Positions 1 to 38,389 of a stretch of 38,389 nucleotides of DNA are shown here, in pieces. How positions within the stretch are numbered: position 1 is the stretch's first letter; the number at the start of each line of letters is the position of its first letter. Position numbers and translations under genes: made by a program. Source of the DNA: Aestuariibaculum sediminum. GTDB taxonomy: Bacteria > Bacteroidota > Bacteroidia > Flavobacteriales > Flavobacteriaceae. The notes below the pieces were generated by a model, which saw only the letters and a program-made list of their open reading frames with translations, did no database searches and was not told the origin of the DNA. The stretch lies in contig NZ_JACVXB010000013.1 in NCBI RefSeq assembly GCF_014596945.1, positions 1 through 38,389 of the forward strand, written 5' to 3'.

Positions 1-379
1 CCACCTCCTAAATTCAAGGCTGTTTCCTGATCTTCAACCCATTGTGCAAAGTCACCATCGGTATAATCACAAGCACTGACTGTAGCGTCTTGTGGTAAAA
101 TATCGTATGTAATTGCTGGTGGAGCGGTTATAGTATAAGTAGCTGATGCCATTATTGGATCGATACAAGTATCTGTAATAGTCCAGGTCACTGTGATTTC
201 ATCACCACAGGCATTAGCTGTACGCTCTCCTAAATCACTTGATAACATAGGCTCACATCCACCTCCTAAATTCAAGGCTGTTTCCTGATCTTCAACCCAT
301 TGTGCAAAGTCACCATCGGTATAATCACAAGCACTTACTGTAGCGTCTTGTGGTAAAATATCGTATGTAATTGCTGGTG
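1..379 (-). repeat. Tandem 258-bp (86-residue) repeat inside the left adhesin gene
   Basis: Bases 1-121 and 259-379 match at 120 of 121 positions; the single difference is G at 78 versus T at 336. The spacing is 258 bp, exactly 86 codons, so the reading frame is kept. The copy at 1-121 continues beyond the window edge. Near-identity at the DNA level implies recent duplication or ongoing gene conversion. Confidence 0.9.
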
Positions 380-2003
380 CATCTATCCAATTATACGTTA
401 CACTAATAGGTTCTGCTGGGGTTTCACAATCATCACTAGCGGTAGCTGTCCAGGTTTGACTTCTATTACAACCATCAACCACAATTTCGCCAGGTGTAAC
501 CGTAGGCACTAAATTGTCACTACAATTATCAGTTGCAATAAATGTTGGTTCAACAGGTTCTTCACAACCAAAATCAAATCCATCTGGATACATTTCTGAA
601 TTTGTGTGTGTTAAAACAGGAGGGGTATCGTCTGCACCGCTAATTGTTCCGCTATATGCTAGAGCTAGATCGCCAAGCGCATTTGTTATGTAAATTTCAA
701 CTAGAATGGTCCAGTCACAATCTGTTGATTCTTCTGTAAATGTTCCATTAGCGACCAATAAATTATTACTTCTTGTTGCACCTAAACACGTGGTTAATAA
801 GTTTGGAGCAGTACCTGAGATTATTAAAGGATTTTCAAATTCTGGCATACAACCAGAGATTTCTATATTAAAATCGTCTGGTATTAACCCGTCACCTCGC
901 GTATAAGATGGTAGTTCGTAAAAATTTCTTAATGTTTGCACACATTGTGCTAATTGAACGCCATCTGCAAACAGCGTATACGTTCTTGTTATTGATTGTA
1001 TAAGTTCATAACCTGGCTCGGCTGTATCCTCGTTTTCAACTTCTTCAAATTCCATGGTTAACTCTTGTCCGCAATCACTTAAAACATTAAAAACGGAGTA
1101 TATATCTGTTTCTGTCGGAGGAAAGTCTGCTTGACATTCTAAATCTACATCTTCTAATAAACATGTAGCTTCAGGAACACAACAAACTTCTTGAGATAAT
1201 AAACCAAAACTTAAATGGCTAATCCCTTTAACCGCTTGACATTCGTTTATTTTATTCTCTACCTTATAATACCAATACACATAACCATCATCATCAGCCA
1301 TTGTACTACCTAAAAAAGTAATTTTATGGCTTACCTCCTCATGTTGACTATGTACACAGTTTATAGTAGCAACTACCGGTGCGTTTCCACAATCGCTCAT
1401 TAAATATGAGAAATCACAATTAGCAGCATCAACCGTACCCCCTTCAACAACCTCGATACCTGGTCCTTTTGGTCCTGCTATTGTTAAGTCGTAACATTTA
1501 TTTCCACTTTTCGGGTTAACCAGTATCTCTCCGCAACAGGCAAAATTATTCGTTTTTAAATAAACGATATCTGCATCATCTCCATTACCATCGAAAGACC
1601 TATCGAATTTATAAACGGCGAAGGCATCATTATAAAAATCATCTCCACATGATGCATCACCATCTATAATATTTTCAGGAGTGTGGTTACATTCTAATGG
1701 TTCTACATCTATACAGTTATTAGATGCTGAATGATTTAAATGTTGTTCAACGTTTGAATTAACAAAATACTTATCTAAACCAGATACATCAAAATAGTTT
1801 TCCTGAATATCAGGTGTAAGTATTCTGTAAGGTACAATGCCATTAGGTGTAGCGTGCGAAAGCCAACCCGACATTAAAAAAACAATAACCACTGAATAAA
1901 TGGTTATACTTGTAAACTGTTTCCTAAAAGACATAGAAAAACAGCAAAATGATCTCAAGAATGTAGCTTTCTTGAAAAAGTTAGTAAAATTGCTCATTAA
2001 CAT
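1..2003 (-). CDS. Giant secreted repeat protein (adhesin-like), N-terminal part; runs off the left edge
   Basis: An open frame on the minus strand runs from ATG at 2003-2001 without a stop to base 1, giving at least 667 codons of a partial gene. The N-terminus has a hydrophobic segment at about residues 31-48 followed by SHA, a plausible signal-peptide cleavage site near residue 51. In-frame ATGs at 1997 and 1934 are alternative starts; the one at 1934 would give a conventional signal peptide of about 28 residues. The mature part is acidic and rich in Cys, Asp and Thr. From about residue 430 it shows immunoglobulin-like HYR-type segments (DDTPPVLT, ATDNCSD, TWTATASDDC), then an 86-residue repeat beginning AITYDILPQDATVSACDY. 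In Flavobacteriia such proteins are usually type IX secreted surface adhesins with a C-terminal sorting domain, which here would lie outside the window. Cell-surface location is inferred; the ligand is unknown. Confidence 0.85.
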   Translation of the reverse strand, partial: MLMSNFTNFFKKATFLRSFCCFSMSFRKQFTSITIYSVVIVFLMSGWLSHATPNGIVPYRILTPDIQENYFDVSGLDKYFVNSNVEQHLNHSASNNCIDVEPLECNHTPENIIDGDASCGDDFYNDAFAVYKFDRSFDGNGDDADIVYLKTNNFACCGEILVNPKSGNKCYDLTIAGPKGPGIEVVEGGTVDAANCDFSYLMSDCGNAPVVATINCVHSQHEEVSHKITFLGSTMADDDGYVYWYYKVENKINECQAVKGISHLSFGLLSQEVCCVPEATCLLEDVDLECQADFPPTETDIYSVFNVLSDCGQELTMEFEEVENEDTAEPGYELIQSITRTYTLFADGVQLAQCVQTLRNFYELPSYTRGDGLIPDDFNIEISGCMPEFENPLIISGTAPNLLTTCLGATRSNNLLVANGTFTEESTDCDWTILVEIYITNALGDLALAYSGTISGADDTPPVLTHTNSEMYPDGFDFGCEEPVEPTFIATDNCSDNLVPTVTPGEIVVDGCNRSQTWTATASDDCETPAEPISVTYNWIDAPAITYDILPQDATVSACDYTDGDFAQWVEDQETALNLGGGCEPMLSSDLGERTANACGDEITVTWTITDTCIDPIMASATYTITAPPAITYDILPQDATVSACDYTDGDFAQWVEDQETALNLGG

Positions 2004-2614
2004 AATAGTAGTTTTAATTAGTAAAAGAACTTTGTCACAACAACTGTAAATTGGAAATTATCAAGCACATTAAACATCTTTAATGGTTTCTAATAACTTT
2101 TTCGTAAAGGATAGATAATCGGGCTTTTAATACCCAAAACAAAAGCGAAAATGTGTATTTAAAAATCTGTTATTTCAACAAACTTAAAACACGATTATAT
2201 TCAGTTAGATTGAGGGCTCTAACAATAGCCACAACAAAAAAGGATGATTCTTTAATATAAACTGTAGAACATACAGCTTCAATTAAGGAATACACATGAA
2301 GATATAAGGGCATTAATAATTTTGCTATTAATCAAAATGCACTATAATTTTTTCAGAGAGTAATATAACAAGAGTATGTTTCGTAGTGTAGAAAAGGGAT
2401 TCATAAAATTATGTAATAAAATACTGTTTAGCAAGTAGAATTTAACTTATTAATAATTTTTAGACCATCTGCAAATTAAAACGTTGTATTGTGATTAAAC
2501 CGTTCATTTCATCTTAAAATATCAACGTTTTATAGATTATCAAAAATTGAAATAATGATTTTCATTAAATCGTTAATATTTAGTGAAAGTTACTAGCTAA
2601 TAGTATCGATTTTA
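2004..2614. other. AT-rich divergent intergenic spacer without a recognisable gene
   Basis: This 611-bp stretch separates the minus-strand adhesin from the plus-strand thioredoxin lipoprotein. It is very AT-rich, has no ORF of note, no tRNA-like cloverleaf and no strong hairpin terminator that I can see. It must hold the promoter of the adhesin gene. The best near-match to a -7 box on the minus strand is TACAGTTG, one mismatch from TAnnTTTG, close to base 2045. Confidence 0.5.
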
Positions 2615-2622
2615 TATTTTTG
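2615..2622 (+). promoter_or_regulatory. Predicted -7 box (TATTTTTG) for the thioredoxin lipoprotein gene
   Basis: TATTTTTG fits the Bacteroidota -7 consensus TAnnTTTG. It lies 24 nt before ATG 2647, so transcription would begin near 2628. No clear -33 TTG is seen at the usual spacing. Its position argues against a TTG start at 2620, which would lie inside the box. Confidence 0.5.
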
Positions 2623-2646
2623 ATAACATCAAATTTAAAATATAAC

Positions 2647-4023
2647 ATGAAAAAACTACTAATCTTATCTACCGCCCTTGCTTTTATGGCATGTAACGAA
2701 ACTCCTAAAGTGGACTATGCCCTGATTGGAGGTACGATAAAAAATTTAAATCCTAATTCGAGTATTACCATTAACACACCAGATGGTTCTGTAAAAGAAG
2801 CAATAGAAATAGCTGAAAATGGTACTTTTAAAGACACGCTTAGCGGTAATAACAACTCTTATATTTTATACGATGGTAAAACACCTGTTTTCTTATACGT
2901 AGAACCTGGATTCGACCTTAACGTAAGTTATGATGTTACTGATGCTAAAAATTCATTAATAATTACAGGAATAGGCGCTGAAATTAATAACTATTTAATT
3001 GAGAAAAGAGAGTTAGAAACCGAATTGATAGGAAACCCTAGAGAGCTTTATACCATGGAAGAGGCTGATTTTAAAGCCAAATTAAACAACATGAAAGAGA
3101 AGCTTATTAGTTTTCTTGAAAACACCAAAGATCTTGATGAGGATTTCAAATCCAAAGAGTTAAGAAACATAAATTATTTATACCTATCTATACATAGTAA
3201 TTATGAAAATGCACATCGTGCCTTAACACAAAACAACACTTTTAAAGTATCTGATGACTTCATGCCAGATTTAAGCACGGTTGATTTTAATAATTTCGAA
3301 GATTATAACTATTCTGTTTATTATCAAAATCTGGCACAAACACATTATAAAGATAAAGCTATGGATTTATCTAAAGATGAAGCCATTGATTACGATATAG
3401 CTTATTTAAAATCCATCATTCCTTTAAGTAATCAGGAAATGAAAAATGCTATTTTGTTTAATTTCACCAAAGAATCTCTTGGCAGATCAAATGATATTGA
3501 TGCTCTCTATAAACTATACATGGACAACTCAACTAACGCAGAAAACAATGCTGCGGTGAAGGAGGTTTATGATAAACTAACAGCTATCGCCAAAGGAAAA
3601 CCGTCTCCTTCTTTCGCTAATTATGTTAATTATGAAGGTGGAACAACCTCGTTAGCTGATTTAAAAGGAAAATATGTGTACATCGATGTGTGGGCTACCT
3701 GGTGTGGGCCATGTAAACGTGAGATTCCTTATTTAAAAGAAGTTGAAGCTAAATTTCACGATAAGAACATAGAATTTGTTAGTATATCAATCGATAAGCA
3801 AAAGGACTTTGAAAAATGGAAAACAATGGTTGCTGATAAAGAATTAAAAGGAGTTCAGTTATTTGCAGATAATGATTGGAAATCTCAATTTGTTCAAGAT
3901 TACCAAATTACGGGTATTCCAAGATTTATTTTGATTGACCCAGCTGGAAATATTGTTAATTCGAATGCACCAAGGCCATCAAACCCAGATTTAACCGAAC
4001 TATTTTCAACACTAGACATATAA
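2647..4023 (+). CDS. TlpA/ResA-like thioredoxin-fold lipoprotein
   Basis: The product is a 458-residue periplasm-facing lipoprotein thiol-disulfide oxidoreductase. I chose ATG 2647 because it gives a clean lipoprotein signal (MKKLLILSTALAFMAC, lipid-modified Cys16). The in-frame TTG at 2620 would add nine residues before it and overlaps the predicted -7 box. Residues about 25-110 form a beta-rich N-terminal part resembling DUF4369. A helical middle region follows, then from about residue 318 a TlpA/AhpC-TSA thioredoxin domain with the active site WCGPC (Cys353, Cys356) and a cis-Pro motif GIPRF near the C-terminus. Such proteins reduce or isomerise disulfides in exported proteins; the specific partner is unknown. 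The gene converges on nnr and shares a terminator with it. Confidence 0.88.
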   Translation: MKKLLILSTALAFMACNETPKVDYALIGGTIKNLNPNSSITINTPDGSVKEAIEIAENGTFKDTLSGNNNSYILYDGKTPVFLYVEPGFDLNVSYDVTDAKNSLIITGIGAEINNYLIEKRELETELIGNPRELYTMEEADFKAKLNNMKEKLISFLENTKDLDEDFKSKELRNINYLYLSIHSNYENAHRALTQNNTFKVSDDFMPDLSTVDFNNFEDYNYSVYYQNLAQTHYKDKAMDLSKDEAIDYDIAYLKSIIPLSNQEMKNAILFNFTKESLGRSNDIDALYKLYMDNSTNAENNAAVKEVYDKLTAIAKGKPSPSFANYVNYEGGTTSLADLKGKYVYIDVWATWCGPCKREIPYLKEVEAKFHDKNIEFVSISIDKQKDFEKWKTMVADKELKGVQLFADNDWKSQFVQDYQITGIPRFILIDPAGNIVNSNAPRPSNPDLTELFSTLDI

Positions 4024-4041
4024 ACAATGTTTAAATCACAT

Positions 4042-4072
4042 AAAAAGGCTGCAAATTTTTGCAGCCTTTTTT
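4042..4072. terminator. Bidirectional rho-independent terminator between the convergent genes
   Basis: A GC-containing inverted repeat (AGGCTGCAAA / TTTGCAGCCT) is flanked by an A-run at 4042-4046 and a T-run at 4067-4072. It sits between the stops of the convergent thioredoxin lipoprotein and nnr genes and could serve both strands. Confidence 0.85.
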
Positions 4073-4076
4073 AGGT

Positions 4077-5627
4077 TTACTTATTTTCTTCCTGCTCTTG
4101 TTGTTGCGTAGTCTCTGGTCGTTTAAATAAATCTAGAAACCCTTCACCTAAATAGCTAATTATATGACTTGCTATTAAATTTTCATACCCATAATCTTCT
4201 GATGCTATATCTCCTGACTTACCGTGTAAATAAACTCCAAAAACGGCTGCAATTAGCGGCTCATAACCTTGTGCAACAAGCCCTGTTATTATTCCGGTCA
4301 AGACATCTCCACTACCCGCAGTAGCCATGCCAGGATTACCTGTTGCATTTATATACAATTTATTTTCATAAACGGTTATTGTATGAGCTCCTTTAATGAC
4401 AACCACAACTTTATATTTTTTAGAAAAAGCTTTCACTTTATCAATTTTGTCAAAGTCATCATCCCAAGTTCCTATTAAACGTTCTAATTCTTTTGGGTGT
4501 GGCGTTAACACAGAACCTTTAGGTAAATAACTCATTAAATCAAGTGATTTTGACAAGATGTTAAGCCCGTCGGCATCTACTACCAATGGCTTTTTATTCG
4601 TTTCTAAATATTTTGAAAAAGCATCTATAGTATTTTCTGAGGTTCCCATACCTATACCAATGCCTATAACCGTGGGTTCAAAGTTATATGATATATTCGT
4701 GATTTCCATTTCGTTGTTATCAGTAATTACCATAGCTTCAGGAAACGAAGATTGTAATGGAATATAACCACATTTTGGCACGTAAGAAGAAACTAATCCA
4801 GCACCTGTTGCTAACGCCGCTTTCGAGGCTAAAATTACTGCTCCAATTTTACCATAGCTACCGCCTACTATTAAAGCGTGACCAAAATGACCTTTATGTG
4901 AAAATCTATTTCTAGGTATATAAAGTGGGATGACTTCATTTTTACCTATTACATTAGCTTCTGTTTCGGTTTCAAAAATATATGTGTTATCAAATCCTAT
5001 ATCCAAAACTTCCCACTGATCGGTGAACTTAGCTGTGTCGGGTAGAAAAAACACAAGTTTCGGATTCACAAAACTTAACGTGTAATTAGCCTTAACAACA
5101 CACAAATCACTTTCAGGAACTTTATTTGTTTGTAAACCGGATGGAATATCTACCGAAAGTGTAAAAGCTCTAGACGCATCTAAATGTTTGAAGAGTAGCA
5201 ATACCCATCGCTGTATTGGGCGGTTTAGACCTATACCAAAAATAGCATCTACTATGATATCTTTTTCACGTATTTCAGGAAATTCATCTCCTTCTTTTAA
5301 TAAGGTAGGCCAGTCTTTTGTAACCTGCTTAATTCTATCATAATTAATTAAAAAATCTTTCGATCGTTTATCACTGTAATTAACAATATATGTTTTAACG
5401 TTATAACCATCCAATATTAAATGCCTTGCCAAAACCAAACCATCTCCCCCATTGTTTCCAATACCGCAAAAAATATGAATTGGTACTTGTGCTCCCTGCA
5501 TATGCTGGTGAATCCAATTAAAGATTTGAATTCCGGCACGTTCCATTAAATCCGTAGAGCTTATATTTTGGCGTTCTACAGTTAAACGGTCTCCTTTGTA
5601 AATCTGTTCTTTAGAAAATATTTTCAT
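4077..5627 (-). CDS. nnr: Bifunctional NAD(P)H-hydrate epimerase / ADP-dependent dehydratase
   Basis: This 516-residue cytoplasmic enzyme repairs hydrated NADH and NADPH. The N-terminal YjeF_N domain (about residues 1-215) epimerises R- and S-NAD(P)HX and carries the motif GIGNNGGDG at about residues 55-63. The C-terminal ribokinase-like domain (about 235-500) dehydrates S-NAD(P)HX using ADP. It shows VDADGLN, TPHPKELERL and the nucleotide-site motif GNPGMATAGSGD ending near residue 441. Length and domain order match the usual bacterial fusion. The extreme C-terminus is a short Gln/Glu-rich tail with no evident function. ATG 5627 is the natural start and opens directly into the conserved N-terminal helix. 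It appears monocistronic. Confidence 0.95.
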   Translation of the reverse strand: MKIFSKEQIYKGDRLTVERQNISSTDLMERAGIQIFNWIHQHMQGAQVPIHIFCGIGNNGGDGLVLARHLILDGYNVKTYIVNYSDKRSKDFLINYDRIKQVTKDWPTLLKEGDEFPEIREKDIIVDAIFGIGLNRPIQRWVLLLFKHLDASRAFTLSVDIPSGLQTNKVPESDLCVVKANYTLSFVNPKLVFFLPDTAKFTDQWEVLDIGFDNTYIFETETEANVIGKNEVIPLYIPRNRFSHKGHFGHALIVGGSYGKIGAVILASKAALATGAGLVSSYVPKCGYIPLQSSFPEAMVITDNNEMEITNISYNFEPTVIGIGIGMGTSENTIDAFSKYLETNKKPLVVDADGLNILSKSLDLMSYLPKGSVLTPHPKELERLIGTWDDDFDKIDKVKAFSKKYKVVVVIKGAHTITVYENKLYINATGNPGMATAGSGDVLTGIITGLVAQGYEPLIAAVFGVYLHGKSGDIASEDYGYENLIASHIISYLGEGFLDLFKRPETTQQQEQEENK

Positions 5628-5779
5628 TTATTCTATGTATCGTTTAGTTCCAATATTTTTTTAAGCATCACCAATTAAGTGATTGAATTCGTTTTGTCGA
5701 ATTTTCAATTCTTAAAACCTATCATGAATTTTATTAAATTAAAATCTGCCCATTATAAGAATACCATAAAAAATTATAA

Positions 5780-5814
5780 TTTGTTTTTTTATAACATTAA
5801 AAGTAATACATTTG
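5780..5814 (+). promoter_or_regulatory. Predicted promoter of the threonine operon
   Basis: TTTG at 5780-5783 and TACATTTG at 5807-5814 match the Bacteroidota -33 (TTTG) and -7 (TAnnTTTG) elements with 23 nt between them, at the upper end of the usual range. Transcription would start near 5821, leaving a leader of about 208 nt before thrA that contains the short Thr/Ile-rich ORF at 5866-5943. Confidence 0.6.
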
Positions 5815-5856
5815 ACATGTTCTATTACAGAAATAATGATTCTTTTAAACCAAAAT

Positions 5857-5987
5857 ACTAGCCTAATGCACGCTTTTTCAACAAAAGGGCAGACTTCTAT
5901 TTTTGGTACAACTACAATTATTACAACCCTTTGGGGTTGCTAATTATATATCTACTTCGGGCTAGTTTTGTAATTATACAATTACAA
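5857..5987 (+). promoter_or_regulatory. Candidate threonine-operon attenuator: leader RNA with alternative hairpins
   Basis: Three elements are visible. Hairpin A is CAACCC (5924-5929) with GGGTTG (5934-5939); its 5' arm overlaps the last Thr codons of the leader ORF. Hairpin B is TTGTAATT (5968-5975) with AATTACAA (5980-5987), a perfect 8-bp stem. ATTACAA at 5920-5926 is also complementary to TTGTAAT at 5968-5974, so this pairing excludes both A and B. ACTAGCC at 5857-5863, next to the leader ATG, is complementary to GGCTAGT at 5960-5966. A-run and T-run tracts follow B at about 5990-6004, but no textbook GC-rich terminator with an immediate U-run is present. The exact switching mechanism is therefore not resolved. 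Confidence 0.55.
5866..5943 (+). CDS. thrL: Threonine/isoleucine-rich leader peptide of the thr operon
   Basis: This 25-codon ORF (ATG 5866, TAA 5941) begins MHAFSTKGQTS. Seven Thr and three Ile codons are among its 25. Codons 15-21 read Thr-Thr-Thr-Ile-Ile-Thr-Thr, directly before the hairpin at 5924-5939. The ORF lies between the predicted promoter and thrA. Composition and position match the logic of the enterobacterial ThrL peptide, in which ribosome stalling at Thr and Ile codons under amino-acid shortage controls transcription into thrABC. The peptide sequence itself is not that of E. coli ThrL. Thr and Ile are the end products derived from this pathway. I infer the function from codon content and context. 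The symbol is used by analogy. Confidence 0.75.
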   Translation: MHAFSTKGQTSIFGTTTIITTLWGC

Positions 5988-6028
5988 TCAAAAAAACATT
6001 TTTTATTAAAACATCAACTAATTAAAAC

Positions 6029-8476
6029 ATGAAAGTTTTAAAATTTGGAGGAACTTCTGTTGGTTCATCAAAAAACATTAACAACGTTATAAATATTCTA
6101 CAAAATTATGCTAAAACTGATGCTATTGTATGTGTCGTTTCGGCTGTTGGCGGGATTACAGACAAGTTACTTTTAGCTGGTAGGCAAGCCAAAAATAAAG
6201 ACAATAATTATTTAGAAACGTTCGAACTTATTAAGGATATTCATTTTAAGCTTATAAAAGAGCTTAATTCTGATAACCATGATAGTATTGTTTCCTATGT
6301 GGAGGATAAATTAAATGCGTTGAAAAGTTTGTTGGATGGCATCTTTTTAATCAATGAATTGTCACCAAAAACATCGGATAAATTAGTGAGTTTTGGCGAA
6401 TTACTTTCTTCGTACATTATTGCTGAAACTATGAAAAATAGGGATATGTCGGCAGCACGAAAAAATTCGCAAGACCTTATTCTTACCAATTCTAATTTCA
6501 CAAAAGCCGAAGTGAATTACGGAGTTACCAATACTAACATACAAGCTTATTTTAAAGAAGCTAAAGAACAAGTTACCATATTACCAGGTTTTATTTCAAA
6601 ATCTAGATTAGGGGAGCAAACAACGCTGGGACGTGGTGGTTCAGATTTTACGGCTGCCATAGTTGCCGCTGCTTTAAAAGTAGAACAATTAGAAATATGG
6701 ACCGATGTTAGTGGGATGTTTACAACTAACCCTAAATTAGTAAAACAAGCTTATCCTATTAAAAAAATATCCTATCAGGAAGCAATGGAACTTTCGCATT
6801 TTGGTGCTAAAGTTCTATATCCTCCTACGGTACAACCTGTGTTGGATTTAAATATTCCAATACATATAAAAAACACCATGGAACCGGAAGCTGTTGGTAC
6901 TATAATATCAAATGAAGAAATTCCAGCTAACGGGTCCGTAGTAAAAGGGATTAGTAATATTGGAAATATTGCACTAATCACTTTACAAGGTAGTGGTATG
7001 GTAGGTATTCCCGGATTTTCCAAACGTTTGTTCGAAACCTTATCACAGGAAAAAATAAATGTTATTCTTATCACACAAGCATCTTCAGAACATTCTATTT
7101 GTTTAGGAATTGATGAAAGTGATACCGAAATAGCTAAAAACGCCATCGATGCTACTTTTGAAAACGAAATACAACTACATAAAATAGACCCTATTCTTGT
7201 CGAAAAGGGACTTTCAATTGTAGCTTTAGTTGGTGATAACATGAAAAATCATCAAGGTATTAGTGGTAAAATGTTTAGTGCGCTAGGACGAAATAATATT
7301 AATATCAGAGCGATTGCTCAAGGCGCTTCTGAAAAAAATATTTCTGCCGTTATTGCGGAAAAGGATGTAAAAAAAGCCTTAAACACTTTACATGAGCAGT
7401 TTTTTGAATCTAAAACAAAACAACTTAATGTCTTTATCACTGGAGTTGGTAATGTTGGCGAAAAACTGGTTGAGCAAATAAAACAGCAACGTAAATATTT
7501 AAAGGAAAATCTTAAAATAAACCTTCGAGTAGCAGGTTTGTCGAATTCCAGAAAAATGATTTTTAATGAGGACGGCATCGATTTAAGCGATTGGAAAGTT
7601 CAATTAAATAATGGAGAATCAGCTTCATTAGAAGGTTTTTTCGAAAATACCAAAGCACTAAACTTACGTAATAGTATTTTTGTTGATGTTACTGCAAATA
7701 GCGATGTAGCCAATTTATATCAACATTATTTACGTCAGAGCATAGGTGTTGTAGCCTGTAACAAAATAGCTTGTTCAAGTGATTTTGACAACTATAAATT
7801 ATTAAAACGTTTATCGCTTAAATACAATGCGCCATTTTTATTTGAAACCAATGTTGGTGCTGGATTACCTATTATAGATACCTTAAATAATCTTGTAGCT
7901 TCTGGCGATAAAGTAACCTCTATCCATGCTGTTTTGTCTGGAAGTTTAAACTTTGTATTTAATAATTTTAATGACAACACTAAATTTTACGATGTTGTTA
8001 AACAGGCTGCTGCCGAAGGATACACCGAGCCGGACCCCAGAATTGATTTAAGTGGCGTAGATGTTGCAAGAAAAATTTTAATCTTAGCAAGGGAAAGTGG
8101 TATCGAAATGAATTTAGAAGATATCGAAAACAAACCATTTTTATCCGAGGCAGGCTTAAAAAGTACTAGTGTAGATGATTTTTATAAAACTTTAATTGCA
8201 GACGAAGCCCATTATCAGGCATTATATGCATCGGCGAAAGCCAAAGGGTGTCAGTTAAAATATGTAGCACAATTTAATGAAGGTAAAGCAAATGTGAGTT
8301 TACAAGAAATTCCATCAGACCACCCGTTTTACAATTTAAAAGGTAGCGATAACATCGTGATGTTTTACACGAACCGCTACGCTAATCAACCAATGATCAT
8401 CAAAGGTGCGGGTGCTGGTGCCGATGTTACCGCATCAGGTTTATTTGCCGATATTATTAGAATTGGAAATAACTAA
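6029..8476 (+). CDS. thrA: Bifunctional aspartate kinase / homoserine dehydrogenase I
   Basis: This 815-residue cytoplasmic enzyme catalyses the first and third steps from aspartate toward threonine: aspartate to aspartyl phosphate, and aspartate semialdehyde to homoserine. The aspartokinase domain (about 1-290) starts with KFGGTS at residues 5-10 and has GRGGSDFTAA. ACT regulatory domains occupy about 310-460 and are the usual site of threonine feedback inhibition. The homoserine dehydrogenase domain starts near residue 466 with the NAD(P) motif GVGNVGE, followed by ACNKIA and NVGAGLPIIDTL. The length is typical of fused ThrA. It is the first enzyme gene of thrA-thrB-thrC, downstream of the Thr/Ile leader peptide. 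Confidence 0.97.
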   Translation: MKVLKFGGTSVGSSKNINNVINILQNYAKTDAIVCVVSAVGGITDKLLLAGRQAKNKDNNYLETFELIKDIHFKLIKELNSDNHDSIVSYVEDKLNALKSLLDGIFLINELSPKTSDKLVSFGELLSSYIIAETMKNRDMSAARKNSQDLILTNSNFTKAEVNYGVTNTNIQAYFKEAKEQVTILPGFISKSRLGEQTTLGRGGSDFTAAIVAAALKVEQLEIWTDVSGMFTTNPKLVKQAYPIKKISYQEAMELSHFGAKVLYPPTVQPVLDLNIPIHIKNTMEPEAVGTIISNEEIPANGSVVKGISNIGNIALITLQGSGMVGIPGFSKRLFETLSQEKINVILITQASSEHSICLGIDESDTEIAKNAIDATFENEIQLHKIDPILVEKGLSIVALVGDNMKNHQGISGKMFSALGRNNINIRAIAQGASEKNISAVIAEKDVKKALNTLHEQFFESKTKQLNVFITGVGNVGEKLVEQIKQQRKYLKENLKINLRVAGLSNSRKMIFNEDGIDLSDWKVQLNNGESASLEGFFENTKALNLRNSIFVDVTANSDVANLYQHYLRQSIGVVACNKIACSSDFDNYKLLKRLSLKYNAPFLFETNVGAGLPIIDTLNNLVASGDKVTSIHAVLSGSLNFVFNNFNDNTKFYDVVKQAAAEGYTEPDPRIDLSGVDVARKILILARESGIEMNLEDIENKPFLSEAGLKSTSVDDFYKTLIADEAHYQALYASAKAKGCQLKYVAQFNEGKANVSLQEIPSDHPFYNLKGSDNIVMFYTNRYANQPMIIKGAGAGADVTASGLFADIIRIGNN

Positions 8477-8571
8477 AAAATGGTCTCTGTTAAACACAAT
8501 TTAAGATGACTTTGTATAAAAAAAGTACCAGCTATTGCTCTAGTGCAGCTGAAAACTATCTGATAGAAAAA

Positions 8572-9495
8572 ATGAATGAAATAAAAATATTTTCACCAGC
8601 TACAGTAGCTAACGTTGCCTGCGGTTTCGATGTTATGGGCTTTTGCCTAGACAGTGTTGGTGACGAGATGGTAATTAGAAAAGTAGAAAAAAAAGGTATT
8701 CATATAACACATATAGAAGGCTTTGATTTACCTTACCAAGCAGATGAAAATGTAGCAGGTGTTTCAGCTTTAGCTATGTACAATGCTTTAGATGTCGATT
8801 TTGGCTTTGAAATTGAAATTTACAAAAACATTAAACCTGGTAGCGGTATAGGCAGTAGTGCTGCAAGTGCTGTTGGTAGTGTTTTCGGCATAAATGAGCT
8901 ACTAGGCCGTCCGTTTAACAAAACACAACTTACCGAATTTGCTATAAAAGGAGAAGCTTTGGCCAGTAAATGCGAGCATGCCGACAATCTGGCTCCTGCT
9001 ATGTTTGGAGGTTTTACACTTGTAAAAAGTTTAGATCCTTTAGAAATTCTTGAAATTCCTTGTCCTGAAAATTTATACGCTACAATAATTCATCCTCAAA
9101 TAGAAATAAAAACGAGTGAGGCCAGAGCTATTTTACCTAAAGATGTGGCCTTGAATAATGCAATTACCCAGTGGGCAAATTTTGGCAGTTTAATTCATGG
9201 GTTACACACTAGCAATTTTGGTTTAATACAAAGATCTTTAAATGACGTTATTGTTGAACCTTATCGAAGTCAACTGATTCCATATTATGATGAAGTGAAA
9301 AAGGCAGCCTTACATGCAGGGGCATTAGGTGCAGGAATTTCGGGTTCAGGACCTTCCGTTTTCACACTAAATGAAGGCTTAGAAACCGCTAATAACGTTG
9401 CTGAAAGTATAAAAGCCATATACGCAAAAACAGATATTGATTTCGATGTTCATGTTTCCCCAATAAACACTTACGGAATCAAAATATTAAACTAA
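8572..9495 (+). CDS. thrB: Homoserine kinase
   Basis: ThrB phosphorylates homoserine to O-phosphohomoserine. I chose ATG 8572 (MNEIKIFSPATVANVACG), which gives 307 residues, close to the E. coli length of 310, and begins right at the first conserved strand. An in-frame ATG at 8506 would add 22 unconserved-looking residues. The GHMP-kinase phosphate loop PGSGIGSSAASAVG is at about residues 89-102, and the C-terminal glycine motif GAGISGSGPSVF is present. It lies between thrA and thrC on the same strand, so cotranscription is expected. Confidence 0.95.
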   Translation: MNEIKIFSPATVANVACGFDVMGFCLDSVGDEMVIRKVEKKGIHITHIEGFDLPYQADENVAGVSALAMYNALDVDFGFEIEIYKNIKPGSGIGSSAASAVGSVFGINELLGRPFNKTQLTEFAIKGEALASKCEHADNLAPAMFGGFTLVKSLDPLEILEIPCPENLYATIIHPQIEIKTSEARAILPKDVALNNAITQWANFGSLIHGLHTSNFGLIQRSLNDVIVEPYRSQLIPYYDEVKKAALHAGALGAGISGSGPSVFTLNEGLETANNVAESIKAIYAKTDIDFDVHVSPINTYGIKILN

Positions 9496-9520
9496 CTATT
9501 GATTATTACTTGATAATAAA

Positions 9521-10813
9521 ATGAACTATTACTCATTAAACCACCAAGCACCAAAATCATCGTTTAAAGATGCAGTTATAAAAGGATTGGCTCCTGATAA
9601 AGGGTTATACTTTCCAGAAACCATAGCGCCACTTCCGAAGTCATTTTTTGAAAATATAGATAACTTATCCTATTCTGAGATTGCTTTTGAAGCCATCAAA
9701 CAATTTGTATCACCTGAAATACCAGAGGAAACCCTTAAAACTATTGTTGAAGAAACGCTTTCTTTTGAATTTCCTGTTATTCAATTAAACGAAAATATCT
9801 CTGTATTAGAACTTTTTCATGGGCCAACAATGGCGTTTAAAGATGTTGGCGCTCGATTTATGGCGCGTTGTCTAGGATATTTCAACAAAAACAATGAAAA
9901 AGAAGTAACGGTTTTAGTAGCCACATCGGGAGATACTGGAGGTGCTGTTGCCAACGGATTTTTAGGTGTTAAAGGGGTTAATGTAGTTATACTCTACCCT
10001 AGCGGAAAAGTTAGCGATATTCAGGAAAAGCAATTAACTACTTTAGGTCAAAATATAAAAGCTTTGGAAGTTAATGGCACTTTTGATGATTGTCAGGCTA
10101 TGGTAAAAAAAGCTTTTTTAGATGATAGCCTTACCAATAAGATGCAACTCACATCTGCAAATTCCATAAATGTGGCGCGTTGGTTACCCCAACTATTTTA
10201 TTTTATGTTTGCCTACAAGCAGTTACATAATAAACATAAAGATATCGTGTTTTCGGTTCCTAGTGGAAACTTTGGAAATATATGTGCTGGTATGATGGCG
10301 CAGCAACTAGGTTTACCTATTAAACATTTCGTAGCTTCAAATAACGCTAATAATGTGGTAACACGCTACCTAGTATCAAAATTATACGAACCAAAACCAT
10401 CTATTCAAACCATTAGTAATGCTATGGATGTAGGGGCGCCAAGTAATTTTATCCGTATTCAGGAAATTTATAAGAACAATTTTGAAAATTTAAAACAAAA
10501 CCTATCATCTTTCAGTTATTCTGATGATGAAACCAGAGTAGCAATGAAAGAAATATACAATAAATATAATTATGTTGCCGACCCGCATGGTGCAGTTGGT
10601 TATCTTGGATGCAAAGCCTATTTAAAAGAAAACCCGAATACACACTGTGTGTTTTTAGAAACTGCACATCCTACCAAATTTTTGGATGTAGTTGAAGATG
10701 TTATTCAAGAAAAACAACCTTTACCAGAACAAATAAAAGAGGTAATTGATAAAGAAAAAGAATCGTTTGTCATTACCGGTTATGATGATTTAAAGGATTT
10801 TCTTTTAAACTAA
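9521..10813 (+). CDS. thrC: Threonine synthase
   Basis: This 430-residue PLP-dependent enzyme converts O-phosphohomoserine to threonine, the last step of the pathway. The N-terminal threonine-synthase domain is followed by the fold-type II PLP core. Lys107 in GPTMAFKDVG is the expected Schiff-base lysine. Phosphate-binding glycines are visible in ATSGDTGGAV, and SANSINVARWLPQ is characteristic of the family. The gene begins 25 nt after thrB and ends at a strong hairpin terminator, so it closes the operon. Confidence 0.97.
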   Translation: MNYYSLNHQAPKSSFKDAVIKGLAPDKGLYFPETIAPLPKSFFENIDNLSYSEIAFEAIKQFVSPEIPEETLKTIVEETLSFEFPVIQLNENISVLELFHGPTMAFKDVGARFMARCLGYFNKNNEKEVTVLVATSGDTGGAVANGFLGVKGVNVVILYPSGKVSDIQEKQLTTLGQNIKALEVNGTFDDCQAMVKKAFLDDSLTNKMQLTSANSINVARWLPQLFYFMFAYKQLHNKHKDIVFSVPSGNFGNICAGMMAQQLGLPIKHFVASNNANNVVTRYLVSKLYEPKPSIQTISNAMDVGAPSNFIRIQEIYKNNFENLKQNLSSFSYSDDETRVAMKEIYNKYNYVADPHGAVGYLGCKAYLKENPNTHCVFLETAHPTKFLDVVEDVIQEKQPLPEQIKEVIDKEKESFVITGYDDLKDFLLN

Positions 10814-10848
10814 AAAAAAGGTGTTTCTTTGAGGAACACCTTTTTTTT
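10813..10848 (+). terminator. Rho-independent terminator of the thr operon
   Basis: The stem GGTGTTTC (10820-10827) pairs with GGAACACC (10833-10840) around loop TTTGA. It is preceded by an A-run and followed by eight T residues. It starts directly at the thrC stop codon. Confidence 0.9.
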
Positions 10849-10919
10849 GAAACATCTGAATCATTATATTTACACCGCAAACATTCTAATTTAATCACTC
10901 CCAGCTTATCATTTTAAAG

Positions 10920-12551
10920 ATGAATTTAAACCAATTTTCAACACTATTACTTAGTCTTACCTTAGTCGTTTCTTGTGCAAAATCTGCAAAAAAAAAGGAA
11001 GACAAACCAAGTCAGCGTCCAAATATTATTTTTATCATGTCTGACGATCATGCCTATCAGGCCATAAGTGCCTACAGCGATAAATTAACCACTACACCTC
11101 ATATTGACCGAATTGCAAAGGAGGGAATATTATTTACCAATGCCACCGTTACAAATTCTATATGTGCCCCTTCACGGGCAACTATTCTAACAGGAAAACA
11201 CACACATATTAACGGGAAAATAGATAATTTATCACCATTTGACACCACACAAGTTACTTTCCCTCAATTATTTCAGAAGGCAGGATATCAAACGGCGATG
11301 TTTGGAAAACTTCACTTTGGGAATAATCCTAAAGGTGTTGATGACCTTATGATTTTACCGGGTCAAGGAAGCTATATAAATCCCGATTTTATTACAAAGA
11401 ATGGCGAAAAGATCAATAAACAGGGGTATGCTACCGATATCATTACAGATATGTCTATCGAGTGGATGGACAAAAAGCGTGATACAACAAAACCGTTTTT
11501 ATTGATGTATTTACACAAAGCACCCCACAGAGCTTGGTGGCCAAAACCTGATAAATTTAAAGAATATACACAGAAAACTTTCCCAGAACCTGAAACTCTT
11601 TTTGATGATTATGCCTCACGCGGAACAGCTGCAAAAACAGCAGAAATGAACATCTTAAAACATATGCTTCTGTCTTACGATTTAAAAGTATTTCCTAAAA
11701 CCATCGAAGAATTAGGCATTGAAGTTGATGAAAGAAATGCAAAACTATTTAATTATAGTGAGTTTCATAGAATGAATGACGAGCAAAAAGCTATGTATAT
11801 GCCTATTTTAGATTCTATAAATCTAGACTTTAAATCCAAATGGTTAACCATGAGCGAAAAAGAAAAGACAAAATGGAAATACCAACGCTATATGCAGGAC
11901 TATCTGGCATGTATATCGAGTGTAGATGACAATATAGGGCGTGTTCTTAACTATTTAAAAGCGAACAACCTGGAAGATAACACTATAGTGGTATATACTT
12001 CCGACCAGGGATTTTATTTAGGAGAACACGGTTGGTTTGATAAGCGATTTATGTACAGCGAATCATTTAAAACACCGCTCATGATAAAATGGCCCAATAA
12101 AATAAAACCTGGTATTACAAGCGATGAAATGGTACAAAATTTGGATTTTGCGCAAACATTTTTAGAAGCTGCTGGAATAGCTATTCCTGATGATATGCAA
12201 GGAGAAAGTTTATTGCCGCTGTTAACTGGTAATACAAAAGAATGGAATAGAGATGGTGTATATTATCATTACTACGAATATCCTGGGGAACATGCAGTTA
12301 AAAGGCATTATGGAATGGCTACCAAAGACTTTAAGTTAATTCATTTTTATCATGATGTTGATGAATGGGAACTATACGATTTAAAAAAGGACCCACAGGA
12401 AATGACTAATGTTTACAACAATCCAGAATACAGTGAGATAGTTACTAAGCTTAAACAGGAACTAAAAGCTATGCGTTTAAAATATAAAGATTCACCTGAA
12501 TTAGATCAGAAATTTATAAAGCGATATAACGAAAAAAAAGATACCCATTAA
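10920..12551 (+). CDS. S1-family sulfatase, lipoprotein
   Basis: This 543-residue enzyme is predicted to hydrolyse a sulfate ester on a glycan outside the cytoplasm. The signal ends in LVVSC, giving lipid-modified Cys19. The alkaline-phosphatase-like core begins RPNIIFIMSDD (metal ligands Asp42, Asp43). The modification site is Cys82 in C-A-P-S-R, the Cys-type sulfatase signature whose cysteine becomes formylglycine. SDQGFYLGEHGW supplies the further Asp/Gln metal ligands. The C-terminal subdomain has YDLKKDPQE. The overall pattern is close to the group annotated as GlcNAc-6-sulfatase or mucin-type sulfatases, but the substrate cannot be fixed. It stands alone: no SusC/SusD pair, glycoside hydrolase or maturase is in the window. 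It is bounded by terminators on both sides. Confidence 0.9.
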   Translation: MNLNQFSTLLLSLTLVVSCAKSAKKKEDKPSQRPNIIFIMSDDHAYQAISAYSDKLTTTPHIDRIAKEGILFTNATVTNSICAPSRATILTGKHTHINGKIDNLSPFDTTQVTFPQLFQKAGYQTAMFGKLHFGNNPKGVDDLMILPGQGSYINPDFITKNGEKINKQGYATDIITDMSIEWMDKKRDTTKPFLLMYLHKAPHRAWWPKPDKFKEYTQKTFPEPETLFDDYASRGTAAKTAEMNILKHMLLSYDLKVFPKTIEELGIEVDERNAKLFNYSEFHRMNDEQKAMYMPILDSINLDFKSKWLTMSEKEKTKWKYQRYMQDYLACISSVDDNIGRVLNYLKANNLEDNTIVVYTSDQGFYLGEHGWFDKRFMYSESFKTPLMIKWPNKIKPGITSDEMVQNLDFAQTFLEAAGIAIPDDMQGESLLPLLTGNTKEWNRDGVYYHYYEYPGEHAVKRHYGMATKDFKLIHFYHDVDEWELYDLKKDPQEMTNVYNNPEYSEIVTKLKQELKAMRLKYKDSPELDQKFIKRYNEKKDTH

Positions 12552-12556
12552 ATTTT

Positions 12557-12588
12557 AAAAAGCGTTTCATTTTTGAGACGCTTTTTTT
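12557..12588 (+). terminator. Rho-independent terminator after the sulfatase gene
   Basis: The stem AAAAAGCGTTTC (12557-12568) pairs with GAGACGCTTTTT (12575-12586), including one G-T pair, around loop ATTTTT, followed by further T residues. It lies 5 nt after the sulfatase stop codon. Confidence 0.88.
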
Positions 12589-12659
12589 ATTAAAAAAGAG
12601 ATATAGCACATTTTCAAACAACATAAATCGCGTAACTTTATACATTAACAACAAACGTC

Positions 12660-13223
12660 ATGAAAACCGAAAAGGAAAAAATGCTTGCAGGAGAACCTTT
12701 TGATGCGCATTGTGATGAAATGATAAACATCAGAACAAGAATAAAACATATCCTGCATAAACTTAACGTTACAGAATATTACACCGAAAAATTTCAGAAA
12801 ACAATTAATGAGCTTTGTCCGAATTCTGCCAAGAATATCCATTTAGAACCTCCGTTTCATTGTGACTATGGTGAGAATATATTTGCTGGTGATGGTGTTT
12901 TTATAAACTTTGGAGCCGTAATACTTGATGGTGCCAAAGTAACTATTGGTCGAAAAACGTTAATAGCTCCGGGTGTTCATATTTATACGGCCAGGCATCC
13001 CCTTGAAATTGAAGACCGGCGTGTCTGGGAAGATGTGAGACCAGTAACTATTGGAGAAGAATGTTGGATTGGTGGTCATGCCACCATTTGCCCAGGTGTA
13101 ACCATTGGAGATCGAGCAGTTATTGGAGCTGGTTCGGTAGTTACCAAAGATATTCCAGCAGATTGTTTAGCAGTTGGTAACCCTGCTAGAGTAATAAAAA
13201 AACTTAATCAGAAAATTAAATGA
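12660..13223 (+). CDS. maa: Maltose/galactoside O-acetyltransferase-type hexapeptide protein
   Basis: The 187-residue product is a cytoplasmic acetyl-CoA-dependent sugar O-acetyltransferase of the Maa/LacA/NodL family. The short N-terminal helical cap (MKTEKEKMLAGEPFD) is diagnostic of the Maa type. A left-handed beta-helix follows, visible as hexapeptide repeats such as VTIGRKTLIAPGV and VTIGDRAVIGAGS. The catalytic-type histidine lies in YTARHPL, and the C-terminal GNPARVIKKL motif is present. The physiological acceptor is unknown. A possible -7 element TAACTTTA lies about 20 nt upstream. Its stop overlaps the start of the next gene by 4 nt. Confidence 0.92.
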   Translation: MKTEKEKMLAGEPFDAHCDEMINIRTRIKHILHKLNVTEYYTEKFQKTINELCPNSAKNIHLEPPFHCDYGENIFAGDGVFINFGAVILDGAKVTIGRKTLIAPGVHIYTARHPLEIEDRRVWEDVRPVTIGEECWIGGHATICPGVTIGDRAVIGAGSVVTKDIPADCLAVGNPARVIKKLNQKIK

Positions 13224-13471
13224 ATCTTACCGATTGGCTGGGCTTTATGGGTGTTGCACTCATCCTTTTGGCTTATATTTTAAACGTAACAAACACAATA
13301 TCAAATTCACACATTGCCTTCATTTTATTAAATTGCATTGGTGCAACAATGGCTTGCTATGCATCTGTGCTTTTAAATTATTGGCCTTTCATTATTCTTG
13401 AAGGAGTTTGGGCTTTGGTTTCATTGGTAGCACTTCTTAAAACCCTTACAAATACGACTAATATATCATAA
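13220..13471 (+). CDS. Small membrane protein, CBU_0592-like
   Basis: This 83-residue protein is almost entirely hydrophobic, with about three membrane segments (roughly residues 7-24, 30-50 and 53-74). The opening DWLGFMGVALILLAYIL resembles the CBU_0592 family of small bacterial inner-membrane proteins of unknown function. The ATG overlaps the stop of the acetyltransferase gene by 4 nt (ATGA arrangement), indicating translational coupling. No catalytic residues are evident and no function is proposed. Confidence 0.8.
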   Translation: MNLTDWLGFMGVALILLAYILNVTNTISNSHIAFILLNCIGATMACYASVLLNYWPFIILEGVWALVSLVALLKTLTNTTNIS

Positions 13472-13543
13472 CCACATCCATCAACTGTAATTTCTTAAGT
13501 TCAATTTAACTTTTCATAAAATAAGCGATCTATAAAATTTCAA

Positions 13544-13551
13544 TACATTTG
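13544..13551 (+). promoter_or_regulatory. Predicted -7 box (TACATTTG) for gcvT
   Basis: TACATTTG matches TAnnTTTG exactly and lies 25 nt before the gcvT start. No convincing -33 TTG is seen at the usual distance. Confidence 0.5.
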
Positions 13552-13576
13552 CGGAACAAACTAAAATAATACGTAA

Positions 13577-14659
13577 ATGAAAAACACAGCCTTAACAGAA
13601 ACTCATATTGCCCTGGGCGCTAAAATGGTACCTTTTGCAGGATATAACATGCCGGTACAATACGAAGGAGTAAATATTGAACACGAAACAGTAAGAAACG
13701 CTGTTGGTGTTTTTGATGTATCACACATGGGTGAGTTTTTAATTGAAGGCGAACATGCTTTAACTTTAATACAAAAAGTTTCTAGTAACGATGCTTCTAA
13801 ATTAACGGTCGGAAAAGCCCAATATAGCTGTATGCCTAATGATAATGGCGGTATTGTAGACGATTTAATTATCTACAAAATAAAAGAAGAACAATACTTA
13901 TTGGTTGTTAATGCGAGTAATATTGATAAAGATTGGAATTGGATTCAATCTAAAAACGATGTAGGAGCCCAAATGCGTAATTTAAGTGATGATTACTCAT
14001 TACTTGCTATCCAAGGCCCTAAAGCTATCGAAGCTATGCAAAGTTTAACAAGTCACGATTTGTCGGCTATTAAATTTTACTCTTTTGAAGTTGGCGATTT
14101 TGCAGGTATAGATAATGTTATTATTTCTGCTACAGGATATACAGGAAGCGGCGGATTTGAAATTTATGTAAAGAATGACGATGTAAAACAAGTATGGGAC
14201 AAAGTTTTTGAAGCAGGTGCCGATTTCGGTATAAAACCAATTGGTTTAGCTGCTAGAGACACTTTACGTCTTGAAATGGGGTATTGCCTTTACGGAAATG
14301 ATATCGACGATACCACCTCTCCTATCGAAGCAGGTTTGGGTTGGATTACAAAATTTACGAAAGACTTTACTAATGCTGATGCTTTGAAAGCACAAAAAGA
14401 AAATGGTACAGAGCGTAAACTTGTGGCATTCGAATTAAATGAGCGCGGTATTCCACGTCAAGGCTATGATATCGTAGATACTGACGGAAACAAAATAGGC
14501 CATGTAACCTCTGGAACTATGTCACCTAGTTTAGGAAAAGGTATCGGTTTAGGATATGTTCCAACAGATTTATCGGCCGTAAACAACACGATACACATTC
14601 AAATAAGAAAAAATAGTGTTCCGGCAAAGGTAGTAAAACTACCCTTTTACAAAGGATAA
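13577..14659 (+). CDS. gcvT: Glycine cleavage system aminomethyltransferase (T protein)
   Basis: GcvT transfers the methylene group of aminomethyl-lipoyl H protein to tetrahydrofolate and releases ammonia. The 360-residue length is standard. Family hallmarks include [13 protein letters not shown] near the N-terminus, [25 protein letters not shown] and [17 protein letters not shown], then the C-terminal barrel with [21 protein letters not shown]. The glycine-cleavage genes gcvH and gcvP are not in the window, and no glycine riboswitch-like leader is visible in the short upstream gap. The next gene begins 19 nt later. Confidence 0.96.
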
Positions 14660-14678
14660 ACTCATAAATTCTATGTAA

Positions 14679-15515
14679 ATGAAAAGGCTGGCCAACAAAG
14701 GAAAACATAGAATACTTATTTTAGGGGCTAGCGGCTTTTTAGGTAATGCCATATACAAAGAGCTATGCCCCTACTTTAACACCTTTGGAACGTACAATAT
14801 TAATAACAGCCAGTTAGAAAAAAATCAACATTTTTTTCAGTATAATTTTCAGGAAGACGATATTTATGAAATTTTAAATATCGTAAAACCAAGTATTATC
14901 ATTTCGGCACTTCGCGGTGACTTTGCAACCCAATTTATTGCACACAAACACATTTCCGAATACATTTCCAGCCACAATACAAAATGCATATTTTTATCTT
15001 CAGCTAATGTTTTCGATGCTTATAGTAAATATCCCAGTTATGAGGAAGATAAAACCCTTAGCAACAGTATATATGGTCATTTTAAGATAAAAATTGAAAA
15101 TATGCTTTTAAGGTTACCAAAAAAGAAAGTCGCTATTTTAAGGCTTCCTATGGTTTTTGGGCCTTACTCCCCGCGTTTAAAAGAACTGGCACAATTAATT
15201 AAAGACAAGGAACCTGTAGAAATTTTCCCTAATCTTATCATGAATGTAACCACTCACACTAAACTGACTCAGCAAATTCATTATATAATTAATCGTAATA
15301 AATCGGGGGTGTTTCATTTAGGAAGTACAGATTTGGTGCATCATGACGAATTTATCCGGGAAATAATTAATGTATCGGGACTAAAAAAAGCAATCTATAA
15401 AAGAGTATATACCACAAACGACGACCGCTATTTAGCCGTTTTACCGAAATACAATATGCTGCCAAAAAATTTGCAATTACTTAGTCAGGAAATTTTAACA
15501 GAGTTGGAAATATAA
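14679..15515 (+). CDS. NAD(P)-dependent sugar-nucleotide reductase/epimerase-like SDR (RmlD-like)
   Basis: This 278-residue protein is an extended short-chain dehydrogenase/reductase. The Rossmann motif GASGFLG is at residues 16-22 and the catalytic Tyr132-xxx-Lys136 pair is in YGHFK. FLSSANVFDA corresponds to the usual catalytic Ser strand, and LRLPMVFGPYSP to the substrate-side loop. The overall layout resembles RmlD (dTDP-4-dehydrorhamnose reductase) rather than GalE, but no other rhamnose genes are nearby, so the substrate is not assigned. The gene starts 19 nt after gcvT with no visible terminator between, so cotranscription is possible. Confidence 0.82.
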   Translation: MKRLANKGKHRILILGASGFLGNAIYKELCPYFNTFGTYNINNSQLEKNQHFFQYNFQEDDIYEILNIVKPSIIISALRGDFATQFIAHKHISEYISSHNTKCIFLSSANVFDAYSKYPSYEEDKTLSNSIYGHFKIKIENMLLRLPKKKVAILRLPMVFGPYSPRLKELAQLIKDKEPVEIFPNLIMNVTTHTKLTQQIHYIINRNKSGVFHLGSTDLVHHDEFIREIINVSGLKKAIYKRVYTTNDDRYLAVLPKYNMLPKNLQLLSQEILTELEI

Positions 15516-15579
15516 TTGATTTTACAATCCGAAATTACTACATTGTGGTTAATTATTACAACTATTAAAATCATTAATT

Positions 15580-15876
15580 ATGAGCAAATTATCAGAACAA
15601 GATATTGAAAAACGTTTATTACATTTACCAGAATGGGACTATTACGACGATGCCATACATGCCGAATTTGAATTTGAAAATTTTAAAGACTGCTTTAGTG
15701 CGATGAGTCGCATCGCATTTGAATGTGAAGCCTTAAATCACCATCCTGATTGGTCTAACACCTATAATGTGCTTACTATTTCTTTATCAACACACTCAGA
15801 ACACGGCGTAACCGACAAGGATTTTGCATTAGCCAAAGCCATCGAAGCCATTGTCGAACCCGAAGATGAAGATTAA
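15580..15876 (+). CDS. phhB: Pterin-4a-carbinolamine dehydratase
   Basis: This 98-residue enzyme dehydrates 4a-hydroxytetrahydrobiopterin, recycling the pterin cofactor of aromatic amino-acid hydroxylases. The signature is complete: His54-His55-Pro56 followed by Trp58 in ALNHHPDWSN, then His72 in STHSEHGVTDKD and the distal Asp residues. It is of normal family length. No phenylalanine hydroxylase gene lies in the window. Confidence 0.93.
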   Translation: MSKLSEQDIEKRLLHLPEWDYYDDAIHAEFEFENFKDCFSAMSRIAFECEALNHHPDWSNTYNVLTISLSTHSEHGVTDKDFALAKAIEAIVEPEDED

Positions 15877-15921
15877 TCAATAACAATTTTAAATGTAATG
15901 CATAAGCTTTACAGATTTTTT

Positions 15922-15929
15922 TAAATTTG
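15922..15929 (+). promoter_or_regulatory. Predicted -7 box (TAAATTTG) for yebC
   Basis: TAAATTTG matches TAnnTTTG and lies 69 nt upstream of the yebC ATG. No clear -33 element accompanies it. Confidence 0.4.
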
Positions 15930-15998
15930 CATTCGGATAAAAAACAATAACCTTGAAACGCCAAGCTTTAAATGGCGGTAACATAAAGATTTTATAAT

Positions 15999-16745
15999 AT
16001 GGGAAGAGCTTTTGAGTTTAGAAAAGCACGTAAAATGAAACGCTGGTCGGCAATGAGTAAGGCGTTTACTCGCATTGGTAAAGATATTGTAATGGCAGTA
16101 AAAGAAGGCGGTCCCGACCCGGATAGCAACTCAAGATTGCGTGCAGTCATTCAAAATGCCAAATCGGTAAACATGCCAAAAGACAATATTGAACGTGCTA
16201 TAAAACGTGCTTCCGATAAAAGTCAAGGCGATTACAAAGAAGTTATTTTTGAAGGTTACGCACCTCACGGTATTGCCATATTAGTTGAAACTGCAACCGA
16301 CAACAACACGAGAACCGTTGCTAATGTGCGTAGTTATTTTAATAAGTGCGAAGGTAGTTTAGGAACTTCTGGCTCTGTAGTTTTTATGTTCGATCACACT
16401 TGTAATTTCAAGGTGAAAGCTGAAGGTTTGGACATGGAAGAACTTGAGTTAGAACTTATAGATTTTGGTGTTGAAGAAATTTTTGAAGACACTGAAGAGG
16501 ATGCCGATGGCAACGAAGTTACTAGCGTAATGATTTACGCCCCTTTTGAAAGCTTTGGTAAAATACAAGCCTATTTAGAAGATAATAACATCGAAATTTT
16601 ATCATCTGGTTTTGAGCGCATACCTCAAGTCACTAAAAAATTAAATGAAGAACAAGTCGCTGATGTTGAAAAACTATTGGAAAAACTTGAGGAAGACGAC
16701 GATGTGCAAAATGTATATCATACCATGGAAGAAAGTGCTGAGTAA
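15999..16745 (+). CDS. yebC: YebC/PmpR family protein (TACO1-like)
   Basis: This 248-residue cytoplasmic protein has the typical opening GRAFEFRKARKMKRWSAM, then SKAFTRIGKDI, NMPKDNIERAIKRAS and FEGYAPHGIAILVE. These are hallmarks of the YebC/TACO1 three-domain fold. The family is annotated as DNA-binding transcriptional regulators (PmpR), and some members act in translation by relieving ribosome pausing; the sequence cannot decide between these roles. The C-terminal part is acidic. It is a single-gene unit closed by the hairpin at 16771. Confidence 0.95.
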   Translation: MGRAFEFRKARKMKRWSAMSKAFTRIGKDIVMAVKEGGPDPDSNSRLRAVIQNAKSVNMPKDNIERAIKRASDKSQGDYKEVIFEGYAPHGIAILVETATDNNTRTVANVRSYFNKCEGSLGTSGSVVFMFDHTCNFKVKAEGLDMEELELELIDFGVEEIFEDTEEDADGNEVTSVMIYAPFESFGKIQAYLEDNNIEILSSGFERIPQVTKKLNEEQVADVEKLLEKLEEDDDVQNVYHTMEESAE

Positions 16746-16770
16746 TAATTAGAATTTTCAGATAATATTT

Positions 16771-16799
16771 AAAGGCTATCAATAATTATGATAGCCTTT
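16771..16799 (+). terminator. Hairpin terminator after yebC
   Basis: AAAGGCTATCA (16771-16781) pairs perfectly with TGATAGCCTTT (16789-16799) around a 7-nt loop. The following tract is T-rich but interrupted by CC, so it is a weaker example than the others. Confidence 0.75.
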
Positions 16800-16896
16800 C
16801 CTATTTTAATTAAATTCTTAACACAAAGTTGTTGTTTATTAATAGTTTTTCCTCCAATAAGTTTTAATTTTAATATTCAAATTTTAACCATAAAAA

Positions 16897-17874
16897 ATGA
16901 ATAAAACTATAAAATGGGGTATTATCGGTTGTGGTGATGTTACTGAAATTAAAAGTGGACCTGCATATAAATTTACAAAAGGATTTGAGCTAGTCGCCGT
17001 AATGCGGCGTAATCTCGAAAAAGTGAAAGACTACGCTAAACGCCACCAAATTCAAAAATACTATACAGATGCCGATCAATTAATAAACGATTCCGATATT
17101 GATGCGGTTTATATAGCAACCCCTCCCGATTCACATATGTTTTATGCTCTAAAAGTTGCAAAAGCAGGTAAGATATGTTGTATTGAAAAACCTATGGCTC
17201 CTAATTACGAGCAAAGCTTAACCGTTTACAATGCTTTTAAAGATAAAAACATCCCTCTTTTCGTAGCTTATTACCGCCGCTCCTTACCGAGGTTTACGCA
17301 AATAAAATCATGGATCGATAATAATGACATTGGAACAGTAAGACATATAAATTGGCAATTTAGTAAACCTGCATCTTCCATTGATATTTCTGATGAATAT
17401 TACTGGAGAACCGATTCTAAAATTGCACCTGGAGGCTACTTTGACGATTTAGCAAGTCATGGATTAGATTATTTTACTTTTGTTTTAGGTCCTGTTAAAG
17501 AAGTTAAAGGTTTTGCTGTGAATCAAGCAAATAATTACACTGCCAAAGATGCTATTACGGCCTGTTGGATTCATGAAAATAACATTACGGGATCAGCCTA
17601 CTGGAATTTTAACTGTAACGACCAATTGGATAAGGTCATCATTCAAGGAACTGAAGGTTACATTGAATTTGCAATTTTTCAAGACAAACCAATCAAATTG
17701 AGAAGTAATAATAATAGAGAAACGTTACACATCGAACATCCTAAACATGTTCAAATGCATCATGTAGAAGATATGCGTAATATGCTTTTGGAAGAAAACT
17801 ATATACACCCTTCACTTGGAGGCACAGCACTTCACACCAGTTGGATAATGGATAAAATATTAGGTGTTTTATAA
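16897..17874 (+). CDS. Gfo/Idh/MocA family oxidoreductase
   Basis: The product has 325 residues. The N-terminal Rossmann domain shows GIIGCGDVTEIK at about residues 8-19, VYIATPPDSH, and the family marker EKPM with Glu97-Lys98-Pro99. The C-terminal alpha/beta domain contains GGYFDDLASHGLDYF, whose His is the usual catalytic-type residue. Members oxidise or reduce sugars and cyclitols with NAD(P); the substrate here is unknown. There is no signal peptide. It lies between two terminated units and seems to be transcribed alone or with the following metalloprotease gene, which begins 95 nt downstream. Confidence 0.9.
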   Translation: MNKTIKWGIIGCGDVTEIKSGPAYKFTKGFELVAVMRRNLEKVKDYAKRHQIQKYYTDADQLINDSDIDAVYIATPPDSHMFYALKVAKAGKICCIEKPMAPNYEQSLTVYNAFKDKNIPLFVAYYRRSLPRFTQIKSWIDNNDIGTVRHINWQFSKPASSIDISDEYYWRTDSKIAPGGYFDDLASHGLDYFTFVLGPVKEVKGFAVNQANNYTAKDAITACWIHENNITGSAYWNFNCNDQLDKVIIQGTEGYIEFAIFQDKPIKLRSNNNRETLHIEHPKHVQMHHVEDMRNMLLEENYIHPSLGGTALHTSWIMDKILGVL

Positions 17875-17969
17875 AATATTCTTTAAATATTTTAACGTTT
17901 CTATAGGAATTCTTTAAACTGATAATAAGTATTTTTAGCTTCAAAATTTTTGAAAACAATAATCAAATA

Positions 17970-20573
17970 ATGAAGCAAAAAAGAATGAACCTGAAGTACT
18001 ATGCCTGTGTCGCATTAGCTACTTTTTGTTTTTTGAACACTTCCTCGCTAGAAGCTCAAAGCAAAAAAAAGAAAAAACGTAAAAATGCTGATACCGAAGC
18101 GGTTGCGCAAAACACAAAAAAAAGTAAAGATAAATCGATTGCAGATTTTATAAAATCCAGTAAAGAAATCGATGGTCTATTTAAAATCTATCAAGACACC
18201 ATAAACGGTTCTTTACAAATGATTATTTCGGAAGACCAAATTGGTAAAGAATTCATTTATTTTAGCCAGATTTCTAATGGTGTTATGGACGCTGGTCGAA
18301 TTATTAAAGGGTCGTATCGAGATTCAAAAGTGTTTAAAATTGAGAAATATTTCAATAGAATTGATTTTGTAACTCAAAATACAGCTTTTTATTTCGATCC
18401 TGAAAACCCTTTGTCTAGGTCTAAAGACGCCAATATTAGCCATGGCAATATGGCAAGCATAGATATAACAGCTTATGATAAAGACAAAAAATTATACTTG
18501 ATTAAAGCTGATAATCTATTTTTAGGAGAAACATTTTCGCAGGTAAAGAATCCTTCAGGACCTGGTTCAAAACCAACAGATTTTAAACTTGGGAATTTAG
18601 ACAAATCTAAAAGTAAAATTTTACAGATAAGCAATTATCCGGAAAATATCAATATGGAGGTTGAGTATGTATACTCTTCGCCTTACGTATTAAATAATGG
18701 ATCAAACGCTGTTGCCGATGGCAGAAATGTGAGCTTAAAGGTATATCACAGTTTAATAGCTATGCCGGAAAACGGTTATGAACCGCGATTCGACGATCCT
18801 AGAGTTGGTTTTTTTACTACAGAAATGGATGATAAAACCTCGGCAAGTTCTACGCCATATCACGATTTAATTCATCGTTGGAATCTGGTGAAAAAAAATC
18901 CGGAATTAGAAATTTCTGAACCTGTAAAACCAATCACTTGGTGGATTGAAAATACAACTCCTTTAGAATGGAGAGAAACAATTAAAGCAGGTGTTTTACA
19001 ATGGAACAAAGCCTTTGAAAAAGCTGGCTTTAAAAATGCAATGGTTGTAAAAGTACAACCAGACGATGCCACTTGGGATGCCGGTGATATACGTTATAAT
19101 GTTTTACGCTGGACCTCCTCTCCTAACCCTCCTTTTGGAGGTTATGGCCCGAGTTTTGTAAACCCTAGAACTGGTGAAATTTTAGGAGCAGATATCATGC
19201 TAGAGTTTGCTCATTTTTCTAACCGTGTTTTTTACGATAAAGTCTTTGAGTTAGCATCAACTACCGAAGCTTTTGAAAATAACGAAAACACAATTAATGA
19301 TCATAAATTTTGTACACTGGGCGCAGAATTACATGACGAAATGATGTTTGCCAGTACTGTAGCCGAAGCTGCCGGTGCCACAGAACTTGAATTAGTTCGC
19401 ATTAAAAGAGAATCGATGATGGCTTTAATTATGCATGAAGTAGGTCATACTTTAGGCTTAAACCACAATATGAAAGCCAGCCAGTTATATTCGCCTGAAC
19501 AATTAAACGATCCCGAATTTATACAAGGAAAATGTTTAACGGCATCGGTTATGGATTATGCCGCTTTAAACGTTACCAGAGACCGTAACAAACAAGGACA
19601 ATACGACGATGTAACTGTTGGACCTTATGATATTTGGGCGATTCAATTAGGGTATACACCTTTCAAAACAGAAAAGGAACGTCAGGATTTATTAAGTGAA
19701 TCAACAAAACCTGAACATATTTTTGGAAATGACGCCGACGATATGCGTGCTCCAGGTAAAGCTATCGACCCACGCGTAAATGTTTCCGATCAATCTAACG
19801 ATCAAATTGCATGGGGCATTGACCGTATAGAAATGTCTAACGACTTAATGAAGGATCTGAAAAATGATTTCAGTAAAACTGGAGAATCATATCAGGAATT
19901 AAGACGTGTTTATTATTTATTGTCTTCTCAAAAATCATCTGCTGCAAATGCCATTTCAAGATTTATTGGAGGAGTTTACGTTGAGCGCGCTATGGTAGGA
20001 CAAGAAGGAGCAAAACAACCGTATACACCAGTAAGTTTCAAAGACCAAAAACGTGCTATGAACGCATTAAGTAAATATGTTTTTGCTCCTGATGCCTTTG
20101 CTGCCCCTAACGATTTATATAATTATCTGGCCATGCAACGACGTGGGTTTAATTTCAGATCTGCTCCAGAGGATCCTAAAATTCACGATCAGGTATTAGG
20201 CTACCAAAAATCGGTTTTAAGCCATATATTACATTATAATACATTACAACGCATTTCTGATTCGGAATTATATGGAAACACATATACCCTATCTACTATG
20301 ATGACCGATTTAAACGATGCTATTTTTAAATCGGATATTAATGGAAACGTAAATTCATTTAGACAAAATTTGCAATTAGAGTATACCAACACGCTTATTG
20401 ATATGCTTGTAGGTCCTAGAAGTTCGAGATATTCAAACCTCGCGCAATCAATGGCGTTATACAATTTGAAAACCATAAAGACGATGACTAATTCCGGAGG
20501 AAATATTTCATCAAAAGCGCATAAACAGCACTTAAGAGCATTAATAGATAATGCTTTAAAAGAAATTAAATAA
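17970..20573 (+). CDS. Secreted zinc-dependent metalloprotease (DUF5117/DUF5118/DUF4953 type)
   Basis: This 867-residue exported protein has a signal peptide (hydrophobic stretch about residues 9-26, cleavage near LEAQ) followed by a strikingly lysine-rich patch (SKKKKKRKN). The central region carries the zincin motif HEVGHTLGLNHN, with zinc ligands His489, His493 and His499 and catalytic Glu490. SVMDYAALN downstream corresponds to the Met-turn. The segments before and after match the DUF5118-DUF5117-DUF4953 arrangement of large Bacteroidota metalloproteases. The natural substrate is unknown. ATG 17970 is used; a second ATG five codons later is an alternative. A strong terminator follows. Confidence 0.9.
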   Translation: MKQKRMNLKYYACVALATFCFLNTSSLEAQSKKKKKRKNADTEAVAQNTKKSKDKSIADFIKSSKEIDGLFKIYQDTINGSLQMIISEDQIGKEFIYFSQISNGVMDAGRIIKGSYRDSKVFKIEKYFNRIDFVTQNTAFYFDPENPLSRSKDANISHGNMASIDITAYDKDKKLYLIKADNLFLGETFSQVKNPSGPGSKPTDFKLGNLDKSKSKILQISNYPENINMEVEYVYSSPYVLNNGSNAVADGRNVSLKVYHSLIAMPENGYEPRFDDPRVGFFTTEMDDKTSASSTPYHDLIHRWNLVKKNPELEISEPVKPITWWIENTTPLEWRETIKAGVLQWNKAFEKAGFKNAMVVKVQPDDATWDAGDIRYNVLRWTSSPNPPFGGYGPSFVNPRTGEILGADIMLEFAHFSNRVFYDKVFELASTTEAFENNENTINDHKFCTLGAELHDEMMFASTVAEAAGATELELVRIKRESMMALIMHEVGHTLGLNHNMKASQLYSPEQLNDPEFIQGKCLTASVMDYAALNVTRDRNKQGQYDDVTVGPYDIWAIQLGYTPFKTEKERQDLLSESTKPEHIFGNDADDMRAPGKAIDPRVNVSDQSNDQIAWGIDRIEMSNDLMKDLKNDFSKTGESYQELRRVYYLLSSQKSSAANAISRFIGGVYVERAMVGQEGAKQPYTPVSFKDQKRAMNALSKYVFAPDAFAAPNDLYNYLAMQRRGFNFRSAPEDPKIHDQVLGYQKSVLSHILHYNTLQRISDSELYGNTYTLSTMMTDLNDAIFKSDINGNVNSFRQNLQLEYTNTLIDMLVGPRSSRYSNLAQSMALYNLKTIKTMTNSGGNISSKAHKQHLRALIDNALKEIK

Positions 20574-20596
20574 CAACGTTAATTATGTTACAAAAG

Positions 20597-20627
20597 AAAA
20601 GCTACTTCAAATGAAGTAGCTTTTTTT
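20597..20627 (+). terminator. Rho-independent terminator after the metalloprotease gene
   Basis: AAAAGCTACTTCA (20597-20609) and TGAAGTAGCTTTT (20612-20624) form a 13-bp perfect inverted repeat followed by more T residues, 24 nt after the stop. Confidence 0.88.
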
Positions 20628-20767
20628 ATTTGATATGTAGCAAGATAATGTTTCTTTTTAGGGACAAGGAATTGTTTACTTTATGTTTCATTAAAAACTA
20701 CACATGTTGTAAAATTCAAAACCCATGCCAAACCCATTTAAAGATAGGTTTTTTAACAAAACTTTTA

Positions 20768-21850
20768 CTACATTTTTTTATATAAACTTATTAATTTGCC
20801 TGGAGTCATTATGGTCTTCCAGTTTTTGCCCAAAGCATTTTCCCAAAGTGGTTCTAATCCATATGCGATGTTTACTAAAATATTAAAATCTGCATCAGTT
20901 AAATTAGCACACAAACCTTGAGGTAAAGATATATTGTGTTTTTCTTTCATTTCTTTGAACAATTTTACGCCCTCCGGGTAAAACTCTTCTAAATGATCAA
21001 AAACAATACAATTACCAATTCCATGTTTGGTACCTAACAAATAAGCCAGACCATAACTCATGGCATGTGCAATTCCCACCTGAGAATAAGCAATACTCAT
21101 TCCTCCATGCCAAGAAGCCATCATTAATTTTTCTTGAGCTTCCGTTTCGTCTAACGTACCATTCAGAAAAATTTCTTTACATAAATCATAAGCCTTTTCA
21201 CCATAACTCTGGCTAAATGCGTTTAGATAAGACCCTTCTAAAGACTCTACACAATGAATAAAACAATCCATACCCGTATAAAACCATTGCGCTTTAGGTA
21301 CGTCTTTAGTTAGTTCAGAATCTAAAACAACCTGATCGAAAGGTGTATAATCTGAATTAATTCCTAATTTTTTCTCTGGCCCGGTAAGTACTGTAGTTCT
21401 TGATACTTCTGCTCCTGTTCCTGAAATGGTAGGAATACCAACATGGTAAATGGCTTCATTTTTAACCAAATCCCAACCTTGGTAGTCTTTAGCTTCGCCT
21501 TCGTTCGTTAACATAATAGCTACAGCTTTAGCCAAATCTAACAACGTACCTCCTCCGATACCAATTATTCCTGATGGACGCTCTTTTGTAGTTAAAATAA
21601 TATCTTCTACTAATGCATCAACCTGAGAGGTTTTGGGTTCTTCGTTTGCTGAAATAAAAATAATTCTATCGTCGTACGACAAAGGAACTCTTGAGGTTAA
21701 CCATGCATTTCCTTTAAATACATCGTCTACCAAAAAAATAAATGGTGCTTTTGAATTTAGACGCTTTGGTTCTAAAATATCATTTAGCTGATTGAAACTA
21801 CCTCGACCAAAAATAACTCTTGGTACCATGGGAAAGTTTTTATAACTCAT
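20768..21850 (-). CDS. kdnB: Iron-containing alcohol dehydrogenase, probable Kdo 8-oxidase (KdnB-like)
   Basis: This 360-residue group III metal-dependent alcohol dehydrogenase has the NAD motif GGGT at residues 99-102 and SGTGAEVS. The Fe ligands are Asp195 (GMDCFIH), His199, His262 (GIAHAMSYG) and His276 (TKHGIGN), all present. The opening MSYKNFPMVPRVIFGRGSF is like KdnB, which oxidises C8 of Kdo as the first step to 8-amino-Kdo. The neighbouring kdsB gene for CMP-Kdo synthesis supports a Kdo role. The partner aminotransferase KdnA is not in this window, so the pathway call is inference and the symbol is provisional. Two candidate -7 boxes lie upstream. Confidence 0.75.
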   Translation of the reverse strand: MSYKNFPMVPRVIFGRGSFNQLNDILEPKRLNSKAPFIFLVDDVFKGNAWLTSRVPLSYDDRIIFISANEEPKTSQVDALVEDIILTTKERPSGIIGIGGGTLLDLAKAVAIMLTNEGEAKDYQGWDLVKNEAIYHVGIPTISGTGAEVSRTTVLTGPEKKLGINSDYTPFDQVVLDSELTKDVPKAQWFYTGMDCFIHCVESLEGSYLNAFSQSYGEKAYDLCKEIFLNGTLDETEAQEKLMMASWHGGMSIAYSQVGIAHAMSYGLAYLLGTKHGIGNCIVFDHLEEFYPEGVKLFKEMKEKHNISLPQGLCANLTDADFNILVNIAYGLEPLWENALGKNWKTIMTPGKLISLYKKM

Positions 21851-21875
21851 TTAATATGCTTTCTGTTTGGATGTT

Positions 21876-21883
21876 CAAAAATA
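21876..21883 (-). promoter_or_regulatory. Predicted -7 box (TATTTTTG) upstream of the kdnB-like gene
   Basis: On the minus strand TATTTTTG matches TAnnTTTG and lies 25 nt before the start codon. A second identical octamer is at 21939-21946. Neither has an obvious -33 TTG at standard spacing. They suggest the gene can be transcribed separately from kdsB and the HAD gene. Confidence 0.4.
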
Positions 21884-21948
21884 ACTTTATTTTAAGATTA
21901 TACTTAAAATTTCAGAGGTGTTTTTATGAAAAATAACACAAAAATAAA

Positions 21949-22653
21949 TTATTCTAAAAGTGTAATTAGTTGCCTTAAACTTTTTATTGTTTTATAATTT
22001 TTTCCATTGGTCTCCTTTTCAGACACTTGCTCATGCGCCCAAGTAGTGTGGAACGGTATATGAACAGCATGTGCTTTTATATTTACTAAAGGTAAGATAT
22101 CCGACCTTAAAGAATTACCAACCATTAAAAATTCAGATGGATTAATATCTAAATGATTAAGTAGTTTACTGTAATTTTCTTCTTTTTTATCACTTAAAAC
22201 TTCAATATGATGGAAATACTTACTCAATCCTGATTTTTCCAATTTTCGTTCCTGATCCAGTAAATCACCTTTAGTGGCTAAAATTAATCGATACGTTTTA
22301 GATAGTGCCTTTAATACATCCTCAACCCCGTCCAGCAGTTCTACTGGTTTATTAAGCATATCCTTACCAATATTTAAAATAGCTTCAATAGCTTGCTGCG
22401 AGACATTATAATTTGATTGCTCCAACGCACTTTCAACCATAGATAAAACAAAGGCTTTAACACCATAGCCGTATAAAGGCAAATTATCAATTTCCTTTTT
22501 GAAAAGTTCCTGATCAAGTTTATTCAGGGTTTCGTATTCAGACAATAAATTGCCAAATTTCTGTTCGGCTTCACGAAAATAGGTTTCATTCACCCATAGT
22601 GTGTCATCGGCATCAAAACCTATCACCTTAATATTTTGATAGTTTACTTCCAT
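21949..22653 (-). CDS. HAD-superfamily hydrolase, C1-cap type
   Basis: This 234-residue protein carries the nucleophile motif I of the HAD superfamily, FDADDTLW, with Asp14 and Asp16. A helical cap of about 90 residues follows, then motif [10 protein letters not shown], and a motif IV-like [10 protein letters not shown] near residues 178-187. It is a cytoplasmic phosphatase-like enzyme. Its start overlaps the end of kdsB by 10 nt, implying coupled translation and perhaps a role in sugar-phosphate metabolism. It is not a KdsC ortholog by architecture, since KdsC is a shorter capless tetrameric enzyme. The substrate is unassigned. Confidence 0.85.
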
Positions 22654-23372
22654 ATTTTTTTTGCGCGTTCAAGATCTTCGGGTGTATCTATTTCTACCCC
22701 TTCCACATCCGTTTCTACCATTTTTATACGTTTACCGTATTCTAAATATCGTAACTGCTCTAGTTTTTCAGAGGCCTCCAAGGTTAACATGGGCAAGCGA
22801 TAAAAATCAAGAATAGCCTCTTTTCTAAAAGCATATACTCCTTTGTGTTTATAATATTTTACGTTAACCGATTTATCTCTGGGATACGGAATTGGGCTTC
22901 TGGAAAAATATAAAGCAAAATCAAAATGATCTAAAACAACTTTTACGGTATTCGGATTTTTTATATCATCCTCATCGGTGATATGAACCATTAAAGAAGC
23001 CAAATCAATAGATTTGTCATGGTCATCCTTAAACACGTTTATTAATTTAGATAACGATTCTTTATCTGTAAAAGGTTCATCCCCCTGAACATTAATTACA
23101 ATATCAATATCCATGTGTTCTACAGCTTCGGCTATTCTGTCGCTACCACACTCATGCTCTTTTTTACTCATAATGGCTTGACCTCCATTATTTACAATTT
23201 CGTTGTAAATAATTTCACTGTCGGTAACAACAAAAACAGCATCAAACAAATTGGTGGCCACGGTGGCTTCATAAGTTCGTAAAATAACCGGTTTTCCTCC
23301 TAGGTCTTGCATTAATTTCCCAGGAAAACGGGATGCACTATAACGTGCTGGAATCATTGAAATTATCTTCAT
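22644..23372 (-). CDS. kdsB: 3-deoxy-manno-octulosonate cytidylyltransferase
   Basis: KdsB activates Kdo to CMP-Kdo for transfer onto lipid A in the cytoplasm. The 242-residue length is usual. The nucleotide-binding motif [12 protein letters not shown] is at residues 8-19. [19 protein letters not shown], the segment SPIPYPRD and [11 protein letters not shown] are family-specific. The 3' end overlaps the HAD gene, and the KdnB-like dehydrogenase follows, so the three form a likely Kdo-related operon. Confidence 0.96.
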
Positions 23373-23437
23373 TAAATCGTGTTCTATAAGGGATTTTATT
23401 AAGTTTTATTGCTTTTTAGTAAAGATAAAACATATCA

Positions 23438-23445
23438 CAAAAATA
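23438..23445 (-). promoter_or_regulatory. Predicted -7 box (TATTTTTG) for kdsB
   Basis: TATTTTTG on the minus strand matches TAnnTTTG, 65 nt upstream of the kdsB start, right next to the end of the DUF4126 gene. No -33 TTG is visible. Confidence 0.4.
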
Positions 23446-23452
23446 GAATTTA

Positions 23453-24028
23453 TTATCCGTTTTTGGGCTTTGCAGTCCTAAACTTTTTAAAGAGTTTAAA
23501 AATGAAAAACAACAATAAAACGACTATAATAAACGCAAATACTGGGAAAATTATTGAAATAACAGACATTACGGTAGCCGTTCCTGTTTCAATAGTAGAA
23601 ACTACTGGATTTGCTAACCCTCCAGTTGTTGCAGTAGAGGCTAGTCGTGTTGTACTAGAAGACCCCGATATAGCCGCGGCTGTTCCTCCGCCAGCTATTA
23701 TGGCTAATGCCCATGTTACAACTGGACTTAAATCGGCCACAGTAGACATCATCACCGCTGTGCCAGCCAAGGCAGCCAGCGGAACAGCTATACTATCTAA
23801 AGCGTTATCGATATATGGGATAAAATAGGCAAAAACCTCAATTATAGTGGCTACCCCTAAAGTTATTAATGCTGCCGGACTCCCTATCCATTCCCAGGAT
23901 TCATTAAGTTCCCAAACATTAAAATAAGCTGCTAAACTTAAAGCAAATAATGGTAAAAACACTCGAAATCCTGTGGAAGCCGCTAATCCAACGCCTAAAC
24001 AAATACTAATTATAGATTCTACTGTCAT
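23453..24028 (-). CDS. DUF4126 family membrane protein
   Basis: This 191-residue polytopic membrane protein is rich in Ala, Gly, Thr and Ile. Hydrophobic segments lie roughly at residues 5-35, 52-72, 80-96, 103-118 and 150-180, with a basic C-terminal tail (KLFKKFRTAKPKNG). The opening pattern with GVGLAASTGFRVFLPLF is typical of DUF4126, a family of unknown function. It begins 19 nt after the helicase gene and is probably cotranscribed with it. A 139-codon ORF on the opposite strand is a compositional shadow. Confidence 0.82.
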   Translation of the reverse strand: MTVESIISICLGVGLAASTGFRVFLPLFALSLAAYFNVWELNESWEWIGSPAALITLGVATIIEVFAYFIPYIDNALDSIAVPLAALAGTAVMMSTVADLSPVVTWALAIIAGGGTAAAISGSSSTTRLASTATTGGLANPVVSTIETGTATVMSVISIIFPVFAFIIVVLLLFFIFKLFKKFRTAKPKNG

Positions 24029-24047
24029 AGTATAAAGATATCAAAAA

Positions 24048-25472
24048 CTATTCTTCAAAAAAATCGTCTTTAAATCCTATAAGATATAATTTTTCTTTAG
24101 CACGGGTAACAGCGGTATATAACCAACGTAAATAATCGGTGTCAATTCCATTTGGTAAATACGGTTGCTCAACAAAAACAGTATTCCATTGCCCCCCTTG
24201 GGATTTATGACACGTAATGGCATATGAAAACTTGACCTGAAGTGCATTAAAATGCTTACTGCCCTTAACTTTTAAAAATTTTCTGTAATTGCTGCTTTCA
24301 TTTGCAAAATCCTTCATCACTTCTTGATAAAGTCTGTTTGAATCTTCATAGGATAACGAAGGTGTTTCTGCTTCAATCGTATTAAGTAATAAAACAGTTT
24401 CAATGGGTTTCATTTTAGGATAATCTACCATCCTAATTTTAACTTCTGCAAATCGAAAACTATACAACTCTTCAATTTTAAAAATTTCAAGAACTTCAAT
24501 AATATCGCCATTTGCTATAAAGCCCGCTTCACTGGTTGGTTTTACCCAAAAATAATTATTCTTCACCACCATTAAATAATCTCCAGCAGATAACTCACTT
24601 TCATTGAATAAAATACGATTTCTTATATTTTGGTTATATAAGTTAGCGCGTTTATTGCTTCGTACAATAATGGTCGTTTCCTCGTTCCCTAAATCGCTAT
24701 ATGCACTATTTATAGCGTCCATAATTTCATGCCCATCTATTAATCTGACGATATCGCTAAAACCATGCAAATCGAATTTAAAATAATCATGAAACTGGCT
24801 GCCTAAAGCTTCCCTTAAAACCGTTGCGTTGGCTAAAATTCCAGAGTCATATTCTTGACGAACCACTTCATCTAACTCCATGCGGGTAACTTCTTTGTTA
24901 TAATTTAAAGCCAATGTGTTTTCGTTTAACGCAGGACTTAAATCCAACTTTACTGGTGGTAACTGAGCCGTGTCACCTATGAGTAAGAGTTTGCATTTGT
25001 GACCCGAATATACATATTGAATTAAATCATCTAATAAAGAACCGTTTTCAAATAACTTTGAATCACCTGGTGTGTCAGGAATCATTGAAGCCTCGTCTAC
25101 AATAAAAATGGTATTTTTATGCTTGTTAGGTTGCAATACAAACGACACGCCTCCACCCTTTTCTTTTTTTGGAAAATATATCTTTTTATGAATAGTAAAA
25201 GCCTCTCTTCCTGAATAATTAGATATCACTTTTGCGGCTCTACCTGTTGGCGCCATAAGCACGGAGCTTTTTTTTGCTTTCCATAAATTATTTACTATAG
25301 CACCTATTATAGTCGTTTTACCGGTTCCGGCATACCCCTTCAGCAAATACAAACCATTAGGTGAATCATTAAAAATAAATTCGGAAAGTTGCTGTAACAC
25401 AACGCCCTGCTTTAACGTTGGCTCGAAAGGAAATTGCTTTTTTACTATTGAATTAAATTCGGTTGCAGTCAT
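24048..25472 (-). CDS. RecD-like ATP-dependent DNA helicase (SF1B)
   Basis: The product has 474 residues. Walker A is GYAGTGKTT at about 46-54, motif Ia APTGRAAKV, Walker B IVDEASMIPD near 125, motif III LLIGDTAQLPPV, and the C-terminal UvrD-like segment has YAITCHKSQGGQW and LYTAVTRAKEKL. These are the canonical motifs of superfamily 1B helicases of the RecD/TraA type, without the long N-terminal domain of RecD2. It is likely a 5'-3' DNA helicase in repair or recombination; the partner is unknown. A -7 box lies 27 nt upstream. Confidence 0.9.
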   Translation of the reverse strand: MTATEFNSIVKKQFPFEPTLKQGVVLQQLSEFIFNDSPNGLYLLKGYAGTGKTTIIGAIVNNLWKAKKSSVLMAPTGRAAKVISNYSGREAFTIHKKIYFPKKEKGGGVSFVLQPNKHKNTIFIVDEASMIPDTPGDSKLFENGSLLDDLIQYVYSGHKCKLLLIGDTAQLPPVKLDLSPALNENTLALNYNKEVTRMELDEVVRQEYDSGILANATVLREALGSQFHDYFKFDLHGFSDIVRLIDGHEIMDAINSAYSDLGNEETTIIVRSNKRANLYNQNIRNRILFNESELSAGDYLMVVKNNYFWVKPTSEAGFIANGDIIEVLEIFKIEELYSFRFAEVKIRMVDYPKMKPIETVLLLNTIEAETPSLSYEDSNRLYQEVMKDFANESSNYRKFLKVKGSKHFNALQVKFSYAITCHKSQGGQWNTVFVEQPYLPNGIDTDYLRWLYTAVTRAKEKLYLIGFKDDFFEE

Positions 25473-25499
25473 TTAATGCTGAAAAATTAATAAATTATT

Positions 25500-25507
25500 C
25501 AAATATA
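25500..25507 (-). promoter_or_regulatory. Predicted -7 box (TATATTTG) for the helicase gene
   Basis: On the minus strand TATATTTG matches TAnnTTTG. A TTG lies 16 nt further upstream, one base short of the usual 17-23 spacing. It forms a divergent pair with the box at 25554. Confidence 0.5.
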
Positions 25508-25553
25508 GAAATGATTTTATAGGCAATAGATTTTTACGATTAAAAAAAAATTG

Positions 25554-25561
25554 TAGATTTG
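25554..25561 (+). promoter_or_regulatory. Predicted -7 box (TAGATTTG) for the membrane protein-DUF3822-rsmD unit
   Basis: TAGATTTG matches TAnnTTTG 38 nt before ATG 25600, giving a short untranslated leader. No -33 TTG is evident. Confidence 0.5.
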
Positions 25562-25599
25562 CGAAAGACCTTTAATAACTTTTTAATTAAAAAATAACG

Positions 25600-26337
25600 A
25601 TGTTAAACTTTATTCTTATTGCTCTTGGAGTAATCTTGCTTACAGTTGTCTTGGTTAAGTTAATCGACAAATTTGTACCTGTAAAACTTAAACCTGTAAT
25701 TAGTATTGCACTTTGGTTGCTAATTATTTTCTTAGGCTACCAAACATATATGTCTATCTACACACCAATTTTATTTAATAAAGAAAAAAACAAACGTTAT
25801 GCTCAAGTCATTGAGAGATTAAATGATATTAGAGATGCGCAATTAGCACATAAAACTGTAATAGGTAAATTTGCTGAAAACTTTGATAACCTAATAAAAT
25901 TTATTGATACGGCAGAGTTTACTATTACCGAACGTCGAGATACATCTATCCTAGACGTTGAAATGTCAAAACGTTTTGGAGTAGATATGTTTAAAGATGA
26001 GGTTATTATTGACACCCTTGGATATGTGCCAGTTAAAGACTCATTATTTAAACAATCTGATCGTTACAAAAGCTTAATGAATGTACCTGTTGGAGAGCCT
26101 GGAGCTAAATTTAAAATGCAAGCAGGATTTATCGAACAAAGTAAAATTAACATACCAGTATTTGAAGCTTCTGTTAAAAAGGACGTTATCCTTTTCGATC
26201 AAGACAGAGATATGGTAATACAAGAAAACCAGGTTATTTCGGTAGACGGTGTTAACGGTGATGCTTTAAAAGTAGGTTCTATGGAAGAAGTAAATACCGC
26301 TGGTAACTGGCCAAAAAACTATGGCGCAAACGAGTAA
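25600..26337 (+). CDS. Uncharacterised membrane-anchored protein
   Basis: I do not recognise this 245-residue protein as a named family. Two hydrophobic segments (about residues 2-22 and 31-52) place the N-terminus in the membrane. A charged helical region, about 60-95, with coiled-coil potential follows (NKEKNKRYAQVIERLND onward). The remaining 150 residues look like a soluble beta-rich domain with several Val/Ile-Asp strands. The 3' end overlaps the DUF3822 gene by 17 nt, so it is tightly coupled to DUF3822-rsmD. No catalytic motif is visible. Confidence 0.85.
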   Translation: MLNFILIALGVILLTVVLVKLIDKFVPVKLKPVISIALWLLIIFLGYQTYMSIYTPILFNKEKNKRYAQVIERLNDIRDAQLAHKTVIGKFAENFDNLIKFIDTAEFTITERRDTSILDVEMSKRFGVDMFKDEVIIDTLGYVPVKDSLFKQSDRYKSLMNVPVGEPGAKFKMQAGFIEQSKINIPVFEASVKKDVILFDQDRDMVIQENQVISVDGVNGDALKVGSMEEVNTAGNWPKNYGANE

Positions 26338-27148
26338 AGATTTTCACGAAATATTAAACAAAGAACTGTCCATTCAAATAAGCTTGAGTGGACTTTCTTT
26401 TTGTATTCTACAAAAGGATAGTAACTCTATTGAAGCCTTAAAAGATATAAACTTTGGGAAAAGGTTAAATCATATTGAGCTACTTGAACGTGTAAAAACA
26501 GAATTTAATTCTAACTCTGAATTAAATCAAGAATTTAGTAATGTTACGGTTATTCATGATAATGATTTATCTAATTTTGTCCCAACACCTTTTTTCAACG
26601 AAGATCATTTATCAGATTATTTAAAATTTAATACTAAAATATTAAAGTCGGATTTTATTGCTACAGATGAAGTTGCTCTTAACGACAGTAAAAATATTTA
26701 TGTACCCTTCGTAAACATTAATAATTATATTTACGACACCTTTGGTGAATTTACCTTTAAGCACATCTCAACGATATTGGTAGAAACCATTTTACAAATG
26801 GAAAAGAATAGTGAGATTCCAAAGATTTTCATTAATGTTAAGGAGCTTCATTTTGAAATGACAGTAGTAAATAAAGGTAAATTAATACTTTATAATACGT
26901 TTGAGTATCAAACCAAAGAAGATTTTATTTATTACATTTTGTTTACCGCTGAACAATTAGAACTTAACCCCGAATCGTTTGAGCTGATTTTAACCGGTAA
27001 CATTGATAAACACGACGAACGTTATGTAATCGCTCATAAATACATACAATTTGTAAGTTTTGGTAAGCGCAACGATACATTTAAATATAAACTAGAAGCG
27101 CAACCTAATACTAACTATAGTGACTTTGTAATTTTAAACAGTTTTTAA
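26321..27148 (+). CDS. DUF3822 family protein
   Basis: This 275-residue soluble protein has the family pattern of an N-terminal strand set (LSIQISLSGLSFCIL) and a central YVPFVNINNYIYDTFGEF segment, with alternating strands and helices reminiscent of an actin/hexokinase-like fold. The similarity is weak and the function unknown. It starts inside the upstream membrane-protein gene (17-nt overlap) and its TAA shares a base with the ATG of rsmD, so the three genes appear translationally coupled. I know this DUF3822-rsmD adjacency as common in Flavobacteriia. Confidence 0.85.
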   Translation: MAQTSKDFHEILNKELSIQISLSGLSFCILQKDSNSIEALKDINFGKRLNHIELLERVKTEFNSNSELNQEFSNVTVIHDNDLSNFVPTPFFNEDHLSDYLKFNTKILKSDFIATDEVALNDSKNIYVPFVNINNYIYDTFGEFTFKHISTILVETILQMEKNSEIPKIFINVKELHFEMTVVNKGKLILYNTFEYQTKEDFIYYILFTAEQLELNPESFELILTGNIDKHDERYVIAHKYIQFVSFGKRNDTFKYKLEAQPNTNYSDFVILNSF

Positions 27149-27684
27149 TGCGAATTATTTCAGGAACACTAAAAGGAAGAAAAATTATAGCTCCAAAAAA
27201 ATTACCTGTTCGGCCAACCACCGATATGGCTAAAGAATCTTTGTTTAATATACTCAATAATAGTTTTTATTTTGACAGCCTTTCGGTATTAGATCTATTC
27301 GCTGGTACTGGTAATATAAGTTATGAATTCGCCTCACGTGGGACTACTCAAATAACCTGTGTCGATCAAAATTTCGGTTGTATTAAATTTATACAACAAA
27401 CTGCTGAAAACTTTAATATCCCTATTCAAACCATTAAAAGTGATGTGTTTAAGTTTTTAGAAAAAGCTTCAATGAAAACCGATATTGTATTTGCCGATCC
27501 ACCTTATAATTTTCCAGATGAAGACTTTGCTAAAATCGCTGAATTAGTTTTTAAGAATGATTTTTTAGTTGAAGATGGTGTTCTTATAATTGAACATTCT
27601 AAACATACCGATTTATCAAAAATTGAAAACTTTAGCTATTCAAAAAATTACGGTAGTAGTGTGTTTAGTTTTTTTGAATACTAA
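27148..27684 (+). CDS. rsmD: 16S rRNA (guanine(966)-N(2))-methyltransferase
   Basis: RsmD methylates G966 of 16S rRNA using S-adenosylmethionine. The 178-residue protein starts RIISGTLKGRKI, has the characteristic RPTTDMAKESLFNIL, the SAM motif LDLFAGTGN (about 48-56) and the catalytic DPPY at residues 117-120. The length is normal. The ATG overlaps the preceding stop (TAATG), a typical coupled arrangement. Confidence 0.95.
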   Translation: MRIISGTLKGRKIIAPKKLPVRPTTDMAKESLFNILNNSFYFDSLSVLDLFAGTGNISYEFASRGTTQITCVDQNFGCIKFIQQTAENFNIPIQTIKSDVFKFLEKASMKTDIVFADPPYNFPDEDFAKIAELVFKNDFLVEDGVLIIEHSKHTDLSKIENFSYSKNYGSSVFSFFEY

Positions 27685-27859
27685 ATACGTATGTGATTAT
27701 TAATTTAATTTACTAATTTTCTGTCGTAATATATTTTTTTTCAGTAACTTAGAGACTCTTTTAAAAAGCCCACTTCTAGCTTTTACTTTTAATGATTAAA
27801 GTTTTTTGTTGTTCTTATTTATGGTTTAAGTTGAAATTAACCATTTAAATTCGATATTT

Positions 27860-28603
27860 ATGAAAAACTTAAAACACATTCTAATTCTCATTTTAATCCT
27901 AACTTTTAATGGATTCTGTTATGCCCAAATGTATCGCATACACCAGGACAACGTTAAGCCTTCTAAGATAGAGGATTACGAAAAAACAGCTAAAGAATTC
28001 AAAGAAGCCTGCGTTAAGCATGAAGTTGACGCAAGCTGGGCAGCCGCCTCTAGTGATGATTTCAAATTTATTTATATTTCTGAAATTGAAAATATGGCTG
28101 CTTTAGATGAACGTCCATTTGCAGATATGGCTGAAGCCATGGGAGACAAATTCGGAAAACTATTTGAAGATTTCGATAAATGTTATGATTCTCATACAAC
28201 TTACATTATTCACTTAGTTAAAGATTTATCGTATATGCCAAAAGGGTTAAGCATGATACAAGAAGGCCAAGATTACAGAACATGGTATTATATTTATTTT
28301 ACACCACAAAATGCAAAAAAAATAAGAGAAGGTATGGAAGCGGTTAAAAAGCTTTATGAAACTAAAAATTCTAAGGAATATTATCGTGTTTACAGAAACG
28401 GATTTGGTACACAGGAAGAATGCTACTTGGTGGCTGTATCTTCCAAAGATGCCATTCATGCGGCATCAAAATCTAAAGAAAATGAAAAAGTTTTAGGCCC
28501 CGATCGTTGGGATACTTTTAAAAAAGTAATGGATTACGCCGAAAGGCTTGAAGAGGTTCATGGCCGAATGCGTCCAGATCTTTCCTATAATCTTAATAAT
28601 TAA
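27860..28603 (+). CDS. Secreted protein with two ferredoxin-like (dimeric alpha/beta barrel-type) halves
   Basis: The 247-residue product has a signal peptide ending in CYAQ near residue 23. The mature protein consists of two segments of about 100 residues, each with a strand-helix-strand-strand-helix pattern. The first begins MYRIHQDNVKPSKIEDYEK and the second TWYYIYFTPQNAKKIREGM. This is reminiscent of tandem NIPSNAP/ABM-like dimeric alpha/beta barrel domains. No cofactor-binding or catalytic residues can be assigned and I do not recognise a named family. It is monocistronic and followed by a hairpin terminator. Confidence 0.8.
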   Translation: MKNLKHILILILILTFNGFCYAQMYRIHQDNVKPSKIEDYEKTAKEFKEACVKHEVDASWAAASSDDFKFIYISEIENMAALDERPFADMAEAMGDKFGKLFEDFDKCYDSHTTYIIHLVKDLSYMPKGLSMIQEGQDYRTWYYIYFTPQNAKKIREGMEAVKKLYETKNSKEYYRVYRNGFGTQEECYLVAVSSKDAIHAASKSKENEKVLGPDRWDTFKKVMDYAERLEEVHGRMRPDLSYNLNN

Positions 28604-28623
28604 TTCAAATAGTAATATAAATG

Positions 28624-28655
28624 AAAATCCTTCTGGATGAGCAGAAGGATTTTTT
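28624..28655. terminator. Terminator hairpin between the secreted-protein gene and rnpB
   Basis: AAAATCCTTCTG (28624-28635) pairs perfectly with CAGAAGGATTTT (28642-28653) around loop GATGAG, with further T residues on the plus strand. It lies 20 nt after the plus-strand gene and 7 nt beyond the 3' end of rnpB on the minus strand, so it may serve both. The minus-strand U-run is shorter. Confidence 0.85.
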
Positions 28656-28661
28656 ATTCTT

Positions 28662-28976
28662 AAGTAAATCTATAAGCCGAATTCTGTTCTTCCCGATTAG
28701 GAATACCTTATCATTTATCTGAGTGTACTGTTACCAGCATACTTTAGCTGCCTACCCTCCAACAATCGAACGTGCCGCCCTCAAACGTTGGTATACATGA
28801 CATTGCACCACATAGAGTTTACCTGATTTCACTACAGCATTACCTGTACATTCTTTCTGTTGCACTTTTCCTAACCTCACGGCTGGTGGCCATTAACCAC
28901 TATGTTGCACTACGGTGTTCGGACTTTCCTCTAAATAAACACAAATGCGAAAATTTAGCGATAAGGCGATTTACTT
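28662..28976 (-). ncRNA. rnpB: RNase P RNA, bacterial class A
   Basis: The minus strand contains the universal RNase P core. GAGGAAAGTCCG (complement of 28920-28931) is the conserved 5' P4 region. CAGAATTCGGCTTATAG (complement of 28670-28686) is the conserved 3' P4 region. The ends AAGTAAATC (from 28976) and GATTTACTT (to 28662) are complementary and form helix P1, which sets the boundaries at about 315 nt. CTGGTAACAG in the interior is a typical GNRA-like capped helix. The RNA is the catalytic subunit that matures tRNA 5' ends. A consensus -7 box lies 5 nt upstream of the inferred 5' end. ORFs drawn through this region are spurious. Confidence 0.95.
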
Positions 28977-28981
28977 GCAGG

Positions 28982-28989
28982 CAAAAGTA
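28982..28989 (-). promoter_or_regulatory. Predicted -7 box (TACTTTTG) for rnpB
   Basis: TACTTTTG on the minus strand matches TAnnTTTG exactly, and its distance to the P1-defined 5' end of rnpB (28976) fits a transcription start. It supports both the promoter and the RNA boundary. Confidence 0.65.
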
Positions 28990-29055
28990 CAATTTATTGT
29001 TAATAACTCCTGTTTAATTTTTAATGGCTTTTATAATATTTTTAACTTGAATTTT

Positions 29056-29063
29056 TAACTTTG
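29056..29063 (+). promoter_or_regulatory. Predicted -7 box (TAACTTTG) for the dnaX operon
   Basis: TAACTTTG matches TAnnTTTG 50 nt upstream of the inferred TTG start of dnaX. It is divergent from the rnpB promoter, with about 65 bp between the two boxes. Confidence 0.55.
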
Positions 29064-29112
29064 TTTTTAGTTTAACAGGCATCACTTAGATGCTGAAACA
29101 AATGCAGCAATA

Positions 29113-30819
29113 TTGGAACATTTTGTAGTATCAGCCCGTAAATACAGACCACAAACTTTTAAAGATGTTGTGGGGCAACAGGCTATTACAAATACCTTAC
29201 TTAATGCTATAGATAATAATCATTTGGCTCAAGCCTTACTTTTTACTGGTCCACGTGGTGTGGGTAAAACAACTTGTGCACGTATCTTAGCCAAAATGAT
29301 TAATAGTGAAGGGACAGAAACAGAAGATGAAGATTTTGCCTTTAATGTTTTTGAACTTGATGCGGCATCAAACAACTCGGTTGATGATATTCGAAATTTA
29401 ACCGATCAGGTTCGAATACCACCACAAGTAGGAAAATATAAAGTTTATATTATTGATGAGGTGCATATGTTATCTCAATCGGCTTTTAATGCGTTTTTAA
29501 AAACATTAGAAGAACCCCCTAAACATTGTATTTTTATTCTTGCTACCACCGAGAAACATAAAATTATTCCAACCATTTTATCGCGCTGTCAAATATTCGA
29601 TTTTAAACGAATAACTGTTAAAGACGCGAAAGAATATTTAAAATATATTGCTCAAGAACAAGGTGTTAATGCCGACGACGATGCGCTTCATATTATTGCA
29701 CAAAAGGCTGATGGCGCGATGCGGGATGCGCTTTCTATTTTTGATCGTGTCGTAAGTTTTTCAGGCAAAGATTTAACACGACAGGCTGTTACTGAAAATT
29801 TAAATGTTTTAGATTACGAAACTTATTTTGAAAGCACAGACCTTATCCTTGAAAATAAAATCCCAGAATTACTCATTCAGTTTAACACCACCTTATCCAA
29901 AGGCTTTGATGGCCATCATTACATTGCTGGATTAGCTTCTCATTTTAGAGATTTACTAGTAAGTAAAACGCCTTCAACGATAGAACTTTTAGAAGTTGGA
30001 GAAGAAACTAAAAAGAAATACTTAGAACAATCACAAAAAGCCTCGCAGGCATTTTTACTGCAAGCCATAAACCTCGCGAACGATTGCGATTTAAAATATA
30101 AATCAAGTAAAAATCAACGCTTACTCGTAGAATTATGCCTTATGCAACTTGCCTCTATCACTTTTGATGGAGAAAAAAAAAATAGCAGACATTACATAAT
30201 TCCTGCTTCGTTTTTCAAAAAGAAAGGCATTACCCCAATCCCGGTAAACGTACCTAAACCCGAAGTTAAAACCGAAGTCGATTCAAATAAAAAAGAAACA
30301 AACCCGGCTAGTCAGTTTCAATCACCAAAGCCAATAAAAATTGACTTAAATAGTAATAAAAAACGCAAATCTGGTTTATCGTTAAGCAGTTTAAGGGTCA
30401 AAAAAGAGCATCAAATTAAACAAATGGAAGTTGTGGTAGATGAAGAAAACCTGCCAACCGAACCATTTACTGAAGCTCAATTGGTTACAGCCTGGAACGA
30501 ATATACCTCTATGATTCGTAAAAATGGTCAATATAATTTAGCCTCAATTCTAGCAATGGATGTTCCTAAAGTTAAGGGGACAACAGTTCATTTAGAATAT
30601 CCTGCAGAAACCAATAAAGTTGAAGTTGAACGAAATCAGTATGAACTTTTGGCGTATATTAGAAAAAACTTAAACAACTATGATATTAGTTTATCTATAG
30701 ATGTTAATGAAGTTAAACAAAAGCAATATGCTTATACGCCAATCGAAAAGTTTGAAAAACTTAAGGAAAAGAATGCTTCTATATTACTATTGAAGAAGAC
30801 CTTTGATCTAGATTTGTAA
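29113..30819 (+). CDS. dnaX: DNA polymerase III subunit gamma/tau
   Basis: DnaX is the clamp-loader ATPase that assembles the replicative polymerase. Starting from TTG 29113 it has 568 residues. Walker A GPRGVGKT is at 46-53, Walker B DEVH at 115-118, sensor 1 ILATTEKHKIIPTILSRCQ follows, then domain III and a lysine-rich tau-like tail. A non-ATG start is forced: the frame is closed by TAG at 29068 and the first in-frame ATG is Met62, after Walker A. The four-cysteine zinc module found in E. coli between Walker A and ELDAAS is absent, replaced by an acidic segment. The following lipoprotein and miaE genes are close enough to be cotranscribed. Confidence 0.95.
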   Translation: MEHFVVSARKYRPQTFKDVVGQQAITNTLLNAIDNNHLAQALLFTGPRGVGKTTCARILAKMINSEGTETEDEDFAFNVFELDAASNNSVDDIRNLTDQVRIPPQVGKYKVYIIDEVHMLSQSAFNAFLKTLEEPPKHCIFILATTEKHKIIPTILSRCQIFDFKRITVKDAKEYLKYIAQEQGVNADDDALHIIAQKADGAMRDALSIFDRVVSFSGKDLTRQAVTENLNVLDYETYFESTDLILENKIPELLIQFNTTLSKGFDGHHYIAGLASHFRDLLVSKTPSTIELLEVGEETKKKYLEQSQKASQAFLLQAINLANDCDLKYKSSKNQRLLVELCLMQLASITFDGEKKNSRHYIIPASFFKKKGITPIPVNVPKPEVKTEVDSNKKETNPASQFQSPKPIKIDLNSNKKRKSGLSLSSLRVKKEHQIKQMEVVVDEENLPTEPFTEAQLVTAWNEYTSMIRKNGQYNLASILAMDVPKVKGTTVHLEYPAETNKVEVERNQYELLAYIRKNLNNYDISLSIDVNEVKQKQYAYTPIEKFEKLKEKNASILLLKKTFDLDL

Positions 30820-30829
30820 TTCGGTAAAC

Positions 30830-31396
30830 ATGTATCGTATTTTTTTAATGTTATTCTTAGTATCCGCGTTTGCAGCCTGCGATGGCAGGTCCCGTGCACA
30901 CATGTCTAATGCATCTGTTTTAAAAGAAGATAATCTTTATAAATCATTTACTGAAGAATTAAAGTTTATTCCAGAACAACCTGTTGTTATTACAACCGAC
31001 ACCCTATTAGATTCTGGCTTTCGGGTAAAACTAAATTACCATTCGTTGGAAAATAATCTCTTGGAAAAGCGAACTCAGAACATAAACGACTCGACAACTT
31101 TTTCATATTACAAAAAATTTGAAGCTCATATTCAAGTTTACAAAAACAACGAAAATATTGTTAATACAATTATTGAAAACAGTTTATTTAGTAGCTTTGA
31201 AAATTATTTGTTTTGGGAAAATGCTATTATGCAATATCTTTGGGTCGATCAAGAAAACTCGGATATTAATGGAGTTGAACTAAAAACAGCCTTTCATATT
31301 CCTGAAACGGACATTTATAAAGATTTCATCATAAAAATCTCTGAATCGGGACGTATTGAAATAGAAGCGTATCCGCATTCACCAAAAACGATATAA
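30830..31396 (+). CDS. Uncharacterised lipoprotein
   Basis: This 188-residue protein has an N-terminal hydrophobic stretch ending in the lipobox FAAC (Cys16), so it is probably an outer-membrane or periplasm-facing lipoprotein. The mature part is beta-rich and polar (KLNYHSLENNL, FEAHIQVYKNNE), compatible with a small beta-sandwich such as the DUF4738 type, but I cannot confirm the family. It lies 10 nt after dnaX and 1 nt before miaE, so it is most likely part of that operon. Confidence 0.85.
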   Translation: MYRIFLMLFLVSAFAACDGRSRAHMSNASVLKEDNLYKSFTEELKFIPEQPVVITTDTLLDSGFRVKLNYHSLENNLLEKRTQNINDSTTFSYYKKFEAHIQVYKNNENIVNTIIENSLFSSFENYLFWENAIMQYLWVDQENSDINGVELKTAFHIPETDIYKDFIIKISESGRIEIEAYPHSPKTI

Positions 31397-31397
31397 C

Positions 31398-31979
31398 ATG
31401 CTAGGATTAAAATTACCTACAGACCCAAGATGGGTAAATATTGTAGAAAAAAATATTGAAGAAATACTTACCGATCACGCCTTTTGTGAGCAAAAAGCAA
31501 CAAGTACCGCTATATCCTTAATCGTTAGTTTTCCAGAGTATACCGAATTGGTGCAGGAAATGACCGCATTAGTTAAGGAAGAAATTAGCCATTTTAAAAT
31601 GGTACACGATAAAATCATTGAACGTGGTTGGACCTTAGGTCGCGATCGCCGCGACGATTACGTTATAGAATTGATGAAGTTTTTCCCAAAGGGAGGAAGC
31701 AGAACAACCCAATTAGTTCACCGATTACTTTATGCTGCCTTAATAGAAGCTAGAAGTTGTGAGCGATTCAGGTTATTATCGGAGGAATTGGAAGATCAGG
31801 AACTGGCAACATTTTATAGAAACTTAATGGTAAGTGAAGCGAATCATTACACTATGTTTTTAGGTTTTGCCAGACAATATGGAGAAAAAAAAGAAGTTGA
31901 TGCGAAATGGCAGCAACTTCTTGAATATGAAGCAAAAATTATGTCGAAATTAGGAAATTCGGAAGCAATACACGGTTAA
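31398..31979 (+). CDS. miaE: tRNA-(ms2io6A)-hydroxylase
   Basis: MiaE hydroxylates the isopentenyl group of ms2i6A at position 37 of tRNA using a non-haem di-iron centre. The 193-residue protein has a ferritin-like four-helix layout with ligands visible as Glu31, Glu62 and His65 (EEISH), Glu117 (EARSCERF), and Glu147 with His150 (SEANHY). Length and motifs are typical. The TAA stop is part of a TTAA palindrome shared with the convergent gene on the other strand. Confidence 0.93.
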   Translation: MLGLKLPTDPRWVNIVEKNIEEILTDHAFCEQKATSTAISLIVSFPEYTELVQEMTALVKEEISHFKMVHDKIIERGWTLGRDRRDDYVIELMKFFPKGGSRTTQLVHRLLYAALIEARSCERFRLLSEELEDQELATFYRNLMVSEANHYTMFLGFARQYGEKKEVDAKWQQLLEYEAKIMSKLGNSEAIHG

Positions 31980-32500
31980 AATTTATACCCAACACCAATT
32001 TGAATATTGGTATTAATCGCTTCTGGATTTACATTGTCATCGAATACATTTGAAAAACCGTAAGTGTAGCGCACATCGGCAAACAAGCCATAATTAATTT
32101 TATATTCTAAACCCGCAACACCTGAATAAGCAAAATTTTTCATCATATCCCCTTCCTTGTGTACTTTTAAACCAACTTGAGGCCCAACACCAAAGCGAAA
32201 CTTTTCAGCTAATCTGAATTTTAAAATCACAGGCATTTGAATGTAGTCTAAATTTAGAGCTTCTTCTTTTGCTCCTTCTGCAGAAAATTGCAGTTCGGGA
32301 ACTAATGAAAAGCCTTTTGAAAAATTAATGTCGCTAAAAAATCCAATGTAAAAACTATTTCTGTGTTTATTTTCCATAGTTGGTTTCTCCTTAAAATCGA
32401 GATTAGATATATTGTATCCTCCTCTTACACCAAATTTCACATCTTGAGAAAATCCGTAAAAAGACACACCAAGAAGTATTGTAAGTAGTATTTTTTTCAT
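31976..32500 (-). CDS. Outer-membrane beta-barrel protein (PorT-like)
   Basis: The product has 174 residues with a signal peptide cleaved near YGFSQ (about residue 19). The mature part starts KFGVRGGYNISNL, a classic opening for small eight-stranded Bacteroidota outer-membrane barrels. Alternating aromatic strands follow (FYIGFFSDINF, FRFGVGPQVGLKV, GLFADVRYTYGF) and the chain ends in a terminal strand IQIGVGYKF with a C-terminal Phe. The function is unknown beyond an outer-membrane location. It converges on miaE with a 4-nt overlap. Confidence 0.88.
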   Translation of the reverse strand: MKKILLTILLGVSFYGFSQDVKFGVRGGYNISNLDFKEKPTMENKHRNSFYIGFFSDINFSKGFSLVPELQFSAEGAKEEALNLDYIQMPVILKFRLAEKFRFGVGPQVGLKVHKEGDMMKNFAYSGVAGLEYKINYGLFADVRYTYGFSNVFDDNVNPEAINTNIQIGVGYKF

Positions 32501-32604
32501 GATTAATAGGTTTAGTTTGTAAATCTGTTGCTTAATTAAATATTATCACGAATATATACGATAAACTTAAAATCCTACAATTTTAAAAGGTGAAGTGCAT
32601 AATT

Positions 32605-33510
32605 TTACTGTGTATTGCTTGAAACGGTATCATAGTATATACTTTTTATTATACCATCTGCCAAACCGATCTTAGGGACGTAAATGTTTTTGGAGCCACT
32701 CCATTTCATTGCCGATAAATAAATACGCATAGCCGGTATGATTACGTCGGCGCGGTCTTGATTAAGATCTAATTCTGAAATACGTTCTTCATACGAATAA
32801 CTTTGAAGAGTGTCGTAGTAGGATGTTAAATAAAAGTATGATAAAGGTTTCCCTAAGGCTTTACCAGAGATTTTAAATATTTTATTAATATTTCCACCGG
32901 AACCTAAAACTGAAATAATATCGTAATGAGATGTGTGAGTTTTAATCCAGGATTCGAGTTCCTGCCAGGTTTCTTTAGAAACCATGTCGTTAAGCAAACG
33001 AACTGTACCAATTTTAAATGATCTTGAAACAATTGGTGTCCCCTCATGAATTACTGTAAACTCCGTACTACCACCACCTACATCTACATATAAGTACGTT
33101 TTACTGGCATCTATATACGAATTTAAATCTGTAGCGGCTATTATAGCTGCTTCTTCCTCGCCATTAATAATATCAATACTTATTTCGGCATGTTTTAAAA
33201 TAGCGTCAACTAATTTCTTTCCATTAGAAGATTCACGCATTGCAGATGTAGCGCAAGCCTTATATTTAACCACTTTATGTGATTTCATTAAAAGTTTAAA
33301 TGCTAGCATGGTGTCTAGCATACGTTGGGTGTTTTCTTTTGATATTTTTTGATTGATGAAAACATCGGCTCCTAATCGGATAGGAACACGAACTAAAGAG
33401 TTCTTTTTAAATTTTACAGGTTTTCCCTCACGTTCAATGATATTGGAAATTAGTAGTCTTACGGCATTAGAACCAATATCAATTGCGGCATATTTTTTTA
33501 TAGAAAGCAT
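32605..33510 (-). CDS. ppx: Exopolyphosphatase / Ppx-GppA phosphatase
   Basis: This 301-residue protein is of the ASKHA fold. The phosphate-1 loop AAIDIGSNAVRLLIS is at the N-terminus and the second phosphate loop YVDVGGGSTEFTV is near the middle. Glu residues typical of Ppx/GppA catalysis are in NGEEEAAII. It is the short two-domain form without the C-terminal HD region of E. coli Ppx. It likely removes terminal phosphate from polyphosphate or the 5'-phosphate of pppGpp. It starts 1 nt after the ppk1 stop, so coupled expression with the polymer-forming enzyme is expected. Confidence 0.9.
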   Translation of the reverse strand: MLSIKKYAAIDIGSNAVRLLISNIIEREGKPVKFKKNSLVRVPIRLGADVFINQKISKENTQRMLDTMLAFKLLMKSHKVVKYKACATSAMRESSNGKKLVDAILKHAEISIDIINGEEEAAIIAATDLNSYIDASKTYLYVDVGGGSTEFTVIHEGTPIVSRSFKIGTVRLLNDMVSKETWQELESWIKTHTSHYDIISVLGSGGNINKIFKISGKALGKPLSYFYLTSYYDTLQSYSYEERISELDLNQDRADVIIPAMRIYLSAMKWSGSKNIYVPKIGLADGIIKSIYYDTVSSNTQ

Positions 33511-33511
33511 A

Positions 33512-35599
33512 CTAATTATTCATTTTGTCTTCATAATACTGGTAAGTAGCAAATTGCGATCTTACCTTTTCCTTGTCATTTCTTCTGTATTGATTGGATT
33601 GTGAATTACAAAGTAATCTTGCTTTAACATTATCGCTCCAGGAAATATTAAAAGTGTCTATTATTTCTCTTTTAATGTCTTCATCATAAATAGGGCAACT
33701 TACCTCTACCCTATTTTCAATATTTCTGGTCATCCAATCTGCCGATGAAATATAAACTTTAGGGTCGCCATTGTTTCCAAAAATATAAACTCTAGGATGT
33801 TCTAAAAATTTATCTACTATACTTATGGCTTCAATATTTTCGCTCATGCCTTTTACACCTGGAATTAAACAACAAATACCTCTTACTATCATTTGAATTT
33901 TAACCCCTGCATTACTAGCTTCGTAAAGTTTATCCACCATATCGTAACTTGAAATACTATTCATTTTTAATCGGATATAACCAATTTTGCCTTGTTTTAC
34001 ATTTTCAATTTCTGCATCAATGAGTTTAAAAATGGCCTTTTTAGTATAATGTGGCGATGCTATTAAATGCTTATATCTGAAAATCTTGTAATTGGTTTCA
34101 AAGAAGCTAAATATTTTATTTACATCTTTTAGGATACGCTGATCTGAAGTAAATAAGGTGTAATCGGTATAAATCTTAGCTGTCGATTCATTAAAATTAC
34201 CTGTACTTATAAAACCATAACGTTTTACTTTTTTGCCTTCTTCACGCTCAATCACGCACATTTTACTATGAACCTTTAAGCCCTGTACACCAAAAATTAA
34301 ATTAACGCCTTCATCTTTCATTTGCTGCGCGTAAGCAATGTTCGCCTGTTCATCAAATCGTGCTCTTAATTCTATAGCCACTGTAACCGACTTTCCATTA
34401 ATGGCAGCATTTATTAACGAGCTTGCTATATGCGAAATTTCTGCCAAACGATAAATAGTAATTCTAATGGTTTTTACACTTGGGTCTAGCGCAGCCTCTC
34501 GTAAAAACTTCACTACATAAGAAAATGTCTGATAAGGTGCATAAAGTAAATAATCTTTCTTTTTTATGGCCTTAAAAATACTATCCTCAAGGCTTAACCC
34601 CTTAATTGGTAGGGGTTCAATTTTATCATACATCAAATCGGTTCGTCCTAAACTTGGGAAACTCATATAATCTCTTCTGTTATGATAACGCCCCCCGGGA
34701 ATGATACTGTCGGTATTATCAATTCCCATTTTAGACATTAAATAATTTAAGGTATCTTGATGTATATTTTTGTCGTAAACAAAACGAACCGGCTCACCTA
34801 TTTTTCGGTGTTTTACACTATCGGAAACTTTTTCTATAAAACTTTTACTTAAATCGCTATCAAAATCTAACTCACCATCTCGTGTAATTTTAATCATATG
34901 CGCCGAAATGTCCTTATAGTCGAAAATATTGAAAATATCTTTTAAACAATAACGCAGCAAATCATCTAGTAAAATGATAAAACTTTTATCACCTTGTTTT
35001 GGCAGTTCGATAAATCGATTTACCGATTTCGGAATTTCAATTAAAGCAAACTGTTTGCTTTCATCAGCCATAACCATTCTCACTGCTAAATAAGCGGCGC
35101 TATCTTTTAAATTTGGAAGAACAACTAAGTCATTTAAAATAATAGTTACTAGTGCTGGACTAACTTTTCGAATAAAATACCGTCTTATAAATTCGGTTTG
35201 AGAATCGTCTATTTGGTTTTCCTTGATAATGTAAATATTTTCATCCTTCAGGCGATTTTGAATAATATTAAGTATTTCTAGACTGTCACTTTGCTGTTTT
35301 ATTACAATTTGGGTAATAATTTCTAAAAGTTCTTGCGCCCGAATACCTCCCAATTCATTTTTTCCAGCTTTACCAGCATCAACAATACGTTTTACCGTAG
35401 CATACCGGACTTTAAAAAACTCATCCAAATTATTCGAAAAAATCCCTAAAAATCTTAAACGTTCTATTAAAGGTACTGTTTCGTCCTCTGCCTCTTGCAA
35501 AACCCTTGCATTAAATTGAAGCCAACTTATTTCTCGATTTATATATTGATAGTTTTGTGTATCGGATTTCGTCATGGTAGTGAATTCGTAATTTTGCAT
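33512..35599 (-). CDS. ppk1: Polyphosphate kinase 1
   Basis: PPK1 makes polyphosphate from ATP. The 695-residue length is normal. The N-terminal domain opens YINREISWLQFNARVLQEA. The catalytic C1 and C2 domains show IELRARFDEQANI, GLKVHSKMCVI with the phosphorylated-type His, STGNFNESTAKIYTD, EHPRVYIFGN and SADWMTRNIENRVEV. ATG 35599 is used; a second in-frame ATG eight codons later is an alternative. The gene lies between sixA (54 nt upstream) and ppx (1 nt downstream), forming a phosphate-polymer operon. Confidence 0.96.
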   Translation of the reverse strand: MQNYEFTTMTKSDTQNYQYINREISWLQFNARVLQEAEDETVPLIERLRFLGIFSNNLDEFFKVRYATVKRIVDAGKAGKNELGGIRAQELLEIITQIVIKQQSDSLEILNIIQNRLKDENIYIIKENQIDDSQTEFIRRYFIRKVSPALVTIILNDLVVLPNLKDSAAYLAVRMVMADESKQFALIEIPKSVNRFIELPKQGDKSFIILLDDLLRYCLKDIFNIFDYKDISAHMIKITRDGELDFDSDLSKSFIEKVSDSVKHRKIGEPVRFVYDKNIHQDTLNYLMSKMGIDNTDSIIPGGRYHNRRDYMSFPSLGRTDLMYDKIEPLPIKGLSLEDSIFKAIKKKDYLLYAPYQTFSYVVKFLREAALDPSVKTIRITIYRLAEISHIASSLINAAINGKSVTVAIELRARFDEQANIAYAQQMKDEGVNLIFGVQGLKVHSKMCVIEREEGKKVKRYGFISTGNFNESTAKIYTDYTLFTSDQRILKDVNKIFSFFETNYKIFRYKHLIASPHYTKKAIFKLIDAEIENVKQGKIGYIRLKMNSISSYDMVDKLYEASNAGVKIQMIVRGICCLIPGVKGMSENIEAISIVDKFLEHPRVYIFGNNGDPKVYISSADWMTRNIENRVEVSCPIYDEDIKREIIDTFNISWSDNVKARLLCNSQSNQYRRNDKEKVRSQFATYQYYEDKMNN

Positions 35600-35653
35600 A
35601 AAAATAGCTACGACAAATGTCTTATTTAGATAGTATTTAAAATTTATGCTAGT

Positions 35654-36145
35654 TTAATCATTTTTTAAATCTCTAGGAAATAAAGTTAGTATAGTTTCTC
35701 CTTTATTTAGATTTTTCCAGCTATCTATTTCAAAATTTATAATAACAATACCACAAGTGGGAACATTATCAATAAATGTGCTCCCATAAGTGTTTACGAA
35801 ATGAGTCACTGCATGATTGTGTCCAAATACCATTAAAGTATTCACATTGTCTTCACATTCTTTTATGGTTTGTATTAAATCTCTCCCGTCGAAATCATAC
35901 AAATCATATAAATATGTTGTTTTAACATTTTGAAATTCCATTTCAGAAATGAAAAACCCAGCTGTTAGCTTAGTTCGCTCAGCACTGCTACAGAGTATCA
36001 AATCTACCGATTTTACGGTGTTTTTCAATTTTTTCGATAAAATGCGTGCATCTTGAATGCCTACTGATTTTAAAGGTCTATCATGATCAATAACATCATA
36101 TTCCCATGAAGATTTTGCATGTCTTATTAGTATTAATTTTCTCAT
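35654..36145 (-). CDS. sixA: Histidine phosphatase family protein (SixA-like)
   Basis: This 163-residue protein has the phosphohistidine catalytic motif RHAKSSW (Arg-His-Ala at about residues 8-10) and the second conserved His in VFGHNHAVTHF, as in the small branch-2 SixA family. SixA proteins dephosphorylate phosphohistidine, for example on HPt or PTS proteins; the target here is unknown. It is the first gene of the sixA-ppk1-ppx set. The symbol rests on size and motif and could be refined. Confidence 0.85.
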   Translation of the reverse strand: MRKLILIRHAKSSWEYDVIDHDRPLKSVGIQDARILSKKLKNTVKSVDLILCSSAERTKLTAGFFISEMEFQNVKTTYLYDLYDFDGRDLIQTIKECEDNVNTLMVFGHNHAVTHFVNTYGSTFIDNVPTCGIVIINFEIDSWKNLNKGETILTLFPRDLKND

Positions 36146-36590
36146 AAAAATCGATAAAGTGTTAATTTGTTCGGTAAAATGTTGTTTTATTCGATTAATT
36201 ACTGTTTCTTTGTCTTACATCTAATTAATATTAACCAATTTAAAAAACTGTAAGCTATTATCAACTCTTATTTTACTAAAATACTGATTCGTTAGTTAGT
36301 AAAAATCGTACTCGCCAAACAAATTAAAAACATCGATAAACGGAAATTTTATTGCGTTTTGTCGTTTTTTTAAGGTGTTTACCATTTTTTTTTGAAAAAC
36401 AAAGGTACTGTACGTTCATTTGTCTTAATCAAATTAAACAAAGACCCAAATCTAATATCTCTTTTTAGTTAGTGCTAGCAAGCACTCCTCCCTCACTACT
36501 TTAAGAAAAATTAGATTGTAAAAATTAGTAAAATAATTTAATACATACCTAAACATTACAACAACATCCGATTTAACCAATTATTGGCTT
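36146..36590. other. AT-rich divergent spacer before the right adhesin gene
   Basis: This 445-bp stretch lies between sixA (minus) and the right-hand adhesin gene (plus). It has no credible ORF. The only clear structure is the 6-bp hairpin AGTGCT (36471-36476) / AGCACT (36481-36486) with loop AGCA, about 105 nt before the adhesin ATG. No exact TAnnTTTG box with a -33 partner was found for either gene. Confidence 0.5.
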
Positions 36591-38389
36591 ATGAAAACAA
36601 GTACTTTTAAAAAGAATTTACTAAATATACTTACTTGCCTCTTTATTTTGGTGGGTAAAAATATTTATGCTCAAGCAACAAGCACCACTACCTTAGAAAC
36701 TCCATGTCTTAGTAGTAAGTGTGTAGCCAATGATGTAAAAATACTTAACGTTTATTTGGCTGACGCAAATGGTAATGAGGTGGCAACATGTACAACTGGG
36801 GAATTTGTGGCTCTTTATTTATGGGCTAATATAGAATCTTCTAGTAAGTCCAATTTATTAATTCAGTATAATTTATTGATTAATGATGTTCAAGTCAATC
36901 CAAGTAATCAAAAATACACAGAGAGATTATTTATCAATCAGGCAATAGATGATTCTGCTCCAATAAGGTTATCTCAAATTCCTGGCGGATATATTTGTGG
37001 GGATGGTATTCAATTAACAGGTATATACATTTCTTGGCAACCACCTAATGATAATAATGGACCAAGATGTAACGATACTAAGTGTAATAATGAACAACCA
37101 GACATTGTAGTACCAACTCCATTGTCTGTTGATTTTACATATAAAACTTGTACAACTGGAAATACAGCTACTGTTTATTTTGAATCACTTACCACTGGTG
37201 GTGACGAAAACTACACATATAATTGGGGATTTGATGGTGGTACTCCAACAACTGGTACTAATATTCCAAATCCTATAGTAACCTATGATGTATCAAGCGC
37301 TCCAAAAACTATAACCCTTACTGTAGTGGATGGACAAGGTACTCAAAATCTATTCCCAACAACATTAACAATTCAAAGTTTTCCCAACGAAATTACTCTA
37401 AACAGTGCGCAGGTTACATCATCAATTAATTGTTCTGGAGAAACTGCGGAAATCACATTTATTGCTTCAGGAGGAGTTGGTCAATTAACCTATAATTTTA
37501 ACGGTCAAACAAATACTACGGGTGTTTTTACAGGAGTTCCTGCAGGTACTAATCAGGTTTACACTATTACTGATATAAATTCTTGTGAAATTACGGGAGA
37601 TGTAGATGTAGCTCCTGGTGATTCCCAAGCTCCTAGCGTTACCGCTCCTGAAGATTACAGTGTAAATGCATGCGACGAAACAGGAATTACTGGACTAACA
37701 TACAGTGAAATACCTATTACAATTTCTTTAGCAGATCTTCAAAATTCTCCTGGAGGTAATGGTAATGTGACCGATAACAATTCGGTTCAATCAATCACAT
37801 ATTTTGATTCCATGAGTGGTTCATGTCCAATTACCGTAACCCGTACCTTTACAGCTACGGATGCCTGTGGTAATTCTGCGTCAGATACGCAAACTATACA
37901 AGTTCTAGATTCCACAGATCCGGTTATCACGGCCCCTGCTGATGATACCATCGAAGCTTGTGATATTACAGGTTTGGCTAACTTTAGCACTACGGCTGTG
38001 GATATTACTGGCGATGCTGTAGCTTACGGATACAGTGTAACTGAAGCTTGTGATTATACCGTAACCTATCAGGATAGCCAAAGCGGTACTTGCCCGATTG
38101 TGGTAACACGTACCTTTACAGCTACCGATGCTTGTGGTAACTCAGATACAGATACGCAAACTATTACTATTGATGATACTATAAATCCGGTTATCACAGC
38201 CCCTGCTGATGATACCATCGAGGCCTGTGATATTAACGGTCTGAATGACTTTAGTACCACGGCAGTGGATATTACTGGCGATGCTGTAGCTTACGGATAC
38301 AGTGTAACTGAAGCTTGTGATTATACCGTAACCTATCAGGATAGCCAAAGCGGGTCTTGCCCGATTACCGTAACACGTACCTTTACAGC
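36591..38389 (+). CDS. Giant secreted PKD/SprB/HYR-type repeat protein, N-terminal part; runs off the right edge
   Basis: The frame opens at ATG 36591 and stays open to the last base, giving at least 599 codons. A signal peptide (MKTSTFKKNLLNILTCLFIL...) is cleaved near IYAQ. About 160 residues of a Cys-containing N-terminal domain follow (VANDVKILNVYLADANGNE). Then comes a PKD-like domain (YTYNWGFDGG ... KTITLTVVDGQG), a SprB-type repeat (SSINCSGETAEI ... VYTITDINSCEITG), and from about residue 345 HYR-like repeats with TRTFTATDACGNS and TDPVITAPADDTIEACD. In Flavobacteriia such proteins are typically type IX secreted surface adhesins, as with the gliding adhesin SprB; the C-terminal sorting domain would lie beyond the window. 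The adhesin role is inferred. Confidence 0.87.
   Translation, partial: MKTSTFKKNLLNILTCLFILVGKNIYAQATSTTTLETPCLSSKCVANDVKILNVYLADANGNEVATCTTGEFVALYLWANIESSSKSNLLIQYNLLINDVQVNPSNQKYTERLFINQAIDDSAPIRLSQIPGGYICGDGIQLTGIYISWQPPNDNNGPRCNDTKCNNEQPDIVVPTPLSVDFTYKTCTTGNTATVYFESLTTGGDENYTYNWGFDGGTPTTGTNIPNPIVTYDVSSAPKTITLTVVDGQGTQNLFPTTLTIQSFPNEITLNSAQVTSSINCSGETAEITFIASGGVGQLTYNFNGQTNTTGVFTGVPAGTNQVYTITDINSCEITGDVDVAPGDSQAPSVTAPEDYSVNACDETGITGLTYSEIPITISLADLQNSPGGNGNVTDNNSVQSITYFDSMSGSCPITVTRTFTATDACGNSASDTQTIQVLDSTDPVITAPADDTIEACDITGLANFSTTAVDITGDAVAYGYSVTEACDYTVTYQDSQSGTCPIVVTRTFTATDACGNSDTDTQTITIDDTINPVITAPADDTIEACDINGLNDFSTTAVDITGDAVAYGYSVTEACDYTVTYQDSQSGSCPITVTRTFT
37921..38389 (+). repeat. Tandem 267-bp (89-residue) repeat inside the right adhesin gene
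   Basis: The unit starting near 37921 recurs near 38188, an offset of 267 bp (89 codons). Within it 37998-38086 is identical to 38265-38353 over 89 bp, while the flanks differ at scattered sites. A more diverged earlier copy starts near 37637. The second clear copy is cut by the window edge. Confidence 0.9.

Follow-up and report, generated by a model that had tools for sequence, protein, structure and literature searches.

The reading frame ahead of thrABC

The window, which is the whole stretch of 38,389 nucleotides that was analysed, carries the threonine operon on its forward strand: thrA, encoding bifunctional aspartate kinase/homoserine dehydrogenase I (6029-8476; NCBIfam NF006959, 1037 bits), thrB, encoding homoserine kinase (8506-9495; TIGR00191 and NF002288), and thrC, encoding threonine synthase (9521-10813; TIGR00260). 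Because the thrB profile match starts at residue 27, the true start of this gene is probably downstream of 8506. ThrA is 89% identical to its counterparts in three relatives (L001, L002 and L005), and by this protein the genome is close to Aestuariibaculum (Flavobacteriaceae). Bacterial RNase P RNA class A lies elsewhere in the window (28657-28977, reverse strand, 192 bits).

Ahead of thrA, the initial annotation had placed a 25-codon ORF at 5866-5943, preceded by a promoter-like pair, TTTG-N23-TACATTTG. The pair is present on the forward strand at 5780-5814 (TTTG at 5780-5783, TACATTTG at 5807-5814), as read from the sequence and, for the -7 box, also by pattern count. The letters and codon counts of the ORF hold as well (ATG to TAA, with 7 Thr and 3 Ile codons), but its start does not. 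The conserved leader ORF begins at an ATG at 5836, 30 nt further upstream, and runs on the forward strand to 5943 as 35 codons including 8 Thr (MILLNQNTSLMHAFSTKGQTSIFGTTTIITTLWGC, then stop); comparison of close loci marks the Met codon at 5866 as internal and not kept in relatives.

The close set comprises 81 loci, namely the window and the best 80 of 386 relatives. The leader ORF was found in 79 of them, with ATG as the upstream start in 77 and GTG in 2, and spans 35 codons in 56 of the 79 (27-37 in the remainder). All 79 have a TAnnTTTG box within 60 nt of the leader start, at a median of 20 nt before it (IQR 19-21). No leader was found upstream of thrA in L061; in L076 (Lacinutrix sp. C3R15) the leader is missing and the TAnnTTTG promoter kept, with thrA, judged by eye, about 40 nt behind the -7 box. 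L004 and L008 have an intact leader followed by about 88 and 65 nt of extra sequence before thrA, and in L039 the leader is further away.

Searching for thrA in two overlapping sets of 148 genomes each, one from the order and one from the phylum, we read 106 wider thrA upstream regions, which are part of the matches listed and mostly the best-scoring ones. A strict detector, demanding a Thr/Ile run, an abutting hairpin and a stop codon, was positive in 52 of 81 close and 35 of 106 wider upstream regions versus 1 of 561 dinucleotide shuffles. The Thr/Ile leader ORF is beyond chance. The TAnnTTTG box was seen near the leader start in 23 of 33 wider leaders, at a median of 10 nt before it.

The run Thr-Thr-Thr-Ile-Ile-Thr-Thr, noted previously at codons 15-21 of the shorter ORF, was confirmed by reading the sequence and occupies codons 25-31 of the conserved one (5908-5928, forward strand). 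Codon fractions were taken in 112 leaders, 79 close and 33 wider, over the eight codons before the ACC codon at the foot of a hairpin, H2. In frame, the fraction of Thr codons among these is 0.50, versus 0.01 and 0.00 in the other frames, and all four Thr codons are used. Per eight codons, close leaders (n=79) have on average 3.8 Thr and 1.3 Ile, and wider leaders (n=33) 4.3 Thr and 1.7 Ile; further upstream in the leader ORFs, Thr accounts for 13% and Ile for 11%. A Thr codon stands at the H2 foot in all 112 leaders, but as ACC is demanded there by the search pattern it is no evidence, and only the preceding Thr codons count. Six leaders (L062, L064, L073, L075, L079 and L149) have a single Thr among the eight codons, yet keep H2. 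Some leaders look as if decaying, with few Thr codons and an H2-like hairpin remaining: L064, L065, L067, L075 (Gelidibacter), L071, L073 (Psychroserpens) and L110.

Selection on the encoded residues is visible in how the codons change. Within the Thr block (codons -6, -5, -4, -2 and -1; 69 of the 79 close leaders), differences per codon pair rise from 0.17 at the first position to 0.29 at the second and 0.40 at the third; at codons -18 to -10 of the same 69 leaders, where the ORF start is out of register, the three positions are alike (0.53, 0.52 and 0.49). Aligning thrA upstream regions of Flavobacteriaceae, as the initial annotation had suggested, shows that ORF position, frame and Thr/Ile codons are kept, with synonymous changes, and that other codons drift. 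Comparison thus strongly supports the short ORF as a putative threonine-sensing leader peptide of thrABC, and the element very probably senses Thr/Ile through translation.

Hairpins, linker and their spread across Bacteroidota

The region 5818-6028 (211 nt) has a more stable predicted fold than shuffled sequence (z -2.33; 3 of 200 shuffles equally good). Hairpins on the forward strand, along with the lack of a terminator described below, extend the earlier observation, which included neither. H1 (5872-5890; GCUUUUU CAACA AAAGGGC) is predicted inside the ORF. H2 (5924-5939; CAACCC UUUG GGGUUG) overlaps the last two Thr codons; with about 5-6 bp it is a short hairpin, and no good U-tract accompanies it. 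The stop codon (5941-5943) and an unpaired, G-poor linker follow at 5940-5967, identified by position-specific counts and base composition as the counterpart of a motif, CAUAUMAUCC, in wider leaders. H3 (5968-5987; UUGUAAUU AUAC AAUUACAA) has no U-tract behind it in the window; in most close relatives thrA begins about 39 nt past the H3 end.

Among all column pairs in an alignment of 78 sequences, the best covarying pair belongs to H3 and the second best to H1, and further covarying pairs are scattered and noise-like. Across 69 of the 79 close leaders, 92.5% of the cells in the H2+H3 structure pair, and 45 cells show double-sided changes versus 13.4 in shuffles; none of 500 shuffles reached 45, and no slide came near. 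About 40 of the 45 double-changed cells are in H3, all six pairs of whose main helix show double changes. The H2 core is almost invariant among close relatives; its outer two pairs vary, failing in 21 and 15 of 68 rows. By this comparison covariation is clear in H3 and, in H2, present at the outer pairs. Three wider loci carry an inverted H2 (L155/L156, ACGGG-GUGA/GUAA-CCCGU; L162, ACGGG-GUGAU-CCCGU), which we take to be a compensatory change if the loci are homologous. H1 is variable in sequence and not alignable among relatives; its region has a mean fold z of -1.69 in the 79 close and -1.70 in the 33 wider leaders versus -0.65 in a thrA coding control (n=78), with 24% of close and 30% of wider leaders missing z below -1.

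Leaders share one plan, in which the Thr run abuts H2, the stop codon falls in the H2 loop or just behind it, and a G-poor linker and then H3 follow. In wider leaders the linker often carries CAUAUMAU, and the ATAT core lies 12-14 nt past the H2 G run in 26 of 32 leaders. The distance from stop codon to thrA is 66-186 nt in 33 wider loci and 70-93 nt in 76 close loci, with L008 (147 nt), L004 (170 nt) and L039 (273 nt) as exceptions among the latter. The position of the linker motif is set by H2 rather than by the thrA start, which makes control of thrA initiation less likely. Linker composition is 0.04 G and 0.23 C in wider and 0.10 G and 0.16 C in close leaders, with about 2 YC per 21 nt, which is no more than suggestive of Rho; because the stretch before thrA is likewise G-poor, G depletion does not single out this factor.

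Three other pairings were discarded. One between ACTAGCC in the first third of the ORF and GGCTAGT in the linker occurs in the window fold only and, by eye, is absent from the alignment of relatives. Another, between the H2 3' arm and linker and the H3 3' arm, fits some sequences, is broken by eye where H3 has changed, and has no general effect in the blocking predictions described below. For the leader start and the thrA start region, both AU-rich, covariation was not seen by eye in the alignment. A pattern search of the window's own genome for H2+H3 found no place other than the thr leader.

The 106 wider upstream regions divide into 37 with a leader of the window type (35 passing the strict detector, plus L122 and L149, added because the covariance model below matches them), 10 with a Thr/Ile leader and an intrinsic terminator, 2 with a Thr-rich ORF and neither, and 57 classified as none by script, eleven of these being genomes of about 0.6 Mb (L127-L137). 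Window-type leaders occur in families f1, f2, f5, f18, f22 (with inverted H2) and f35. Within f5, genus g9 has the window type and genus g54 the classical type.

We built a covariance model, R1, from the Thr codons, H2 and linker of 48 sequences. It matches 34 of 96 thr sources, 12 of the 34 unused in building; in 36 further sources, his, ilv and trp among them, no match rises above chance (best E 1). Of its 14 matches in 118 whole genomes, 13 sit immediately upstream of thrA. A match in G170 (L238, E 0.02), where a Thr leader was not seen and a different gene follows, was taken as chance. R1 misses some known thrA leaders, including those of G072, G199, G223 and G236, owing to stricter filters and, in G199 and G223, an inverted H2; its counts are therefore lower bounds. 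The genome also holds a second aspartate kinase/homoserine dehydrogenase homologue (L082, C17:100379-102781; 36% identical to ThrA, 1145-aa open frame), with no R1 match in the surrounding stretch examined. An Rfam scan of the window's leader gave no match at the gathering threshold, and the two weaker ones, to snoRNAs with E up to 5, are taken as chance; the Bacteroid-trp (RF01692) covariance model had no match in the leader, and no T-box family was among the Rfam matches. An Rfam-type family could be curated from the thr leader element.

How the leader may act

Leader-peptide attenuation is textbook regulation, and ThrL of enterobacteria (Rfam Thr_leader), a Thr/Ile-rich leader upstream of thrABC, acts via a terminator with a U-run and an antiterminator. 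We scored intrinsic terminators with one rule for all groups, a single hairpin of at most -8 kcal/mol with a U-rich tail. They were found in 11 of 11 hisG upstream regions from the same and related genomes and in 9 of 9 Bacteroid-trp regions, two of the nine below the family cut-off, with scores of -14.0 to -22.9. Window-type thr leaders scored in only 4 of 78 close and 2 of 35 wider cases (L046, L058, L065, L069, L124 and L201), all through an H2-based hairpin of -8.0 to -12.6 kcal/mol with a U-rich stretch behind it, and the window's own leader has no intrinsic terminator by the same rule. The positives include the his (L093) and trp (L218) leaders of this genome; the lack therefore belongs to the thr leader and not to the organism. 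Classical thr leaders scored in 9 of 9, but they had been chosen for their terminators and provide no independent control. Nor does H3 serve as a systematic terminator: U counts behind it range from 0 to 7 of 8, with U-rich tails in some close relatives such as L015, L025, L047 and L048.

Other leaders were seen along the way. The his leader of this genome (C14 near 627110) reads MKFIQNHHHHFQICSQAN and has a classical terminator, and Ile/Val-rich leaders (MRNQILISISIIVIVIISQG...) with a hairpin and U-run precede ilvD in two congeneric genomes (L105 and L107). The Bacteroid-trp RNA (RF01692) is at C11:94571-94693 (66 bits) with a 3-Trp reading frame, MKIILNNIWWWHFTNSGS. A 14-mer, TTTAAACCAAAATA, has three copies genome-wide, one in the thr leader at codons 3-8 (5844-5857), one in the trp leader just before the terminator (C11:94665-94678, L225) and one a short way before another gene (L226). 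That two leaders share it could be coincidence or reflect a common signal.

Blocking the H2 5' arm in silico, in 76 of the 79 close and 19 of the 33 wider leaders, changed predicted H3 pairing by -0.08 +- 1.17 and -0.42 +- 1.37 pairs, respectively. In the window alone, pairing fell from 8.6 to 4.0 pairs. By thermodynamic prediction, no alternative partner was consistent across leaders. The ThrL-like attenuation proposed by the initial annotation is supported in part, through the putative Thr-sensing leader peptide; neither an intrinsic terminator nor a general antiterminator was recovered for this leader type. Classical transcription attenuation, in which H3 or H2 would be an intrinsic terminator and stalling would bring in an antiterminator as in the organism's own his and trp leaders, suits the Thr/Ile leader peptide, its place and the operon. 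It can also draw on the U-rich tails behind H3 in some relatives and behind the H2-based hairpin in six leaders, on the classical thr attenuators of 10 of the 106 other Bacteroidota thrA upstream regions, and on the drop in H3 pairing in the window; the thr terminator counts set against those of hisG and trp, and the unchanged average H3 pairing, nevertheless make it unlikely.

Similarly doubtful is translational attenuation, in which the leader fold would hide the thrA start region and a stalled ribosome would expose it. Precedent comes from passages on cysteine genes of Mycobacterium smegmatis (PMC13236596) and from terminator-less Cys-run leaders (PMC1262725), and the position of the H3 end, about 39 nt before thrA, would suit it. 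Against this, predicted openness of the thrA start is unchanged on average by H2 arm blocking (0.004 +- 0.035 in the 76 close and 0.001 +- 0.049 in the 19 wider leaders), and the stop-to-thrA spacing varies from 66 to 186 nt in wider loci. The linker is fixed to H2 rather than to thrA, and blocking H2 has no average effect on the thrA start or H3; this favours RNA polymerase, Rho or a nuclease over thrA translation as the target.

A nuclease would be the target if the leader were a switch in mRNA processing or stability, with the AU-rich H2-H3 linker as a cleavage site shielded by the stalled ribosome and H3 protecting the new 5' end. The AU-rich single-stranded stretch between two conserved hairpins fits, and such a switch would account for an H3 whose structure is maintained although its sequence varies freely and mostly no U-tract follows; but a ribosome held at the Thr block is unlikely to extend as far as the linker centre, 12-20 nt past H2, and we think this switch improbable. 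Two further TAnnTTTG boxes lie within the window's leader, at 5898-5905 and at 5963-5970 (TAGTTTTG). Boxes of the latter type occur at the linker/H3 border in 26 of 79 close leaders versus 3.6% of mononucleotide shuffles, 19 of the 26 with a TTG 21 or 23 nt upstream, and resemble an internal promoter that some members of the close clade have. That linker conservation reflects a thrA promoter (TTG ... TAnnTTTG) unrelated to the leader is very improbable as a general account, the box being found in only 2 of 33 wider leaders and leaving the Thr codons, H1, H2 and the CAUAUMAU motif unexplained.

The reading we favour, with a probability of roughly 55%, is a ribosome-sensing, attenuator-type thrABC leader in which a stalled ribosome would block H2, which would otherwise halt transcription by a pause or Rho. 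Translation would start about 20 nt behind the -7 box, and H1 probably holds RNA polymerase until the first ribosome catches up. The ribosome would then read the Thr/Ile block running directly into H2. When charged tRNA-Thr (or Ile) is short, it would stall on the block; because H2 adjoins the control codons, stalling at the last of these should bring the H2 5' arm under the ribosome, so that H2 could not form and polymerase would continue into thrABC. When threonine is plentiful, the ribosome would reach the stop codon, within or immediately past H2, and be released, and the freed H2 would form about 10-12 nt behind polymerase transcribing the linker. There polymerase would pause and transcription would end despite the lack of a canonical U-tract, most likely assisted by Rho or NusA/NusG.

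In this attenuator-type reading, comparison across loci underlies the ORF, the Thr/Ile block, H3, the outer H2 pairs, H1, the order of the parts and the lack of a recognisable intrinsic terminator. From these we infer stalling, the role of H2 as switch, action on transcription and a helper factor. Several points tell against it: H2 is short and lacks a good U-tract; a ribosome stalled at the first, far-upstream Thr codons might leave H2 free; some lineages retain H2 with a single Thr among the eight codons; roughly 30% of wider leaders show no H1; and the reading assigns no role to H3, whose predicted pairing in the window does suffer when the H2 arm is blocked. More tentatively, and as a possibility short of even odds, the leader may be a phylum-wide, thrA-specific RNA element whose control codons are part of the regulatory hairpin. 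The stalled ribosome would then block H2 directly, H2 and the CAUAUMAU linker would make up a stop or pause signal that works without a terminator and is specific to the RNA polymerase of Bacteroidota (or to Rho), and an antiterminator would not be required. This signal and the classical terminator, which occur in different genera of family f5, would be interchangeable outputs of a single sensor. The question raised is how a stalled ribosome may control thrABC without an intrinsic terminator, and whether the CAUAUMAU linker is a Bacteroidota pause or Rho site.

Comparison with known leaders

The initial annotation called regulation by leader peptides little described in Bacteroidota. This is fair, yet Rfam already has Bacteroid-trp (RF01692). 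Vitreschak and colleagues reportedly named Bacteroidetes/Chlorobi among attenuator carriers in 2004. Leader-peptide attenuation has been reported for amino-acid operons of Flavobacterium psychrophilum (PMC9723704), in a main text from which the word threonine is absent, and leader peptides in Bacteroidota are also remarked on in a passage of PMC7366714; PMC2965389 has no occurrence of Bacteroid-, Flavobacter- or threonine. From these sources, Bacteroidota attenuation in the open literature appears to amount to the Bacteroid-trp motif and brief transcriptome remarks. Within the open-access literature searched, we found no description of a thr leader in Bacteroidota, and in particular no account of its phylum-wide anatomy, of its lack of a terminator beside his and trp terminators, or of the conserved linker.

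The thr leader resembles ThrL in being a Thr/Ile-rich leader peptide directly upstream of thrABC; it differs in that ThrL has a terminator with a U-run, whereas none was found in the window-type leader and Rfam gave no match. Bacteroid-trp is likewise a leader-type RNA of Bacteroidota, in the same genome, but has a strong terminator hairpin with a U-run in 9 of 9 regions, and R1 finds none of these above chance. The F. psychrophilum report concerns the same bacterial family and makes the same general claim (PMC9723704). This one genome offers a natural comparison, since its his and trp leaders carry ordinary terminators and its thr leader, found with sensor and hairpins in several families of Bacteroidota, does not.

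Mycobacterial Cys-run leaders, as described in passages of PMC1262725, are alike in having control codons near the stop codon and no obvious terminator, for which the authors suggested Rho; they differ in phylum and amino acid, and no conserved terminator-capable hairpin is described there, versus conserved hairpins here. In the actinobacterial LEU element of the same source, Leu codons pair with a Shine-Dalgarno box, unlike in the thr leader (PMC1262725). In the toiL uORF, ribosome position decides premature Rho-dependent termination in response to ribosome-targeting drugs (PMC12121999). The proposed output of the thr leader would also be set by ribosome position on an upstream ORF, as in toiL; it would differ in sensing uncharged tRNA-Thr/Ile rather than tryptophan or drugs, and Rho is only a proposal for the thr leader. 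The same likeness and difference hold for tnaC. There, too, the position of the ribosome on the upstream ORF decides premature Rho-dependent termination, and the signal sensed is tryptophan.
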